Shown here piece after piece: positions 1 through 64,000 of a DNA stretch of 64,000 bases. The first letter of the stretch is position 1. The number at the start of each line of letters is the position of its first letter. Under the pieces are notes generated by a model. It saw nothing but the letters and a program-made list of their open reading frames with translations. It was not told the DNA's origin and ran no database searches. The stretch comes from Gemmatimonadetes bacterium bin94. GTDB lineage: Bacteria; Gemmatimonadota; Gemmatimonadetes; Longimicrobiales; Gaopeijiaceae. A program made the translations under genes and the position numbers. Location: assembly GCA_002238865.1 (NCBI GenBank), contig MPNE01000006.1, positions 62,001-126,000 on the forward strand, read 5' to 3'.

Positions 1-1417
1 CCTCTTCCATCGCCGCCTCCACCTTCTTCGCAACCCCGATGTTGCCCCGGATCGCGGGCTCCGCTTCTTCTTGCGAGAGGTAGCGTGCGGGGTCGACCGA
101 CACCAGCTCGATCGCGTAGAACGCCGTGCTGTTCTCGAAGACCGGGCTCACGTCCCCGGGGGAGGTCTCGGGATCGAACACCCATTCGCCGCCCTCGGCC
201 ACGTCGCCGGCTCCGGGGATGATCGCAAGCGTCTCGATGAGGTCCAGGGTGTCGGTCTCGAGGCCGAGAATCGCCGCCGCATCGGTGAGCGCCATGGCTT
301 CGCCGAGCTCTTCCAGGGAGTCGGCCATCGCCAGGAGACCGATTTCCGACTCGTCGGTGCGTTCGAAGGGGAGGAGGATGTGGCGGGCCTGGGCAGAGTC
401 CTGGCCCCAGCGCTCGGTGACCTCGATGAGGTGCAGACCGAAGGGACTCTTGACGGGCTCCGTGATCCGGTTCAGGGGCGCGGCGAAGACCGTCGAATCG
501 AATACCGGCGTCATGCGCCCCTTGGCAAAGACGCCAAGATCGCCGCCCTCCTCCGCCGAAATCTCATCGTCGGACTCGGCGCGGGCGATCTCCGCGAAGT
601 CTTCGCCGTCCAGGATGGACTGGCGAAGTTCGTTGGCCATGGCCTCGACGGCGGTCGTGTCGGCCAGCGTGGGGGCCTTGGTGAAGGAGACCGAGATCAC
701 GGCGGCACTGGCCGGGACCGAGAACTCTTCGAGGTTGTCACGGTAGTAGTCCGAGATCTCGTCCGACGTGATGTCGATCTGATCGTCCGACACGCGCACA
801 ATGGGATCGAAGGACACGTACTGGACGGTCGCCCGCTCGTTCGAGTCCCTGTACGCATGCCACAGCTCGTTGTCCGAGACGTAGATCCCGGAGGCGACCT
901 GGCGAAGAAGTTTGCCCCTGGGGATGATGTCGCGGTAGTACGCTTCCAGCTGGAGCAGCACCACGGGTTCGGCCACCGCGACGAACTGCTGGTACTTCGT
1001 CATGTCGAACTGGCCGTCGGTCTGGAATGCGGGGCTCGACACCAGATCGGGAGGGGGGCTGAACCGGGCCGCGTCGACGACCTCCTGGTCGGTGACGCGG
1101 ATTCCTCTCCGCTCCAGCTCCTGCTGGATCAGGATCCTGTTGACGAGCTCGTCCCAGGCCTGGTCCTCCAGCTCCGAATTCTGGGCATTGGTGACCGGGT
1201 CCTCCTGAAAGCCCTGAAGCTGATCGTACAGGTTGCGGTACGTCGCCATGTACTCCTCGTACGCGACGGGCGTCCCGTTGACACGGCCGATCTCACCGAA
1301 GGACCCGGACGTCTGTCCCGTGATGTCCATGCCCCATTCGAAGAACATGAGTCCGCCGAAGGCCAGGGCCACGAGAATCATGATCCACTTCGTGCTCTTG
1401 CGCAGTTGCTGCATCAT
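1..1417 (-). CDS. PpiD/SurA-type peptidyl-prolyl isomerase, C-terminus beyond the window
   Basis: Envelope foldase of the PpiD/SurA kind, probably helping outer-membrane proteins fold in the periplasm. The protein starts MMQQLRKSTKW and has one membrane anchor near residues 12-29 (MILVALAFGGLMFFEWG). A SurA_N-like chaperone region follows (INGTPV-type opening, here GRVNGTPVAYEEY), then a parvulin-like region with the pattern GGDLGVFAKGRMTPVF and SPFGLHLIEV, typical of PpiC domains. A second region containing ARHILLPFE follows. The reading frame is open for 472 codons to the left edge, so the C-terminus is missing. The start at 1417 is supported by AAGGAGGTGG at 1426-1435, eight bases upstream. 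It is divergent from aroQ. Family assignment is firm; the choice between PpiD and another SurA_N protein is not. Confidence 0.88.
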   Translation of the reverse strand, partial: MMQQLRKSTKWIMILVALAFGGLMFFEWGMDITGQTSGSFGEIGRVNGTPVAYEEYMATYRNLYDQLQGFQEDPVTNAQNSELEDQAWDELVNRILIQQELERRGIRVTDQEVVDAARFSPPPDLVSSPAFQTDGQFDMTKYQQFVAVAEPVVLLQLEAYYRDIIPRGKLLRQVASGIYVSDNELWHAYRDSNERATVQYVSFDPIVRVSDDQIDITSDEISDYYRDNLEEFSVPASAAVISVSFTKAPTLADTTAVEAMANELRQSILDGEDFAEIARAESDDEISAEEGGDLGVFAKGRMTPVFDSTVFAAPLNRITEPVKSPFGLHLIEVTERWGQDSAQARHILLPFERTDESEIGLLAMADSLEELGEAMALTDAAAILGLETDTLDLIETLAIIPGAGDVAEGGEWVFDPETSPGDVSPVFENSTAFYAIELVSVDPARYLSQEEAEPAIRGNIGVAKKVEAAMEE

Positions 1418-1442
1418 TGCGGGTACCACCTCCTTGAACGTC

Positions 1443-1472
1443 CAGCTAATGTAGTGCCGCAGCGGGCTTCAA
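1443..1472 (-). promoter_or_regulatory. Candidate promoter of the PpiD-like gene
   Basis: On the minus strand, TTGAAG (1467-1472) is followed after 18 bases by TAGCTG (1443-1448). The start codon at 1417 lies 25 bases further on, behind a strong Shine-Dalgarno. The -10 matches the TANCTT-like form seen at other promoters in this window. Confidence 0.45.
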
Positions 1473-1528
1473 GGAACGGATCGCCCGGTGCGGGCAGCAC
1501 GGTGTTCATGCGCCCGCCGCCGGCCGCG

Positions 1529-1558
1529 TTGACACTTTCAACGCGCGAAACCTAACTT
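1529..1558 (+). promoter_or_regulatory. Candidate promoter of the aroQ-efp-accBC operon
   Basis: A perfect TTGACA (1529-1534) is followed by an 18-base spacer and TAACTT (1553-1558), in the context TAACTTTTG. It lies about 66 bases before the aroQ GTG start and divergent to the PpiD-like promoter. The 207-bp gap at 1418-1624 holds nothing else I can identify. Confidence 0.6.
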
Positions 1559-1624
1559 TTGGCCCGGACTGGCGGACGCGAGGTCCGAAACGAACGCCTC
1601 GGCAGCAGAGGGAAAGGACCGACC

Positions 1625-2077
1625 GTGAGGATCGCCGTTGTCCACGGCCCCAACCTGAATCTCCTCGGAACGCGAGAGCCCGAGGTGTACGGGACATCGA
1701 CACTCGACGACATCAACCGGGCGCTGGCCGCGCTGGCCGCGGATCTGGGGGTGGAGGCCGAGCCGTTCCAATCCAACTCCGAGGGCAGGATCCTCGACTT
1801 CCTTGCCGACGTCCGCGATCGGGCGGATGGAGTGCTGATCAACCCCGCCGGATTGGGTCACACGTCCGTGGCCCTTCTCGACGGCCTTCTTGCGATCTCA
1901 AGGCCCTTCGTGGAGGTCCACCTGAGCAACCCGGCAAGCCGCGAGCCCTTTCGGAGACATTCAATGATCACGCCGGCTGCGCTCGGGGTGGTCGCCGGTT
2001 TCGGGGTGGACAGCTATCTTTCCGGGTTTCGTTGTCTGTTCAACCATCTGCGTCGGCACCGGAACCCCGACTCCTAG
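1625..2077 (+). CDS. aroQ: 3-dehydroquinate dehydratase, type II
   Basis: Third step of the shikimate pathway: dehydrates 3-dehydroquinate to 3-dehydroshikimate in the cytoplasm. The protein is 150 residues, the normal size of the type II (dodecameric) enzyme. It opens with the family signature GPNLNLLGTREPEVYG, whose tyrosine is the catalytic one. INPAGLGHTS and VEVHLSN carry the conserved asparagine and histidine. The GTG at 1625 was chosen because AAAGGA ends six bases upstream and the family signature then begins at residue 8; the frame stays open to 1559 but would add 22 unconserved residues. It is the first gene of a chain with efp, accB and accC, an order found in many bacteria. Confidence 0.95.
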   Translation: MRIAVVHGPNLNLLGTREPEVYGTSTLDDINRALAALAADLGVEAEPFQSNSEGRILDFLADVRDRADGVLINPAGLGHTSVALLDGLLAISRPFVEVHLSNPASREPFRRHSMITPAALGVVAGFGVDSYLSGFRCLFNHLRRHRNPDS

Positions 2078-2117
2078 CGCCCCCGGGGTGCCAGACGAGG
2101 AGATCATAGACCAACCA

Positions 2118-2684
2118 ATGGCAACCACCGCGGACTTCCGTAACGGGATGGTGCTGGAGATTGACGGGGTGTTGTGGACGATCACGTACTTCCAGCATGT
2201 GAAGCCCGGCAAGGGCGGCGCGTTCGTGCGCACGAAGCTGAAGAACGTGCTGTCGGGCGCCATCGTGGACAGGACCTACCGGGCCGGAGAACGGGTCAAC
2301 AGCGTGAGGCTGGAGCGCCGGCCCGTCTCCTATTCGTACACCGATGGTGACCTGTATCATTTCATGGACCAGGAGACCTACGACATGATCCCCGTCAGCG
2401 GGGACATGCTCGGGGATACCCAGCTCAAGTACCTGAAGGAAAACATGGAGTGCCACGGCCTGGTTCACGACGACAACGTCCTCAGCGTCGAGCTCCCTTC
2501 GTTCGTTGAGCTGGAGGTCACCGACACGGATCCCGGCCACAGGGGCGACACCGCCCAGGGCGCCACCAAGCCGGCCACCCTGGAAACGGGGGCGGTCGTG
2601 CAGGTGCCGCTATTCGTCGAAGTCGGCGATGTGTTGAAGATCGACCGGCGCGAGGACAAGTACCTTACCAGGGTGAGCGGATGA
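2118..2684 (+). CDS. efp: Translation elongation factor P
   Basis: EF-P binds between the P and E sites of the ribosome and relieves stalling at polyproline stretches. The 188-residue length is standard. The start MATTADFRNGM is the usual family start. KPGKGGAF places the lysine that is post-translationally modified in many species at residue 32. The C-terminal part carries the GAVVQVPLFVEVGDVLKIDR pattern of the OB-fold domains. A longer in-frame start at 2088 would add ten residues unlike other family members. No good Shine-Dalgarno sits at the normal distance. The last codons overlap accB in an ATGA junction. I see no EpmA/EpmB or EarP gene in the window, so the modification type is unknown. 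Confidence 0.96.
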   Translation: MATTADFRNGMVLEIDGVLWTITYFQHVKPGKGGAFVRTKLKNVLSGAIVDRTYRAGERVNSVRLERRPVSYSYTDGDLYHFMDQETYDMIPVSGDMLGDTQLKYLKENMECHGLVHDDNVLSVELPSFVELEVTDTDPGHRGDTAQGATKPATLETGAVVQVPLFVEVGDVLKIDRREDKYLTRVSG

Positions 2685-3157
2685 TCGACATCGAATTTCT
2701 GGAGTCCCTGGTCCGTTTGCTGGACGATTCGTCGCTCGACAATCTCGAGATCAGGCGGGGCGGTACCCGGGTCCGGCTTTCCAAGTCTCCCGGCGGGTCG
2801 GCGACGGTGGAAGCGCAGGGGGCTCCCGCGACGCCGAACCACGCCGCGCCCGCGGCGCCTGCGGCGGCGCCCGCGCCCGAGGCCGGCGGCCCGGCCGCTG
2901 AAGCTTCCTCGTCCGGGCTGGTGGACATCACCTCGCCGATGGTGGGGACCTTCTACCGCGCCCCCTCCCCGGAGGCGGCTCCCTACGTCGAGGTGGGCGG
3001 CAACGTGGCGACGGGCGACGTGCTGTGCGTGATCGAGGCCATGAAGCTCATGAACGAGCTCGAGTGCGAGACCGCGGGCAGGATCGTGGAGATCTGCGCC
3101 GAAAACGCCGAGCCGGTCGACTACGGACAGGTGCTCTTCCGGGTCGCGCCCGCCTGA
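2681..3157 (+). CDS. accB: Biotin carboxyl carrier protein of acetyl-CoA carboxylase
   Basis: Carries biotin between the biotin carboxylase and carboxyltransferase halves of acetyl-CoA carboxylase, the committing step of fatty acid synthesis. The 158-residue protein has a short N-terminal dimerisation region, an Ala/Pro-rich flexible linker (about residues 45-75) and a C-terminal biotinyl domain. That domain contains EAMKLMNE, with the biotinylated lysine at residue 122. [11 protein letters not shown] begins the domain as usual. It overlaps the efp stop by ATGA and precedes accC by 16 bases, so co-expression with accC is very likely. Confidence 0.96.
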
Positions 3158-3173
3158 GGCGCCACATCGGCTC

Positions 3174-4538
3174 ATGTTCGACAAACTTCTGATTGCGAAT
3201 CGGGGCGAAATCGCGCTGCGCATCGTGCGCGCCTGCCGGGAGCTGGATATCGCCACGGTGGCCGTGTACTCGGAGGCGGACCGGGAGTCCCTGCACGTGC
3301 GCTTCGCGGACGAAGCCGTGTGCATCGGTCCGGCTCAGGCCGCGCAGTCGTACCTGAAGGTGTCGCGGATCATCGCCGCGGCCGAGATTACGGGGGCGGA
3401 GGCGGTGCACCCCGGGTACGGATTCCTGGCGGAGAACGCCGAGTTCGCGGAAATCTGCCAGCGATCGGACCTGGTGTTCGTGGGACCGACGCCGGACCAG
3501 ATCCGTGCGATGGGTGACAAGGCGGTGGCGCGCGAGGCCATGCGCGCGGCCGGCGTGCCGGTGGTTCCCGGCTCGGACGGCATCGTCGACGACGAGGACG
3601 AGGCCCTGGCCCTCGCCCGCGAGATCGGGTACCCGGTCATGATCAAGGCCTCGGCCGGCGGTGGCGGCAAGGGCATGCGAATCGCCAGCCATGAGGGGAC
3701 CTTCCGGCGACACTTCGTCGCGGCGCGGGCCGAGGCGGCAGCCGCGTTCGGCGAGGACGACGTCTACCTGGAGCGGTGCGTGGTCCGTCCCCGGCACGTC
3801 GAGTTCCAGGTCTTCGGCGACAGGCACGGCCGGGTGGTTCACCTCGGGGAGCGGGACTGCTCGATCCAGCGCCGCCATCAGAAGCTCGTCGAGGAGGCCC
3901 CATCGCCGGCCCTTTCCCCGCAGCTCCGCCGCCGGATGGGGGAAGCGGCGGTGGCGGCGGCCCGGGCGATCGGCTACGTCGGTGCCGGCACGGTGGAATT
4001 CCTGCTGGACGCCTCCGGCAACTTCTACTTCATCGAGATGAACACGCGCATCCAGGTGGAGCATCCGGTGACCGAAGTCACCACCGGCCTGGACCTGGTC
4101 AAGGAACAGATCCGCGTGGCGGCGGGTGAGCCCCTGTCCTTCCCCCGGGAGCAAGCGGTCCACCGTGGCCACGCCATCGAGTTTCGGATCAACGCCGAAG
4201 ACCCGGAACGGGGGTTCGCGCCGTCGCCCGGGACGATCACCACCTTCCATCAACCCGGAGGGCCGGGTGTGCGGGTCGATACGCACGTGTACTCCGGCTA
4301 CCGCGTCCCGCCCTTCTACGACTCGTTGATCGCGAAGCTGATCGTGTCGGGAAACACCCGGGAGGAAGCCGTTGTGAGGGGTAGGGAAGCACTGGAATCG
4401 TTCGTCGTCGAGGGGATATCCACGACGATCGGCTACCTCTCCCGCATCACCCGGGACGAGGCGTTTCAGGCCGGCAAGACGGACACGAGCTTTGTCGAGG
4501 GGTTTACCGGCCGGGACACGGGGCCTGAGCTTCCCTGA
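3174..4538 (+). CDS. accC: Acetyl-CoA carboxylase, biotin carboxylase subunit
   Basis: ATP-dependent carboxylation of the biotin on AccB using bicarbonate. The 454-residue length matches bacterial AccC (about 450). Domains in order are the N-terminal BC domain ([17 protein letters not shown]), the ATP-grasp domain with the glycine loop [12 protein letters not shown] and the active-site segment [14 protein letters not shown], and the C-terminal biotin carboxylase domain with [13 protein letters not shown]. All key motifs look intact. The stop codon overlaps the next start (TGATG). Carboxyltransferase genes accA and accD are not in this window. Confidence 0.97.
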
Positions 4539-5257
4539 TGCGGATCAGCGTCTTTTTCACGCCGGAGGAAGTCATCGCCGACGAGGTCGCCGGGACCACC
4601 GCCGTCGTCATCGACGTGGTCCGCGCGACGTCGTGCATCGTGGAGGCGATCGCAAACGGGGCGAGCGCCATCTTCCCCGCGGTATCGGTGAATGACGCGC
4701 TCGAGACGCGGGCATTGCTCGGTGGGTCGGCGCTGCTGTGCGGTGAACGAAAGGGTGTCCGCATCGACGGCTTCGACCTCGGCAACTCTCCCGCCGAGTT
4801 CACCTCGGCTGCGGTGGGCGGGATGCGGCTGGTCATGACGACCACCAACGGGACGAAGGCGTTCGCGGCTGCCGCAGGTGCGAAGCGCGTCCTCGCGGCT
4901 TCCTTCTTCAACCTGACCGCAGTCGTCGACGAGGTCGCCCGCGGCGGCGAGACGACGATCGTCTGCGCGGGCAAGGAAGGGCGGTTCTCCCTGGACGACA
5001 CCATCTGCGCGGGGTACATCGTACGGGGAATCATGGATCGCTCATCAGGGTGCGTCACGCTCAACGATCAGGCTGCCGCCGCCGCCGATCTCGCTGCCCT
5101 TCACGAGATTTCCGGGGACATGCTCGCGGACACCGCCGCCGGCCAGGCCCTGGTGGACGTGGGCCTCGGCTCGGACCTGGCCCTGTGCGCGGAGGCCGAC
5201 AGGCACCAAATTGTACCCATGATGTACGATCGCGTGATCACGGCCCCGCGCGGGTAG
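4538..5257 (+). CDS. comB: 2-phosphosulfolactate phosphatase family protein (ComB-like)
   Basis: Member of the ComB family, whose archaeal founder hydrolyses 2-phosphosulfolactate in coenzyme M synthesis. The 239-residue protein has the family hallmarks: IDVVRATS near the N-terminus, CGERKGVRIDGFDLGNSP, and the TTTNGTKA segment, with further conserved acidic residues (LDDTICAG). The start overlaps the accC stop and ftsK begins six bases after its end, so it sits inside a housekeeping operon. No ComA or ComC homologue is seen nearby. The real substrate in this organism is therefore uncertain: family membership is clear, the reaction is inferred. Confidence 0.88.
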   Translation: MRISVFFTPEEVIADEVAGTTAVVIDVVRATSCIVEAIANGASAIFPAVSVNDALETRALLGGSALLCGERKGVRIDGFDLGNSPAEFTSAAVGGMRLVMTTTNGTKAFAAAAGAKRVLAASFFNLTAVVDEVARGGETTIVCAGKEGRFSLDDTICAGYIVRGIMDRSSGCVTLNDQAAAAADLAALHEISGDMLADTAAGQALVDVGLGSDLALCAEADRHQIVPMMYDRVITAPRG

Positions 5258-5263
5258 AGTTTC

Positions 5264-7669
5264 GTGGCGAGGCCCCGTGGCGCGCGCAAGGCGGCAGGCC
5301 GCCCGGCAGCCCGGAAGCGGGCCGCGGGGAAGAAGCGGCCGGTCCGGCGGCCGAAGACCGCTGCAGCGCGAATGCAACGGCGGCGAGCCATGGCTGCCGT
5401 TATCGCCGTGCTGGCCTTCCTGGTGGCGGCCGCTTTCTTCCCCCTGACGCTGCTGGGCCCGCGCGTCGTCGAGCTCTTCCCGGCGGGCAATCCGGTGGGG
5501 ACCGCCGGAGAGCTGCTGAACGACAGACTCCGTGCGTTCCTGGGTGTGGGTCGCGCGGTCGTGCCCCTGGGCATCCTGGCCGTTGCCGCTTCGGTCGGTC
5601 ATTGGTGGGCGCCAGAGCGGCGAAAGAGCCTCTGGATCGTGACGGTGACGCTGCTGCTCCTCCTTCCCGTGTCGGCCTTCCTGGCCGGGGGGGCGGATTC
5701 GGCAACCGGCACGGTCGGGGCCTTTCTGGGGGGGCCGCTTCGCGACGCGGTGGGGTGGCTGGGCGGGTGGATGCTTGTCGGCGCGGTCGCGGTGGCGGCG
5801 TCGGTGGCGGCGTTCCGATTCAACCCGCTTGCGCCTCCGGCGGCCGCCGTGGGCAAGGCGTACCGGGGTACGGGGCGCGGCCTGCGCGCATCGGCCGCCG
5901 CCACGGGGAGGTGGCGGGACCGGCGCCGGGCGAAGCGGGAAGCGAAGCGTGCGGCACGGGCGGCCGGGGAGGGAGCCGCCGTGGTGCGCTCCGGTGCGGT
6001 CGACGGGCCACTGGACGATGAGGCCGAGGCGCTGAGCCCGGCCGCGCGGGATCCCGTGGTTGCTCCGCCACCGGCTCCCCGGACCACGGCGCCCGCCGCC
6101 ACCCCGGACCTGATCCCCGAGGCCGAATTGCCCGCGGCCAACTACCCGCTGCCCGGGCTCGACCTTCTCACGGCACCGATACGCACGAACCGCATCGGAA
6201 TGGAGATGGAGCTGGACCGCCTGGGCGAGGTCCTGGTCGACACGCTGCACACCTTCAAGATCGAGAGCGAGATCTCCGGCCGCACCACCGGCCCCGCGGT
6301 CACCCAGTACGAGGTCGTCCCCGCCGCCGGGGTGAAGGTCAACCGGATCGCGAACCTCGACGCGGACCTGGCGCTGGCGATGAAGGCGAGGAGTGTCCGC
6401 ATCGTGGCGCCGATCCCCGGGAAGGGCGCCATCGGCGTCGAGATCCCGAACCCGCGCCCCGAAATGGTCCGGTTGCGCGAGATCCTGGAGGCGCCGGCCT
6501 TTGCCCGTTCGCGGGGACTGCTCCCGCTGGCACTGGGCAAGGACCTGACGGGCAATCCATTCGTTGCGGACCTGACGAAGATGCCCCACGCCCTGATCGC
6601 GGGGGCGACCGGCTCCGGCAAGTCGGTTTGCCTGAACACCATCATCACGAGCCTGGTGTACCGGCACGGCCCGGACCGCATGCGTCTTCTCCTCATCGAC
6701 CCGAAGATGGTGGAATTGTCCGCGTACGCCGACCTTCCCCATCTGCGACACCCGGTGGTGACCGACCCGAGAGACGCTGCCGGGGTCCTGAAGTGGGCGG
6801 TGCTGGAGATGGAGCGGCGTTACTCCCTTCTGAGCGCGAACGGTGTCCGCTCGCTCACGGAGTTCAACGCGCGCCTCGACCGGGGCACCGAGATGAAACG
6901 GGCCATGCCCGACGATCCCGGGGAAGACGAGGACGGCTCGACCTACACGGACGGGCCGCTGCCCTGGGTGGTCGTGGTCGTGGACGAGCTGGCCGACCTG
7001 ATGATGACCGCTCAGGCCGAGGTCGAGAAGCCTCTCACGCAGCTGGCACAGAAGGCCCGCGCCATCGGCATCCACCTGCTGGTCGCGACCCAGCGCCCCA
7101 GCGTGAACGTCATCACCGGGCTGATCAAGGCGAACTTCCCGTGCAGGATCGCGTTCCGCGTGGCCTCCAAGACGGACTCGAGGACGATCCTGGACCAGAA
7201 CGGCGCCGACTCCCTGCTCGGCTCGGGGGACATGCTCTTTCTGCCCCCGGGGAAGAGCGAACCCGTGCGCATGCAAGGCGCGTTCATCTCGACGGACGAG
7301 ACCGAGGCGCTGATGACGTGGTACCGTGAGCGGGCCGACACGCTCGAGGCGCTCAAGGCGCGGGTGAAGAGCGACGAGGACGACATTCTCGAAGTCGTCA
7401 GAGTGTTCGAGGGGGACGACGATGCGAGCGGCGACGGGGCCATACGCGGTGACTGGGACCCGCTGTTCCGCGAAGCAGCCGAAGCCTGCCTTCAACAGGG
7501 CTCCGGTTCCACTTCGCTGCTGCAGCGCAGACTCAGGATCGGGTACGGCCGAGCGGCCAGGGTCGTCGATCAGCTCTGTGATGCCGGGGTACTTGGCCCA
7601 CCCGACGGCTCGAAGCCCCGAGAGGTCCTCGTGAGCATGGCCAGTCTGGACGAAATATGTCCCGGCTGA
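5264..7669 (+). CDS. ftsK: DNA translocase FtsK/SpoIIIE
   Basis: Septum-anchored motor that pumps chromosomal DNA and helps resolve dimers at division. The 801-residue protein has a basic N-terminus, about four membrane segments between residues 45 and 185, and a short charged linker. The alpha and beta motor domains carry the Walker A motif GATGSGKS at about residues 447-454 and the Walker B motif VVVVVDELADL around residue 573. A winged-helix gamma domain near residues 735-795 (FREAAEACLQQG through LCDAGVLG) is the part that reads polar KOPS-like sequences. Length is closer to SpoIIIE than to E. coli FtsK, which has a much longer linker. The start is GTG at 5264. The 3' end overlaps lolA by 13 bases. 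Confidence 0.95.
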   Translation: MARPRGARKAAGRPAARKRAAGKKRPVRRPKTAAARMQRRRAMAAVIAVLAFLVAAAFFPLTLLGPRVVELFPAGNPVGTAGELLNDRLRAFLGVGRAVVPLGILAVAASVGHWWAPERRKSLWIVTVTLLLLLPVSAFLAGGADSATGTVGAFLGGPLRDAVGWLGGWMLVGAVAVAASVAAFRFNPLAPPAAAVGKAYRGTGRGLRASAAATGRWRDRRRAKREAKRAARAAGEGAAVVRSGAVDGPLDDEAEALSPAARDPVVAPPPAPRTTAPAATPDLIPEAELPAANYPLPGLDLLTAPIRTNRIGMEMELDRLGEVLVDTLHTFKIESEISGRTTGPAVTQYEVVPAAGVKVNRIANLDADLALAMKARSVRIVAPIPGKGAIGVEIPNPRPEMVRLREILEAPAFARSRGLLPLALGKDLTGNPFVADLTKMPHALIAGATGSGKSVCLNTIITSLVYRHGPDRMRLLLIDPKMVELSAYADLPHLRHPVVTDPRDAAGVLKWAVLEMERRYSLLSANGVRSLTEFNARLDRGTEMKRAMPDDPGEDEDGSTYTDGPLPWVVVVVDELADLMMTAQAEVEKPLTQLAQKARAIGIHLLVATQRPSVNVITGLIKANFPCRIAFRVASKTDSRTILDQNGADSLLGSGDMLFLPPGKSEPVRMQGAFISTDETEALMTWYRERADTLEALKARVKSDEDDILEVVRVFEGDDDASGDGAIRGDWDPLFREAAEACLQQGSGSTSLLQRRLRIGYGRAARVVDQLCDAGVLGPPDGSKPREVLVSMASLDEICPG

Positions 7670-8325
7670 CCGTTGCGCTGCTCTGGCTGCTCGCTCCGGC
7701 CGCGCCTGCCGGCGCCCAGGAGCCCGGCCACCCCCTTGACGACGCTTCCCGGCGTTACCGCGAGGTGAACGCAATGTGTGCCGACTTCGAGCAGGTGGTC
7801 GAAGTCAGGCTGTTTCGGAGGACCATACGGAGCGCGGGACAGGTGTGCCAGCAGCGGCCCAACCTCTTCTCCATGCGGTTCACCGACCCCCGGGGCGACA
7901 TGGTAGTGTCGGACGGACAGTACTTCTGGGTCTACTATCCAAGCGCGATCGAGGGGCAGGTCATGCGTTACCCGGTGGCCGAGTCCCCGGGCCGGGAGGA
8001 CTTCTTCCGCGAATTCCTCGAAGATCCCGGTGCGAAATACGAGGCGGAACCGGGTGGGGTGGAGACCGTTGGCGGCCGGGAGTGCCAGGTCGTGACACTG
8101 ACCCCGCTGGAGGAGGCCACGTACCGGCGGGCGCGGCTGTGGATCGATTCCCGGACGCACGTGATCCGCCGTCTCGAACTGCACGAGGCGAACAAGGTCC
8201 GCACACTGACCCTCGCCAACCTGGATCTTTCACCGTCGCCGGACCCGGGGCTCTTCACCTTCGAGGTGCCCGCGGGCGCGCGGGTCATGGGCCCGCCTCC
8301 CTCCGGCTCCGAGGGGCACTCGTGA
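7657..8325 (+). CDS. lolA: Outer membrane lipoprotein carrier protein LolA
   Basis: Periplasmic chaperone that takes lipoproteins from the LolCDE complex to the outer membrane. The 222-residue protein has a clear signal peptide (MSRLTVALLWLLAPAAPAGA, cleavage before QEP). The LolA fold pattern follows: an early DFEQVVEV strand, the MRFTDPRGDMVVSDGQYFWVY segment split across adjacent strands, and a later LWIDSRTHVIRRLEL strand pair. Its start lies inside the end of ftsK and its stop overlaps the rimO start (GTGA), so it is translated as part of the chain. The many lipoproteins encoded in this window would be its clients. Confidence 0.9.
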   Translation: MSRLTVALLWLLAPAAPAGAQEPGHPLDDASRRYREVNAMCADFEQVVEVRLFRRTIRSAGQVCQQRPNLFSMRFTDPRGDMVVSDGQYFWVYYPSAIEGQVMRYPVAESPGREDFFREFLEDPGAKYEAEPGGVETVGGRECQVVTLTPLEEATYRRARLWIDSRTHVIRRLELHEANKVRTLTLANLDLSPSPDPGLFTFEVPAGARVMGPPPSGSEGHS

Positions 8326-9776
8326 GACTCCGGACGAGAGACCTGCCCGTCTTTCCGGTGGGGGCCGGACCGGTTCGACCCGGTGTGGATCCCGGGGTGC
8401 GCGCGGTGGATCCACGGTCCTTCGAGATCGGGCCGGAGACCGGACCGCGTCTGGGTCTGGTCACCCTGGGGTGCGACAAGAACACGGTCGACTCGGAACA
8501 CATGATGGCCGCGCTGGTCTCGGCGGGGGCCCGGGTGACCAGCGACGTGGAAAGCGCGGAGGTGGTGGTGGTCAACACCTGCGGCTTCATCGACGCGGCC
8601 AAGGAACAGTCCGTCGACACGATTCTGAACGCCTGCGCGCTCAAGGAGCGCGGCCAGGTAAAGGCCGTGGCCGCGGTCGGGTGCATGGTGCAGCGCTACC
8701 GGGACGAGCTGGCCCGGGAGATCCCCGAGGTCGATCTGTTCCTCGGGATCGCCGAGATGTCCCGGCTGATCCCGGAGCTGCGGGCGCGGGGACTCATCGA
8801 GGAAGACTTCGTACCCAACATGGAGCGGCCCCTTCGCATCCTCGCCGCGGAGACGCCGCACGTATCCTTCCTCAAGGTCAGCGAGGGGTGTGACCACACG
8901 TGCGCCTTCTGTGCGATCCCTCACATGCGGGGTCTTCATCGCTCAGCCGATCCGCAGGGTCTTGTCGCGGAGGCGCGAGCTCTGGGGGAACAGGGAGTTC
9001 GGGAGCTCAACGTCGTTTCCCAGGACACAACCTGGTACGGGCGGGACCTCAGGAGGCGTGATCGCTCGGCACCGCTGCTCCAGGACCTTCTCGAAGCCCT
9101 GCTGGAGGGCACGGGGGTGGACTGGTACCGGCTGCTGTACATGTATCCGTCGGGCATCACCCGCGGGCTCGTTTCACTGATGGCGCGCGAGCCCAGGCTG
9201 CTTCCATACCTGGACATGCCCCTGCAGCACGGGAGCGACGAGGTTCTGGCGCGCATGCGCCGCCCCGAGCGGCAGGCGACGATCCGCGAACGGGTTCGCT
9301 GGCTCCGGGACAGCATCGAGGACCTCACCTTGCGGACGACCATCATCGTTGGCTTCCCCGGGGAGACCGACGACGATGTGCGGATCATGCTCGACTTCCT
9401 GGACGAGATCCGCTTCGACCGGGTTGGTGCCTTCGCGTATTCCATCGAGGAGGGGACGGCCGCGGCCCGGATGCCTGACCAGGTCCCCGAGGAGGTGAAG
9501 GCCGAGCGGCTGGAAGCCGTCATGGAGCATCAGCGCGGCATCTCGTACGACTCGAACATGGCGCGGATCGGGCGGCGTACGACCGCGCTGGTGGACGAGC
9601 TGACGCCGGGGGAGGGGGAGTGGGGGGCGCTGGGGCGCACGCGTGGCCAGGCCGTCGAGGTGGACGGCCGGACCTTTCTTACTGAGGTGGAGGGGGTGAG
9701 GGCGGGTGACATCGTGGAGGTGGAGATCGTGGATGCGGACGACTACGACTTGACCGGGAGAGTGCTCAATGGGTGA
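8322..9776 (+). CDS. rimO: Ribosomal protein S12 methylthiotransferase RimO
   Basis: Radical-SAM enzyme that adds a methylthio group to an aspartate of ribosomal protein S12. Order of domains: the UPF0004 N-terminal domain with three cluster cysteines (GCDKNTVDSE, NTCGFID, VGCM), the radical-SAM core with C190-x3-C194-x2-C197 (GCDHTCAFC), and a C-terminal TRAM domain. GTCDK-type wording and QHGSDEVLARMRR favour RimO over MiaB. The GTG start at 8322 overlaps the lolA stop and gives 484 residues. This is some 40 longer than usual because of a non-conserved N-terminal stretch, so an internal start is possible. Confidence 0.93.
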   Translation: MRLRTRDLPVFPVGAGPVRPGVDPGVRAVDPRSFEIGPETGPRLGLVTLGCDKNTVDSEHMMAALVSAGARVTSDVESAEVVVVNTCGFIDAAKEQSVDTILNACALKERGQVKAVAAVGCMVQRYRDELAREIPEVDLFLGIAEMSRLIPELRARGLIEEDFVPNMERPLRILAAETPHVSFLKVSEGCDHTCAFCAIPHMRGLHRSADPQGLVAEARALGEQGVRELNVVSQDTTWYGRDLRRRDRSAPLLQDLLEALLEGTGVDWYRLLYMYPSGITRGLVSLMAREPRLLPYLDMPLQHGSDEVLARMRRPERQATIRERVRWLRDSIEDLTLRTTIIVGFPGETDDDVRIMLDFLDEIRFDRVGAFAYSIEEGTAAARMPDQVPEEVKAERLEAVMEHQRGISYDSNMARIGRRTTALVDELTPGEGEWGALGRTRGQAVEVDGRTFLTEVEGVRAGDIVEVEIVDADDYDLTGRVLNG

Positions 9777-10791
9777 AGGGAAGCGTCGTCGCGTGCGGCT
9801 CGGGGTGGTGGGCGCCGGAGCCACCAGCCAGCTCATGCACCTGCCGATCCTGTCGGAGCGCTCCGACGTGCAGGTGGCGGCGGTTGCGGATCCGGACGAC
9901 TTGAGGGCGCGGGCGGTCGCGAAGCGCTTCGGTGTGCCGGATGTGGTCGACGACGACACGCTGATGGCGGACGGCGACATCGACGGCGTCGTGATCTGCG
10001 CCCCCAGCTTCCTCCATGAGGGCCTCGCCGCTTCCTTCCTCAGGGCGGGCAAGCATGTCCTCGTGGAGCGTCCGCTGGCGCTGTCCGCGGGTGGCGTTCG
10101 TTGGCTGCTGTCGATCGCGCGAGCCGCGGACAAGGGCCTCGTCCTGGGTATGGCGCACCGGTATCAACCCGACGTGAGTGCACTGCGAACGGTGATCGCC
10201 GACGGAGGCCTGGGCGAGCTGAGTTCCGCCAGGATGACATGGCTGAACCAGGCCGTGCGGCGTCCGCGGACGGGATGGCGCCGGCGCGCGCTCGAATCGG
10301 GTGGCGGAGCTCTGATGGATCTCGGCGTCCCTGCCCTGGATCTGGCGCTATGGGTGCTGGGATACCCGGAAGTGGAGCGGGTCTCGGCGGTGACGCCGGG
10401 CGACGGGTTCGACGTGGAGGAGGAGGCCCATCTCCATGCGGTCACGCGCGGTGGCGTTGCGCTCTCGCTCGCCGCGAGCTGGCGCTTCCACGGTGCTGCC
10501 GACCGTCACCGATTCCACATCTTCGGGGCGGAGGGCACGGCACGGCTGTCGCCGTTTACCGTTTTCAGGGAAGAGAGCGGGCGCACGGTGGACGTTACCC
10601 CCCGCCAACCGATCCCCCAGGGGGGCGAGGACCTCTACACGAGCGGATATCGGCGCTTGCTGGACCATTTCGTAAGGGTCGCCGCGGGAGGGGATTCGGC
10701 CGAACCCCCGGCCGAGCAGTACATCCTGATGAGCCTGATCGAGGCCGCGTACGAGTCGGCGCGGGAGGGCAGGGAAGTCACGCTATCCTGA
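9769..10791 (+). CDS. Gfo/Idh/MocA family oxidoreductase with altered EKP motif
   Basis: Cytoplasmic NAD(P)-binding protein of the glucose-fructose oxidoreductase family, 340 residues. The N-terminal Rossmann fold shows GVVGAGATSQLMHLP, and the conserved strand VVICAPSFLHEG follows. The C-terminal alpha/beta domain carries the GGGALMDLGVPALDLALW segment with the family's conserved Asp. The catalytic lysine motif EKP reads ERP here (HVLVERPLA), a substitution that should affect dehydrogenase activity. The gene overlaps rimO by eight bases and lnt by one base (TGATG), so it is embedded in a translation and envelope operon. Substrate unknown. Confidence 0.85.
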   Translation: MGEGKRRRVRLGVVGAGATSQLMHLPILSERSDVQVAAVADPDDLRARAVAKRFGVPDVVDDDTLMADGDIDGVVICAPSFLHEGLAASFLRAGKHVLVERPLALSAGGVRWLLSIARAADKGLVLGMAHRYQPDVSALRTVIADGGLGELSSARMTWLNQAVRRPRTGWRRRALESGGGALMDLGVPALDLALWVLGYPEVERVSAVTPGDGFDVEEEAHLHAVTRGGVALSLAASWRFHGAADRHRFHIFGAEGTARLSPFTVFREESGRTVDVTPRQPIPQGGEDLYTSGYRRLLDHFVRVAAGGDSAEPPAEQYILMSLIEAAYESAREGREVTLS

Positions 10792-12515
10792 TGGGCGGCG
10801 CGGTCCGGGCGCGCGCGGTGAGCAGTGCTGCGCTGCTCGCCGCGGCCTCGGGCCTCGCCATCGGCGCGACCTTCTCCCCGTACGGTGGCCCCGTCCTCCC
10901 CTTCGTGGCTTTCGCCCCGCTGGCGGTCTCGCTGCGCCGGCAGCTTCGCGATGGAGACAAGCGCGCCCGGTTCGATCCCGCGGCGCCATTCGCGCCGGGC
11001 TTCGTCGCGGCTGTGCTCGCTCACGGGATCGGCCTCTACTGGATGGTTCCGGCGCTCTCGTGGAGGACGGCGCTGGCCGTCCCCGTGTACATCCTGGTGC
11101 TGGTCCTGATCGGCATCGTGGCGGGGATCGCTTGCGCGGCCGCCGTGTCGCTGCACCGGCGCCTGCGCTGGCCGCTCCCCGTTGCCCTGGCCGCGTGCTG
11201 GACCGGCTTCGAGTGGACCGCGGCGCACGTCCCGGGCATCTCGTACGCGTGGCTCAACTCCGGGGGCTCGCTGGCGTGGTATCCTGCCGCCGCGGCGGGC
11301 GCCGAGCTTCTGGGGGCGCGTTTCCTGACGTTCTGGACGGTTGCCTGCGGGGCGGCGGCGGGGCTGGCCGGTTACAGGGCGGTACGGACCCGCGCCGGCC
11401 CGCGTCCGTGGCGGTCCCGCCGGGTCCTGGCGATTGCCGGCGTGGTGGCACTTCCTCTTGTGGCGGGAGAGCTTCGTCAGCGGTCGCTGGACGGGGGGGA
11501 GGCTTTGGCGCGGGTGGCCGCCGTGCAGGCCGGCCACGGGTTGGCAGGCGAGGTGGATGCCGGGTTGTCCGGATGGCTCGACCCGGTGGGCCGGATCCCG
11601 GAGCGCGCGTCCCTCGACCTGGTCGCGTTCCCCGAGCGTTTCCTGGCGGCACCGCTGCGCCATGTGGGTGGCGGGGTGGGGCCGCGTACCGGCGCGGGTG
11701 ATGCGGCTGCGCCCGGGACGGCGGCGAACGATTCCGTGGGCAACAGGCTCACGGAGGCCGGCCGAGCGGTCCGGGACTTTGCCGGAGCCGTGGGGATCGC
11801 GGTTCTCATCGGCGCGATGGATGGAGAGTTGGCAGGTGCGGACGCATCCGATACCCTGTGGTACAACGCTGCCCTGCTCCACGCGCCGCAGCAGGGTCTG
11901 TCGCGGGCGTACAGGAAGAGCCGCCTCGTTCCCGGGCTGGAGGGGGCGGGCCGGTGGCATGTCGACATGCTCGGCGGTGCGAACCAGGGGTACGCACCGG
12001 GCCACGACCCGCTGCCGCTACCGCTGGACGAGGAGTCGGTCGGGGTGATGGTGTGCTACGACTCCGCATACGGGGAGACGGCCCGGGCCCTGGTGCAGGG
12101 GGGCGCGAGTTGGCTGGCCGTGCTTTCCAACGACGACTGGCTGGACCCCGATCTGCCCTTCCGTGCGACCTGGGCCTACTGGCAGCACGCGACGCACGGC
12201 CGCTTGCGCGCCATCGAGAACCGGATTGGATTGATCCAGGTGGCAGCCACGGGATACACCTTCGCCGTGTCGCCGGGAGGCGAGGGGGCGCCGTTCGCGC
12301 TCCCGCCCGGGGAGCAGGGGATCGCCGTCCTCACCGCCCGGGGCCGGACGTCGACGACCCTCTACACGCGCATCGGAGATATCCTGGGCCTGTCGTGTTT
12401 TCTGGTTCTGGGATGGGGCACCGTGCTCTCCCGCCGGGCGTGGCGACTGTCCGGGCAGCGCATCCCGTCCCCACCTCCTCAGGCAACCCCTGGCAACCCG
12501 CCGCCGGGCGATTAG
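10791..12515 (+). CDS. lnt: Apolipoprotein N-acyltransferase
   Basis: Inner-membrane enzyme that adds the third acyl chain to bacterial lipoproteins, the last maturation step before Lol sorting. The 574-residue protein has six or so hydrophobic segments in its first half and a C-terminal nitrilase-like domain. The catalytic triad is visible as E282 (AFPER), K376 (YRKSRLVPG) and C422 (VCYDSAYGE, against the usual ICYE). SNDDWLDPDLPFRATWAYW replaces the common SNDAWF-type segment. The start overlaps the preceding stop. Its presence in the same chain as lolA fits a lipoprotein export module. Confidence 0.92.
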   Translation: MGGAVRARAVSSAALLAAASGLAIGATFSPYGGPVLPFVAFAPLAVSLRRQLRDGDKRARFDPAAPFAPGFVAAVLAHGIGLYWMVPALSWRTALAVPVYILVLVLIGIVAGIACAAAVSLHRRLRWPLPVALAACWTGFEWTAAHVPGISYAWLNSGGSLAWYPAAAAGAELLGARFLTFWTVACGAAAGLAGYRAVRTRAGPRPWRSRRVLAIAGVVALPLVAGELRQRSLDGGEALARVAAVQAGHGLAGEVDAGLSGWLDPVGRIPERASLDLVAFPERFLAAPLRHVGGGVGPRTGAGDAAAPGTAANDSVGNRLTEAGRAVRDFAGAVGIAVLIGAMDGELAGADASDTLWYNAALLHAPQQGLSRAYRKSRLVPGLEGAGRWHVDMLGGANQGYAPGHDPLPLPLDEESVGVMVCYDSAYGETARALVQGGASWLAVLSNDDWLDPDLPFRATWAYWQHATHGRLRAIENRIGLIQVAATGYTFAVSPGGEGAPFALPPGEQGIAVLTARGRTSTTLYTRIGDILGLSCFLVLGWGTVLSRRAWRLSGQRIPSPPPQATPGNPPPGD

Positions 12516-12546
12516 CTTTCAGGTTTCCCCACACGGACATCCGTTC

Positions 12547-13029
12547 ATGATCGAAGAGATTCAGGCGAAGATATCGGAAGAAGTCGAGGTCCTCACCCGG
12601 GAGCTCAACGTCGAGCTTCCGGACCGGATCCGGAAGGCCGTTGAACTGGGAGATCTCAGGGAGAACTCCGAGTACAAGTCGGCCCTCGAGCGGCAGCAGT
12701 TCGTTCAGGCGCGGATCGGGCACCTCGCGGGACGCATGGCCGAAGTCTCCAAGATCAACGTCGACGACGTCCCCATTGATCGAGCCGGCTTCGGGTCGAA
12801 GCTCCTCGTCCACGATCTCGCGCTCGACAAGGAGGTCGCCTTCACCATCGTGACCGGTGACTACATGGACCTCGAAGCCGGCCATATCTCGCTGGACTCG
12901 CCGATCGCGCGCGGGCTGCTCGGATCGCGCCAGGGCGACGAGGTCACCATCCGGTTGCCCGTTGGGGAACGGCGGTTCAAGGTGCTCGAACTGACCACCT
13001 TGCCCCAGCAGTTGGGAGGGATCGGCTAG
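12547..13029 (+). CDS. greA: Transcription elongation factor GreA
   Basis: Binds the RNA polymerase secondary channel and stimulates cleavage of backtracked transcripts. The 160-residue protein has the N-terminal coiled coil with the tip signature GDLRENSEYKSALERQ, whose Asp and Glu are the metal-coordinating tip residues. The C-terminal FKBP-like domain ends with GERRFKVLEL. It lies 31 bases after lnt; a TAGCTTTC element at 12513-12520 could give it its own promoter. Its last four bases overlap, tail to tail, with the next gene on the minus strand, and I see no terminator hairpin between them. Confidence 0.94.
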   Translation: MIEEIQAKISEEVEVLTRELNVELPDRIRKAVELGDLRENSEYKSALERQQFVQARIGHLAGRMAEVSKINVDDVPIDRAGFGSKLLVHDLALDKEVAFTIVTGDYMDLEAGHISLDSPIARGLLGSRQGDEVTIRLPVGERRFKVLELTTLPQQLGGIG

Positions 13030-15685
13030 CGCTGGAAACCCGCCGGTTTGGGGATGCGCGCGACGATCACCCACATCGTTCCCGACGACGTGGGTCGGAA
13101 CACCGCCCCCGCGCCCTCCGCCATGGCCTCGAAGTCGTGGACCCGCACTCCGCTGCCGCCGATCAGGCCGCTGAAATCGTGACGGCGGGCAAGCTGTACC
13201 GCAGGCACGGACGTGTCGTCGTCCTCGCCCGTGAGCGTTACCGGCCAGGGGTAGCGGCCAGGAGGGTCCGGGTTCGAGAAGACTTCCGTTGCCGTGGGGA
13301 AGTCGTAGGAACGGAAGTGCGGAGTGGTCTCGTCGCCAAGCCAGGCTTCGGCGCCGGCCACGGTCAGGGCGGTCGCATGTTCGATCAGGAGGTCGCCGAT
13401 GTTCATGCCGGTCACGGCGACGAGCCCGTCGATGCCGGGCAGCGCCAGCGAGTCGTTCAGCGCCGTCACGAGGGCCTCGTCGTCGGTCGTCGAGTCCTCC
13501 TCGAACGCCAGCCGGTCGCGCAGGAAGCGGTGGAAGTGCCAGCCGCTCCCGTAGACCGTGCCCTCGCCGAGCGGCTCGAAGGTGACCGCATTGGGGTCGA
13601 CCGAGAACGCTCGCACGACGCGCGCCATGACTCCGAAGGTGCCGTAGGCCTCGGGGCGCATGTTGCTCAGACCGTCGCGGATCATTTCGCGGTTGACGCG
13701 CTCGCCCACAGTTGGCCCACCCTCCCTCTCCCAGCCGAGGCGGGAACTCATCTCCTTGGCGATGTCGGCAGTTCCCTCCTCGATCCAGGTAGGGTGAAAG
13801 GTCCGAACGCCATCCGGCCGGCCGCGCAGTACGTCGCTCCGAACCCGTTTGTAGAGTGAGCTGACGTGCTTGACTTCGTGGACCAGCCCGGACATTGCCC
13901 AGTAGCGGTCGTCGTCCAGCTGGGTGAATGCGCCGGCGCTCATGTGCACGAGCTCCATCTCGTTGGACGCGGGGCAGTCGAGTGCGGTGAAGGTCATGTC
14001 GCCGGACCACGCGTACCCGCGCACACCGGTCAGCGCCGGGTCCACCAGAACGACGATCTTTCCGTCCCCGTTTACGTCGCTCACGCCACCGAAGTAGCGC
14101 TCGATGATTTCCGCGCCATGGGCCGAATAGAAGTCGATGATGCGGTTCGCGTTGGCCACCGGGACCCGCGACTGGGCGGTCTCTTCCTCGTAGACGACCA
14201 TGTGTTCGTTCTCGGCGATGATGTCGGCGACCACCGTCCGATCGACGACACACCGGCTGGCCCCGTCTTCGCGGCTGTACAGGCGGAAGGTCCGTTGCAT
14301 CGGGCTGTCCGCCGCGGTTCCGCGCCGCGCGGCTTGCGCCTCGATTCCCCGCTGGATCATGCCCGTCAGCCGTCCCTCGGCGGCCAGCTGCTCCATTAGG
14401 TCGGCCTCCTGTCGGCGGATTTGCCGGTGCAGAGCGGCGTTGGCGGCCTCGATCTCGAGCAGGCGGGCCCAGTCTTCCTCCGCTCCAGGGCGCAGTGCCG
14501 GTTCCCTGGTCTCTCTCCGGGCCGCCACGACCGGACGCTGAAGCGGAGTCTCCTCCGGCGCTACCGCCTCGACCCGAAGCAGGGCGTTGATGAGCCGTCC
14601 CTCCGACGGGTCGCTGCCGGCCAGCGTGACCCGGTAGTACGCCGAAGCATCCGGAGCACGCACGAAGAGGCCGCACGTCCGGGTATCGGTCCAGGTCGTG
14701 GCGTGAACGTCGCCGAGTTCGAGCCCGAGGGGGCCGTCGCACACCCGCATCCCGAGCGTGGCTGTGGCCTCCCCCCCTTCCGAATCGGCGACCCTCCCCC
14801 TGAACTCGGCCGAGTCCGCTTCCAGCGGCGTCCCCTGGATCATCCCGTCGGGCGAAAGCTCGAGCCCCGCGGGTAGCCGGCTGTCCTCGGGCAGGCTCCA
14901 CACGTAGCCCTCCGTGCTGCCCCCCCGCGCCTTCAGCCCCTCGTTGTACGACACGGTGACGCGTCCCTGGCGCAGCGAATCCGTGTCGATGGCCAGGGGA
15001 AGGCGAGACGCGGTCACGCGAAAGTCGGCGGTCAGTCCGGCGGCGGCCGCGGTCAGGGTCTGGACTGCTTCTCTCCCCAGCGTCCAGGTCGTTTCGGCCA
15101 GGCCGTCGGCCCGGGTAACGACCGTGTCGGGCGACACCGTGCCCCCGCCGGAGGTCACCTCGAAGGTCACGGCGATGTCTGCCGCCGGATGACCGTTCGC
15201 GTCCAGCAGGCGCACTGCGGGAGCGACAGGAAGTGGTTCGCCGAAGTACCCCTCCTCCTCGTCGCCGGCCGTCTTCTCCATGGCCTCGATCTCCTGCGCC
15301 ACCGTCACGGTCGCCTCCCCGCTCGCCGAGGACGCGCGGGCCGTGATGGTCGCGACCCCGGAACCCGCCGCGGTCACCAATCCCGTGCTGAGGTCGACCG
15401 TCGCCACCGTTGGCCGCAGGCTCACCCAGTTGACCGACACGCTCGTCATCACGTTGCCGTACTGGTCGCGCACCTGGGCCGTGAACTGCTGGGAGTCGCC
15501 GATCGCGGTGAATGTGACCGATGTGGGGGAATGGTGAGCGTCGCGGGAACCGGAGGGTCCGGGGGTGGTGTGGGGTCGCCGCCGCACGCCCACAGCGCAG
15601 TGACGAGAACCAGGATCGCAGCCAAAAGGGCGGGGCTCTTGGCGTCTGACCTCGTCGGCGGGGCCGGTCTCCGCCATGGACACAT
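13026..15685 (-). CDS. Ig-like (Big_2) lipoprotein metallopeptidase, frameshifted near its N-terminus
   Basis: Predicted surface or periplasmic lipoprotein of about 886 residues. The ATG at 15685 has GGGGAGG six to seven bases upstream and opens a lipoprotein signal (ALLAAILVLVTALWAC, then a Thr/Pro linker). After about 50 codons the frame must shift by one base, near 15530-15534, to continue into the Big_2-type domain (QVRDQYGNVMTSVSVNW). A second Ig-like domain and a putative-Ig (YVWSLPEDSRLPAGLELSPDGMI split) region follow. Then comes a zincin domain with HEVKH, histidines 602 and 606 counting from 15683, and WIEEGTAD, a gluzincin-like arrangement as in M30/hyicolysin. The gene follows the PQQ fusion by 24 bases. 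A single missing T in the ATT-CCC region explains the break; it may be real or an assembly error. Confidence 0.75.
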
Positions 15686-15709
15686 GAGCTACCTCCCCGC
15701 GGGAGTCTG

Positions 15710-18601
15710 TCAGTTTCCGTCCACGATCGCCTCATGGACGATGGGCCGGAGCAGCCTGTCGACGGGCGCCCCGCCAAACGGCTGGAGCTGGGTCCAGGCG
15801 AAGGCGATGATGTCCTCGGCAGGATCGATCCAGAAATAGGTGTTTGCCACCCCGGACCACCAGTATACGCCGTCGTCTTCTCCGGCCGGAACCGCGAATC
15901 CCAGCCCGAAGCCCATGCCGTCAAGGCCACGCATAATAGGAACGAGATCGTCTGGCAAGTGGTTGCGTGTCATCAAGCGGACCGTCTCCGGCTGGAGAAG
16001 CCTCACGCCGCCGGTCTCCCCCTCGCCGAGGAGCATGCGGCAGAAGCGCAGGTAGTCGGCCGCGGACGACGTCAGGCCCCCACCGCCGGAAAGCCAGCCT
16101 GGGGGCCGCGCAAAGGGGTCGCCCGATGCTGGAGCGGCGGTGGCGAGGCCGTCCCGGCTCATCCGGTACATGGCCGCGAAGCGGTCCAGCTTGCCGGTCG
16201 CCACGTGAAAGGCGGTGTCGTCCATCCCCAGGGGATCAAAGATGCGCTCGCGGAAGAAACGGTCGAGGGTCTGCCCGGAAACGACCTCGACGACTCGGCC
16301 GAGCACGTCGGTGGACATGCTGTAGTTCCAACGCGCGCCCGGGTCGTCGACGAGGGGCAGAGACGCGATCAGGTCGACCCTCTCTTCCAGGTCCCGTCCC
16401 TGCATGCCCGGCCCGTAGAGCGCGCGGTTGTACATGGAATCGACCGGGCTGTTGCCGAAGACGCCGTAGGTCAGCCCGGACGTATGGGTCAGCAGGTCCC
16501 GTACCAGGATCGGGCGCGTGGGTGGACGCGTGGCGCCCTCTTCGTAGACCTCGGTGCCGGCGAATTCGGGGATTACGCTCGACAGTTCGTCATCGAGCGA
16601 CAGCAGCCCGTCCTCGACGAGCATCATCGCGGCGACGCTCGTGACGGGCTTGGTCATGGAGTAGATGCGGAAGATGTCGTTCGGCTCGAGGGGGTCCTCG
16701 CCGAGTACCCGCCACCCGTGCGCATCCCAGTGCACGATCTCGCCGCGGCGCGCCACCAGCGTCATGATGCCGGCCGTCCGGTCCGCATCGAGGAACTGTT
16801 GCATCGTGGGCCCGATGCGCGCCAGGACCTCGCTGGAGAGGCCGACGTCCTCGGGGGTGGCCGTCGTGAGGGTGGCGGTTTGAGCTTCGCGCCCCGGCTC
16901 CGCGTCCAGCGCGAAGGTCGAGACCCGGGGGGCGCCTCCGCCCGAGGTGAGCCCGGCCGCGACGGACACGTACTGCCGGCCGTTCACCGCGTACGTCACC
17001 GGCGAGCCGGCGCCACGGCCCACCTCGGCAGACCACAGCTCCTGGCCCGTGCGGGCATCCAGAGCGGCCAGGCGGGTCCCGGTGCCCCAGAAGACGAGGT
17101 TGCCGGCGCTGGTTACCGTGCCACCGTGGCCGCCGGTTGCCTCCACGCGCCAGACTTCGCGGTTCTCCGCCGGGTCCCACGCCAGAAGGACGTTGGCCGG
17201 CCCCTCCAGTGGCGGGCGCTGGGGCCGCTGGCCACGGGTGCCCCGAACCGTCCCTGTGTTCCAGCGACCCTCCTGGTAGTCGTAGGAACCTGTCATCTCG
17301 TAGTAGTAGTTGTTGTTCGTGGCCGGCAGGTACAGGAGTCCCGTACCGGGATTCCAGGACATCGTGTGCCAGTTGTGAGCCCCCCGGGGCCCGGGTGCCA
17401 GGTACACCCCCTTGCCGGTCATGCCGTAGCGCGCTTCAGGCGTCTCGACGGGGCGGCCGGTCTCGGGGTCGACCTCCGAAGCCCACGTCAGGTCGTCGGC
17501 GAAGGGTTCGGCCGAGATGAGCTCCCCGGTGATCCTGTCGACGACGTAGAAGAAGCCGTTCTTGGGTGCCTGCACGATGACCTGCCGCTCCCGCCCGCCG
17601 ATATCCAGGTCGAGGAGCATGAGCGGTTGTGTGGCCGTGTAGTCCCAGTCGTCCCCGGGGGTGGTCTGGTAGTGCCATTCGATCGCACCGTCGCCGGGGT
17701 CAAGCGCCAGAATGGACGACAGGTAGAGGTTGTCGCCCCCTCCCGGGCTGCGATGGTCGCGGTTCCAGGGCGACCCGTTGCCGGTGCCGATGTAGAGCAG
17801 TTCGGCGGCATCGTCGTACGCCATCGCGTCCCAAACGGTCCCGCCGCCGCCCGCGATCCACCACTCGCCGGTCCACGTTTCCGCCGCTCTGCGCATCGCG
17901 TCGCTCTCGAAGCCGAGGGCGGGGTTCCCGGGCACCGTGTGGGTTCGCCAGATCTGCTCTCCGGTTGCGAGGCCGTAGGCGGTCACATAGCCGCGCACGC
18001 CGTACTCGGCGCCCCCGTTTCCGATGATGACCGCGTCGCCGGCGATCCGGGGCGCGCCGGTCACCGTGTAGTCGGAGCCGGGTGGGGTTGTCTGGGCGGT
18101 CCATCGCACCGATCCGTCGGCCCGGTCGAGGGCCACCAGGCGACCGTCCAGGAGGCCCGCGTAGACCAGGTCGCCGTGAACCGCGACGCCCCGGTTGACA
18201 TCGCCGCAGCAGGCGCGAGGCCCTCCGTGTTCCTCGTCGGGGATTGCCGGATCCCAGCGCCAGATCTCTTCGCCGGTGGCCGCATCCAGGGCGAAGACGA
18301 AGCTGAGGGCACCGGTTCCGTAGAGCACCCCGTCGACGATCAGGGGGGTGGTCTCCAGCCGCGCGCCCGTCTTGGGGATCTCCCAGCGCCAGGCGAGGCC
18401 GAGGCGGTCGACGTTGTCCGCGTTGATCTGGTCGAGGGGGCTGTACCGGGTCTCGGCGGCATCGCGGCCGTGGTGTAGCCACCCGGACTCCGTGGACGTG
18501 GCGCCGGCCTGGTACGCTGCGGCGGGCGTCGCAATGGCTGCAAGTGCGAGGATGGACAGAGCGTAGGGAGCGCGGAGTAGAGTGTTGCGAAGGGGCGTCA
18601 T
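15710..18601 (-). CDS. PQQ-dependent dehydrogenase fused to a beta-lactamase-like serine hydrolase
   Basis: Secreted fusion of 963 residues, starting MTPLRNTLLRAP with a signal peptide ending near AAAYQAG. Residues 36-565 form a quinoprotein alcohol dehydrogenase propeller. It has adjacent cysteines C131-C132 (ACCGDVNRG), GGDNLY with the likely catalytic Asp at 290, GDDWDY, and repeated W-docking motifs (TGEEIWRW, TGQELWSAE). Residues 585-963 form a class C beta-lactamase/esterase-type domain with S648-M-T-K651, NYS around residue 760 and WSG at 915-917. The usual C-terminal cytochrome c domain of quinohaemoprotein dehydrogenases is absent. The frame is continuous across the junction. A longer frame exists upstream of 18601 but lacks a signal-peptide rationale. 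It is divergent from a cytochrome c gene. Confidence 0.88.
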   Translation of the reverse strand: MTPLRNTLLRAPYALSILALAAIATPAAAYQAGATSTESGWLHHGRDAAETRYSPLDQINADNVDRLGLAWRWEIPKTGARLETTPLIVDGVLYGTGALSFVFALDAATGEEIWRWDPAIPDEEHGGPRACCGDVNRGVAVHGDLVYAGLLDGRLVALDRADGSVRWTAQTTPPGSDYTVTGAPRIAGDAVIIGNGGAEYGVRGYVTAYGLATGEQIWRTHTVPGNPALGFESDAMRRAAETWTGEWWIAGGGGTVWDAMAYDDAAELLYIGTGNGSPWNRDHRSPGGGDNLYLSSILALDPGDGAIEWHYQTTPGDDWDYTATQPLMLLDLDIGGRERQVIVQAPKNGFFYVVDRITGELISAEPFADDLTWASEVDPETGRPVETPEARYGMTGKGVYLAPGPRGAHNWHTMSWNPGTGLLYLPATNNNYYYEMTGSYDYQEGRWNTGTVRGTRGQRPQRPPLEGPANVLLAWDPAENREVWRVEATGGHGGTVTSAGNLVFWGTGTRLAALDARTGQELWSAEVGRGAGSPVTYAVNGRQYVSVAAGLTSGGGAPRVSTFALDAEPGREAQTATLTTATPEDVGLSSEVLARIGPTMQQFLDADRTAGIMTLVARRGEIVHWDAHGWRVLGEDPLEPNDIFRIYSMTKPVTSVAAMMLVEDGLLSLDDELSSVIPEFAGTEVYEEGATRPPTRPILVRDLLTHTSGLTYGVFGNSPVDSMYNRALYGPGMQGRDLEERVDLIASLPLVDDPGARWNYSMSTDVLGRVVEVVSGQTLDRFFRERIFDPLGMDDTAFHVATGKLDRFAAMYRMSRDGLATAAPASGDPFARPPGWLSGGGGLTSSAADYLRFCRMLLGEGETGGVRLLQPETVRLMTRNHLPDDLVPIMRGLDGMGFGLGFAVPAGEDDGVYWWSGVANTYFWIDPAEDIIAFAWTQLQPFGGAPVDRLLRPIVHEAIVDGN

Positions 18602-18720
18602 TCTGGTTTCCGGCTGGGGTTGGACCCGCAAGGTTCGCGTTTGACCGACAAGATGCATGCGGCTGGCCGTTCCCGCGACACCGGCGCCCGCCCGCAGGTG
18701 CGGCCCCGTTCCGTTGTGGG

Positions 18721-18728
18721 TAGCTTTG
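18721..18728 (+). promoter_or_regulatory. Candidate -10 element giving an almost leaderless transcript
   Basis: TAGCTTTG lies six bases before the ATG at 18735. It matches the TANCTTTG form seen elsewhere in the window, but no convincing -35 is present. Transcription from it would begin close to the start codon. Confidence 0.3.
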
Positions 18729-18734
18729 CAAGCC

Positions 18735-19265
18735 ATGAAATCGAATGGCCGAAGCTGCGTTGCGATCCTTTTTCTCCTGGGTTGCACTGCCGACGCTCCC
18801 GAACCCCCTCCCTTCGCGGCCGTGGCGGACGGTCGGCAGCTCATGGTCTCGGTGATCGAACCCGCGGCCGAGGTCTACTGGGATGCCGTCGGGGTAATCA
18901 TGGACGAGGAAGGCACGCACGAGATCGAGCCCCGGACGCCGGAGGAGTGGGAAGCCGTCGTGAACGCCGCCTACGTGCTTGCCGAGTCCGGCAATCTCCT
19001 GTTGATGGAGGATCGCGCCCAGGGCAGGGGACACTGGATCGCCATGTCCCGGTCGATGAGCGAAGTGGGGCAGCGTGCGATCGAGGCCGCCGAGGCGGAA
19101 GACCCCCAGGCCGTGTTCGACATGGGTGCCGAGCTGTACTTCGTCTGCACCGGGTGCCACACGGTATACGCGACCGGGACGTTGCGACCGAGCGATCTGC
19201 CGGACTCGGCCGTAACGGGCTCGCCCGGCACCGGCGCCTCCGACCCCCGCGCGCCCGTCCCGTGA
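18735..19265 (+). CDS. Monohaem cytochrome c lipoprotein
   Basis: Predicted periplasm-facing lipoprotein of 176 residues. The signal MKSNGRSCVAILFLLGC gives a lipobox with the acylated cysteine at 17. A helical region follows (VYWDAVGVIMDEEG, then WEAVVNAAYVLAESGNLLL). One haem c site CTGCH sits near the C-terminus (C138, C141, H142). A C-terminal haem site in a helical protein resembles cytochrome c-prime-like families, but I cannot name the family. It is divergent from the PQQ fusion and overlaps the following membrane gene by GTGA. A role in taking electrons from the PQQ enzyme is an inference from position only. Start chosen at the signal-bearing ATG; an upstream in-frame start exists at 18657. 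Confidence 0.82.
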   Translation: MKSNGRSCVAILFLLGCTADAPEPPPFAAVADGRQLMVSVIEPAAEVYWDAVGVIMDEEGTHEIEPRTPEEWEAVVNAAYVLAESGNLLLMEDRAQGRGHWIAMSRSMSEVGQRAIEAAEAEDPQAVFDMGAELYFVCTGCHTVYATGTLRPSDLPDSAVTGSPGTGASDPRAPVP

Positions 19266-19819
19266 TCGAACGCTTCCTCGGCTGGTTGGGAGAGACGCCG
19301 TGGAGCATCGCGCTCCTGGAGTCGCAGTACGTGTGGCCGTTCGTCGAGTCGGCGCACGTTCTCACCCTGGGCCTGTTCGTCGGCACAACGGTGATGATGG
19401 ACCTTCGTCTTCTCGGTGTCGCCTTTCGGAAAGTGCCCATCCAGGCATTCACGGGGCGCATGCTGCCCTGGACCCACCTGGGGTTCATCATCATGACGGT
19501 CACCGGCCTCCTCCTCTTCTATTCCCAGCCGCTCCGCTACTACCACAACGTGTTTTTCCGTGTCAAGGTGCTCCTGTTGATCGCTGCCGGCGCCAACGCA
19601 TTTGTCTTTCATCGCGGTGCCCACCGGCGGGCCTCCCGGTGGGGCGAGGACGCGCGCCCTCCGCGGCCGGCGCGCATCGCCGGGGCCGTTTCTCTGGCTG
19701 CGTGGACGATCGTTGTCGTGACTGGCCGCCTCATCGCCTACAACTGGTTCGACTGCGACCTGCAGCCCCAGCCCGGCTGGGTGAACTGGGCAGCGGGCTG
19801 CGCGGCCGGGACGGAGTAG
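19262..19819 (+). CDS. Small integral membrane protein (DUF6644-like), copy 1
   Basis: A 185-residue membrane protein with four predicted helices (VWPFVESAHVLTLGLFVGT, LGFIIMTVTGLLLFYSQP, VKVLLLIAAGANAFVFHR and a C-terminal one near AGAVSLAAWTIVVVTGRL). Conserved histidine and arginine positions such as SAHVLTLG, MDLRLLGVAFR and FHRGAHRR recall the uncharacterised DUF6644-type proteins often seen near secreted dehydrogenases. That name is from memory. The GTG start overlaps the cytochrome c stop, indicating coupling. A membrane electron-transfer or quinone-interacting role is possible but not shown by the sequence. Confidence 0.75.
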   Translation: MIERFLGWLGETPWSIALLESQYVWPFVESAHVLTLGLFVGTTVMMDLRLLGVAFRKVPIQAFTGRMLPWTHLGFIIMTVTGLLLFYSQPLRYYHNVFFRVKVLLLIAAGANAFVFHRGAHRRASRWGEDARPPRPARIAGAVSLAAWTIVVVTGRLIAYNWFDCDLQPQPGWVNWAAGCAAGTE

Positions 19820-19825
19820 CGACCG

Positions 19826-20449
19826 GTGACCGAGCTCCCCGCCGCCGCCTGGCAGCCCGTGATCGAGGACGCCGCCATCGGGCAGCCCGTGATCGAGGAC
19901 GCCGCCATCGGGCAGCCCGTGATCGAGGACGCCGCCATCGGGCCCGCCGCCGAGATCCCCGCGCTGCAGGGCCCCGCCGTGCTGGAGCCGTTCTTTCGCT
20001 GGTGCGAGTCGACGTTCCTGGGCACGGCGGTGCGCGACTCGGTGTGGGCGTTTCCGATCCTGGAAGCGGTTCACCTGCTCGGCCTCTGCGTCCTGGGAGG
20101 AGCCCTACTCATCGTCGACCTGAGAATGCTCGGCCTCGGCCTCACCGCCCACCCCGTCGCCCGGCTGGCCCGCTACGCGAGGCCATGGCTTGTCGCCAGC
20201 CTGGTGCTCATGGCCGCGACCGGCATCCCCCTCTTCCTATCGGAAGCGATCAAGGCGTACTACAACACCTCGTTCTGGGTGAAGATGACGACCCTGCCGG
20301 TCGCGCTGGGCTTCACCTTCGCAGTGCGAGAGCGCGTCGCCCGGCGAGAGGGTCTGGCGCCCGGTTTGCGCTGTCGGATCATCGGCGCTGTCTCGCTGGC
20401 TCTCTGGTTCACCGTGGCCGCCGCGGGCCGCTGGATCGGCTTCTCGTAG
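19826..20449 (+). CDS. Small integral membrane protein (DUF6644-like), copy 2, with N-terminal decapeptide repeats
   Basis: A 207-residue paralogue of the preceding gene. It shares the pattern VWAFPILEAVHLLGLCVLGG, VDLRMLGLGL, YARPWLVASLVLMAATGIPLFLS split across helices, and a final helix ending in AAAGRWIGFS. Four membrane helices are predicted. Unlike copy 1 it begins with an acidic extension of three exact copies of QPVIEDAAIG before the membrane part. It starts with GTG at 19826, six bases after copy 1 stops. The tandem paralogues may form a heterodimer; this is inference. Confidence 0.75.
   Translation: MTELPAAAWQPVIEDAAIGQPVIEDAAIGQPVIEDAAIGPAAEIPALQGPAVLEPFFRWCESTFLGTAVRDSVWAFPILEAVHLLGLCVLGGALLIVDLRMLGLGLTAHPVARLARYARPWLVASLVLMAATGIPLFLSEAIKAYYNTSFWVKMTTLPVALGFTFAVRERVARREGLAPGLRCRIIGAVSLALWFTVAAAGRWIGFS
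19853..19942 (+). repeat. Three perfect tandem copies of a 30-bp unit inside a coding region
   Basis: Units begin at 19853, 19883 and 19913 and are identical at the DNA level. Each encodes QPVIEDAAIG in frame. The perfect identity suggests recent expansion by slippage, and the length is a multiple of three, so copy-number change would keep the frame. Confidence 0.95.
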
Positions 20450-20519
20450 GCTGGTCGGGGGCGGATACCGAAGATACTCGCACCGGGCCCGGGCATTCCG
20501 CGGAGAAAACGACATTGAC

Positions 20520-20714
20520 GTGGCCTGCTGGTACGCGCTCGGCTGGCGGGGTCCCGGCGGGATGGTCCAGGTGGACTACGCGGACATCAACGGGGACGGG
20601 GATGTGGACATCCGGGACGGGTCCTCGTCGACGCGTTCCGCAGCTCCGCCGTGGTGTCGTTGTGCCGCCATCCTCATCGCCGCCAACCAGAGGTGCCCGG
20701 AATCCCGCGGCTGA
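20520..20714 (+). other. Possible remnant of a calcium-binding (EF-hand/dockerin-like) protein end
   Basis: In the 224-bp gap between convergent genes, a plus-strand frame reads GENDIDVACWYALGW and then ADINGDGDVDIRDG, a canonical DxNxDGxxxxxD calcium loop. The frame runs to 20714, overlapping the 3' end of the LRR gene on the other strand. There is no proper start, signal or ribosome site. It looks like a decayed C-terminal fragment rather than a functioning gene. Confidence 0.3.
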
Positions 20715-23700
20715 AGAGCACCTCGAGATCCGGCGGCGTGCGCGCTCCCCCGCCAGCGTCCGCGGCCACCTCGATAGCGGACGCCGCCGGCAGGATGGCC
20801 CGCACCTGCCCAGTGCGCATGTCGCGCAGGATGGCCATGGGCAGGTCGGAATCGCCGTCGAGGGCGGCTTCACCGTCGGGGCCGGACAGGGCAATGCCGG
20901 CAAGGTTCTCCCAACCGGGGCGCACCGGCAGCGCGAAGGCGAAGGACGAGCCAACCGATTCCTCCGACAGCGCCCGAGGCATGGCGAAGCGTACCGAGAA
21001 CAGCTCGCCGCCGCCCGCGTCCCGTCCGGTCACCGCATAGTCCCCGCCGGAGTCCGGCAGCGCGGCTGGTGCCTTCGCCACGAAAGCGGGGTTGAGGAAC
21101 GGGTTGCCCTCCGCGTCGATGCCGCCCCACAGGAGCAGCGATGTTGTCGCGGCCACGTCCTTGGCCGCCGAGGGCTTGCCCTCATCGCGCAAGCGGTGAC
21201 GGAGCGCGTTGGTGAAGTGATAGTCGCTGACCCAATCCGGGCCGCAGTAGCTCATGAGATCCTTGTGCAGCGACGGCGGCACCAGGCGTCCGCTGCTGAA
21301 ATCGTATCCCCAGGAGCCGGTCGAGCCATCATCATACGGGTAAAGCGGATCCCCAGACGTTCCGCACGGCGCGTGCCCCAGGCCCATGTTGTGACCCAGT
21401 TCGTGCGCGATTATGTGGGAATCCAGTCGCGAGAAGCTCGACCGGCCGCGGGTGTATGCCACTCCCGCGGGTCCGGTCACGGTCCCCGACATCAAGCCCG
21501 CGTAATGCCCCGCGCCGCCCTCCAGGACCCGGATCGCCTCGGTCTGGGCCAGCAGGTCGTAAGCGTTGTTGCTCGTGCTTTGCACGGGCGCGTGCGCCGT
21601 CACATCGATAACGCCCACCGGCAGGAGGGTCCGGGTGTCCTCGAGCATGTCGTGGCCCTCCGGGTCGGCCTCCATGCCTTCCGCCGCCTCCACGACCGCC
21701 CGGTCGGGGTCGGCGCTCCAGATAAAGGGGATCGCCGTCAGTTGCAGGACGGGCAGCTCCCGCACCGCCACCGTCATGCGGCCCGCCTCCGGGATCCGCT
21801 TGGGCACGCCAAGCGCGGGATCCAGGGTGCCGTCGGGGTCGACCTCGATCACCATCTCCAAGCCGGGGCGCACGATCCGGCCGGGTATTTCCGTGTTCGC
21901 GGATTTCGAAAGATCCCCCTCGTCGAACTCCGTCGGGATGGGGTTCGAGTTCGCGGGGACGTCCACCACGTGGCGCTCGACCCCGCCCAGGTAGAACCGC
22001 GCCCGCACGGCGGGCATCCCTTCGGACGTCTCTCGGGCCGCAGTGACGAACACGCGCAGCAAGGCATCCTCGCCCGCCACCAGGGGGACCGGGTGCGCGC
22101 GCGATTGCACGGCCTGGACGAGGTACGCCGCCAGCCCGTTGCCGCAAAGCGCGATCCGTCGATCGAGGATGTTCACAAGCCAAGTCTGGAAGCCAGGCTC
22201 CACAGGTACGCACAGATCCGTGCCCGCGGCCTGAAGCGACTCCAGGCGCAGGTCCTTCAGCCCCGCCGGGATGGCTCCCGCCAGTTCGCGGTTTTGCGCC
22301 AACTCCAACGCCGTCAGGGCCGCCAGCCCACCGAACTCCGGCGGCACGGGGCCCGTCAACTCGTTTCCGCTCAGGTAGAGGGCTCGGAGCCTGGAAAGAC
22401 GGCCCAGTCGGCGCGGGATCCCGCCCGTCAACTCGTTCCCGCTCAAGTCGAGGTCCCGGAGGTTGGAAAGGCCGCCGAGCTCCCACGGAATCGCGCCCGA
22501 AAGGCCGTTCCCGGACAGCACCAGCTGTTCCAGGTTGGAGAGGCCGCCCAGCTCCCGCGGAATCGCGCCCGAAAGGCCGTTCCAGCCCAGGTGCAGCACT
22601 CTCAGGTTGGAGAGGCCGCCCAGCTCCTGCGGGATCGTTCCCGAAAGGCCGTTCCGGTGGAGTCCCAGCTGTTCCAGGTTGGAGAGGCCGCCCAGCTCCC
22701 GCGGAATCGCGCCCGAAAGGTCGTTCCAGCCCAGTTCCAGCACATTCAGGTTGGAGAGGCCGCCCAGCTCCCGTGGAATCGCGCCCGAAAGGCCGTTCCC
22801 AAACAGCACCAGCCGTTCCAGGTTGGAGAGGCCGCCCAGCTCCCGCGGGATCAAACCGGACAATTCGTTCCCGGCCAGAACGAGGATTCTCAGGTTGGGG
22901 AGGCCGTCCAGCTCCTGCGGGATACCGCCCGAAAGGTCGTTCCCGTACAGGTTCAGCCATTCCAGCCTGGAAAGGCCGCCCAGTTCCTGCGGAATCAGGC
23001 CGGACAGCCCATTGGATGCGAGATGCAATCCGACTACTCGGTCCTGGCCGTCCACTTCCACCCCGTGCCAATGCCGGAGCTGCGCACCGCTGAGCCAGTT
23101 GTCGTTGTTGATCCAGTTGGACCCGCCGGTCGCCTCGTACAGCGCCGTCAATATGTCGCGGTCCGTCAACGTTGCGCACTCGGTTCCCGTCCCATCGAGC
23201 GAACCGATGCCGCCCAGCCACGCTCGGAAGGCGTCGTCCGCCGGCGCGCACAACTCCGTGCCGCCGTAATGGAACTCATCGAGGTAGAGATCCGTTAGCG
23301 AGAGCGGCAGGCGGCCGACGAGCGCATTGCCGTCAACGCGGAGCTTCGCTAGCCGCTCGAGCCCGCCAACGTCCCCCGGCAGGCCGCCCGCGAGCCCATT
23401 GTCGCTGAGGTCAAGGGCCGTGACACGGCCTAGCCGATCCGTCCGCACGCCGTGCCACTGTTCCAATGCCGGGCCGCCGAGCCAGCCGTCGGACGCGGCC
23501 CACCGGTCCCCGTTCGTCAGCTCAAACAGGTTGCTCAGCACGGCCTGGTCAGAAGCGTTGCAGAACGGGCCGCTCCAAAGTGCCATGCCATCCAGCCACT
23601 CGAGGGCTTCGGAGGTACCGGGCAAGCACACTCTTGTCGCCCCGCACGCCCAATTGAAGATCTTGACGGGTAACTTCATCATACTCGGCGGGACCACGCC

Positions 23701-24990
23701 CCGAATGTCGTTCCCGTTGAGGACCACCTCTACCAAGTTGACGAGACCGCCCAGTTCCGGAGGAATCGTGCCCGTCAACTTGTTCCTGCCGAGGTACAGC
23801 CATTTCAGGTTGGCGAGGTCGCCCAGCTCCCCCGGGATCCCGCCCGAAAGACCGTTTCCGGTCAGGTGCAGCGAATGCAAGTTGGAGAGGCGGCCCAGTT
23901 CTGGAGGAATCCCGCCCGAAAGGCCGTTTGCGGACAGGCTCAGGAGTCCCAGATTGGAGAGGCCCGCAAGTGCCCGAGGGATCGCGCCCGAAAGGCCGTT
24001 GTAGGACAGGCGCAGCGCTTCCAGCCTGGCGAGGCCGCCCAGCTCTGGAGGAATCTCGCCCGAAAGACCGTTTCCGGCCAAGTTCAGATGTATCAGGTTG
24101 GAGAGGCCTCCCAGCGCCCGAGGGATCGCGCCCGAAAGGTCGTTCCGGTGGAGCTCCAACCGTTCCAGATTGGCGAGGCCGCCCAGTTCCAGCGGGATCG
24201 TTCCCGAAAGGCCGTTCCCGCCGAGGTTGATTGAGAAAACCCTGCCGGACTCATCCGTCCGCACCCCGTACCAGTCGTCCAACGGCGCGTCGGTCAGCCA
24301 GTTGTCGTTGTTGACCCAGTTCGGCCCGTCCGTGGCGTTATGGAGCGCGACCAGCGCGAACCGGTCTGGATTCGTTACCGCAACGTCTGCGGTCCCGGTC
24401 GCAACTCCTGCGGTTGCGGTAATCGAGGCCGAGCCCTCGCCGACGCCGCGGACCAGACCTGATGCGTCCACCATCGCCACCGAGATGTTGTCGGAGGCCC
24501 AGGACAGTTCGGGCTCAGCCACCACATGGCCGTTCGCGTCCCTTGCCTCCGGCACGAGACGTAGCGTGTCGCCCAACGGCACTGCGGCGGAGGCCGGGAG
24601 CGTGATGTGCTCAACCTCCTGGGCCACCCATGCCCTGGCGCTTCCCGACGCCGACCCGGAAGATGCGGTGATCGTGGCTGACCCGTTCGCAATCGCCGTC
24701 ACCAGTCCCTGGCCATCGACCGTCGCGACCTCCGGGGCTTCGCTCGCCCAGGTCACCGCCGCTCCGGCCACCGGCTGTCCCGACTGGTCCCGCACGTCGG
24801 CGGACAACTGCGCCGTGTCCCCCAGCGCGGTCAGCTCGATTGTTGCCGGAGTGACCCACACCGCCGAGGGTGCGGGCGTCGCGGTTGCGGGCGGTTCCGT
24901 GGATCCGTCGCCGCACGCGAGGATCGAGAGCGCCATCCCCGGCACAAGCGCGGCGGCAGCCTTGATCGCGAGCTCGCGGGCGGTCGACAT
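20674..24990 (-). CDS. Large LRR lipoprotein with a C-terminal metzincin-type peptidase domain
   Basis: Predicted exported lipoprotein of 1438 residues (signal ends ALSILAC). Order: two Big_2-type Ig domains, then three leucine-rich modules each opened by a cap of the type ALYEATGGSNWINNDNWL. These hold about 8, 2 and 11 plant-type repeats (LxxLxLxxNxLSGxIPxELGGL). A beta-rich region follows, then a metallopeptidase with H1196-E-L-G-H-N-M-G-L-G-H1206 and the Met-turn DLMSYC, diagnostic of metzincins. The start MSTAREL is set by AAGGAGGAG at 24997-25005. It is the last gene of a six-gene cluster. The LRR modules probably bind a protein or glycan ligand, and the peptidase may act on neighbours at the surface. 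Substrate unknown. Confidence 0.87.
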   Translation of the reverse strand: MSTARELAIKAAAALVPGMALSILACGDGSTEPPATATPAPSAVWVTPATIELTALGDTAQLSADVRDQSGQPVAGAAVTWASEAPEVATVDGQGLVTAIANGSATITASSGSASGSARAWVAQEVEHITLPASAAVPLGDTLRLVPEARDANGHVVAEPELSWASDNISVAMVDASGLVRGVGEGSASITATAGVATGTADVAVTNPDRFALVALHNATDGPNWVNNDNWLTDAPLDDWYGVRTDESGRVFSINLGGNGLSGTIPLELGGLANLERLELHRNDLSGAIPRALGGLSNLIHLNLAGNGLSGEIPPELGGLARLEALRLSYNGLSGAIPRALAGLSNLGLLSLSANGLSGGIPPELGRLSNLHSLHLTGNGLSGGIPGELGDLANLKWLYLGRNKLTGTIPPELGGLVNLVEVVLNGNDIRGVVPPSMMKLPVKIFNWACGATRVCLPGTSEALEWLDGMALWSGPFCNASDQAVLSNLFELTNGDRWAASDGWLGGPALEQWHGVRTDRLGRVTALDLSDNGLAGGLPGDVGGLERLAKLRVDGNALVGRLPLSLTDLYLDEFHYGGTELCAPADDAFRAWLGGIGSLDGTGTECATLTDRDILTALYEATGGSNWINNDNWLSGAQLRHWHGVEVDGQDRVVGLHLASNGLSGLIPQELGGLSRLEWLNLYGNDLSGGIPQELDGLPNLRILVLAGNELSGLIPRELGGLSNLERLVLFGNGLSGAIPRELGGLSNLNVLELGWNDLSGAIPRELGGLSNLEQLGLHRNGLSGTIPQELGGLSNLRVLHLGWNGLSGAIPRELGGLSNLEQLVLSGNGLSGAIPWELGGLSNLRDLDLSGNELTGGIPRRLGRLSRLRALYLSGNELTGPVPPEFGGLAALTALELAQNRELAGAIPAGLKDLRLESLQAAGTDLCVPVEPGFQTWLVNILDRRIALCGNGLAAYLVQAVQSRAHPVPLVAGEDALLRVFVTAARETSEGMPAVRARFYLGGVERHVVDVPANSNPIPTEFDEGDLSKSANTEIPGRIVRPGLEMVIEVDPDGTLDPALGVPKRIPEAGRMTVAVRELPVLQLTAIPFIWSADPDRAVVEAAEGMEADPEGHDMLEDTRTLLPVGVIDVTAHAPVQSTSNNAYDLLAQTEAIRVLEGGAGHYAGLMSGTVTGPAGVAYTRGRSSFSRLDSHIIAHELGHNMGLGHAPCGTSGDPLYPYDDGSTGSWGYDFSSGRLVPPSLHKDLMSYCGPDWVSDYHFTNALRHRLRDEGKPSAAKDVAATTSLLLWGGIDAEGNPFLNPAFVAKAPAALPDSGGDYAVTGRDAGGGELFSVRFAMPRALSEESVGSSFAFALPVRPGWENLAGIALSGPDGEAALDGDSDLPMAILRDMRTGQVRAILPAASAIEVAADAGGGARTPPDLEVLFSRGIPGTSGWRR
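22260..23040 (-). repeat. Tandem 72-bp LRR-coding repeats, block of about 11
   Basis: Near-identical 72-bp units each encode a 24-residue leucine-rich repeat with core NGLSGAIPRELGGLSN. DNA identity between neighbouring units is high, which favours expansion and contraction by recombination. It is coding DNA, not a CRISPR array. Confidence 0.9.
23690..24245 (-). repeat. Tandem 72-bp LRR-coding repeats, second block of about 8
   Basis: Same 72-bp periodicity and consensus as the block at 22260-23040, in the N-terminal LRR module of the same gene. The two blocks share enough sequence to recombine with one another. Confidence 0.85.
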
Positions 24991-25004
24991 GGATTTCTCC
25001 TCCT

Positions 25005-25844
25005 TCAACGCCCCTCCTGCAGCCGGTTGACAAAGTTCCTCAGGCAGTACTGCCCGATCCCGTTGAGCGCCCCTTCCTCACGTTCTTCCATGATGTGCAT
25101 CACGAACATCAGCACGGCGGACTGGAGCAGGGCGAGCAGCGTGGTGTAGAACGCCACGCCGAGGTCGCCGGTCACCTGTTCCATCATTTCGGGACCGATT
25201 GACGCCTCGGTGAAGCTGGCGCCGGCGAACAGCACGCCGGCCGTCCGCATCGCGAACGCGATCCCCAGCACGGTTCCAATGAAGCCCAGGGTCGGGATCA
25301 GCCAGATCACGTATCTGAGCATGTTGTATCGCATCTCGATCTCGTGCTGGTACAGGTCGATCGAGAGTTCGATCGTCGAGGTGACCTGACCGATCGATCC
25401 ACTGTTGCGGAACTGGAGGAGGGCGCCGGACAGCAGACGCTGCAACAGGTGGCGGCTGGCTGGATCGGACTGGACCACGCGGTCGTAGATCGGCGTCATG
25501 TCCTGCTGGCGCAGGACCGTTCGGTCGTCCTCGGGCAACAACCCGAGGTGTATCTGTTCCCGTTCCCGAAGGCCCGCCAGGTGCCGCACGAGCAGTTCGC
25601 CGCTGGCCATGCAGAATGCGAGCCACATCACGTTCTGGATCGTGAACGGATACGGGAAGATCCGGGTGTTCCTGTCGAGGAGCAGCTCCGCACCGACGCT
25701 GTCGTCACCGGCGGGGAATACCCAGGAGAGCACGCCAATAAGGGCGATGCCGATCAGGAGGGAACCAAAGAGCGCGACCGCGCGGAAGGGGATCTGCTCG
25801 TCCCGTGCCGGTCGCCGGGACACGTCCTGCTCGACCTTCACCAT
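25005..25844 (-). CDS. MotA/TolQ/ExbB-like proton channel subunit
   Basis: A 279-residue inner-membrane protein of the MotA/TolQ/ExbB class, which forms the ring around a MotB/TolR/ExbD partner and converts ion flow into motion. Predicted helices lie near residues 21-43, 68-88, 176-199 and 227-250. The last two carry the family signatures GFIGTVLGIAFAM and LGVAFYTTLLALLQSAV, where small and Thr/Ser residues line the channel. A cytoplasmic loop of about 85 residues separates helices 2 and 3. It starts eight bases after the pseudokinase-LRR gene, and its stop lies within the ribosome site of the LRR peptidase gene. No ExbD/TolR gene is adjacent. The likely partner is the anchored VWA protein at 30208-31218. 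Confidence 0.85.
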   Translation of the reverse strand: MVKVEQDVSRRPARDEQIPFRAVALFGSLLIGIALIGVLSWVFPAGDDSVGAELLLDRNTRIFPYPFTIQNVMWLAFCMASGELLVRHLAGLREREQIHLGLLPEDDRTVLRQQDMTPIYDRVVQSDPASRHLLQRLLSGALLQFRNSGSIGQVTSTIELSIDLYQHEIEMRYNMLRYVIWLIPTLGFIGTVLGIAFAMRTAGVLFAGASFTEASIGPEMMEQVTGDLGVAFYTTLLALLQSAVLMFVMHIMEEREEGALNGIGQYCLRNFVNRLQEGR

Positions 25845-25851
25845 GGGCAGC

Positions 25852-27819
25852 TCACCGACCGTCGCCCCGCTGTTGTCCCAGACACCTGGGCAGACTCACG
25901 CCGTCCAGCTGGGGGTTGATGTTGGCCTCGAAACGGCTCAGCGCCTCCGGTATGCACCCCGAAAGGCGGTTGTAGTTCAGAGACAGGCGCCGGAGGCTGC
26001 CAAGGTTGCCCAGTTCCGGCGGGATGCTCCCCGAGAGCTGGTTGCGCTCCAGAGACAACACCTCGAGCCGTTGGAGCCTGCCCAGTTCGGGTGGTATGCG
26101 TCCGGCGACGCGCGTCCGGGACAGGTTCAGGCGGCGGAGGTTGTCCAGGTTGCCCAGTTCTCGTGGAATGCTCCCGGTGAGCGGGTTGCCCTGCAGGTAC
26201 AGATCCTCCAACCGGGACAGGGAACCCAGCTCGGCCGGTATCTCGCCCGACAGACGGTTGCCCTGCAAATAGAGGAACTCCAGCTCGCCCAGAGCCCCCA
26301 GTTCTGCGGGAATCCCACCCGGTATCTGATTGTCGGCCAGATTCAGGTACTGCATCCGGCGCAGGAGCCCGAGGGTTTCGGGAAGCGCGCCGCCGAGACC
26401 CTTGCCGGGCAGGTCGATCCCCGTTACCGCGCCGCCCTCCAACTGCACGCCGGTCCACGATGTCCAGTTCCGACTGCGGCTCCAGTCCAGCAGGCCCAAC
26501 GATCCCGCAAGGTCGTCGGCCACGGCCAGAAGTACTTCGCTGTCTCCCTGCGCCTGCAGGAATCGGCGCCGGGCCTCGGCGAGGCGCTCCTCTTCGGACT
26601 GACGCTCGGCCTCCAGACGAGCTTCTTCCGCGAGACGCGCCTCCTCTTCCAACCGCTCCTCTTCGGCCTGGCGCTCGGCCTCCAGACGCGCTTCTTCCGC
26701 CAGTCGCGCCTCCTCCTCCAACCGGGCCTCCTCGGCCTGGCGCTCGGCTTGGCGTTCGGCTTCCAGGCGGGCTTCTTCCGCCAGACGCGCTTCTTCCGCC
26801 AGTCGGGCTTCCTCGGCCAGACGTTCCTCTTCCAACCGCTCCGCTTCCAGGCGTTGCTCCTCGAGCTGGCGTTCGAAGTCGAGCCGCTGCTGCTCGGCGC
26901 GCTGGCGGGCTTCGGCAAACTGCTGCTCCTGTGCGCGCTGCCGTTCATCGGCCAGCCGCTGGGCCTCGGTCTGGCGCTCGGCTTCGAGACGCTCCGCTTC
27001 CGCCTGTTCCTCGGCTTCCCGGCCCACGGCGAAGAGCGCCGCGAGGCTTTCGCGGTCGAGATAGCCGGTCTCTTCGATCCCCTGGGCGGCTTGCCACCGT
27101 CGCAGTCCCGCCCGGGCATCCGGCTCCAGCACGCCGTCCGTCTCCCCGGCGTAGTGTCCTTCGGCCGCGAGACCCTTCTCGACCACCTCGATCGTCTCGG
27201 AACTCAATTCCAGCCGGGCCTCCGTCGCAGCGGCAAGCTGCTCCGGCGTGAGGGCGCTGTTGCGTGACACCGACACCAACACGGTTACGCCGAGCGCGAC
27301 GACCGCGATCCCCGCCGCGTAGAAGATGCGCCGCCGGCCGACCCGGACAGCCGGGGCGGCCGGCGTCCGCGCGGCGACGGGCTCGGATCGTCCTGCGGCT
27401 TCCCCGGACAATATCGCCCGCCAACCGGACGCCGCGATCTCCTCCTCGAGGTCGCGGCCCGGGACGTGCTCGGTGACCAGATACGCGGTCCCGTTGGCTT
27501 TGGCGACGCGGTGTACTTTTGCGAACTGGGGGTGATCCACCCTTGCCAGAATGCGCGTTCCCGCCAGAAACTGCTCCAGGCCGGTGGCGTAGGCCTCGGC
27601 CGACTCCTCCGACCTGGGCCCCACTGTTCCGTCCGGACGGCGCGAGCCCGAGTCCCGCGGAAGGTACTCCGTGATCAGGACGCTGCGATCGATGGCAAGT
27701 TCCAGGGCCAGATACGTGGTCGAGACGCCGTCACCCGCCAATTCGCGCTCGATGCGGTATTCGTCCAGAAGACGGCTTCCCGTTGGCAGGGCATCCGGGG
27801 AGGGCGTGTAGCTCATCAC
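25852..27819 (-). CDS. Membrane protein: degenerate kinase N-lobe, peptidoglycan-binding-like domain, coiled coil and LRRs
   Basis: A 655-residue protein. Residues 20-125 match only the N-lobe of serine/threonine kinases (EYRIERELAGDG, EYLPRD, AYLVTEHVPGRDL). The glycine loop is degraded, the VAIK lysine is T50 (VLIT), and HRD and DFG are absent, so catalysis is not expected. A membrane helix lies near 165-185. Residues 205-262 resemble peptidoglycan_binding_1 (EVVEKGLAAEGHYAGETDG). A charged coiled coil, rich in EAERQAEEERLEEEARLAEE-type heptads, spans about 265-440. About seven leucine-rich repeats end the protein. The N-lobe would be cytoplasmic and the rest periplasmic. The start overlaps the upstream SH3 gene. 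It may link the cytoplasm to the cell wall for the neighbouring MotA-like channel; this is inference. Confidence 0.82.
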   Translation of the reverse strand: MMSYTPSPDALPTGSRLLDEYRIERELAGDGVSTTYLALELAIDRSVLITEYLPRDSGSRRPDGTVGPRSEESAEAYATGLEQFLAGTRILARVDHPQFAKVHRVAKANGTAYLVTEHVPGRDLEEEIAASGWRAILSGEAAGRSEPVAARTPAAPAVRVGRRRIFYAAGIAVVALGVTVLVSVSRNSALTPEQLAAATEARLELSSETIEVVEKGLAAEGHYAGETDGVLEPDARAGLRRWQAAQGIEETGYLDRESLAALFAVGREAEEQAEAERLEAERQTEAQRLADERQRAQEQQFAEARQRAEQQRLDFERQLEEQRLEAERLEEERLAEEARLAEEARLAEEARLEAERQAERQAEEARLEEEARLAEEARLEAERQAEEERLEEEARLAEEARLEAERQSEEERLAEARRRFLQAQGDSEVLLAVADDLAGSLGLLDWSRSRNWTSWTGVQLEGGAVTGIDLPGKGLGGALPETLGLLRRMQYLNLADNQIPGGIPAELGALGELEFLYLQGNRLSGEIPAELGSLSRLEDLYLQGNPLTGSIPRELGNLDNLRRLNLSRTRVAGRIPPELGRLQRLEVLSLERNQLSGSIPPELGNLGSLRRLSLNYNRLSGCIPEALSRFEANINPQLDGVSLPRCLGQQRGDGR

Positions 27820-28880
27820 CAGCTCCAGGCGACTCCGAACTGGGTTCGGGAATCGGCGCGGCCGACGAAGAGGCGCGCGGGCCGCTCGGAACCCGATGAT
27901 TGCAGCGGCATCGAGAGTGCTGACATCCGCGACAGTTCCTCGACCTCACCCATCTTCTGCGACGCCATGACCCATTGCGCCAACCCCCAGACACCGAGTA
28001 AGCCCCCGGCGCCCATGATCCACTGCCTCCCGGTCTCGGCATCCTCCCGCCGATTGACGGCGGACTTGTATTCCAATGCGTCGGCGAAGTCTTCGGGGTC
28101 CGGGACCGCGAAGTACGGTATCCACTCGACGGCTGCGAACGCACCTCCCGCCAGAAGGGCCCCCCAGACGAGCTTGCGTCTCCCGAGCGAGCGGCTCAGC
28201 GTGGCTTCCGCATACTGCCGGTCGAGCGGCGGGGTCGTCGCCTCGGGGAATTCGCGCTCCAGCGCGGCCATCTTGCTCCAACCAAGGACGTACCGACCGA
28301 TTCCGTAGGCGGCAAGCGCGGCGCCCCCGATGAGGGCCACCTTCTTGACGGTCCCGGCGGTCTCCTCCCTGTCCTGGGCGGCCTGGTATGCGGCGTCATC
28401 CTCGTACGACTCGCGATCCTCGACCTCGAAGAACAGCGAGACGGACAACTGTGCGGTTGCCGCCAGTCCCGCGCCCTGGACCGCCCTGTTGAGTCCCGCC
28501 GACCGATTCGCCTTCGCGGCCGCGTGTTGCTCCTCGACGCCGGGAATGGCCATTCCGCCGCCGGGCGCTGCCGGTGACGACTGCTGCATCCCCACCACGG
28601 CCACTTCGCTGGCCAGGACGTACCCGATCAGATTCTCCTGGCCCGGCGGGCCGGGCACGGATACGGCGTAGTAGGGGCCGGACTCGCCGACCCATTCCAG
28701 CACCGCGCCGGAGGGCAGCGTGGCGATGACCGGGCTCGTGCTGTTGGGATCGAGCCGCAGGACGGTCTCGTTGGCGACGACCACCTGTTGGGCCGCGGCC
28801 GGGGCCGCGGCAGTGCCAGCGGCCAGGAATGATGTCCAGATGATGGAATGAAGCAGGACATTGCCAGTGTTCATCTTCAT
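27816..28880 (-). CDS. Secreted or membrane protein with N-terminal SH3-type domain, copy B
   Basis: A 354-residue protein. The start MKMNTG at 28880 has GGAGGT eight to nine bases upstream. A signal peptide ends near APAAAQQ. Residues of the form VLRLDPNSTSPVIATLPSG through YVLASEVAVV make a bacterial SH3-like domain (SH3b family). Several hydrophobic segments follow (VALIGGAALAAYGIGRYVLG, LVWGALLAGGAFAAVEW), and the C-terminus is TQFGVAWSW. It is a paralogue of the next upstream gene and overlaps the pseudokinase-LRR start. SH3b domains often bind cell-wall peptides, consistent with an envelope role. Exact function unknown. Confidence 0.78.
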   Translation of the reverse strand: MKMNTGNVLLHSIIWTSFLAAGTAAAPAAAQQVVVANETVLRLDPNSTSPVIATLPSGAVLEWVGESGPYYAVSVPGPPGQENLIGYVLASEVAVVGMQQSSPAAPGGGMAIPGVEEQHAAAKANRSAGLNRAVQGAGLAATAQLSVSLFFEVEDRESYEDDAAYQAAQDREETAGTVKKVALIGGAALAAYGIGRYVLGWSKMAALEREFPEATTPPLDRQYAEATLSRSLGRRKLVWGALLAGGAFAAVEWIPYFAVPDPEDFADALEYKSAVNRREDAETGRQWIMGAGGLLGVWGLAQWVMASQKMGEVEELSRMSALSMPLQSSGSERPARLFVGRADSRTQFGVAWSW

Positions 28881-28969
28881 TTTCGTACACCTCCACGATT
28901 TCTTCTGACAACGGTTGCGGTCACTCCCACCTCTCGCCCCCTTCCGCTTTGGCACGCCGCGCCAGGCCC

Positions 28970-30079
28970 TCACCAGCTCCAGCTGACCCCGAACTGCGTG
29001 CGCGGACCCCGGCGGTTCGCGAACAGTTCGACGGGCGCCTCGGCAACGAAGCTTCCGACCGGCACGGAGAGCGACGACATCCTGGCGGTCGCCTCGATCC
29101 CGGACATCCTTCTGGCTCCAAGCACCCACTGCGTCGTGCCCCAGGCCCCCAGCCCGATGCCCAATATGTAGGCTCCCGACCTGGCGGTCTCGGCCCGGTC
29201 CCTCCGGTCCTGTGCGGCCTGAAAGTCTTCCGCATTGTCGAAGTCCGCCGCGTCAGGTACTCCCAGGTACGGAACCCACTCGACCGCACCGTACGCGACG
29301 AGCGGGAGAAAGACGGCCCAAAAGACCTTTTTCCTTCCGGACGAACGCATCCTGAACGCGTCGCCGTACTGCACCTGCAGCGACGGGCCCGCCGTTCTCG
29401 GAAGCTCGAGCTCCAGGCTTCGCATGCTGCTCCACCCCATGGTGATCTGCGCCACCCCCCAGGCCCCCAATGCCCCGCCCAAAGCCATGCCCACGCTCCT
29501 GCCCGTCTCGGCCGCGCTGCGCCGGTCCAGGGCGCTCTGGTAGGATTCGGCGTCGTCATAGTCTTCGGCGACCGGAACCTGTAGCGGAGGCACAAACTCG
29601 AGTGCGGCGTACGAACTCCCGACGAAGACAAGACCCCAGATGACCTTGCTCACACCCGATGAACGACGTGCTCGCGCGTCCTCGTACTGCTCCTGCAGGC
29701 TCGGGATGCCGATCACGGGGCCAGGCCCCGTTGCCGGTATCGACCCCACGGGTGGCGCGATGCCCGGCACCGCGCCCACCAGCTCCACCTCGCTGGCCAG
29801 GACGTAGCCGATCACCTCTTCCTGGCTGGGATCCCCGATGATCGACACGGCATACCAGGCGCCCGATTCGCCGGTGTACTCCAACAGCGTTCCCGAAGCC
29901 ATTTCCACAATGATCGGGCTCGTTGCGTTGGGATCCAGCCTGATCGCCGTCCCGTCGGCGACGATCCGCACCTGCTGCGCACCGGCATCGGCCGGTACGA
30001 TTGCGGCGACGGCAAGCAGGATCAAGACCACGGCCTTCATCACGACCGCAATGGGTTGGCCTGGGAAGTGTTCAGCCAC
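28970..30079 (-). CDS. Secreted or membrane protein with N-terminal SH3-type domain, copy A
   Basis: A 369-residue paralogue of the gene at 27816-28880, with the same order: signal or membrane segment (MKAVVLILLAVAAIVPADAG), SH3b-like domain (IRLDPNATSPIIVEMASG to GYVLASEVELVG), then repeated units of two hydrophobic segments joined by acidic DYDDAESYQSALDRRSAAE-type stretches. The C-terminus TQFGVSWSW nearly equals the paralogue's. I chose GTG at 30079 because AAGGAG lies eight bases before it; an ATG at 30040 would also keep the signal. An 89-bp gap separates it from copy B. The shared unusual C-terminus suggests a conserved contact or membrane insertion signal. Confidence 0.76.
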   Translation of the reverse strand: MAEHFPGQPIAVVMKAVVLILLAVAAIVPADAGAQQVRIVADGTAIRLDPNATSPIIVEMASGTLLEYTGESGAWYAVSIIGDPSQEEVIGYVLASEVELVGAVPGIAPPVGSIPATGPGPVIGIPSLQEQYEDARARRSSGVSKVIWGLVFVGSSYAALEFVPPLQVPVAEDYDDAESYQSALDRRSAAETGRSVGMALGGALGAWGVAQITMGWSSMRSLELELPRTAGPSLQVQYGDAFRMRSSGRKKVFWAVFLPLVAYGAVEWVPYLGVPDAADFDNAEDFQAAQDRRDRAETARSGAYILGIGLGAWGTTQWVLGARRMSGIEATARMSSLSVPVGSFVAEAPVELFANRRGPRTQFGVSWSW

Positions 30080-30207
30080 TGTCTTTTCTCCTTGCGGGTT
30101 CAAACGCGTCGAAGTCGTCCGTGCCGATGACCGGCGCGAACCTCCCCGTTGCGGGATTGGAGCGTGAACGTGCGTCCGAGACCATCATGGCACCCCATTG
30201 ATCGGCC

Positions 30208-31218
30208 TCACAACAGGGAGAGCAGGAGATTGACCGTCAGCGAGCCCCCCACGTCGCGCACGAACTGGCCCCGGCCCGCGTTGGCCACGGATTGCAGGAA
30301 ACCCTCGACCTGAGGATCGACAAACCCCTGGGAGTTGATGTAGACGGTCGAGACCCGGTGTCCCGGCAGCCGCGCGATCGCGGTAGCCGTGGCGATGGTC
30401 CGGTTCACCTCCTCCGGGTAGGCGGGGTGGTCGGTCACGAGCACGATGACCCGTCTCTCGGACTCGGGCCGCCACGGCATGCGTGCCGCCTCGGTCAGCG
30501 CTGCAAGGAACGCCTCGGGCGGGTCGTTGTTGCCGCCGCGGCCGAGGCCCATTCGCACGGAAAGGTTGTTCACGAATCCCCTGAACGCGGCCCGGTTCAG
30601 GGTGGGGCCAGACACCCTCCGCAGGGAGAACGTCGTCGTGGGCCTCTCCCATTGGCGGTCTCCGAACGCGATCAGACCGATCCCGAAGCTGGGCGCCATC
30701 CGGCTCAGCAGGACGCTCAGCTGTCCGACTTCGGCCTTCAGCGCAGCGACCTGCGGCCCCATGCTGCTGGTGACGTCCAGCGCGATCACCAGGTCAAGGT
30801 GGGGCAACTGGTAGGTCGCGGTGGGCGGCACCGGGCCGGGGTCGGGCTGGGGGCACGGGACCGGGGCGGGAACGGCAGGGCACACGGGGCACGTCACGGG
30901 CTCGGGGTCGGCCGGCGGCGTCTCGGGAACGGCGGCGACGACCAGGGCCGGGGTCGGGGTCGGCACGGGAGTGGGGACCGCGGGGCACGCGACCGGTGTT
31001 GGCAGCGCGGGGTAGGTCGGCAACACGGGGCAAACGATCGGTTCCGGGCACGGAACTGCTGCCAGCATCGGGATCGGCTCTGCGGGTTCGGAGCGCGAAG
31101 CGTCGGCGATGAGCGGAAAGATGATGATCGAGATCAGAATGAACGCGCCGAGCGCCGAGGCGAACAGGTCAAGCGACGCCATGCCGAAAAGCGTCAACTC
31201 CCGATTTCGTCGTTTCAT
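30208..31218 (-). CDS. Membrane-anchored periplasmic VWA-domain protein, MotB/ExbD-like N-terminus
   Basis: A 336-residue protein. The N-terminus has a short basic tail then one helix (about residues 17-38) preceded by SLD, so an aspartate (D17) sits at the membrane entry as in MotB/ExbD-type stator subunits. Residues 45-130 are a rigid Pro-rich linker with about eight Cys-Pro motifs. A von Willebrand A domain follows with the metal-site motif D148-V-T-S-S152 and VTDHPAYPEE. It is the first gene of the minus-strand cluster that also encodes the MotA-like channel. Working idea: channel partner whose periplasmic part is a VWA adhesion domain instead of OmpA. Ribosome site weak; start taken at the ATG giving the MKRRNREL basic tail. 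Confidence 0.8.
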   Translation of the reverse strand: MKRRNRELTLFGMASLDLFASALGAFILISIIIFPLIADASRSEPAEPIPMLAAVPCPEPIVCPVLPTYPALPTPVACPAVPTPVPTPTPALVVAAVPETPPADPEPVTCPVCPAVPAPVPCPQPDPGPVPPTATYQLPHLDLVIALDVTSSMGPQVAALKAEVGQLSVLLSRMAPSFGIGLIAFGDRQWERPTTTFSLRRVSGPTLNRAAFRGFVNNLSVRMGLGRGGNNDPPEAFLAALTEAARMPWRPESERRVIVLVTDHPAYPEEVNRTIATATAIARLPGHRVSTVYINSQGFVDPQVEGFLQSVANAGRGQFVRDVGGSLTVNLLLSLL

Positions 31219-31483
31219 CTCATTCCGAGATCGATCAAGGAAACCCCGATTGGGAGCCTAATCCACCTGTTCTCGGCGATTCACGTTGCCAAGAAGGGCG
31301 AACGAGACCATCGAGGCGCCAAAATGCAGGTATCGGACGGCTTACGCAAGGCCTTTTGCATGTCGAAATCGGGACGAAGGCGGAGCGCGGGCAGTCGCGT
31401 TTCAGCTGCCCCGCGCGCGCCCGGCAGGGTGGCGCGCCGAAGATCCGGGAAGTCCCCCTCGCCCGGCTCCCGCCCTCAGCGCG
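31219..31483. other. Intergenic stretch without a recognisable gene
   Basis: This 265-bp gap lies between the VWA gene and the end of the DUF6152-like gene, both on the minus strand. It should contain the promoter of the VWA cluster, but no element is convincing. No RNA gene, terminator hairpin or repeat is evident. Confidence 0.5.
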
Positions 31484-31957
31484 TCAGCACCTGCCCTGTT
31501 CGCGGCGCGCCTTCAGCAACTCCTCTTCGTACGGCGCGCCCGTTCCGGACGAGCCCAGGAAGATCTTGCTGCCGTCGGTGAAGGTGACGTCGCGGCCGTT
31601 GGCCCGGTTCAGCGAGTGATCCTTGGCCTGGTATCCGTCGACGATGATCTCGGTGCCGGGCTGCAAACAGTCCCGCCGCAGGCCGCGGCGTAGCAGCACG
31701 TTCGGCGTGCCCCCCTCGACCGCCCACACCTCGGTGGATCCGTCTTCGTTGTCGATCTCCAGGTGAATCCAGGTGTGGGGGTTGACCCATTCCAGCTTCA
31801 CGATCCTGCCCTGCAACCTGACCGGGGCGTTGCGGTCGAACTCGGCACCGAAGGCGTGATGCGCGACCAGAGGCGCCGCGACCCCGGCCGCGACCAGAAC
31901 GACCCCGGCGGGGATGAGGAACCCCTTCCGGGCGAAGATTCGCTTTTGTCTGCTCAT
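31484..31957 (-). CDS. Secreted DUF6152-like protein
   Basis: A 157-residue protein with an N-terminal signal or anchor (GFLIPAGVVLVAAGVAAPLVA) and a compact OB-like domain. Its segments include HHAFGAEFD, WVNPHTWIHLE, WAVEGGTPNVLLRRG and NGRDVTFTDGSKIFLGSSGTG, matching the DUF6152 family as I remember it. The family is common in Acidobacteria-type and related genomes beside PQQ propeller and related secreted proteins, as here. The ATG overlaps the preceding stop (TGATG), so it is the last gene of a four-gene operon. Function unknown. Confidence 0.82.
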   Translation of the reverse strand: MSRQKRIFARKGFLIPAGVVLVAAGVAAPLVAHHAFGAEFDRNAPVRLQGRIVKLEWVNPHTWIHLEIDNEDGSTEVWAVEGGTPNVLLRRGLRRDCLQPGTEIIVDGYQAKDHSLNRANGRDVTFTDGSKIFLGSSGTGAPYEEELLKARREQGRC

Positions 31958-33039
31958 CAATTCCTGTTCCTCCGTTCTTCGGCCCGGGCTCCGCGCAGCA
32001 CGTTCTCCAGCGCGTAGTTGCCCTCGTGGCATGCGTACTCGTAGACGAGACCGTCGAGCCGGTTGAATGGCACCTCTCCACGCCAGGGACGCGTGAACAT
32101 GACCGGGTCCTCGACGGTGAACTCGTAGTTGATCGTGTGTTCTCCCGCCCGCGTGAAGCGCTCGGTCACCTTCATCTCCGCCGACGGCGGGATCCCCTGA
32201 AGGGTCTGGTCGGGATGAAGGTTGGTGGTCTCGACGACCAGGGTGTCTCCCTCCCACCGTCCCCAGGAGTCGCCCATCCACGGACGGATGTGCGCAGGCA
32301 GGCGCTTCGGTTCTCCCAGGCGGATGATCCGCACATCGTGCACCATCTCCGTCATGATCAACACGTGGTCGGGAGTCTGCACGATCGTGTAGTTGTTGTT
32401 GTAGAAGTAGTTCGGCAGCATGGGCGGCCCCGCGTTCGAGCCGAAGGACATGATGCACCGTTCGGCGAGCGGGCGGTTCTCCGGGTTGTCGAAGGAGCCG
32501 AACCGGCTTCGGAGCCGCCGCCGCTGGGCCAACCGTTCCCGACCCTGGTCGCTGAGCCCCGGGAGCCGTCCGTTGGGTGGATCGACGACCAGCGACGTCC
32601 TGGGCTCGCCGTTGAAGACGGCCACCAGCTCCCCGGCGTCGATGAAGAAGCGGTTGTAGCCACCGGTCCCTCCGGACGCCGCGTCGAAGCGCGGGTCGCC
32701 GGTGAACTGCCCGCCGACGGGCGGTGCTTCCCGGTTGGGGTCGCTGTCGGCGTAGCCCTCCTCCACAGTGGCCCGCACCCGCCCCTCGATCTCGGCCACC
32801 TGTTCCCAGGTGTAGGCCGCGTCCCGTCCCTCGGGGCGCTGAATCGGGGTGACGGTCGCATTGGACCAGTTGCCCTGCAGGTCGGGATGTCCGGCGGGCG
32901 TCCGCGGAACCACCCAGTCGGCTCCCCCGGCGTCGCGTTCCTGCGCCGCGGTTCCTCCGGACGGCGCCATGCAGGCGGCGCCCAGTACGACCGCGGTCGC
33001 GGCCAACCTACCGAATCGGGGTCTTGCGCAAATGTCCAT
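31957..33039 (-). CDS. Conserved secreted protein of unknown function, copy 1
   Basis: A 360-residue exported protein with a signal segment (GRLAATAVVLGAACMAPSGG; the cysteine at 23 may be a lipobox). The mature part opens with PRTPAGHPDLQGNWSNATVTP and contains RWEGDTLVVETTN, VTERFTRA and FTRPWRGEVPF. The same skeleton recurs in the next upstream gene (DLNGLWQA, RWEGDTFVVEV, VTERYTM, FARPWTIRMP), so the two are paralogues. This family is widespread in secretion-rich soil and marine lineages but uncharacterised. The start lies 32 bases inside the upstream gene. A substrate-binding or catalytic role with the PQQ protein is only an inference from the operon. Confidence 0.78.
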   Translation of the reverse strand: MDICARPRFGRLAATAVVLGAACMAPSGGTAAQERDAGGADWVVPRTPAGHPDLQGNWSNATVTPIQRPEGRDAAYTWEQVAEIEGRVRATVEEGYADSDPNREAPPVGGQFTGDPRFDAASGGTGGYNRFFIDAGELVAVFNGEPRTSLVVDPPNGRLPGLSDQGRERLAQRRRLRSRFGSFDNPENRPLAERCIMSFGSNAGPPMLPNYFYNNNYTIVQTPDHVLIMTEMVHDVRIIRLGEPKRLPAHIRPWMGDSWGRWEGDTLVVETTNLHPDQTLQGIPPSAEMKVTERFTRAGEHTINYEFTVEDPVMFTRPWRGEVPFNRLDGLVYEYACHEGNYALENVLRGARAEERRNRN

Positions 33040-33892
33040 ACATCAGCTCCTCCACGAACTCCACGCACTTGAACTGCCCGAGGCGTGCGTTCGGGTCGAT
33101 GTTGCGGTACAGCGGCATCCGGATCGTCCAGGGACGCGCGAACGTCTCCGGATCGTCGATCTCGGCCTCGTACATGATGTGATCCGGCCCCGTCATCGTG
33201 TAGCGCTCCGTGACTCTGAGCCCGGGGCCGTGATGATTGCCCGCCCGATCGAACCATGTCTGCCCGTTGAAGCCGCTCACCTCCACCACGAAGGTGTCGC
33301 CCTCCCAGCGCCCGTGCGACTGCCCCATCCACGAATCGACCTGGGGCGGACCAGGGTCTTCCAGGTAGATCTCGCGCATGGCGCCGGCGTATTCGTACGC
33401 GATGAAGAACATCGTCTCGCTCTGGGCGATCCGGAACGGGAAGGGCATGTAGGTGGCCCGTGGCACGCCCGGCAGGTAACACCTGATTTCGGGGTCGCGC
33501 TCGAGCCAGCGTTCACGGTTCTCGTCGCGCAACTCGAGGGCCTCGGGCAGGTAGGGGATCTCGCCGCCCTCCACAACGCCGTAGCCGGGCGGGACCGCCC
33601 CGACCGCCCCCAGCGCGAGGACTTCGTTGGCGGGCACGGGGATCACCGGGCCCGGTTGCATCGCCAGCGCCGGCCGGGCCGCGTGCGGCTCGATGTCCCA
33701 GTGCGCGTTGCCGAGCGCCTGCCAAAGCCCGTTCAAGTCGGGCTTGCCGGACGGGGTCCTCGGAAGGTCCCGGGTCTGGGCGCAGCCGCTGGCCGGCAAG
33801 GAGGCGGCGAACGCGACGAGGATCCAGGTCAGCACTCTCATGGGAGACAATGTGGCCATGGCGCGCGCCTGCCGCCAACCGTGCGCGGTCAT
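33008..33892 (-). CDS. Conserved secreted lipoprotein of unknown function, copy 2
   Basis: A 294-residue paralogue of the downstream gene, sharing the TPSGKPDLNGLW opening, the WEGDTFVVEVSGFN and VTERYTMTGPDHIMYEAEI-type segments, and the FARPWTIRMPLY end. The signal (VLTWILVAFAASLPASGC) has a lipobox. I report the start at 33892 because its ATG overlaps the PQQ gene stop (ATGA), which would couple translation. ATGs at 33859 and 33841 are alternatives that give shorter, more typical signal peptides. Function unknown. Confidence 0.76.
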   Translation of the reverse strand: MTAHGWRQARAMATLSPMRVLTWILVAFAASLPASGCAQTRDLPRTPSGKPDLNGLWQALGNAHWDIEPHAARPALAMQPGPVIPVPANEVLALGAVGAVPPGYGVVEGGEIPYLPEALELRDENRERWLERDPEIRCYLPGVPRATYMPFPFRIAQSETMFFIAYEYAGAMREIYLEDPGPPQVDSWMGQSHGRWEGDTFVVEVSGFNGQTWFDRAGNHHGPGLRVTERYTMTGPDHIMYEAEIDDPETFARPWTIRMPLYRNIDPNARLGQFKCVEFVEELMYGHLRKTPIR

Positions 33893-35751
33893 CGCGCCGG
33901 GTCTCCGGCGCCGCGCGGGGCGAAAGCGAGGAGCAGGTTGCCCGGCATCTGGTTGAACGTCCCGTAGCCGCTGTTCACGAACAGCATGCCGAGGGCGACG
34001 ACGGGCCCCGGCCCATCGATCGCGCCGCCCCTTGCCGGCACACCGTTGGTGGACTCCGTGACCTCGGTGGTGTCGTATTCCCAGATGACGGCGCCGTCAT
34101 CGGTCGAATGGGCTCTGATGACACCGTCGAGGCCACCGGCGAATACGACGCCGTCGATCACGGTGACCGCGGCGGAGTTCGCCTCGTAGCAACGCTCCTT
34201 GTGCTCGCAGGCGTACTCCGGAAAGGGTGCGCGCCAGGCCACGCGGCCGTCGTCCAGGTCGAGTGCGTAGAGTCCGGGCGACGGCTCGTGATCGGGGTTG
34301 ATGTCCACGATCACCGATCCCCGGTCGGCGATCGGCGCGTACGCGTATTTGCCGTCGGTCGCCATTCCCCAGTGGATGCCTCCCAGGGCGCCACCCTTGC
34401 CGATCTGGGTGTCCCAGATGACCGCTCCCTCGTAGTCGGGATCGAGGGCCCACACCGTTCCGGACTTCTGTCCCGCGACAAGGATCTCCTCGCCATTCTC
34501 CCGGGTCACCAGCATGGGGGCCATCCCGAAGTCCAGGTCGGGGCCGGGTGGATTCGGGCAGTTCTCCCGGTAGCGGGCCGTCGTGCACGCCATGTTGAAA
34601 GCGTCGCCGTACACGGCCTGCAGGGACCACGCGAGCTCGCCCGTGTCGATGTCCAGCGCGATGATGGCGTCGCTGTGCTCTGTGGTGGGCCGCGTGTAAT
34701 TCTCGCCCGTGCCCGCGTACACGAGGCCCCGGTCGGGATCCACCGTGGGGCTCGACCACACCGGGGCTCCCGACGGTGCCCACATCGTCGTGCCGGCGCC
34801 GTTCCTTCCCGTCTCCTCCGCGTACTCCGGGATCACCCGGTGATACCACTGCACACCGCCCGTCATGGCGTCGAGCGACGCGACGGCTCCCGAAGCCGTG
34901 CAGCACTCGTAGCGGGGATCGCCCGAGGTGACGACCTCGAGTGACGAGATCGGCACGAACAGGCGCCCGTCGTACAGCGCCGGGCTGCCCGTGCCGTACG
35001 AGGTCGCGTGCCACCCGACCCGGTACTTCCAGATTACCGACCCGTCCATGACGTCGACGGCGTAGGCGTTGGTCCGTGCGTCGACGAACCAGGCGGTGGT
35101 GCGTCCTCCCGGCCCCACTCCGACGATGACCGCTCCCCGCACGGGCGCGTCCGCTTCGATGCCCCACCGGACACAGCCGGTGGCGGCGTCCAGGGCCATG
35201 ACCTCGCCGAGGGGCCCGGCGACCACCACGGCGTCACCCGCGACGGTCGGTTTTGCACGCATCTGTCCGGCGTCGGGGAAGGCGAATGCCCAGCGGAGTT
35301 CGAGGTCCGGGACTTCCCCTGCGTCCAACCCCGCGAGCTCCGGGGGCTGATAGCCGGTCCCCGCCAGGTTGCCGCCGAACCCCATCGACGAGATGGCGTC
35401 GAGGGCGAGTCCGGACCAGGTGCCGTCCTGGCAGAATGCCGCGTCGGGGAGAAGCTGCTCGGTATAGGACCGGCCGCTGAGGTACTCCGCCACACGGATC
35501 CGCTGCTCCGGGGTCAGCTCCGCTCCCTCCGCACGCATTACACCGTCTTCCAGCGCCGTCACGATCGCACGGGGAGACAGCTGGCGCAGCAGGGTGACGC
35601 CGGGCGAGCGCTCGTCGCCGGCGGGCGTGTGGCACTCCGCGCAACTGGTGCCGAAAACCCGAGCGCCTTCCTGAGCCTCCATGGTCGTGCATGCGACCAC
35701 CGAGGCCAGAGCCGCCACGGCCGCGACCGTGAAGACGCTGTCGTTCTTCAT
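33889..35751 (-). CDS. Lipoprotein with cytochrome c domain and PQQ-type beta-propeller
   Basis: A 620-residue quinohaemoprotein-like dehydrogenase. The lipobox SVVAC21 is followed by a cytochrome c domain with C37-A-E-C40-H41 and then a PQQ propeller. Signatures include ELRWAFAFPDAGQ, the adjacent cysteines of YECCTASGAVASLDA, and W-docking repeats such as LAWSLQAVYG and GSVIWKYRVGW. Haem first and propeller second is the order of polyvinyl-alcohol-dehydrogenase-type enzymes; the substrate here is unknown. The start at 35751 has GGAGGG seven bases upstream. It heads an operon with two paralogous secreted proteins and a DUF6152-like protein. A long structured leader precedes it. Confidence 0.86.
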   Translation of the reverse strand: MKNDSVFTVAAVAALASVVACTTMEAQEGARVFGTSCAECHTPAGDERSPGVTLLRQLSPRAIVTALEDGVMRAEGAELTPEQRIRVAEYLSGRSYTEQLLPDAAFCQDGTWSGLALDAISSMGFGGNLAGTGYQPPELAGLDAGEVPDLELRWAFAFPDAGQMRAKPTVAGDAVVVAGPLGEVMALDAATGCVRWGIEADAPVRGAVIVGVGPGGRTTAWFVDARTNAYAVDVMDGSVIWKYRVGWHATSYGTGSPALYDGRLFVPISSLEVVTSGDPRYECCTASGAVASLDAMTGGVQWYHRVIPEYAEETGRNGAGTTMWAPSGAPVWSSPTVDPDRGLVYAGTGENYTRPTTEHSDAIIALDIDTGELAWSLQAVYGDAFNMACTTARYRENCPNPPGPDLDFGMAPMLVTRENGEEILVAGQKSGTVWALDPDYEGAVIWDTQIGKGGALGGIHWGMATDGKYAYAPIADRGSVIVDINPDHEPSPGLYALDLDDGRVAWRAPFPEYACEHKERCYEANSAAVTVIDGVVFAGGLDGVIRAHSTDDGAVIWEYDTTEVTESTNGVPARGGAIDGPGPVVALGMLFVNSGYGTFNQMPGNLLLAFAPRGAGDPAR

Positions 35752-35842
35752 ATGCTGACCCTCCAATCGACCTGAGAACCTTCTGAAGCGGCACGGGGTG
35801 GGGTTGCCCGGTTGGGCGCCGCCCCGGACCACCCAAACGCGA

Positions 35843-35887
35843 GAAGCCCCCGGCGGTCCGGGAATATCCGGAGCCTCCGGGGGCTTC
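35843..35887 (-). promoter_or_regulatory. Strong hairpin in the leader of the PQQ operon (terminator or attenuator candidate)
   Basis: Perfect 11-base arms GAAGCCCCCGG (35843-35853) and CCGGGGGCTTC (35877-35887) enclose a loop that has its own TCCGG/CCGGA pairing. On the minus strand the stem is followed by TCTCGCGTTT, a weak T-rich tail. It ends about 90 bases before the PQQ gene start. Confidence 0.6.
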
Positions 35888-35892
35888 AGCAA

Positions 35893-35934
35893 CCTGAGGA
35901 GAAGCCCGCGTGTTCAACGGGACTACTCCTCAGG
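35893..35934 (-). promoter_or_regulatory. Second hairpin in the same leader
   Basis: Perfect nine-base arms CCTGAGGAG (35893-35901) and CTCCTCAGG (35926-35934) enclose a loop with an inner CCCG/CGGG pairing. It sits five bases from the first hairpin. The two could act in series, or alternative pairings between arms could exist. Confidence 0.55.
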
Positions 35935-36000
35935 TGCCTGAAACCGGCCGCAACCCGGCGCGAAGCCGCCTACGGCGCGAACGTTGGACCGTGATTCGGC

Positions 36001-36063
36001 TTAGTTGCCGAAGCGGCGATCGCTTGCCCTTGCCGAGTTGGGCTGGGTACTGGGACTAGTCAA
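36001..36063 (-). CDS. Candidate 20-residue leader peptide
   Basis: A TTG-initiated frame encodes MTSPSTQPNSARASDRRFGN and a TAA stop. It is preceded by AAGGAGGTGATC at 36067-36078, an almost perfect complement of the 16S rRNA 3' end. The peptide is Ser/Arg-rich, and I see no run of one amino acid as in classical attenuators. It lies between the minus-strand promoter and the two hairpins upstream of the PQQ operon. Whether it is translated is unproven. Confidence 0.4.
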   Translation of the reverse strand: MTSPSTQPNSARASDRRFGN

Positions 36064-36095
36064 GAGATCACCTCCTTGTTCAAAGGGTTCGACAT
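36060..36095 (-). CDS. Candidate 11-residue leader peptide overlapping the next
   Basis: ATG at 36095 encodes MSNPLNKEVIS and ends in TGA that overlaps the TTG of the next tiny frame (TTGA). The Shine-Dalgarno of the second frame lies inside this one, an arrangement typical of translational coupling. Short length makes chance a serious alternative. Confidence 0.3.
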   Translation of the reverse strand: MSNPLNKEVIS

Positions 36096-36151
36096 CGGGC
36101 GGGATTCCACATCCAGCTCGAAACCGCGCCGCCGCTCGGGCGGCTCGGGTT

Positions 36152-36181
36152 TGGTCCGGGGGACCGCCTGTAATGTATACT
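36152..36181 (+). promoter_or_regulatory. Candidate promoter of the amidohydrolase gene
   Basis: TTGGTC (36152-36157), an 18-base spacer and TATACT (36176-36181) lie about 115 bases before the start at 36298. The -10 overlaps that of a divergent minus-strand promoter at the palindrome GTATAC. Confidence 0.5.
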
Positions 36182-36201
36182 GACAGGTGCAGCCCGATCA
36201 A
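36174..36201 (-). promoter_or_regulatory. Candidate promoter of the leader and PQQ operon
   Basis: On the minus strand, TTGATC (36196-36201), a 16-base spacer and TATACA (36174-36179) point towards the tiny leader frames and the cytochrome c-PQQ gene. It overlaps the plus-strand -10, so the two promoters could exclude each other. Confidence 0.45.
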
Positions 36202-36297
36202 GAATATTCTGATCGGCGCCGCCCGACCCTTCCCGGCGCCGCTGCGCCCGGGTGGGCGCGGCCATGGATTCATCCGCCAATCGGGAGGAAGCTTGCA

Positions 36298-38091
36298 ATG
36301 CGAGGACGCACGCCGGTCGTATTCGAGGGGAACTTCCGCCATGTGCTCCCGGGGATCTGCGCGGCAGGCGTCGCCGCCGCCGTCGTGGCATGCGGCGGCC
36401 CGGCCGAACGCGATCTCGCCGACCTCGTGCTGGTGGGTGGTCCGGTGATTACCCTGGACGCGGACAGCCGTGTGGCCGAAGCCGTCGCGATTCGGGGCGG
36501 CCGGGTGGCGGCGGTCGGGACGGTGGAGGAGATCGAAGCCCTTGCGGGTCCCGGCACCGAACGCGTGGATCTCGCGGGCCGCGCCGTCACCCCCGGGCTG
36601 ATGGACGCGCACGTCCACTTCGCGAGCGGCGGCGCAAACCGGCTGTACCGCCTCGACCTGAGCTACCCGAACGTAGAGAACATCGGGGACGTGCAGCGCC
36701 TGGTCGCGGAGCAGGCCGCCAGTGTGGGCGAAGGCGAGTGGGTGCGGGGCGGGGGCTGGGACGAGGGCAAGCTGGACGAGCTGCGCTACATCCTGGCCTC
36801 CGATCTGGACGGGATCGCCGCCGGGCGGCCGGTGTGGCTGTCGCACACGATGGGTCACTACGGCGTGGCCAACTCGCTCGCGCTGGAGATGGCGGGGATC
36901 ACCGCCGACACCCCCGACCCTCCCGGTGGCACCATCGACAGGGACGCCGACGGTCGCCCCACCGGCGTCCTCAAGGAGTCCGCCCAGGGCCTCGTCTCGC
37001 GCCTCATTCCCGGTATCGGTCCGGACGAGCAGCGCGAGGGGATCCGTGCTCTGGCCGCCGCGTTCAACGCCGAATGCATGACGGGCGGCAAGGACCCGGG
37101 CATCGGCGCATCCACCTGGAACGCATATCGGGACGTGCTCGCCGACGGCGACCTCTCCGTCCGGATCTTCGCGCTCTGGCGGGGGCGCAGCGGCACCATC
37201 GAGGAGGTGCGCGACTACGCGGACAGCCTCGCGACCTTCACGAGGCCGTACGAGTCAACCGGCGACGACCACCTCATCGCGGGCGGGGTCAAGCTGTACA
37301 TCGACGGGAGCGGCGGTGCCCGCACGGCGTGGATGCACGACGACTGGAACCGGGAACTGACCGAAACCGACACCGGCAACCGCGGCTATCCCACCATGGA
37401 TCCCGACGAGCTTCGCCGGCGCTTCCGGGCCTATCACGACGCGGGCCTCCACGTCAGCATCCACTCCATCGGCGACCGTGGCATCGACTGGACGGTCGAC
37501 AGCTTCGTGGAGGCCCTCGAAGCCACCCCTGCGCGGGGGCTCCGGCACGGCATCATCCACTCCAACATCCCCACGGACAGGGCGCTGGACATCATGGCCG
37601 AACTCCAGCGGGATTGGGAAGCCGGCTATCCGGAGCCGTCCCCGTCCTTCACCTGGTGGATCGGCGACACCTACGCGGGCAACTTCGGACCCGACCGCGC
37701 GCTGCGCCTCAACCCCTTCCGGTCCTACCGGGAGCGCGGCATGATCTGGGCGAGCGGCTCCGACTACTTCGTCACGCCCTTCCCGGCCCGGTACGGCGTG
37801 TGGGCCTCGGTCGCCCGCCGGCCGCTGCTCGGGGTGTACGGCGAGGAACCGTACGGGACCGCCGAGTCCGTGGACGTCGAGACCGCCCTGCGCTCGTTCA
37901 CGACCTGGACGGCCCACCAGATGTTCCTGGAGGACAAGGTGGGGACGATCGAGCCCGGCAAGTACGCGGACCTGGCGGTGTGGGATCGTGATCCGCTGAC
38001 CGTACCGACCGACGAACTGCGCGACATGGCCTGCGAGATGACGGTCTTCAACGGGGAGGTCGTGTTCGAGCGGGAGGGGCGGGGGACGTGA
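36298..38091 (+). CDS. Amidohydrolase family 3 (YtcJ-like) lipoprotein
   Basis: Metal-dependent hydrolase of the amidohydrolase superfamily, 597 residues, exported as a lipoprotein (AAVVACGG). The metal-binding DAHVHF motif follows TPGLMDAHV, a further ligand region is seen in HVSIHSIGDRGID, and the final active-site aspartate lies in WASGSDYFVTPF. The C-terminal composite strand has GTIEPGKYADLAVWDRDP, which is standard for the family. Family members hydrolyse varied N-substituted amides; the substrate cannot be read from sequence. The start at 36298 is set by GGAGGAA at 36283-36289. It is convergent with the next gene after 24 bases. Confidence 0.88.
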   Translation: MRGRTPVVFEGNFRHVLPGICAAGVAAAVVACGGPAERDLADLVLVGGPVITLDADSRVAEAVAIRGGRVAAVGTVEEIEALAGPGTERVDLAGRAVTPGLMDAHVHFASGGANRLYRLDLSYPNVENIGDVQRLVAEQAASVGEGEWVRGGGWDEGKLDELRYILASDLDGIAAGRPVWLSHTMGHYGVANSLALEMAGITADTPDPPGGTIDRDADGRPTGVLKESAQGLVSRLIPGIGPDEQREGIRALAAAFNAECMTGGKDPGIGASTWNAYRDVLADGDLSVRIFALWRGRSGTIEEVRDYADSLATFTRPYESTGDDHLIAGGVKLYIDGSGGARTAWMHDDWNRELTETDTGNRGYPTMDPDELRRRFRAYHDAGLHVSIHSIGDRGIDWTVDSFVEALEATPARGLRHGIIHSNIPTDRALDIMAELQRDWEAGYPEPSPSFTWWIGDTYAGNFGPDRALRLNPFRSYRERGMIWASGSDYFVTPFPARYGVWASVARRPLLGVYGEEPYGTAESVDVETALRSFTTWTAHQMFLEDKVGTIEPGKYADLAVWDRDPLTVPTDELRDMACEMTVFNGEVVFEREGRGT

Positions 38092-38115
38092 TCGTCTCCG
38101 GAGCCCCGATCCCTG

Positions 38116-38796
38116 TCAGGCCGCCTTGTACAGCTTCCGGAACACCAGCGCGCTCACGAGCACCGCAACGGCGATCCAGATGCCGCCCCAGGTCGTGGTT
38201 GGTATGCCCGTCAGGTCGGCGAGCATGGCCGCGTCGGATTCGAGGTGGGGCCTGTCCAGGACGTCGCTCTTGATGTCCAGGATGGCGTAGAGGCAGCTGG
38301 TCAGCCCGAGTGCGGTGAGCACCACCCGGCTCGCCCCCGCTCCCAGCTTGCGTCCGGCGACGATCAGGGTCGTTCCGAAGGCCAGCCCGAAGAGGAGCCC
38401 GAACCCGTTGCGGACGTAGAGACCGGTGAGAAGGACGACGAGCACGCCGACGATGAGCACGATCAGGTGGTTCGGGATCCGTCGCGCGCTGACGGCCGCA
38501 AGGATGACGACTCCCCAGATGAGGCTGCCGAGATATCCTGCCGACAGCGTCAGGAACGCGTTGCCGCCGCCGCAGTAGCAGGCGCCGCCCTGGGCCGGAT
38601 CGAGGACGATTCGCTCGATGGTCCCGCCTGTCGAAACGGACGCGATGCCGTGGCTGATCTCGTGCAGCATGACCACGAAGATCTTGAGCGGGTAGATGAC
38701 CGGTGTGTCCCACAGGAACCACACGGCGGCGAAGTAGAGGGAAAAGCCGGCCAGGAAGGTCAGCTTGCGTCGGGCTTTGGATGGTTGTTCGGGCAT
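38116..38796 (-). CDS. M50B-like membrane metallopeptidase
   Basis: Integral membrane protein of 226 residues with six or so helices, similar to the M50B group of intramembrane or membrane-associated zinc peptidases. The zinc-binding HEISH sits in VVMLHEISHGIASVSTGG within the second helix. A conserved glycine-rich loop GGACYCGGGN and the segment LTLSAGYLGSLIWG follow, as in this family. The second metal ligand is less obvious. The start MPEQPSKARRK was chosen as giving a normal short basic N-terminus; an in-frame ATG at 38832 is possible. The gene is divergent from tlpA-like. Confidence 0.78.
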   Translation of the reverse strand: MPEQPSKARRKLTFLAGFSLYFAAVWFLWDTPVIYPLKIFVVMLHEISHGIASVSTGGTIERIVLDPAQGGACYCGGGNAFLTLSAGYLGSLIWGVVILAAVSARRIPNHLIVLIVGVLVVLLTGLYVRNGFGLLFGLAFGTTLIVAGRKLGAGASRVVLTALGLTSCLYAILDIKSDVLDRPHLESDAAMLADLTGIPTTTWGGIWIAVAVLVSALVFRKLYKAA

Positions 38797-38884
38797 GGTC
38801 GTTGTCCGGATGCCGGTGGTGGGTTTCTTCATTCTCTACGGGTTGCACCCCCGCGGTGTTCCGATGCGCCGGGCCGGGACATGG

Positions 38885-38913
38885 TTGGCGGGCCCGCGCC
38901 CGTTGGATAGCTT
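38885..38913 (+). promoter_or_regulatory. Candidate promoter of the TlpA-like gene
   Basis: TTGGCG (38885-38890), a 17-base spacer and TAGCTT (38908-38913) in the context TAGCTTGA. The start codon follows 37 bases later behind GGAGG. The -10 resembles those before aroQ and the PpiD-like gene. Confidence 0.55.
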
Positions 38914-38950
38914 GAAACGCTGCGGTTCCAAAGTCCACCAGGAGGTCCCA

Positions 38951-39475
38951 GTGAAGAAAAGCGCCATCGGGCTGCTCGCGACCCTTGGATGTCTGGCGTG
39001 CGAGGTCCCCGAATTCAAGCCCCTGGAGGTTGGCGACCCGGCCCCGGGGTTCGCCGCGACGACGCTCGACGGAGCCCCGGTGACGGGTGACGACCTGCTG
39101 GGTGCCCCCTACATGCTGAACATCTGGGCGACCTGGTGCGCTCCCTGCCGGGAAGAGATGCCGGAGCTGCAGGAGCTCCACAACGCCTATGCCGACCAGG
39201 GCTTCCGCGTGGTGGGCGTCAGCGTGGACGACAGGAGTTCGGCGGACCTCATCGGGGAGTTCACGGAGGAATTGCAGATCGGGTTCCCCATCTACCACGA
39301 TCCCTCGTGGGAGATCGTTGACGCGTACTCTCTGCTGGGTCTCCCGGGGTCGTTCCTGGTCGACGCCGAGGGGACGGTCGTCCGTAAATGGATGGGCCCC
39401 TTCCGTCCCATGGAGGAAGACGTCCAGGACGACGTGCGGGCGCTGCTCGGCGACGCGGAACCGGCGCAGCCGTAG
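38951..39475 (+). CDS. TlpA-family thioredoxin-like lipoprotein
   Basis: Periplasmic thiol-disulfide protein of 174 residues. The signal ends in a lipobox (LGCLAC17). The redox-active site is W62-C-A-P-C66 within MLNIWATWCAPCREEMPEL, the classic TlpA/ResA pattern. The cis-proline segment LGLPGSFLVDAEG is present. Such proteins reduce disulfides in apocytochromes or other exported proteins, which would suit the c-type cytochromes encoded nearby; that link is inference. GTG start with GGAGGT five bases upstream. Confidence 0.92.
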   Translation: MKKSAIGLLATLGCLACEVPEFKPLEVGDPAPGFAATTLDGAPVTGDDLLGAPYMLNIWATWCAPCREEMPELQELHNAYADQGFRVVGVSVDDRSSADLIGEFTEELQIGFPIYHDPSWEIVDAYSLLGLPGSFLVDAEGTVVRKWMGPFRPMEEDVQDDVRALLGDAEPAQP

Positions 39476-39496
39476 GAGCATCGTTGGCGATCCGCG

Positions 39497-41734
39497 ATGT
39501 CTGAGCACCCGCGTGCCGGCGCGGCGGACTCCGGTGAGGGCTCCAGGGTTGTAGTCGCGGGTCTCAGCCGCGACCTGGGGCTGGTCTCGGCGCTCGCAAT
39601 CGGGACCGGCACGATGATCGCGGCCGGGATCTTCACTCTGTCGGGGCTGGCGGTCGGTTACGTGGGAAGCGCGGCGATCGTGTCCTTCCTGCTGGCGGCG
39701 CTCGTGGCGGCGTTCACCGCGCTCACCTACTGCGAGTTCACCTCGATCTACCCCTTCTCGGGCGAGGGCTACCTCTACGCGCGGAAGACCTTTCCACCTC
39801 TGCTCGCGTACCTGGTGGGCTGGTGCCTCCTGCTCGGCTACGCGTCCTCGTGCGCCTTCTACATCGCGAGTCTGTCGAGCTACTTCAACGAGTTCATCTG
39901 GCACTTCGCGATCTCGGCGCTGCCCGGAATCATCTTCCTGGCCGCTCTCACACTCCTCAACATCAAGGGCACGAAGGAGAGCGGCACCTTCCAGATTGTC
40001 GTCACGGCGGCCAAGATCGTGCTGCTCATCTGGTTCATTGCGGGGGGAATGGGCAGCCTCGACGCGGCCACGCTCACCCAGCGCTTCAGCACCGACCTCC
40101 CGCTGATCGCGTCGACGGCCGCGCTCGTCTTCATCACCTTCTTCGGCTTCTCGGCCATCGCGGCCTCGGCGGGCGAGGTGATGAACCCGACGAAGACGAT
40201 CCCCCGGGCGATCTTCATCTCGATGATCGTGGTCACGGTGCTGTACTCCCTGGTGGTGCTCGTCGTGGTCGTGGCCGACCTGACCGAGTACACCGAAGCG
40301 GCCATGGGGGTGGCCGCGCGTGCTTTCCTGGGGCCGATCGGGGGCATGGTGATCGTCGGCGGCGCGATCTTCTCGATGATCTCGGCGTCCAACGCGTCCA
40401 TCCTGGCGGGATCGCGCGTCGCGCTCGCGATGAGCCAGCTGCGGCACCTGCCCGGTGTCGTCGGCAGGATCGGTGCCCGCACGCAAACGCCCTTCGTCGC
40501 GTTGCTGGCCGTGGGCGGAGCGATCGGTGTTTTCGCGCTGCTGCTCCCGCTTGAGTCGCTCGCGCACTTCGCGAACCTGGTCCTGTTGCTGGCCCTCTGC
40601 TTCGTCAACGCGGCGCTGATCGTCCACCGTCGCCGCTTCCCGGAGATGGAGCGGCCCTTCCGGGTCCCCCTGGTCCCGCTGGTGCCCGCGCTGGGAATCG
40701 CCGCCAACCTGTACCTGATCCTGCAGATCCCGGTTCAGGGACACCTGCAGCCACTGCTTCTGGCCATCCTGGCGCTGGCGCTGGGGCTCTTCGGCTACGC
40801 GGCCTGGCGGGGCACGCGCTTCGAGGTCCCCGCTCCGGCGGGCCCCGGTTCCAGAATCGTGGCCCTGCGGGCGTCACCCAGGGAGGGAGCCTTCCGGATC
40901 CTGCTGCCCGTCCACAATCCCCAAACGGCAGAGACCCTGGTGCGGCTGGCGGCCTCTATCGCGAAGCCCAGGGATGGCGAGATCACCCTGCTGCGCGTCG
41001 TTCAGGTTCCCGAACAGCTCCCGCCGGAGCTGGCGCGCGCGTCCATCGAGGGCGAAGAGGAAGTGCTGGAGCGCCTGCAGGCGCTGGAGGGCGAACTCGG
41101 GGTGCCGATCACGACGGAGGTCCGGGTCGGACACAACGTGGGCCGCGCGGTGCTGGAATCTGCTCGCGAGGACCGGTCGCACCTGATCCTCCTGGGCTGG
41201 AAGGGCTTCACGACCACGGCCAGAAAGATCCTGGGCGAGGTCACCGACGACGTAGTCCGGCTCGGACGCGCCGATATCATGCTGGTGAAGTTCGGGCCCG
41301 AGCGGGCGGTTCCGCGGCGGATCCTGCTGCCGACGGCCGGTGGCCTCCACTCCCGAAAGGCCAAGGGCTACGCGCTGGGCATGACCGAAGCCGGGGAGGG
41401 ACGGCTGACGCTGGCGTCGGTGATTCCTGGGGGCGCCCCGGACGGCAAGTGGGGAGAGGAAGGGGAACGGCTCGCCGAGGAGCGCGCCGAGTTGCCGGAG
41501 GAAGCGTCGGTGGGCACGCGCGTGATCGCCGGGCCGGGCGTCGTGGAGGGGGTGGTCGCGGCCGCCGCCGACTTCGACGCGGTGATGGTGGGGGCGTCGG
41601 GCGACAGCTTCTCCAGCCGGATCCTTTTCGGGACGATTCCGGAGCGGATCGCGCGGGAAGCCCCCGGCACCGTGATCGTCCTGAAGAGCCACGACCGGGT
41701 GCGGGCGTTCGTGGGGCGGGTGGCGGCGGACTGA
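39497..41734 (+). CDS. APC-superfamily amino acid permease with two C-terminal Usp domains
   Basis: A 745-residue protein. Residues 20-440 form a 12-helix APC transporter. Helix 1 carries the broken-helix motif GTGTMIAAGIF, helix 6 region reads FITFFGFSAIAASAGEV, and ASNASILAGSRV follows, all typical of amino acid-polyamine-cation permeases. Residues 455-590 and 595-740 are two universal stress protein-like domains (ILLPVHNPQTAETLVRLA, HLILLGWKGF, VMVGASGDSFSSRILFG). Fused Usp domains occur in several bacterial APC proteins and may sense nucleotides. Transported substrate unknown. The start lies 22 bases after the tlpA-like stop. Confidence 0.87.
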   Translation: MSEHPRAGAADSGEGSRVVVAGLSRDLGLVSALAIGTGTMIAAGIFTLSGLAVGYVGSAAIVSFLLAALVAAFTALTYCEFTSIYPFSGEGYLYARKTFPPLLAYLVGWCLLLGYASSCAFYIASLSSYFNEFIWHFAISALPGIIFLAALTLLNIKGTKESGTFQIVVTAAKIVLLIWFIAGGMGSLDAATLTQRFSTDLPLIASTAALVFITFFGFSAIAASAGEVMNPTKTIPRAIFISMIVVTVLYSLVVLVVVVADLTEYTEAAMGVAARAFLGPIGGMVIVGGAIFSMISASNASILAGSRVALAMSQLRHLPGVVGRIGARTQTPFVALLAVGGAIGVFALLLPLESLAHFANLVLLLALCFVNAALIVHRRRFPEMERPFRVPLVPLVPALGIAANLYLILQIPVQGHLQPLLLAILALALGLFGYAAWRGTRFEVPAPAGPGSRIVALRASPREGAFRILLPVHNPQTAETLVRLAASIAKPRDGEITLLRVVQVPEQLPPELARASIEGEEEVLERLQALEGELGVPITTEVRVGHNVGRAVLESAREDRSHLILLGWKGFTTTARKILGEVTDDVVRLGRADIMLVKFGPERAVPRRILLPTAGGLHSRKAKGYALGMTEAGEGRLTLASVIPGGAPDGKWGEEGERLAEERAELPEEASVGTRVIAGPGVVEGVVAAAADFDAVMVGASGDSFSSRILFGTIPERIAREAPGTVIVLKSHDRVRAFVGRVAAD

Positions 41735-41874
41735 GCGATCCGTACTCGCGGGGCGCCCCGATGCCCAGGCGGGGGCGACCCCGGCCGCTGGCAAGTCGCT
41801 ACCTTGGTTTCTGAACCGGACCGGCGAGAAAATGCCGGCATGGCCCGCATTTCAGCGTTGGAGAGACGACCATC

Positions 41875-43497
41875 GTGACTCGCGTTGCGGCTCCTCCCGT
41901 TCGGCGCGCCCGGTGGACAGCGCGGTCGCGCCGGGGCGAATTGTCCCGGGAGGGGATGCTGGGGCGCGCCATGCGACTGCGCCCCTGGCACGTGATCGTC
42001 GTTGGCGGTGGCTGCACGGGGCTCGCGACCGCCCTGGACGCGGCGGCGCGCGGGTACCGGACGCTCCTCGTCGAACAGGGGGACTTCGCGGGGGGGACAT
42101 CCAGCCGCAGCACGAAGCTGGTGCACGGAGGGGTTCGCTACCTGCGTCAGGGACAGGTCCAACTGGTCCGCAGCGCCCTGCGGGAGCGGCGGCGGCTCTG
42201 GCGCAACGCGCCCCATCTGGTCGACAACCTGCCTCTGATCGTCCCGGCGTACAGATGGTGGGAGCGTCCCTGGTACGGGCTGGGACTGAAGGTGTACGAC
42301 GCGCTGGCGGGTCGGCGCGGCCTGGGCCGTTCGCGGATCCTGGGGAAGCGGGCGTGCCGGGGCCTGGTGTCCACGCTCGACGGTCAGGGTCTGCGCGGGG
42401 GTGTTCTTTATCACGACGGGCAGTTCGACGACGCGCGGCTGGGGTGGACCCTCGCCCGGACCGCGGCCAACATCGGCGCCGTGACGGTCAATTACGTGGA
42501 AGCCGTCGATCTGATCGAGGCGCGAGGAATGGTGAAGGGGGTGAAGCTGCGGGATGTGACCGGGGGCCGCGAGTGGGTGGCGTTCGGGGCCGTGGTCGTG
42601 AACGCAGCCGGGCCTTTCGCCGACTCGCTGCGCCGAATGGACGAGCCCGGCGAGGGTCCCCCCGTGGTTCTCAGTCGTGGCGCTCACATCGTGGTGAGCA
42701 GCGCCTTCCTCCCGGGCGATTCGGCGGTGCTGGTCCCCTCGACGGACGACGGCAGGGTCCTGTTCGCGATTCCCTGGCACGGCCACGTCGTGATCGGGAC
42801 CACCGACGTGCGCGTCGAGTCGCCCGAGCGTGATCCGGCACCCAGTGAAGAGGAGATCGATTACCTCATCGACCACGCGGGACGCTATCTGACCCGCCCG
42901 ATCGGCCGGAGCGACATACTCTCCGCCTGGGCGGGACTGCGGGCGCTTGCGGGGACGGGGAGCCAGGACACCACCGCCGCGATCTCGCGCGACCACAGCG
43001 TCAGCGTCTCGCGGCGGGGACTCGTCACGGTGGCGGGGGGCAAGTGGACCACATGCCGCAAGGTGGCCCAGGACACGGTGGACATCGCCGCCGATGTAGG
43101 GGGGCTCTCGCCGACGCCGTCGGTGACCGCGACGCTGAGGCTGCACGGCTTCAGCAGGCGGCGTGAGGTCCTCGACCCATGGAGGGTCTACGGCACGGAC
43201 GCTGCGGGGATTCGGGAGATCGAAGCCCACAGCCCGCAGCTGGCCCGCCTCATGCACCCCAGTCTCCCGTATCGGCTGAGCCAGGCCGCGTGGGCGGCCC
43301 GGAGCGAGATGGCTGTGCGGTTGGAAGACGTGCTCGCGAGAAGGACCCGGGCACTCTTCCTGAATGCGAGAGCGGCGTTGGCCGCCGCGCCGGATGTGGC
43401 CGCGGTGATGGCTGCGGAGCTGGGCCGGAGCGACGATTGGGCCGACGAGGAGGTACGGTCGTTCACGACGATCGCGAAGCGCTACGTTCCGTCGTGA
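41875..43497 (+). CDS. glpD: Glycerol-3-phosphate dehydrogenase, FAD-dependent
   Basis: Peripheral membrane flavoenzyme that oxidises glycerol-3-phosphate to dihydroxyacetone phosphate and feeds electrons to quinone. The 540-residue protein has a FAD-binding Rossmann motif VVGGGCTGLATALDAAARG, the family segment GTSSRSTKLVHGGVRYLRQG, and PWHGHVVIGTTDV. Near the end of the oxidoreductase domain is VTVAGGKWTTCRKVA. A C-terminal helical cap follows. A non-conserved N-terminal stretch of about 35 residues may mean a later true start; GTG at 41875 is preceded by GGAGAG. An isolated TACCTTGG at 41800-41807 may be the -10. Confidence 0.9.
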   Translation: MTRVAAPPVRRARWTARSRRGELSREGMLGRAMRLRPWHVIVVGGGCTGLATALDAAARGYRTLLVEQGDFAGGTSSRSTKLVHGGVRYLRQGQVQLVRSALRERRRLWRNAPHLVDNLPLIVPAYRWWERPWYGLGLKVYDALAGRRGLGRSRILGKRACRGLVSTLDGQGLRGGVLYHDGQFDDARLGWTLARTAANIGAVTVNYVEAVDLIEARGMVKGVKLRDVTGGREWVAFGAVVVNAAGPFADSLRRMDEPGEGPPVVLSRGAHIVVSSAFLPGDSAVLVPSTDDGRVLFAIPWHGHVVIGTTDVRVESPERDPAPSEEEIDYLIDHAGRYLTRPIGRSDILSAWAGLRALAGTGSQDTTAAISRDHSVSVSRRGLVTVAGGKWTTCRKVAQDTVDIAADVGGLSPTPSVTATLRLHGFSRRREVLDPWRVYGTDAAGIREIEAHSPQLARLMHPSLPYRLSQAAWAARSEMAVRLEDVLARRTRALFLNARAALAAAPDVAAVMAAELGRSDDWADEEVRSFTTIAKRYVPS

Positions 43498-43535
43498 CGG
43501 CGGCAGTGAACCCCAACCCAGGAGCTGATCGAGCG

Positions 43536-44060
43536 ATGGAAACGATGCCGGGGCGACCCCGGCCCGACGAATGCGAAGAGTTCTACCACGTGTACATCGC
43601 GGCGGCCGGAGAGCCGCTGCTGGAGTCGCTGGAGCGGGAGTCCGCGGACTGGAGCCGCATGCTCGACGGCGTTCCGCCCGAGAGGGAAGGGTACCGTTAC
43701 GCGCCGGGCAAGTGGTCCCTGCGAGAGGTAGTCGCGCACGTGATCGATGCCGAGCGCATGTTCACAATGCGGGTGCTCGCATTCGCCCGGGGCGACCGGG
43801 CCCATTTCCCGTCTTTTGACCAGGAGGAATATGCGGCCGCTTCCCGCGCCGACCGCCGTTCGCTGGCCAGCCTGGCGGAGGAGTTGCGCGCCGTGCGGCA
43901 GTCGACGGTTCTGCTGCTCGGGAGCTTTGAGGAGGACGTCTGGGACCGACGGGGCGTGGCCAGCGGGTACGAGTTCACCGTGCGCAGCCTGGCCTGGATC
44001 ATTGCGGGGCACTCGCGGCATCACCGCCGGGTGTTGGCCGATCGGTACGTGAATGGATAG
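43536..44060 (+). CDS. DinB-like metal-binding four-helix protein
   Basis: A 174-residue member of the DinB/YfiT-like four-helix bundle family, whose members bind a metal through three histidines and often act as thiol-dependent S-transferases. Conserved positions are VAHVIDAERMF and the C-terminal AGHSRHHRRVL, together with GKWSLREV at the start of helix 2. Activity is unknown. The ATG at 43536 has GGAG eleven bases upstream; a GTG overlapping the glpD stop at 43494 is the alternative start. Confidence 0.82.
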   Translation: METMPGRPRPDECEEFYHVYIAAAGEPLLESLERESADWSRMLDGVPPEREGYRYAPGKWSLREVVAHVIDAERMFTMRVLAFARGDRAHFPSFDQEEYAAASRADRRSLASLAEELRAVRQSTVLLLGSFEEDVWDRRGVASGYEFTVRSLAWIIAGHSRHHRRVLADRYVNG

Positions 44061-44070
44061 GAGGGCCGGC

Positions 44071-45306
44071 GTGGCGACGTCGGTGCGCATACCGGTCCTG
44101 GCAGTTCCGGTGCTCTGCGCGCTGGCCGCATGCGACGCCGGGATCGACGATCCGACCGTGACGCCGGGTCGAGAGGGTGGCGTCGAGATGGTTCGGCACG
44201 GGAGTCTGGCGCAATACGGACGCCCGGTCTTTGCGGTCGAGCACCTCCTGGCGATCGGGGTCGAGGACGGGTCTCCGGAGTTCTCTTTTGGCGACGTTGC
44301 CGGACTGGACGTCATGGCCGACGGAACGATCGCGATCCTGGACGGGCAGGCGGGCGAGGTTCGCACCTTTGCACCGGACGGTTCGTTCCTCCGCCGCATC
44401 GGTCGCAAGGGTGAGGGTCCCGGCGAGATCAGTGGCGAGGGTGCGTTGGCGCTCGTGGCTGTCGCACCGCGGGATTTCGTTGTCCCGGACATCATGACCC
44501 GGACCCTGAACGTGTACTCCCTCGATGGCGATATGGTGGCGTCGCCTCGATTCGACATCCAGGAGATGTACATACCGGAGTGGCGCACGACGGGCGACCC
44601 GCTGCCGGTTGTGCGGGTGTCGTCACCTGGCGGCGAGGTGGTGGCGCGCTATTCCGTCCTGTCCGTCGAGAAATCACTGCGCGACACCCTGGCGGTGGTC
44701 GCGCGCCCCGCCGAGCCGGTGGCTGCCGACGGACGGCAGCCGCTCTGGCAGGATCACCTCGTCTGGTCGTTCTCGGGGAATGTGGTGGCCGCAGGCTGGA
44801 TGTTTGCGCCCGAGTTCACCGTTCACCGTGACGGACACCCGGTTCGGACGGTGGGTTGGGACCACGAAGACACGGTTCTGGCCCGCGAGGAGCAGGACGC
44901 GATTCTCAGGATCGTTGTTCGCGGCATGGGGATGGACGACGCTGAGATTCCCGACGGGTTCAGCGACCAGCTTCGGATTCCGGACCGACTTCCCGCCATG
45001 GCCGACATCGAAGTGGGCGACGATCTGGTGCTCGTTCAGCGAGTCCGCCCCGTGGAGTCGATGGACCGTCGGGTGATCTACACGTTCAAGGCCGCCGGCT
45101 TCGGTGGACGCATGTGGGATGCGTTTTCGTCCGGGGGCGAGTATCTGGGCGCACTCGACCTGGGCGCGCCCGCCGATGTGTACGATATCCGCGGCGACAC
45201 GATAGTCGGGGTCCGCGAGAACGAGGCTGGGTTGCAGCAGGTGTTCCTGGCCCGCTTGCCGGGCGAGCTACGGCGGGACGCAACCTCGGCGCAGTCCACC
45301 CCATAG
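44071..45306 (+). CDS. Six-bladed beta-propeller lipoprotein
   Basis: A 411-residue exported protein. The signal has a lipobox (VLCALAAC). The mature part is a six-bladed propeller of the NHL/BF3164-like kind, shown by the repeated blade signature FLRRIGRKGEGPGEI, LDVMADGTIAILDGQAG and VVPDIMTRTLNVYSLDG. No catalytic motif is visible; related proteins are thought to bind ligands or form parts of surface complexes. GTG at 44071 has AGGAGG six bases upstream. A similar protein is encoded at 52529-53761. Confidence 0.82.
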   Translation: MATSVRIPVLAVPVLCALAACDAGIDDPTVTPGREGGVEMVRHGSLAQYGRPVFAVEHLLAIGVEDGSPEFSFGDVAGLDVMADGTIAILDGQAGEVRTFAPDGSFLRRIGRKGEGPGEISGEGALALVAVAPRDFVVPDIMTRTLNVYSLDGDMVASPRFDIQEMYIPEWRTTGDPLPVVRVSSPGGEVVARYSVLSVEKSLRDTLAVVARPAEPVAADGRQPLWQDHLVWSFSGNVVAAGWMFAPEFTVHRDGHPVRTVGWDHEDTVLAREEQDAILRIVVRGMGMDDAEIPDGFSDQLRIPDRLPAMADIEVGDDLVLVQRVRPVESMDRRVIYTFKAAGFGGRMWDAFSSGGEYLGALDLGAPADVYDIRGDTIVGVRENEAGLQQVFLARLPGELRRDATSAQSTP

Positions 45307-45319
45307 GAGGCCCTGAAAG

Positions 45320-46288
45320 ATGCATTTTCGAGTCATCTCCCGAGCCGAGATCCTCTCACTCATCACCATGCACGACGCCATCGACGCGATGGCCCGCGCC
45401 TTCGGGCAGCTCTCGGCGGGCGAGGTCGAAATGCCCGTCCGCGGGGTGCTGACGTCGGGTGATGGATTCAGCCTGTTCATGCCCGCGCGGCTGGGAGCGG
45501 CCGGGGAGCGCGGAGCCAAGATCGCCTCCCTCTTCCCGGGGAACCGCGAGCGGGGGCTGGCCACGATCAACGGCGTCATCCTGATGATCGACGACGAGAC
45601 GGGGCTGCCCGCGGCGATCATGGACGCCGGCGAGTTGACGGCGATCCGGACCGCGGCCGCCGCGGGGCTGGCTGCCCGGTTGCTGAGCCGCGCGGACTCA
45701 CGCGTGCTGACCATCTTCGGCGCAGGTGCGCAGGCCCCATGGCAGATCGAGGCGATCCGGGCGGTTCGGCCGATCGAGGAGGTGCGGGTGGTTTCGAAGG
45801 GTGGGGAATCGGCGCGTAGGGTCGCTGCGTCGCTCGACGGGGTCGAGGCGCGGGCGTTGTCCGATTCGGCCGAGGCGGTGGAGGGTGCGGACATCATCGT
45901 GGCGGTGACGACGGCGGGAACGCCCGTGTTCGACGGTTCCGGACTCCCCGCCGGAACGCATGTGAGCGGCAGCGGCAGCTTTCAGCCGCACACGCGCGAA
46001 GTGGGCGATGAGGTGGTGACCCGGGCGCGGGTCGTTGTCGAGGAGCGGGAGTCGGCGCTGGAGGAAGCGGGAGATTTGATCATCCCGATCGAGGAAGGGC
46101 TGGTGACCGCCGACGTGATCGACGCCGACCTGGGCGAGATCGTAAACGGGAACGCTCCCGAGGGGAACGCGGGACGCGAATTGACCTTCTTCAAGTCGGT
46201 GGGTACGGCAGTCCAGGACGTGGCGATCGGGGCCGAGGTGCTGCGCCGGGCCGAGGCGGAGGGTGTGGGGCGATTGGTGGGGGTGTAG
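45320..46288 (+). CDS. Ornithine cyclodeaminase / mu-crystallin family NAD(P)-dependent enzyme
   Basis: A 322-residue cytoplasmic protein. The family includes ornithine cyclodeaminase, alanine dehydrogenase of archaea and ketimine reductases. Visible features are GAKIASLFPGN, the lysine-containing GAKI strand, the Rossmann motif TIFGAGAQAPWQIEAI and the C-terminal TFFKSVGTAVQDVA signature. Substrate specificity cannot be assigned. Start ATG at 45320 has AGGAGG nine bases upstream. It ends four bases from the convergent M42 gene. Confidence 0.88.
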   Translation: MHFRVISRAEILSLITMHDAIDAMARAFGQLSAGEVEMPVRGVLTSGDGFSLFMPARLGAAGERGAKIASLFPGNRERGLATINGVILMIDDETGLPAAIMDAGELTAIRTAAAAGLAARLLSRADSRVLTIFGAGAQAPWQIEAIRAVRPIEEVRVVSKGGESARRVAASLDGVEARALSDSAEAVEGADIIVAVTTAGTPVFDGSGLPAGTHVSGSGSFQPHTREVGDEVVTRARVVVEERESALEEAGDLIIPIEEGLVTADVIDADLGEIVNGNAPEGNAGRELTFFKSVGTAVQDVAIGAEVLRRAEAEGVGRLVGV

Positions 46289-46292
46289 CCTT

Positions 46293-48446
46293 CTAGTTCC
46301 CTGCGCGCGCGACCGCAGCGATCAGTTCGCCCAGCTGGGTGAGGTCGCGCAGGTCCAGCACCTCCCCCGGGGAGTGGCTGTAGCGCCCCGGCCAGGACAG
46401 CCCCTGGTTGGCCGCGCCCCAGAAGGTGAACCGGGTGCCGTCGGTACCGCCCTGGGTGAGCCCGATCTGCAGGGGGATGCCGGCTTCGCGGGCCACCCGG
46501 ATCACCCGCTGGCGCTCCCGGTCGGGCGACACCCCGGAGTTCTCGATGGCGCGCAGCACCGGCCCGCTGCCGAGGCGGGCATGCGCGAAGTGCGGCGACT
46601 CCAGAGGCGTGTCCGACGAGACGAAGGTGTCCACCGAGAAGATGCGGTGCGTGCTCTTCGCGAACCGGCGGGCCATGGCGCCGGCCCCGCGCAGGCCACC
46701 TTCCTCGTGGACCGACCACGTGAAGATCACCTTCGAGTCGAGCTCGTCGGGGTCGATGGCGTTGATGGCGAGCAGGAGGGCCGTGCTGCCGGCGCGGTCG
46801 TCGAGGGCGCGCGCCACGAAACGGTGGCGGCCCAGGCGCAGCCCCTCCTTGTACATGGTCACGGCCATGCCCTCGCGGACGCCGCGGGCTGCCAGGGCTG
46901 CGGCGTCCATGCCGAACCATGCGCGTTCACTGATGACGTTCTTGCTCTCGGCGACGTCCCGGGTCAGGAAAACGCCCGGAATCGGCGGCGGAGCAGAGGC
47001 CGTGAGGGACTCCGCTTTCCAGCGCGGATCCGTGTCGTCGCCGGTGCCGGTCAGTGCGCTGGGGGCGCCCGGGGGATCGAAGTGGAGGAGTGCGGTCTGG
47101 CCTTCCCACGCGGTCGCCACCACGCCCCCCTTCCGTCTGAGGGTGACCACTCCGCCCGAGGAGATGGCTCCCACCTCGTAGCCGACCTCGTCCATGTGCG
47201 CCATGAAGACGGTGGTGTCGCGCTCGGGGCCGGCCTCCACCATCACGTTGCCCATGTCGTCGACCACGGCCCGTTCGCGGGCCCACTCCGGGAGGGACTC
47301 CAGCACCCGCCGCCGCACCGGCCACTCGTGGTCGGGCACCGCGTACAGGTCGACCAGGCTGCGAAGCAGATCCGCGGTACGGTCGAGGGAGGGGTCGGCA
47401 TGGCTGGCCCGCAGGGGTGTGCGTTCCGGGGCCGCCACCCAGTCGATCCCGGGGTCGACGCGCATGCCGGCGGCGGTGGCCGCGGCGGCCAGCATGGTGG
47501 TGGCCTCCTCTGCCGGCACGTGCTCCATGTGGGAGCCGGGGGAGGAGGCCGCGGGAACGACCACGGTGACTTCGCCCACGCCGGCCGACTCGAGCACCGC
47601 TCCGAAACGACCGAAGGAAGCCGAGGAGCGGAGGCGGATGGCGCCTTCCGCTTCGCCGGGCGCGAGCACGACCACCTGGTCGAACGACCCGCCGCGCGCC
47701 ACGTAGGAAGAGAGTCCCACCCACCCCAGCACCTCCTGGGCACTCATCACGAAGTGGGTCTCCCCGGGGGGAGCACCGCTGTCGCGCACGGCGGCCGCCA
47801 GGGTGGCCACGGCGGCGCAACCCAACCGCCTGCCGGCGTCCGGCCCCGCTACACCGCCCGCCAGCGGCCACGGGGGGAGGTGCCGGGCGATCGGGTCGAG
47901 CAGTTCGATTCCCAGGTCCGCCACCTCCTCGGCCGACTCGGCCCCCACGTCCACCCACAGGTCGTCCGCCCCGACCACCGCGATCTCGTGCCGATGCTGG
48001 GCGGCGAAGTGGCCGTTGCTGCGCGCCACCACCCCCGCCACGGGGCCGGTCCGGGTCAGTACCCGTACGGGCTGCGCCTCGAAGGCCTGGTCCCATAATG
48101 GGTGGCTCGACCCCCGGCCAATGCGGTGGACGCGCAGGTATCCGTCCGCAGTGATCTGACTCGCTGCGTAGCTGGGCCGGTCGAGCGCACACGCCACAAT
48201 GCGCCGCGGGCTCCCCGACCCGACGACGGCCACCAGGTTGCCCCAGCGGTCGGAGTTCCAGCCGGGCATTGCCTCGGCCATTCCGGGGGTGACCCGGGTC
48301 TCGTAACCGGTGGCGGCGTCCACCGCCACCCATGAGGCCATGGCGTCCATCCGGGCGTCCTGCTGCGCTGCCAGGGAGACGGGAACTGCCGCCGCAGCCG
48401 CCAGAAGCATCGTGACCAGGGATCCACTATTCGTGCGACTCGCCAT
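46293..48446 (-). CDS. Secreted M42-type aminopeptidase with a degenerate N-terminal M42-like half
   Basis: A 717-residue protein with a signal peptide (VPVSLAAQQ). The C-terminal half (about 350-717) is an M42 metallopeptidase: MAHMDEVGYEVG (first metal histidine and aspartate), ALDDRAGSTALLLA, WSVHEEGGLRGAGAM (catalytic Glu pair), SVDTFVSSDTP and SHSPGEVLDLRDL. The N-terminal half repeats the fold's skeleton (SDRWGNLVAVVG, VDVGAESAEEVADLG, MSAQEVLGWVGLSSYV) but lacks the metal ligands. The start has CGGAG seven to nine bases upstream. The gene lies 60 bp after the VapC-like stop on the same strand. The second half should be active on N-terminal residues of peptides. Confidence 0.86.
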   Translation of the reverse strand: MASRTNSGSLVTMLLAAAAAVPVSLAAQQDARMDAMASWVAVDAATGYETRVTPGMAEAMPGWNSDRWGNLVAVVGSGSPRRIVACALDRPSYAASQITADGYLRVHRIGRGSSHPLWDQAFEAQPVRVLTRTGPVAGVVARSNGHFAAQHRHEIAVVGADDLWVDVGAESAEEVADLGIELLDPIARHLPPWPLAGGVAGPDAGRRLGCAAVATLAAAVRDSGAPPGETHFVMSAQEVLGWVGLSSYVARGGSFDQVVVLAPGEAEGAIRLRSSASFGRFGAVLESAGVGEVTVVVPAASSPGSHMEHVPAEEATTMLAAAATAAGMRVDPGIDWVAAPERTPLRASHADPSLDRTADLLRSLVDLYAVPDHEWPVRRRVLESLPEWARERAVVDDMGNVMVEAGPERDTTVFMAHMDEVGYEVGAISSGGVVTLRRKGGVVATAWEGQTALLHFDPPGAPSALTGTGDDTDPRWKAESLTASAPPPIPGVFLTRDVAESKNVISERAWFGMDAAALAARGVREGMAVTMYKEGLRLGRHRFVARALDDRAGSTALLLAINAIDPDELDSKVIFTWSVHEEGGLRGAGAMARRFAKSTHRIFSVDTFVSSDTPLESPHFAHARLGSGPVLRAIENSGVSPDRERQRVIRVAREAGIPLQIGLTQGGTDGTRFTFWGAANQGLSWPGRYSHSPGEVLDLRDLTQLGELIAAVARAGN

Positions 48447-48506
48447 CGTCCAACTCCGTGTCCGGGTTCCGGGGAAGCTGTCATCACGGGTCCCTGCCGG
48501 CCAGTG

Positions 48507-48896
48507 CTAGCCCAGGGAGCCCGCAGCGGCCTTCAGGGCGCGGTCGAATGTCTTGACCCGGGTGACGCCGCGCCGCTGACAGCTGGCCAGATGGCACAGG
48601 TCGCGGGCCCCGAGCGACGGGTGCCGGGTGGTGAGTTCGATGCCGAGGATCACGTCGTCCCGCTCCAGGGGCCACACCTCCATCCGCGTCCGGTCGACGA
48701 TCCGCAGCGCAGCGGCGAGGGCCTGCGTGCGCTCCGCGGGCAGATAGGCGTGAGCCAACTCCTGAAGGACTTCGGACGATGTTGCGAGCGGTTGCTGGTC
48801 CGTCGTCGCCGCCGCGAAGAAGCGACGGGCCGGCTCGCGAAGCGGGTGCTCCCTTCCCACTGCGTACATCAGGACGCTGGTGTCGACGAAGACCAT
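48507..48896 (-). CDS. PIN-domain toxin, VapC family
   Basis: A 129-residue PIN-domain ribonuclease of the VapC type. The conserved acidic residues appear as MVFVDTSVLMYA (Asp5), QELAHAYL (Glu) and LGARDLCHLASC (Asp), followed by KTFDRAL with a fourth acidic residue. Such toxins cleave specific RNAs and are held inactive by the antitoxin encoded just upstream. The start ATG at 48896 lies 11 bases after the antitoxin stop. Function in this organism is inferred from family. Confidence 0.85.
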   Translation of the reverse strand: MVFVDTSVLMYAVGREHPLREPARRFFAAATTDQQPLATSSEVLQELAHAYLPAERTQALAAALRIVDRTRMEVWPLERDDVILGIELTTRHPSLGARDLCHLASCQRRGVTRVKTFDRALKAAAGSLG

Positions 48897-48907
48897 GGCT
48901 CGGGGCG

Positions 48908-49183
48908 TCAGGCCCCGGCTGTGCCCCGGCTCCGGGACGCGCGTATGACGTCGAGGTGTTGCTCCCACTCCGGTTCGGTGCCGCATCCCATCTCGGCGTC
49001 GCGGTCCGCGAAGAACCGCCACACGTCTTCCTCCGTGTGAAACGGTTCGGCGCCCGCACGACGGTCCAGGCGGGCGGCGGCGGCGGCGCGAAGCCACGCG
49101 CTCAGGGTAAGGCCTTCGCGGCGGGCGGCGGCGGCGTAGCGGGTGCGGTCAGGCTCGGAGACGATCAGGTGGATTCGTGCCAT
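48908..49183 (-). CDS. VapB-like antitoxin
   Basis: A 91-residue protein upstream of the VapC-like toxin. The N-terminal segment MARIHLIVSEPDRTRYAAAA looks like a ribbon-helix-helix DNA-binding strand and helix, and the acidic C-terminal tail (TEEDVWRFFADRDAE) is suited to wrap and neutralise the toxin. Start at 49183 with GGAAG about six bases upstream. A palindrome overlapping the promoter lies immediately upstream, fitting autorepression. Confidence 0.8.
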   Translation of the reverse strand: MARIHLIVSEPDRTRYAAAARREGLTLSAWLRAAAAARLDRRAGAEPFHTEEDVWRFFADRDAEMGCGTEPEWEQHLDVIRASRSRGTAGA

Positions 49184-49205
49184 CAGCTGCTTCCAACGAT
49201 GTGCA

Positions 49206-49255
49206 TATGATATGCTCAGTCACACATATCATACACATTTGGAGCCATCCTGCAA
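49206..49255 (-). promoter_or_regulatory. Toxin-antitoxin promoter with embedded operator palindrome
   Basis: On the minus strand, TTGCAG (49250-49255), a 16-base spacer and TATGAT (49228-49233) form a promoter. TATGATAT (49206-49213) and ATATCATA (49226-49233) are perfect inverted repeats separated by 12 bases, and the second arm contains the -10. Binding of the antitoxin there would block transcription. Confidence 0.7.
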
Positions 49256-49280
49256 CGTGGGTTGGTCGGATCCTGCGGGT

Positions 49281-52200
49281 TCACCCCACCTCCGCCGCCT
49301 CCCCGCTCAGCACCTCCAGCATCTCCATGTAGAAGTCCCGGCGCGACTTCTGGTCCTGCGTCAAGGGCGCGACCACGCCCTCCACCTCTCCGGCAAGGCG
49401 CCCGATCCGGCTCATCAGCTCCCCGAACTCGCGCTGCAGGTCGCGCAGCTTCGCGGCTCGCGGCCCGGTGTCGTCCTCGGCAACCCCCTCCAGCGCTTCC
49501 CGGATGCGCCCCGACTCGGCCCCGGCACTCGCACGCGCGTCAGCCAGTTCAAGCAGCGTGGCCGTCCACGCCGCACGCACGCCCGGCGACGCATCGATGC
49601 GGGGATCCTCGCGCACGACCACCTCACGCGACGATTCCGTCCCGGCCGCCTGGAGCCGCACCGTGTACGTACCCGGAACGACCAGGGGGCCGCGGCTCGG
49701 ACGCTGGAACCGCCCCGCTTCCTCACCGTCGCCCGCATCGCCAACCTTGTGACGCAGGTCCCACACCACGCGGTTCATACCCTGGCGGGTGGTGCCGTCC
49801 ACCGTGGCCACGCGCGCACCGTCCGAATCCTCGACGGCGATCTCGACCGTGCCTTCCTCGCCGGCCTCCCCGAGCCAGTAGTCGAGGATGGCGCCGTTGG
49901 GAGGGTTCTCGCCCCGGTAGTACACGTCCCCCGTGTGGGCCGCCCCGCCCGCACGCCGGATCTGCACCGCGGGCTCGGTGGTGAAGAGGTGGGCGGCTTG
50001 CGCCATCACCTCCGGCGTCAGTTCCTGGAGGGCGTTGATCTGGTCGAGGATCCAGATGCCGCGCCCGTGCGTCCCCAGCACGAGGTCGTTCTCGCGCGGA
50101 TGGATGACGAGATCGTTGAAGGGCAGCGTGGGCATCCCGCTACGCAGCTCGGTCCAGTGCCCGCCGCCGTCCATCGTGTAGAAGAGGCCGATCTCGGCGC
50201 CCAGGAAGAGGACCGAGCCGTTGCGCGGGTCTTCACGCAGGGTGCGCAGCACCCGCTCGGGCGGCAGGTCGCTGGTGATCGAGACCCAGCTTTCGCCGTA
50301 GTCGTCGGAGCGGTAGAGGTAGTTGGCGTAGTCGTCGTTGCGGTAGTTGTTCCAGACCGCGTAGACGCGGGCCTCGTTGTGGCGGGAAGGCTCGATCCCG
50401 CTGACCCATGCGCCCGGAGGGAGGCCGGGGAAACCGGTGGCTGCGTCGGGCTCGTCCGAGTCGGATATGTCGCGGGCGGACACGTCCGTCCAGCGCTCGC
50501 CCCCGTCCCGGGAGACGTGGAGCCGGCCGTCAGCGGTGCCCGCAAAGAGAAGTCCCTGTACCAGGGGGCTCTCGGCGACGGCGGAAATCGTGGGGTAGTA
50601 GGGAACACCGTCGTCGAGCGAGGGTGTGAGGTCGTGCGGCATCTGCCCCATGACCGGGAGCGTCCGCCGGTCCACACCGGTGGTCAAGTCGCCCAGCGCC
50701 TGCCACGAGTCGCCCCGGTCGGTGGTCTTCCACAGGATCGGGGTTCCGGCGTACAGGGTGGACGCGTCGTGCGGCGAGATGATGAACGGGCCGTCCCAGT
50801 TCGCGGGCTCCATCGCGTTGCCGAGGCGCTGCTCCTCGAACGTGCCGACCTCTCTCCACGTCTCCCAGTTGCGTCGCCCGGCGATGTGTCCGGTCGGATC
50901 GCCGGGACGGATCGAGGTCCGCTCGCCGCTGCGCGTGTCGAAGCGCGAGAGCCCCAGGTACTGGGACTCGGTGTAGATGACGGTGTTGTTGGTCGTGTCC
51001 GCGATGTTGACGAAGCCGTCACCCCCGCCCAGCCGGGTCCAGTCGCTGTTCACAATGCCGTTCTGGCGCCAGGTCTCGCTCGGTCCCATCCACGAGCCGT
51101 TGTCCTGAAGTCCACCGTACACGTTGTACGGCTGGGCCATGTCCACGCTGACCCGGTAGTACTGGCTGACCGGCAGGTCCGAGATATACAGCCAGTTGAG
51201 GCCGCGGTCGTAGGAGATTCCAAGGCCGCCGTCGTCCGCCTTCATCACATGACGCGAGTCGGTCGGGTTGACCCAGACGAGCCGGTCGTCGCCGTGAAGG
51301 CTCTGGGGTGGCGAGGTGAAGGTGCGCCCTCCGTCGTCCGAGAAGGAGTAGCTGTTCACCATGTAGATCCTCTGGTCGTCGCTGGGGTCGACCGTGATCT
51401 GGCTGGCGTACATGGGGCGGGGGTTCCAGTCGCTCATGAACTCCCAGCTGTCGCCGCGATCCTCGGACCGGTAGATGCCGGCGCGCCTCTCGGTGTAGGC
51501 GGTCGACGCGTTGTAGCGGTACCCCTGCTCGACGCTGACGTAGACGATGCGGGGGTCACTTCGGTAGATCGAGATGCCGATGCGTCCCAGAACGCCATCT
51601 GGAAGCCCACGCTCCACGCCCGGTCCGGTCAGCCGTTCCCAGCTGTCACCGCCGTCCATGCTGCGATGGAGCGCGCTGCCGGGGCCGCCGCCGTGGAAGC
51701 CCCACGCACGGCGCTGGCGCTGGTAGGTTGCCGCATAGACGATGCTCGGGTCGTCGGGATCCAGCGCCACGTCCACGACGCCGGTGTTCTCGTCGACCTG
51801 CAGGATGGGTTCCCACGTGGCGCCGCCATCCGCACTGCGGTAGAGGCCGCGCTCCTCGTTCGGCCCCCACAGGTGGCCCATCGCAGCGACGTAGACGAGA
51901 TCCGCGTTGTCCGGGTGCAGCGCGATGCGCCCGACGTGGTGGCTGTCGCGCAGCCCCATGTTCGTCCAGGACGTGCCGCCGTCGGTGCTCTTGTACACTC
52001 CGTCGCCCCACGACGAACTCTGCCGGTTGGCGCGCTCCCCGGTGCCGACCCAGACGATGGCCGTATCGCGCTGGTGCACCGCGATCGCACCGACCGAGTG
52101 GGTGCCCTCGTTTTCGAAGACGGGGACCAGCGTGATCCCGTTGTCGTTCGTCTTGAAGACGCCGCCGGTGGCGGATGCGACGTAGAACTTCAGCGGGTCG

Positions 52201-52439
52201 GATTCCACGACGGCAAGGTCCACGATCCGCCCGCTCATGACGGCGGGGCCGATGTTGCGCGGGCCGAGCGCGTCCAGTTGCGCGGTGGTGACCTGGGCGC
52301 GGAGGGGCGGGGCGGCGGTGGCGAGGAGGGCGGCGAAAAGGGCCAGGCCGGACGTTTTGCGTGCGCCCCGGGCGACGGTGGAGAGCTGGTGCGTAAGGCG
52401 GTTTTTCATCGGGAGGTCTTGGGTGAGGGTAACTGGCAT
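49281..52439 (-). CDS. Secreted sortilin/VPS10-like BNR-repeat propeller protein
   Basis: A 1052-residue exported protein. The signal segment (SGLALFAALLATAAPPLRA) is followed by a sortilin/VPS10-type propeller with many BNR/Asp-box repeats: STDGGTSW, SADGGATW, SMDGGDSW, SEDRGDSWEF, SDDGGRTF, TTDRGDSW, SRDGGERW, SDDYGESW. A C-terminal region has a FnIII-like part (VVPGTYTVRLQAAG) and a helical tail. Proteins of this kind are very common in Gemmatimonadota and Acidobacteria-type genomes; activity unknown. An ATG at 52409 is an alternative start and neither has a strong ribosome site. It is divergent from the next gene. Confidence 0.84.
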   Translation of the reverse strand: MPVTLTQDLPMKNRLTHQLSTVARGARKTSGLALFAALLATAAPPLRAQVTTAQLDALGPRNIGPAVMSGRIVDLAVVESDPLKFYVASATGGVFKTNDNGITLVPVFENEGTHSVGAIAVHQRDTAIVWVGTGERANRQSSSWGDGVYKSTDGGTSWTNMGLRDSHHVGRIALHPDNADLVYVAAMGHLWGPNEERGLYRSADGGATWEPILQVDENTGVVDVALDPDDPSIVYAATYQRQRRAWGFHGGGPGSALHRSMDGGDSWERLTGPGVERGLPDGVLGRIGISIYRSDPRIVYVSVEQGYRYNASTAYTERRAGIYRSEDRGDSWEFMSDWNPRPMYASQITVDPSDDQRIYMVNSYSFSDDGGRTFTSPPQSLHGDDRLVWVNPTDSRHVMKADDGGLGISYDRGLNWLYISDLPVSQYYRVSVDMAQPYNVYGGLQDNGSWMGPSETWRQNGIVNSDWTRLGGGDGFVNIADTTNNTVIYTESQYLGLSRFDTRSGERTSIRPGDPTGHIAGRRNWETWREVGTFEEQRLGNAMEPANWDGPFIISPHDASTLYAGTPILWKTTDRGDSWQALGDLTTGVDRRTLPVMGQMPHDLTPSLDDGVPYYPTISAVAESPLVQGLLFAGTADGRLHVSRDGGERWTDVSARDISDSDEPDAATGFPGLPPGAWVSGIEPSRHNEARVYAVWNNYRNDDYANYLYRSDDYGESWVSITSDLPPERVLRTLREDPRNGSVLFLGAEIGLFYTMDGGGHWTELRSGMPTLPFNDLVIHPRENDLVLGTHGRGIWILDQINALQELTPEVMAQAAHLFTTEPAVQIRRAGGAAHTGDVYYRGENPPNGAILDYWLGEAGEEGTVEIAVEDSDGARVATVDGTTRQGMNRVVWDLRHKVGDAGDGEEAGRFQRPSRGPLVVPGTYTVRLQAAGTESSREVVVREDPRIDASPGVRAAWTATLLELADARASAGAESGRIREALEGVAEDDTGPRAAKLRDLQREFGELMSRIGRLAGEVEGVVAPLTQDQKSRRDFYMEMLEVLSGEAAEVG

Positions 52440-52528
52440 CGATGATCGGAGCCTTCAAGATTGGTCGGGAGGGCGGCCTGTATCAACCGACGCTCCCGGC
52501 AGAGGACCGGCACCATGCACCGATTCGC

Positions 52529-53761
52529 ATGAGGGAACGGAAGACGATTCGCACCGCGCATGGGCTCCTCCTGGCCCTGGTGCTCGCCGGTGCCGTGTCC
52601 ATCTCGATTCATATGCGCCAGGGCGCAGCGACCGGGGGTACCATCGGCGGGTCCGGCGATCTCGACGTTTGGCTGCTGGACTCAGTGCCCTTGATGAGCG
52701 TCGGCGACAGCGAAGCGGACCCGCTCCATGAAGTAGCCGGGATTGTAATTACCGGGAGTCACGTGGTGATCGCCCAGGAAGGGGCGGGCACACTTCGCTT
52801 CTACGACCGGAAGGGCTCCCTCGACCACGTAGTCGGCGGAAGAGGCGAGGGTCCGGGCGAGTTCGGCGAATTGGCGTGGATGCGGGGTGTCGGTGACCAT
52901 CTCGTCACGTATGACGGGTATGGCCGCAGAGTCTCCAGATTCAGCCTGGATGGCCGGTACCTGGGTTCGGTCGCCCTTTCTCCGCCCGAGGAGTACCAGG
53001 CGGGTCTTTCGGCGTTGGGGGCGTTTTCGGACGGAACAGTGCTCGGGAATCTCTGGGATGTTCGATTCCTGCCCACGGAACCGGAAGTCCAGCGGCGCCC
53101 GGTGACGCTTCTTCACTTCGATAGTCAGGGCGGATTCGCTGGTCGTTTCTTCGAAATGGCTGGCCCGGAGACCTGGTACGAGCCCGTTGGCAACGCCGGA
53201 TCGAGGCAGATGTCCCGGTTCTTCGGCCGCGTTTCGGAAGCCGCGGTCATCGACTCCCTGTTCGTGGTTGTGGAAAACGACTCGTACGACATTCCCGTGT
53301 ACGGGCGTGACGGAGTCGTTCGGGATACGCTCCGTCCCGGAGTCGTGCCCGAACCAACCCCCTTGCCACGGTCTCAGGTGGAGTTCATCCGGCAGACCCT
53401 CCTGGACTCCCGGGACCTGGGCTCGGTCCGAGGCGAAGTGGAGCGCATGTTGGCGGCCATGGGGCTCCCCGAGCACCTGCCTCCGTACGGCCGGTTGTCG
53501 CTGGGGTACCCGAAGCACCCGCCTGTCACGGCGGCCGACGGGCTGGTGTGGGCGCTCCGCTACGGAGGGCTCCCGCGGGAGGGTTCGGACCCGGAGGGCC
53601 CGGAGTGGTTCGTGTTCAGGCCGGGCGCGGGGCAGATCGCCACCCTCTCGTCGCCGGACGACGTGGTGCTCTTCGACGTGACGGGCGACCTGGCCGCCGT
53701 GTTGCGGCGCACGGCACTCGACGAGGAGGTCGTGGAGTTGAGGAGGATTGTGGGGAGGTAG
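52529..53761 (+). CDS. Six-bladed beta-propeller protein with N-terminal anchor
   Basis: A 410-residue paralogue in type of the lipoprotein at 44071-45306. The N-terminus (AHGLLLALVLAGAVSISIH) is a signal or uncleaved anchor; no lipobox is seen. Blade signatures include VVGGRGEGPGEFGELAWM, LVTYDGYGRRVSRFSLDG and VVRDTLRPG. The start at 52529 was chosen as the ATG just before the signal. An upstream frame to 52442 would add 29 residues without a signal function. Role unknown, probably ligand binding in the periplasm. Confidence 0.78.
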   Translation: MRERKTIRTAHGLLLALVLAGAVSISIHMRQGAATGGTIGGSGDLDVWLLDSVPLMSVGDSEADPLHEVAGIVITGSHVVIAQEGAGTLRFYDRKGSLDHVVGGRGEGPGEFGELAWMRGVGDHLVTYDGYGRRVSRFSLDGRYLGSVALSPPEEYQAGLSALGAFSDGTVLGNLWDVRFLPTEPEVQRRPVTLLHFDSQGGFAGRFFEMAGPETWYEPVGNAGSRQMSRFFGRVSEAAVIDSLFVVVENDSYDIPVYGRDGVVRDTLRPGVVPEPTPLPRSQVEFIRQTLLDSRDLGSVRGEVERMLAAMGLPEHLPPYGRLSLGYPKHPPVTAADGLVWALRYGGLPREGSDPEGPEWFVFRPGAGQIATLSSPDDVVLFDVTGDLAAVLRRTALDEEVVELRRIVGR

Positions 53762-53806
53762 GCGGCCAACGCGCGTGGGGAGGCGAGAGAGCGAGCCGCC
53801 TTGTTG

Positions 53807-53814
53807 TATCTTGA
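53807..53814 (+). promoter_or_regulatory. Candidate -10 element giving an almost leaderless transcript
   Basis: TATCTTGA lies seven bases before the ATG at 53822, the same geometry as the element before the cytochrome c gene at 18735. No clear -35 or Shine-Dalgarno is present. Confidence 0.3.
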
Positions 53815-53821
53815 GTCTGCC

Positions 53822-54517
53822 ATGAAACGATTTGCCCTGATCGCGACCGTCCCCCTTGCACTGACCATGCCGGGCCAACCCGCATCCGCGATGCAGCAGG
53901 GCATCGCCGTGGGAGCGCGCATGGGCACACTCGGTGTCGGCGCGGATGTCGTCGTCGCGCTGAACGACCGTATCGCGCTCCGGGGTGGTGCCGCGTTTTT
54001 CGGATTCGACGTGGATCTCACCGGGAGGTTCGGACTCGCCGGCAACCGCACGGCCCGGATTGCACTGCCGACCGCGTTGTACAGCATGGGCGCGGAGCTT
54101 TCGGCAGCGTCCGGCCTCCTGAGGGCGGGCGCCGGCCTGGTGTTCAGGTCCGAGGATCCCCTACACGAGATCACCTACGAGAGCGGCGCGTCGATCAGCA
54201 TCGGCGGGGGCGGATACCGGTATCCGGAGGTCCTCACGGTGACCACCACCCTCACCTCCGGATCAGTCGCCCCCTACGTGCTGTTGGGATTCGGATCGAA
54301 TTCGGCGCCCGGGTTCAGCTTCGTAGCGGACATCGGTGCGGTCCTGCACCTGACCCCCACGTTCGACATGACCGCCACGGGCGATCCGGCGGTGCTGAAC
54401 TCGTTGAAGTTCCGCAACGACCTGGATACCGAGAGGCGACAGGCCGAGGACGATGCCGCAGGGTTCGTGAACTACTGGCCAGTGGTCAGCGTCGGTCTCC
54501 GTTACGGACTCAGGTAG
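53822..54517 (+). CDS. Outer-membrane beta-barrel protein
   Basis: A 231-residue exported protein with a signal peptide (IATVPLALTMPGQPASA) and alternating amphipathic strands rich in glycine and aromatics (GARMGTLGVGADVVVALND, GGAAFFGFDVDLTG, VAPYVLLGFGSNS, VVSVGLRYGLR). The last strand ends with an aromatic-containing motif typical of barrels read by BamA. About eight strands fit the length. No OmpA-like peptidoglycan-binding domain is present. Function unknown. Confidence 0.75.
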   Translation: MKRFALIATVPLALTMPGQPASAMQQGIAVGARMGTLGVGADVVVALNDRIALRGGAAFFGFDVDLTGRFGLAGNRTARIALPTALYSMGAELSAASGLLRAGAGLVFRSEDPLHEITYESGASISIGGGGYRYPEVLTVTTTLTSGSVAPYVLLGFGSNSAPGFSFVADIGAVLHLTPTFDMTATGDPAVLNSLKFRNDLDTERRQAEDDAAGFVNYWPVVSVGLRYGLR

Positions 54518-54524
54518 GGCAGCC

Positions 54525-56408
54525 CTACGTCAGTCCCGTCCTTCTGTGCGCGGGCATGGATGCCACCACGACCTGCCGCGCGTCCTCGTCCCAGAAGTAG
54601 TAGATGCGGAGGCAGCGGCGCGGATCGCGGGTATTCGCTCCGCGCTTGATGTGCCACTCGACGCGCTGGCGGCGGCCCTCCCAGGAGCAATCGAAGCTGT
54701 CGCCGCCGCACGGCAGGTTGTACACGGCGTCCTGGACCCCGTGGATGCGTCCGTGGAGCGCGGGATCCCCGCCGCGGAGACGCCCGTCGCGGTAGTCGCG
54801 CGACAGCCAGTTGAGACACGCCGCGGCCAGGCCGATGTCCTCGAACTCGGCGCCGCCCAACTCCCGTCGCGCGGCGCTGGTGAGCGCGAGCCGGCCGGCC
54901 AGGGTTTCGTCGCACCAGGTCGCGAACTCTTCCCAGCCGGTCGGGAACGGCGTGGCCGCATCCGGATCGCCGCCCAGGGAGCGCACCAGCCCAGCCAGCT
55001 GCCCTACCCTTTTGCGGGCTTCGTCGCGCTCGCGTTCGGCGACTTCGGCCCTCCGCCTGGCCTGTTCGTAGCGACTCCTTCGCGTGCGCGCTCTGACCGT
55101 CGCGGCTTTCAGCTTGCGGCGGAGCAGGTGGGCCTCTTCCGGCGATCCAGGCTGTCGTCTTGGCTGTGCCGGTTCCAGAGCCAGCTCGTGTCCGGGTTGT
55201 CCGCTCTCGCGGGGCGCCCACGCCCCGACCGGTGCCGGAGCCGATTCCTTGACGGCGGCGACCGTAGAAGGCGCGCCGAGGCGACCATCCGTCAGCACCT
55301 GGCCGGCGCTGGCTGCCCCGGTTTGTCCGGTCCCGTACTCTGCAGCCGTCGGCACGTCCGGGGTACGCCGGATCGACTTCCGGAGCATTGCGAAAAGCCA
55401 CCCCGGACCCCGTGTCGATTGAGCGGCCCGGGAAGCGAGGCGTCCATAACCCGGAAGGTCGTGGGCCCCGTCTCCGGCGCGCTGCCGGTCCTCGACGGCC
55501 ATCCGCAGGAATTGGGCGGTGACGTCCGCCACTCCCTGCTCGTGCTCCATCCGATTCCTGAGGAAGAGGGGATGCTCGGACCACGGCGACGTGTCGCTGA
55601 ACCCGGGGCGGTAGTACCTCCAGGCACCCAGGAACACCGACAGATTCTTGGTGACCAGGTCGCTCAATCGGTAGGTCATCGCGGGCGGCAGCACCCAGAC
55701 GACGGCCAGGCCGGTCAGGGCGCGCGCAAGCGCCTTCCACTGGCGCCGCAGCTGTTCAGGGTCTTCCGGCTCCGGGGGCACCGAGAGAACCGCCATGGGC
55801 ATCCGGCGACCGGGGTCGAGCAACACCTGCTGGAAGCTCGCCATGGTCTCCGCCGTCTCGACCACGACCGGCTCGTGGCTGAGCCTTCGCCCGTGCTGAA
55901 AGAGCGGCATCCGCTCGGACATCGTGGCGAGCATTTCGGCCGGATACTCCCTCATGGGCTCGGCGGGCACGACCGAGCGGTCGACGACCTCGACCGTGAT
56001 GGTCGGGGATCGTCCCGCCGGGTGGGCCACGGCGACCTCGGTCACGATCATCTGTCCCGCGCCGGGGCTGCGCTCGAGCTGTGCCGCCCAGTGGTCCCCC
56101 AGGCCGTCTCGCACCCGTACCGCCCGGCACGCCTCTTCGCCGCTTCGGTGCGAGAACGATCGGTGCCGGGACGCCCTGCGGGGCAGCCTGCTCTCCAATC
56201 GCGCCTGCATGTGATCCAGCGCGATCGCGCGGCACTGGTGAACCACGGCGGGGTCCGTGTGAGCAGCGGCCTCGGCGTGGACCAGCAGCTTCCCGCCGGA
56301 GCCGTTCGCCCCGAGTGGCGCGCCCATCCGTGCCGCCGCGGCCCTGCTGCGCCTGGACCGCTCCGCGCGGCCCAGTTCCTGGAACGACTTGAACCTCTCC
56401 CGCGGCAT
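54525..56408 (-). CDS. Unrecognised 627-residue soluble protein
   Basis: I do not recognise this gene. It lacks a signal peptide and membrane helices and is Arg-rich. The middle (about 180-290) has an alternating strand-helix pattern with MPMAVLSVPPEPED, LTGLAVVWVLPPAMTYRLSDL and LSVFLGAWRYYRPGFSD, suggesting a nucleotide-binding-like or nuclease-like fold. A coiled coil follows around 420-470. The C-terminal 70 residues (VEWHIKRGANTRDPRRCLRIYYFWDED) look like a compact basic sheet domain reminiscent of RelE-type toxins, a weak impression. It stands alone, tail to tail with a barrel gene. Proteins of this layout occur in actinobacterial accessory regions as I recall, so a conflict-system role is possible. 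Confidence 0.6.
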   Translation of the reverse strand: MPRERFKSFQELGRAERSRRSRAAAARMGAPLGANGSGGKLLVHAEAAAHTDPAVVHQCRAIALDHMQARLESRLPRRASRHRSFSHRSGEEACRAVRVRDGLGDHWAAQLERSPGAGQMIVTEVAVAHPAGRSPTITVEVVDRSVVPAEPMREYPAEMLATMSERMPLFQHGRRLSHEPVVVETAETMASFQQVLLDPGRRMPMAVLSVPPEPEDPEQLRRQWKALARALTGLAVVWVLPPAMTYRLSDLVTKNLSVFLGAWRYYRPGFSDTSPWSEHPLFLRNRMEHEQGVADVTAQFLRMAVEDRQRAGDGAHDLPGYGRLASRAAQSTRGPGWLFAMLRKSIRRTPDVPTAAEYGTGQTGAASAGQVLTDGRLGAPSTVAAVKESAPAPVGAWAPRESGQPGHELALEPAQPRRQPGSPEEAHLLRRKLKAATVRARTRRSRYEQARRRAEVAERERDEARKRVGQLAGLVRSLGGDPDAATPFPTGWEEFATWCDETLAGRLALTSAARRELGGAEFEDIGLAAACLNWLSRDYRDGRLRGGDPALHGRIHGVQDAVYNLPCGGDSFDCSWEGRRQRVEWHIKRGANTRDPRRCLRIYYFWDEDARQVVVASMPAHRRTGLT

Positions 56409-56486
56409 GATGTTGTCCCTGGTCGTGAGTGGTCGATTCGTGCCAACATCTTGCCGCGACGTCGAGGACGCAAGCAGGGTGGGGAT

Positions 56487-57611
56487 TCAGTGCGAACGCA
56501 GCCCCATTATCCCTCTCAGAGCCATGAAGAAGCGGACTGCTTCCCGCAGCCGGGCCGGGTTCGCGGCGGAGCCCCCGGAGTGGGCGAAGAGATCTGTGAC
56601 GGTGGCGGAGACATCGGTCCGGCTCCCGAGGCGGCGCTCCAGCGCGAGGGTCTCGGTGAAGGGGATAAGGTGGTCGCGGCGCCCGTGAATGAGGCGGACG
56701 GGGAATGCCGGTCGGTCGCCTGGCGCCGCGGAGCGAGGCAGCTCCAGGTGGGGGTGGACCGATCGGGCGGCCTCGGCGAGCAGTGGAGCGATCTCGTTCG
56801 CGGGGCCGGGTTCCGGCTCCCGGTCCGCGGGCGGTGCGAACAGCCTGAACAGTGCGCGGTCTTCGGCCGGCATCGAGCTGGTCAATTCGTCCTTCACGCC
56901 GTCGTAGCCCGGGTCCCACGACATGATCCTCCGGTCTCCAGCCAGCGACGCCAGCCGGCCGAGGGCCCGGGAGACGCCGCGCGCGGTCGCGTACCCCGGG
57001 ATGCGGTGCAGGTAGTTCGCCGCCACCACCCAGCGGCCGTAGGGGTCGGGCCGCAGGTAGGCGGTCCGGCTCCGCCACTCGAACTGCCCCGTGAGGCCGA
57101 AGCGGATGGCCTCGAACAGCCGGCAGTAGCCGCCAAACCCGACGACGCCACGGACGCGGCCCGCTGCGGCCACGCGCCCGGCCACGCGAAGGGCCTGCGG
57201 GACGCCGAAGGACAACCCCGCGACGATCACGCCGCCTGTACGCACGAGGGGGTCGTTGTGCAGGTACTCCAACCCCCGTTCGAGGGCCGACTGTGCGGGG
57301 GCCGGGTCCAGCTCCAGCCTCCGCCATGCGGGGATGTCGGGAACGAGCACGTCTCCGCCGGCGCCGGCGAGAGCGGCGGCGAAGCGGACGATGCTCGGGT
57401 GATCGGGTCCCGGCCGGGTCACGCCGTGCAGGAGCAGCCAGCCGGGCAGCGGCCGGTTCCGCGACGCGGGGCGGTACCTCCGGGCCGCCATGGCCTCCGG
57501 GCCCGCGCCAACGGCGATGTCCCCGGCGACAACACCCCGCATGGGGGTGCCGGACGATCCGAGCACCCAACCCCGGAGGTACCGAAGTGTATCATAGGTT
57601 GGACTGGCCAT
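56487..57611 (-). CDS. Alpha/beta hydrolase
   Basis: A 374-residue protein with an alpha/beta hydrolase core. The strand PGWLLLHGVTRPGPDH supplies the oxyanion-hole region, GLSFG in IVAGLSFGVPQ is the nucleophile elbow with the catalytic serine, and RLIHGRRDHLIPF carries the acid-bearing segment; the C-terminal TDLFAHSGG holds the histidine. A large insertion with aromatic residues forms a lid. Substrate unknown. Start at 57611 with AAGG five bases upstream. It is divergent from the DUF2723 gene. Confidence 0.8.
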   Translation of the reverse strand: MASPTYDTLRYLRGWVLGSSGTPMRGVVAGDIAVGAGPEAMAARRYRPASRNRPLPGWLLLHGVTRPGPDHPSIVRFAAALAGAGGDVLVPDIPAWRRLELDPAPAQSALERGLEYLHNDPLVRTGGVIVAGLSFGVPQALRVAGRVAAAGRVRGVVGFGGYCRLFEAIRFGLTGQFEWRSRTAYLRPDPYGRWVVAANYLHRIPGYATARGVSRALGRLASLAGDRRIMSWDPGYDGVKDELTSSMPAEDRALFRLFAPPADREPEPGPANEIAPLLAEAARSVHPHLELPRSAAPGDRPAFPVRLIHGRRDHLIPFTETLALERRLGSRTDVSATVTDLFAHSGGSAANPARLREAVRFFMALRGIMGLRSH

Positions 57612-57723
57612 GGCTACCTTGGGATGGCTGTCGCGGGGACGGTGCGGTGGTGGCCGTCCCGGCACCCTGCCAATCTATGCACGGAAATCATCAACGCGTC
57701 AGCAGCGGGGGGAAGATCGACGG

Positions 57724-59901
57724 ATGACTGACAAGGGGGGCAATCCGCCCTACAGGGCCGCCGCGTGCGCTAGCGCAGGCGTCCTCTTGCTCTATGTCCT
57801 GACGCTCGCGCCCACGACGGCCTGGTGGGACGCCAGCGAGTACATCGCCACAGGTTTTTCCCTGGGGATCCCGCACCCCCCCGGGAACCCTCTTTTCGTC
57901 AGCCTGGCCCGTACCTGGTCCCTGGTGCTGGCGCCGCTGGGCCTGTCTCCCGCCGTCCGCGTGAACCTGCTGGCCGCCACAACCTCGGCAAGCGCGTTCT
58001 TCTTCTTCTACCTGATCGCCCACCGTACCCTTGCGCAACTCCGGGGCTTCGGACGGGAGGCGCTGATCGGTGCGGGGATCGCGGTGCTGGTCGGGGCCAC
58101 GGCGTTCACCGTGTGGAGCCAGAGCACCGCCAACGAGAAGGTGTACACGGTCTCGCTTCTGGTCGTGGCCGCGGTCAGCTGGCTTGTGCTTCGCGGGCAC
58201 GACCTTGGGCTCGACCGACCGAAGGGGCAGCGGCTGCTGGTCGGCGCCGTGTACCTCATGGCTCTCGGATCGACCAACCACCTGATGTCGGTGCTCCCTG
58301 TAGGGGCGGTCGCTGTGTTCGTCCTTCTGGCCCGGCCGGGGATTCTGCTGCGGCCCCGTTTCCTGTCCCGCTGTGTACTGGCCGTCGTCGTCGGCCTCTC
58401 CTTCAGCTTCTTCCTGCCCATTCGGGCCGCTCAGCGCCCCGTTATCAACGAGGGTGATCCGCTGTGCGACGGCTTCGTCGAGACGGCTGCGGCGATTTAC
58501 ACCAACGGGAAGGCCGGATGTCCGGCCCTGGCTTCGTCGCTGCAACGGGAACAGTACGCGAAGCCGCCCGTGACGATGCGCATGGCCCCCTTTACTCACC
58601 AGCTTCACAACTTCTTCCAGTACTTCGATTGGCAGTGGGCAAGGGGGATGGATCCGGACGAGCCGGTCAGCCGAAAACGCCTTCCCTTCACGCTGCTGTT
58701 CCTCGCGCTGGGGGTCGCGGGCCTCGTCTCGGTATGGCGGGGTGACCGCGACGCGGGGGTGTACCTGGCTGTCCTTGCCGCCACCCTGTCCCTCGGGCTC
58801 GTCTTCTACCTGAACTTCCGCTACGGGTACTCGATCGCGCCGGCGGAGATCCCCCTGAGCGCCCGCGAGGTGCGGGAACGCGACTACTTCTTCCTTCTGG
58901 GCTTCGCGTACTGGGGCGTTATGGCCGGGCTGGGCCTGGTGCGGGGATGGCAGTGGCTCGGGGACAGGCTGGGGAGCGCCCGCAAGGCCGCGCCCGTGCT
59001 CGCGGTGGCCGCCCTGCCGTTTTTCCTGAACATGAACTGGGCCAACCGCGCCGGAGACTACGCCGCGCGCGACTATGCGCATGACCTCCTGAACAGCGTG
59101 GAGCCCTACGCGGTGCTCTTCACCAACGGAGACAACGACACCTTTCCGCTCTGGTACCTGCAGGAAGTGGAGGGGATTCGGCAGGACGTGACCGTCGCGG
59201 TGGTCCAGTACCTGTCCACGGACTGGTACCCGAAGCAGCTCCGCGAATTGACCGCGCCGGGTCGCCAGCGACCGTACATCCCGGTGGAGGGGATAGCCTA
59301 TGAGGACCGGGCGCCGCCGGCGGCTTCCGTGCTGGGCATGACCGACGACCAGCTTCGGCGGGTGGGAGGCGGTCCGCTCCCGGATTCGTTCACGCTCCGG
59401 ATCGGGAGCATGGTCGTGGCCTACCCCGCGGGCATGAATCTGACCCCTGGCCAGCGGGTCGCGCTGTCGATGATCCGGTCCTCGGCTGCCGAGCGGCCCA
59501 TCTACTTCGCCGGATCCTCGGGGGAGATGGCCCAGATGGGGTTGAATCCCTGGGGCGTCGCGGAGGGTCTCGCGGTGAGACTCTCCGTCCGCAGCCTGGA
59601 CGAGCCGAGGCCGCGGTCCTACCGACAGGTGCCCGTGGAACTGGGCGGCGACTGGTTCGATTATGACCGGACCGTCCAGCTCGTGGACGACGTGTACCGG
59701 TACCGGGGAATCCGCTTCCGCGACATCTGGCCGGACATGTCGACCGACAACATTCCCCTGCAGTACTACCTGCTCACGGCCAAGCTGGCGATGCTCGCCG
59801 ATGTTGCGGGAGACGCGGAGGCGGTCGCGCGCTACGGGGATATGGCGCAGGACTTCCTGGTGGTCTACCGCGGGGGTGCGAAGGCGGGGCGGTCGGAGTG
59901 A
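57724..59901 (+). CDS. DUF2723-type integral membrane glycosyltransferase
   Basis: A 725-residue membrane protein with about ten N-terminal helices and a C-terminal soluble domain. The TAWWDASEYIATGFSLGIPH segment, with its catalytic-type Asp-Glu pair in the first loop, and PPGNPLF are hallmarks of the DUF2723 family. These are GT-C-fold proteins related to eukaryotic TMEM260 O-mannosyltransferases. TNGDNDTFPLWYLQEVEGIRQDV marks the C-terminal domain. Likely transfers a lipid-linked sugar to an exported protein. Start at 57724 has GGGGGAAG eight bases upstream. Confidence 0.85.
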   Translation: MTDKGGNPPYRAAACASAGVLLLYVLTLAPTTAWWDASEYIATGFSLGIPHPPGNPLFVSLARTWSLVLAPLGLSPAVRVNLLAATTSASAFFFFYLIAHRTLAQLRGFGREALIGAGIAVLVGATAFTVWSQSTANEKVYTVSLLVVAAVSWLVLRGHDLGLDRPKGQRLLVGAVYLMALGSTNHLMSVLPVGAVAVFVLLARPGILLRPRFLSRCVLAVVVGLSFSFFLPIRAAQRPVINEGDPLCDGFVETAAAIYTNGKAGCPALASSLQREQYAKPPVTMRMAPFTHQLHNFFQYFDWQWARGMDPDEPVSRKRLPFTLLFLALGVAGLVSVWRGDRDAGVYLAVLAATLSLGLVFYLNFRYGYSIAPAEIPLSAREVRERDYFFLLGFAYWGVMAGLGLVRGWQWLGDRLGSARKAAPVLAVAALPFFLNMNWANRAGDYAARDYAHDLLNSVEPYAVLFTNGDNDTFPLWYLQEVEGIRQDVTVAVVQYLSTDWYPKQLRELTAPGRQRPYIPVEGIAYEDRAPPAASVLGMTDDQLRRVGGGPLPDSFTLRIGSMVVAYPAGMNLTPGQRVALSMIRSSAAERPIYFAGSSGEMAQMGLNPWGVAEGLAVRLSVRSLDEPRPRSYRQVPVELGGDWFDYDRTVQLVDDVYRYRGIRFRDIWPDMSTDNIPLQYYLLTAKLAMLADVAGDAEAVARYGDMAQDFLVVYRGGAKAGRSE

Positions 59902-59942
59902 GGGGCCGCCACGCCGCTCGGCCGGACGCCGGTGGCGACCCC
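59902..59942. terminator. Possible bidirectional terminator hairpin
   Basis: In the 52-bp gap between two convergent genes, GGGGCCGCCAC (59902-59912) can pair with GTGGCGACCCC (59932-59942) with a two-base internal mismatch. There is only a short TTGG tail, so activity is uncertain. Confidence 0.35.
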
Positions 59943-59953
59943 TTGGCTCCGGA

Positions 59954-61373
59954 TCAGTTCCGCGGCTTCGTGGCCCCGGGGGTGTCGGGCCCGACGACCT
60001 TGATATCCGTGCCGGGGATCTCTTTCGTGAAGATCTGGATGACCCCGCCTTCGGCCTCGCTCCCGTAGAGAGCCGCGGCGGCCGGTCCCTTGAGAACCTC
60101 GACGCGTTCGATGGCGTCGGGATCAAGCGAAGCGAGGCCCTTCACCTGGGAAAGCCCCATCTCCAGATCGTGGAACCCGTCCATCCTGACGCCATCCAGG
60201 TAGATGATCGGCAGTTGCTTCGTCGCCTCGGCGAGGGTCTGTTCGGCCCTGTGCTTCATCGCCTCGACGAGGTCCTGTTCGGCTTTGGCCGCCGTTTCCG
60301 CGTCGACCGCCTGTCCGTTCTCGTCGACCATCGCGTCGACGAGCGCGTCCTGAACGTCCGTCGGAATCGGCGTGTCGCACGCGGCTGCCAGCGCCACGCC
60401 GACCACGCCCCCGAGCAGGAGAGTCTTCGTCGCACCCATCTTCCTTTTCGTCTCGCTCATCGTTCTCAACCTCCGTTCGAGCAGGCTCTTCGGTTGGCCC
60501 ATCGCCGGGGCGAATCCCCAGCGGCCAACCGACCGGGATCCCGCCTTCAGGAGCACATCGCCATAGTCGGCGGCGTGGATTCCCGATGCGATGACCCGTT
60601 GATCACAGTCCAATTCCACGGCGGCGCGAAGCCGCCGGCACATCCACCAGATCGCCGGACTCCAGGGGAACAGGGCCAGTACCAGCCCGGCGTAAAGCAG
60701 CGCCCAATGGTCCCGCGCCCGCGCGTGCTCCAGTTCGTGGCGAAGGATCGCCGACCTGGCGCCGGGCCCCAGGCGCAGCACCCAGGAGGGGACGACGACC
60801 CGTGGCTTCGCGACACCGACCAGCGCGGGGCCGAAGCCGCGGGACACATGCACATGTGTGTCGTGAATTCGTCCGAGCGGCCAGCGGCGGCGGGCACGTG
60901 CCACGAGGACCATCACGGTGCCGAGGATCGCGAGCGCCGTCAGGGATCCCGTGCCCCACACGATCGCCGCCACCCGTCCCGATTCCCGGCTTGCCGGCAG
61001 GCGCAGGGCAGGGACGAGGCTCCGCCTGTCTTCGACGAGCGTCCCGGTCGCCCTGTTCTCCGCCGCCCCCGACCCCCCCCCCCCGTCCCGATCCCCGGCT
61101 TGCCGGCAGGCGCAGGGCAGGGACGAGGCTCCGCCTGTCTTCGACGAGCGTCCCGGTCGCCCTGTTCTCCGTCGCCGCGGCTCCCACCGCGTCGACGGAC
61201 GCCCGGGGCTGTTGAAGGCCCCCTGCGAGCGGAATTGCGACCGCCAGCGTCAGGGCCGCCAGCCAGACCACCCGGCGCGGCTTGCCCGCCGCCACGGACA
61301 ACCGCTCCAGCGCCAGCCCCCCCGCCGCCACGAACCCCCCGACCACGGCCGCGTACACCATCAGGGCCATCAT
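59954..61373 (-). CDS. M56 (BlaR1-like) membrane metallopeptidase with TonB-plug-like tail, broken by a duplication and G12 tract
   Basis: Partner of the BlaI-like repressor encoded just upstream. The N-terminal frame (61373 to about 61085) gives two helices. After the G12 tract the frame is lost, and the true continuation is the frame starting MAAIVWGTG at 60973. That part has a third helix, the M56 zinc motif HELEH in ILRHELEHARARDH, further helices, and a C-terminal region VEVLKGPAAAALYGSEAEGGV resembling a TonB-receptor plug. A 95-bp direct duplication with offset 109 separates the frames; 11 instead of 12 guanines would restore a 472-residue protein. The start overlaps the BlaI stop. It may be inactivated, phase-variable or misassembled. 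Confidence 0.72.
60973..61176. repeat. Direct duplication of 95 bp, offset 109 bp
   Basis: Copy at 60973-61067 and copy at 61082-61176 differ at two positions. Both fall in the M56 gene. The offset of 109 is not a multiple of three, which breaks the frame. Confidence 0.92.
61073..61084. repeat. Run of 12 cytosines (G12 on the coding strand)
   Basis: An uninterrupted C12 tract lies between the two direct copies, in the M56 coding region. Such tracts slip readily in replication and also cause sequencing errors. Losing one base would put both copies in the same frame. Confidence 0.9.
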
Positions 61374-61771
61374 TCGTCCGACCTCCCGCGCTCGGCCCGG
61401 TCGAGGACCGAACGCATCCGTTCGATCTCCTCGTCGGTGAATTCCCTGTCTTCCACCAGCGTCGCGAGGAGCAGTTCCGCCGATCCATGGAAGATCTTGT
61501 TCACGATGCGCGTGAGCGCGCGCCCCCCCGCGCGGCTCGACTCGACGAGAGGGAAGTAGCGGTAGGCGCGGCCTTCACGCTCGTGCTTCACGGCGCCCTT
61601 CTCCTCCAGGATCTGCAGCATCTTCAGGACCGTCGTGTAGCCGGCATCGTCGCCCATGGCATCCCGCACCTCGGCGACCGTGCCGGAACCCTCCCGCCAC
61701 AGCACGCTCATGATGTCGAGTTCGCGGTCCGTGAACCCCTTCCGTTCCCGCCTGGCCTCCGGTCCGGTCAT
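61370..61771 (-). CDS. BlaI/MecI/CopY-family repressor
   Basis: A 133-residue winged-helix repressor. The pattern FTDRELDIMSVLWREGSGTVAEV, AGYTTVLKMLQILEEKG and HEREGRAYRYFPLV matches BlaI/MecI, which dimerise and are inactivated by proteolysis when a BlaR-type sensor is activated. The C-terminal helices include a FTDEEIERM segment. Its stop overlaps the M56 start (ATGA), and its start overlaps the stop of the deaminase gene, so the three genes form one transcript. Targets are likely genes for envelope stress or its own operon. Confidence 0.92.
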   Translation of the reverse strand: MTGPEARRERKGFTDRELDIMSVLWREGSGTVAEVRDAMGDDAGYTTVLKMLQILEEKGAVKHEREGRAYRYFPLVESSRAGGRALTRIVNKIFHGSAELLLATLVEDREFTDEEIERMRSVLDRAERGRSDE

Positions 61772-63258
61772 CCGGCTCCTCCGTTGCCGGTCACACCCTG
61801 CATGACCTTCTTCACCCTGTCCCCGAACCCACGCGCACGCTTCATGACCTCCTCCTCGTCGACGGTGAGCATCTCTCGGTCCTGCACCACCACCCGGCCG
61901 TTCACGATCACCGTGGCCACATCGCTGCCGCGCGCCGTGTACACGAGGTGCGAGTACACGCTGTACAGTGGCGTGAGTCCGGGGCGACGAGCGTCCAACA
62001 GGACGATGTCGGCGCGCTTTCCCGGCTCCAGCGACCCGATCCGGTCGTGCAGGTTCAGTACCTGCGCGCCGCCCATGGTGGCCATGCGGAAGACCGTTTC
62101 CGCCGGGAGGGCGGTGGGATCGCCCAGGGCGTGCTTTTGCAGCTTGGCAGCGGCGTCCATCTCGTCGAACATGTCGAGGTCGTTGTTGCTGGCGGCTCCG
62201 TCCGTCCCCAGCCCAACCGGGATCCCGGCGGCGAGTGCCGCCACGACCGGGGCCGCCCTCGCAATCCCCAGCTTCATGTTGCTCTGCGGGTTGTGCGCGA
62301 TCCCGGCGCCTCCGGCGGCAATGCGTCCGATGTCCTCTTCGGACAGAAAGACCGAGTGGGCGAGCACCGTCCCTGGCCGGAGCGCTCCGATCGAGCCGAG
62401 GGCCTCGACCACCCCCATGCCGGTGGCCTCCCGTGCGGTTGCGTCCTCGCCGGGGTCCTCGGCCGTGTGGATCTGGAAGACGGCACCGTACTCCTCGGCC
62501 AGCCGGAAGGCGGCCTCGACCGCGTCCAGCGGGGTGGTGTAGAGCGCGTGCGCGGCAACCGCCGGGGTCACGGTGGGGTGGTCCCGATACCGCTCCATGA
62601 ACCCGGCCGCTTCGGCGAGCGATTCCTCCGGGGTGGCGAAGTCGGGGGTGGGGAAGCCGATCACGTGCGGACCGGTGACCGAGCGGATCCCGGCGTCGAT
62701 CGTCGCCCGCGCCATGTCGTCGCGGAAGTAGTACATGTCGGCAAATGTGGTCGTCCCTCCCTTGAGCATCTCGACGGAGGACAGGAGCGTCCCCCAGTAG
62801 ACGAAGTCGGGCGCCACGAGCGCTGCTTCGGCCGGGAAGATGTGTTCTTCCAGCCAGGACATGAGGGGCAGATCGTCGGCCAGCCCGCGCAGAAGTGACA
62901 TCGCGGCGTGGCCGTGCGTGTTGACGAGCCCGGGGATGACGAGGTGGCCGGTGGCGTCAATGACGCGCGTCCCCGTTGGGCGGGACGCCCCGGGCTGCAA
63001 AACCGCCGTGATCCGGTCGCCCTCGACCAGCACCGCGCCGCCCTCGACGATCGTGCCGGCTTCGTCCATGACCACGACGGTGCCGCCGTCGATGAGAAGG
63101 GGGGCGTCGGTCGCGGCTGGGCCGGGGTCGGGCCCGGGTGCGCACGCCGCCAGGGCGAGGAGCGCTCCAAGCGCGAGGAAACCCGGGAGCGCGGACAGCG
63201 CCGCCACCTCCGCCGACCGGAGCGGAGGGCGATCACGAAGGGTTTCGTACATGAGCAT
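61768..63258 (-). CDS. Lipoprotein amidohydrolase of the MTA/S-adenosylhomocysteine deaminase family
   Basis: A 496-residue metallo-hydrolase of the TRZ/ATZ-type branch of the amidohydrolase superfamily. Signatures: NTHGHAAMSLLRG (first metal histidines), QIHTAEDPGED, TVLAHSVFLSEED and GLGTDGAASNNDLDMF, all as in MtaD-type deaminases. An unusual feature is the N-terminal lipobox (LLALAAC), placing a nucleoside- or pterin-type deaminase outside the cytoplasm. Start at 63258 or 63252. It leads a three-gene unit with BlaI and M56. Confidence 0.87.
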   Translation of the reverse strand: MLMYETLRDRPPLRSAEVAALSALPGFLALGALLALAACAPGPDPGPAATDAPLLIDGGTVVVMDEAGTIVEGGAVLVEGDRITAVLQPGASRPTGTRVIDATGHLVIPGLVNTHGHAAMSLLRGLADDLPLMSWLEEHIFPAEAALVAPDFVYWGTLLSSVEMLKGGTTTFADMYYFRDDMARATIDAGIRSVTGPHVIGFPTPDFATPEESLAEAAGFMERYRDHPTVTPAVAAHALYTTPLDAVEAAFRLAEEYGAVFQIHTAEDPGEDATAREATGMGVVEALGSIGALRPGTVLAHSVFLSEEDIGRIAAGGAGIAHNPQSNMKLGIARAAPVVAALAAGIPVGLGTDGAASNNDLDMFDEMDAAAKLQKHALGDPTALPAETVFRMATMGGAQVLNLHDRIGSLEPGKRADIVLLDARRPGLTPLYSVYSHLVYTARGSDVATVIVNGRVVVQDREMLTVDEEEVMKRARGFGDRVKKVMQGVTGNGGAG

Positions 63259-63264
63259 GACGTA

Positions 63265-63293
63265 CCTTAACCCGGCAGTGGGCAGACTGTCAA
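63265..63293 (-). promoter_or_regulatory. Candidate promoter of the deaminase-BlaI-M56 operon
   Basis: On the minus strand a perfect TTGACA (63288-63293), a 17-base spacer and TTAAGG (63265-63270) end six bases before the ATG at 63258. The -10 is weak. Transcription would begin at or near the start codon. Confidence 0.5.
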
Positions 63294-63403
63294 CGATAAA
63301 CTTCGTAGACACACCGGGCGGACAGCCTGCCGGACGTCGGCCCGCACGTGTACATTGTGGCCTGGTTGGAGTGTTCCTCGCCACATGGTAGACCCTGGCA
63401 ACT

Positions 63404-64000
63404 ATGGCAGACAGCAACAAGGTGGGCGCAACCAACGCCGGCAGGGGCGATCCCCGCAGTGCCCTGCGCCGCCGCGACCGGGGGAAGCACGACGCGTGGG
63501 TCGTCGCCTTCCTGAAGCGCGCGTCGTATGGCTTCCTCGCGACGGTGGGGGAGGAAGGACAGCCCTTCCTCAACTCGAACCTGTTCGTGTACGACGATAC
63601 CGGCGACGCGCACCGGATCTACCTGCACACTCACCGCACCGGCCGCACCCGCGCCAACCTGGAGGCTGCGGAGAAGGTGGCGTTCAGCACCGTGGCGATG
63701 GGTAGGCTTCTCCCTGCGCCAGAGGCGCTGGAGTTCTCGGTCGAGTACGCGGGCGTGGTGGTGTTCGGGACGGGACGCGTCGTCGAGGACAGGGAAGAGG
63801 CGCGCGCCGCCCTGCAGGTGCTCCTCGACAAGTACGCGCCGCACCTCAGGCCGGGGGTCGACTATCGGCCCACCACCGATGAAGAGCTGAAGCGGACCGC
63901 CGTCTACCGTATCGACATCGAGGCGTGGAGCGGCAAGCAGAAGGAAGTGCCCGCGGACTTTCCGGGAGCGTTCGCCCTGGAGGCGCCGCCGGTTCCGTTT
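63404..64000 (+). CDS. PNPOx-like flavin-binding protein, C-terminus beyond the window
   Basis: Pyridoxamine 5'-phosphate oxidase-type split-barrel protein, related to NimA-like and flavin-binding families. The reading frame is open for 199 codons to the right edge. Core segments: ASYGFLATVGEEGQPFLNSN, RIYLHTHRTGRTRANLE, VEYAGVVVFGTGRVV. Such proteins bind FMN or F420 and reduce or sense small molecules; the exact activity is unknown. The start at 63404 gives MADSNKVGATN before the core; no clear ribosome site. The gene is nearly complete, with only the last residues beyond the window. Confidence 0.85.
   Translation, partial: MADSNKVGATNAGRGDPRSALRRRDRGKHDAWVVAFLKRASYGFLATVGEEGQPFLNSNLFVYDDTGDAHRIYLHTHRTGRTRANLEAAEKVAFSTVAMGRLLPAPEALEFSVEYAGVVVFGTGRVVEDREEARAALQVLLDKYAPHLRPGVDYRPTTDEELKRTAVYRIDIEAWSGKQKEVPADFPGAFALEAPPVPF

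Follow-up and report, generated by a model that had tools for sequence, protein, structure and literature searches.

A TolQ-type channel linked to a one-helix VWA protein in Gemmatimonadota, a candidate ion-driven motor carrying the remnant of a kinase

The closest described relatives of the system considered here are the motors predicted from a TolQ homologue and TPH-vWA proteins, encoded without TolR or ExbD (Mol Biol Evol 2025; PMC12204202). According to the section of that paper devoted to them, the family occurs mainly in Proteobacteria and Verrucomicrobia, and two heterologous vWA genes are the predominant, though not universal, arrangement; the same section makes no mention of kinase, PP2C or FHA proteins. 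An extracytoplasmic VWA domain is also known from PpkA, where it is regarded as the sensor of a membrane-spanning kinase (PMC3224232).

The locus analysed here lies in a window of 64,000 nucleotides (C80:62001-126000) from the 4.42-Mb genome of Gemmatimonadetes bacterium bin94. A sponge or coral origin of the bacterium is a guess prompted by isolate names. As far as that section describes the TPH-vWA motors (PMC12204202), the locus shares with them a vWA protein with a single N-terminal Asp-bearing helix (here D17), tight linkage to a tolQ homologue without tolR or exbD (here in 20/20 loci) and a conserved threonine ring of the pore (here T191/T235, presumptively placed in the pore). It differs from the predominant form in having one vWA gene instead of two, and from the family as a whole in its phylum, its SH3b and peptidoglycan-binding/LRR partners and its decaying kinase. 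A preliminary description of the locus had spoken of an undescribed machine; since TolQ plus TPH-vWA without TolR/ExbD was reported in 2025, its central idea had already been published as a prediction, for which the present locus offers independent support from a new phylum, namely that VWA proteins can be the moving part of TolQ-type motors (PMC12204202). All six ORFs of the preliminary description are present where it placed them, and each scores as a genuine coding gene:

25005..25844, minus strand: MotA/TolQ/ExbB-type channel subunit, 'FPYPFTIQN' family; 279 aa, putative pore threonines T191 and T235 (T234); from Pfam MotA_ExbB and the structural model
30208..31218, minus strand: one-helix TPH-VWA protein; 336 aa, D17 at the helix entry, Pro/Cys-rich linker, VWA domain; from Pfam VWA
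25852..27819, minus strand: pseudokinase N-lobe–TM–peptidoglycan-binding-like–coiled coil–LRR protein; 655 aa, N-lobe at residues ~1-135, TM at 165-183; from Pfam and the PpkA match
28970..30040, minus strand: SH3b protein 1; signal peptide, bacterial SH3 domain, two helical-hairpin repeats; from the AlphaFold model
27816..28880, minus strand: SH3b protein 2; paralogue, 42% identical to SH3b protein 1
20674..24990, minus strand: LRR / Big_2 / metzincin (Peptidase M66-like) lipoprotein; from Pfam; a neighbour outside the conserved machine

The SH3b genes probably start at ATG 28880 and ATG 30040, as against the earlier 29129 and 30103, and the LRR-metzincin gene probably at ATG 24990. With these starts most of the overlaps from which a single transcript had been deduced disappear, and the only tight junctions in the cluster are a 4-bp overlap (27816-27819) and a 7-bp gap (25844/25852).

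The channel subunit is a divergent protein of the TolQ/ExbB/ZorA type, and its Pfam match to MotA_ExbB (2.8e-9) agrees with its first assignment as MotA/TolQ/ExbB-like. Because a search of solved structures by sequence with channel profiles gave no match, the fold was examined through an AlphaFold model (pLDDT 79.8). ExbB, TolQ and MotA chains fill the Foldseek list, with probabilities near 1.00 and E-values of only 3e-3 to 6e-2, and in a second structure comparison the top 21 rows are ExbB, TolQ or ZorA without exception. On a scale where Z values of about 13 are possible between unrelated helical bundles, the model matches TolQ (8vlw) with Z 14.4 and rmsd 3.1 over 206 residues, and ZorA with Z 10.5-11.5 (8vvn, Z 11.5). 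T191 and T235 are invariant in 30 aligned channels, the genome's own ExbBs among them (a 31st sequence, L100, ends before T235); we take these to be the positions of the ExbB/TolQ pore threonines, and on that analogy they would line the channel pore. The protein carries an additional N-terminal hydrophobic helix (residues 22-40), a difference from TolQR/ExbBD, and its C-terminus is residue 279. Among 249 genomes sampled across the phylum, the channel family is limited to two genera, plus two weaker, different matches.

The VWA protein is, as first described, a one-helix protein with an aspartate at the membrane entry, although its Pfam VWA score of 24.1 bits is barely above the cut-off of 23.8. 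Behind a positively charged N-terminus lies a single hydrophobic helix (residues 19-37) with D17 at its entry, followed by a Pro/Cys-rich linker and the VWA domain. The stretch LDLFASALGAFILI (L16-I29, including D17) is invariant in 18 sequences, as are the MIDAS-like residues D148-x-T150-x-S152 and D263, in which a Thr stands instead of the first Ser of DxSxS. D17 is invariant within the genus, and in nine highly diverse partners invariance at the N-terminus is confined to R6, F11, D17, G24, A25 and F26; among VWA-bearing partners the Asp at the helix entry is invariant. In a subgroup of loci (L094, L097, L099 and L164) the partner helix has no Asp, indicating that the channel family can pair with a helix that probably does not relay ions. 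The pair resembles TolQR/ExbBD in channel fold, pore threonines and Asp-bearing partner helix, but its partner carries a VWA domain instead of the ExbD/TolR domain, and a TolA/TonB homologue was not recognised in the window cluster. Unlike MotAB, the partner has no OmpA-like peptidoglycan-binding domain, its Pfam matches being of the VWA type only. A viral origin was considered and rejected, as the VWA protein has no relative in viral contigs.

All 20 assembled Gemmatimonadota loci (from 19 genomes, the window's locus counted) keep the channel gene linked to the VWA gene, which strongly supports the two proteins as partners; in no assembled locus are the two genes scattered, so that the linkage expected in related genomes was found. 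They are convergent neighbours in 16 of these loci, same-strand neighbours in one (G033), and in the remaining three (the window, G006 and G021) lie on one strand, 4-5 kb apart, with SH3b and LRR genes between them. Linkage kept across three arrangements supports a functional pair better than an operon would, and a whole-cluster operon, like the single transcript claimed for the six genes, is rejected as a property of the system by the prevailing convergent orientation. VWA genes lacking a channel are confined to contig ends (G009, G016) and to a divergent copy on a contig of 5 kb (G024); contig ends excepted, genomes without the channel are also without the VWA gene and vice versa. Every Gemmatimonadota locus has one vWA gene, and pairs are restricted to tier-2 Gammaproteobacteria, for instance L159 and L160. 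In 11/11 distant loci where the contig allows the test, a TPH-type partner is likewise encoded beside the channel or within a few genes of it. No match to ExbD/TolR (PF02472) was found in the cluster by Pfam search. Of the three ExbD genes in the genome, which lie on C79 and at C80:48.5 kb, each stands beside another ExbB gene, and an ExbD elsewhere in the genome was rejected as the channel's partner for this reason. The preliminary description was therefore right to see no ExbD/TolR adjoining the channel and to propose the VWA protein as its stator-type partner; a case of this channel paired with a separate ExbD was not found.

Four families recur in the Gemmatimonadota loci: the channel, the VWA protein, an SH3b protein and a peptidoglycan-binding/coiled-coil/LRR protein, so that the six-gene machine first envisaged contracts to these four. 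The SH3b assignment is backed by the AlphaFold model of SH3b protein 1, in which strands at 23-88 match bacterial SH3 structures and helices follow at 115-149, 164-212, 221-255 and 270-323, although the Pfam SH3b score is below the cut-off; given the low overall confidence of the model (pLDDT 62), only the SH3 part is relied on. The second SH3b gene is a duplication found in the window and not in most relatives, probably also carried by G006. The LRR protein matches PG_binding_1 (5e-8, above the cut-off) and LRR_1 (9e-24) in Pfam. The LRR-metzincin gene is indeed present at the locus, but its inclusion in the machine is rejected: it is no conserved member of the cluster, at least 14 relatives of its C-terminal 445 residues occur in its own genome, and 8-44 copies of the family occur in every same-genus genome tested, including the motor-less G003, G011 and G015. 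These lipoproteins are hugely expanded across the genus, for example in G003 and G013, including genomes that lack the motor.

The first ~135 residues of the LRR protein have PpkA as their best PDB match (4e-16) and can be aligned with the kinase of a gammaproteobacterial locus (L149); the catalytic Lys is replaced by Thr and the glycine loop is degenerate, which bears out the earlier identification of a dead kinase N-lobe joined to peptidoglycan-binding-like and LRR domains. The G021 orthologue retains a full-length pseudokinase with VLITEYLP and HLDIRPGN motifs and GFG replacing DFG; in the window and G006 the C-lobe is missing and only the N-lobe is left, and in the other genomes examined the domain is absent. 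Neither PP2C nor FHA was found in the window cluster.

When about 85,000 species genomes were scanned, channels of about 40% identity turned up in Bacteroidetes and in several Proteobacteria; searches at class and phylum level added more. The clusters of L149 (Gammaproteobacteria) and L092/L093 (Bacteroidetes) combine the channel and a TPH-VWA protein with a Ser/Thr kinase, PP2C, one or more FHA proteins and one or more protease/FHA membrane proteins. In L096 (Rhodocyclaceae), kinase, PP2C and FHA accompany a TPH partner too short for, and unalignable with, the VWA domain; PP2C/FHA adjoin the channel–partner pair in L151 and L153, and L154/L155 (Bacteroidota) carry channel, TPH, FHA, PP2C and kinases. 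More distant gammaproteobacterial loci (L156-L163) encode the channel, most of them along with two TPH proteins, which bear VWA domains in the locus scanned for them (L159). These loci fit the published description of TolQ plus TPH-vWA, as far as it is given there (PMC12204202), the Idiomarina family of that paper being equated with our tier-2 loci by description and not by sequence. In the channel tree, whose base has long branches and of which only the internal placement is used, the Gemmatimonadota group is nested in the FHA/PP2C/kinase-linked clade, next to L148 (98/95). This nesting, the full pseudokinase of G021 and the N-lobe of the window together indicate that the window system is a de-kinased variant of a probably phospho-regulated VWA motor. 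The simplest history would be that this lineage lost the phosphorylation module while its kinase decayed where it stood, and the order of loss, drawn from few genomes, would run from kinase to pseudokinase to N-lobe to none, a natural experiment on the role of the kinase. A literature search, weak evidence as it barely covered subscription journals and preprints, returned no description of a kinase/PP2C/FHA-coupled TolQ-vWA system.

The regulatory genes recall the PpkA-PppA-Fha pathway of the T6SS, with which the system shares a PpkA-like kinase domain, PP2C and FHA in the distant clusters and an extracytoplasmic VWA domain, the last a suggestive parallel. It differs from that pathway in that the VWA domain sits on the motor helix rather than on the kinase, and in that the window kinase is dead (Lys to Thr, C-lobe missing) and has no in-cluster PP2C or FHA. 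By inspection, none of the genes called around the distant loci stood out as T6SS genes.

We therefore favour, with a probability of about 0.72, the reading that the window encodes a variant form of the TolQ + TPH-vWA motors predicted in 2025, one that was ancestrally controlled by a kinase. By analogy with TolQ/ExbB, the channel protein would form a pentameric ion-conducting wheel and the VWA protein its axle, in a putative 5:2 assembly with the single helix in the pore and D17 facing the threonine ring. Ion flow might turn or shift the VWA dimer, moving the Pro/Cys-rich linker and VWA domain in the periplasm, where the VWA head may bind an envelope ligand; the conserved signal-peptide-bearing SH3b protein and the membrane-anchored peptidoglycan-binding/coiled-coil/LRR protein could couple the motor to the wall or outer surface. 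Ancestrally, a Ser/Thr kinase resembling PpkA would have exercised control together with a PP2C phosphatase and FHA proteins; the cluster of this lineage would since have lost PP2C and FHA, and an LRR-fused kinase would have become first a pseudokinase and then an N-lobe. What is added to the 2025 prediction is a regulatory link, as the pair travels with PpkA-like kinase, PP2C and FHA proteins in several lineages. A broader proposal, to which we would give slightly less than even odds, is that ion-driven channel + TPH-vWA motors are widespread 5:2 machines gated by phosphorylation through an in-cluster Ser/Thr kinase, PP2C and FHA, and that the window records how, in Gemmatimonadota, such a motor evolved into an envelope machine without a kinase, pseudokinase intermediates having survived. 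If true, bacteria would switch an ion motor on and off through threonine phosphorylation.

An envelope sensor that generates no force, in which the channel/VWA pair and the pseudokinase-LRR receptor relay periplasmic binding to the cytoplasm in the manner of PpkA, is unlikely. The PpkA-like N-lobe, the membrane-spanning PpkA with its VWA domain outside the cytoplasm (PMC3224232) and the kinase, PP2C and FHA genes of the distant clusters all speak for it, whereas the window-lineage cluster has lost catalytic kinase, PP2C and FHA, and with them the classical output, while the pore Asp and Thr are still invariant. Rather less plausible is a force transducer for adhesion or gliding, with the motor dragging a VWA/LRR surface complex comparable to the CglB-type VWA adhesins of Myxococcus gliding. 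VWA and LRR are binding modules, the Pro-rich stretch of the VWA protein has a weak match to GltJ (E 0.008) that is probably compositional, and gliding is proposed, in the section on the related VWA protein class, as one possible role (PMC12204202); yet gliding machinery was not recognised in the cluster, the VWA protein is predicted to be tethered to the inner membrane, and the hosts are known from metagenome assemblies. A Zorya-kind anti-phage stator, a motor that senses envelope perturbation and triggers an effector, is very improbable despite the ZorA-like channel fold and ion-motor logic, a weak ZorA2 match (2.7e-4) and the patchy presence of the module in differing neighbourhoods within the genus, because TolQ matches the channel better than ZorA, the channel stops short of the long ZorA tail, the partner has VWA and neither an OmpA-like nor a ZorB-type periplasmic domain, no conserved nuclease or helicase effector was recognised in the cluster, and profiles of ZorB, ZorC, ZorD and ZorE gave no cluster match, those of ZorA2/ZorA3 matching only the membrane part of the channel, and weakly, so that the Zorya likeness first noted does not extend to membership, which was rejected.

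Several further observations were made in passing. Within one genus the module stands in many differing neighbourhoods (flanks of L051-L069), is absent from G003, G011 and G015 and occurs twice in G012, which suggests that the channel–VWA module is mobile. A contig labelled Gammaproteobacteria (L088, JAPPJO010000066.1) has the same cluster and flanks as the Gemmatimonadota genome G033 and is probably misbinned. In G024, of another genus in the same family, a divergent TPH-VWA protein is followed by an FHA protein (L070:3935-5090), which may be left over from the kinase-linked form or related to it. In the Rhodocyclaceae MAG a contractile-injection/phage tube-like protein, recognised by eye, lies directly upstream of the kinase-linked cluster (L096:354-812), maybe by coincidence. 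In the window itself, the translation of a long ORF at 15710-18844 (minus strand) reads as an unusual fusion, with quinoprotein (PQQ-dehydrogenase-like) repeats ahead of a class C beta-lactamase-like domain.
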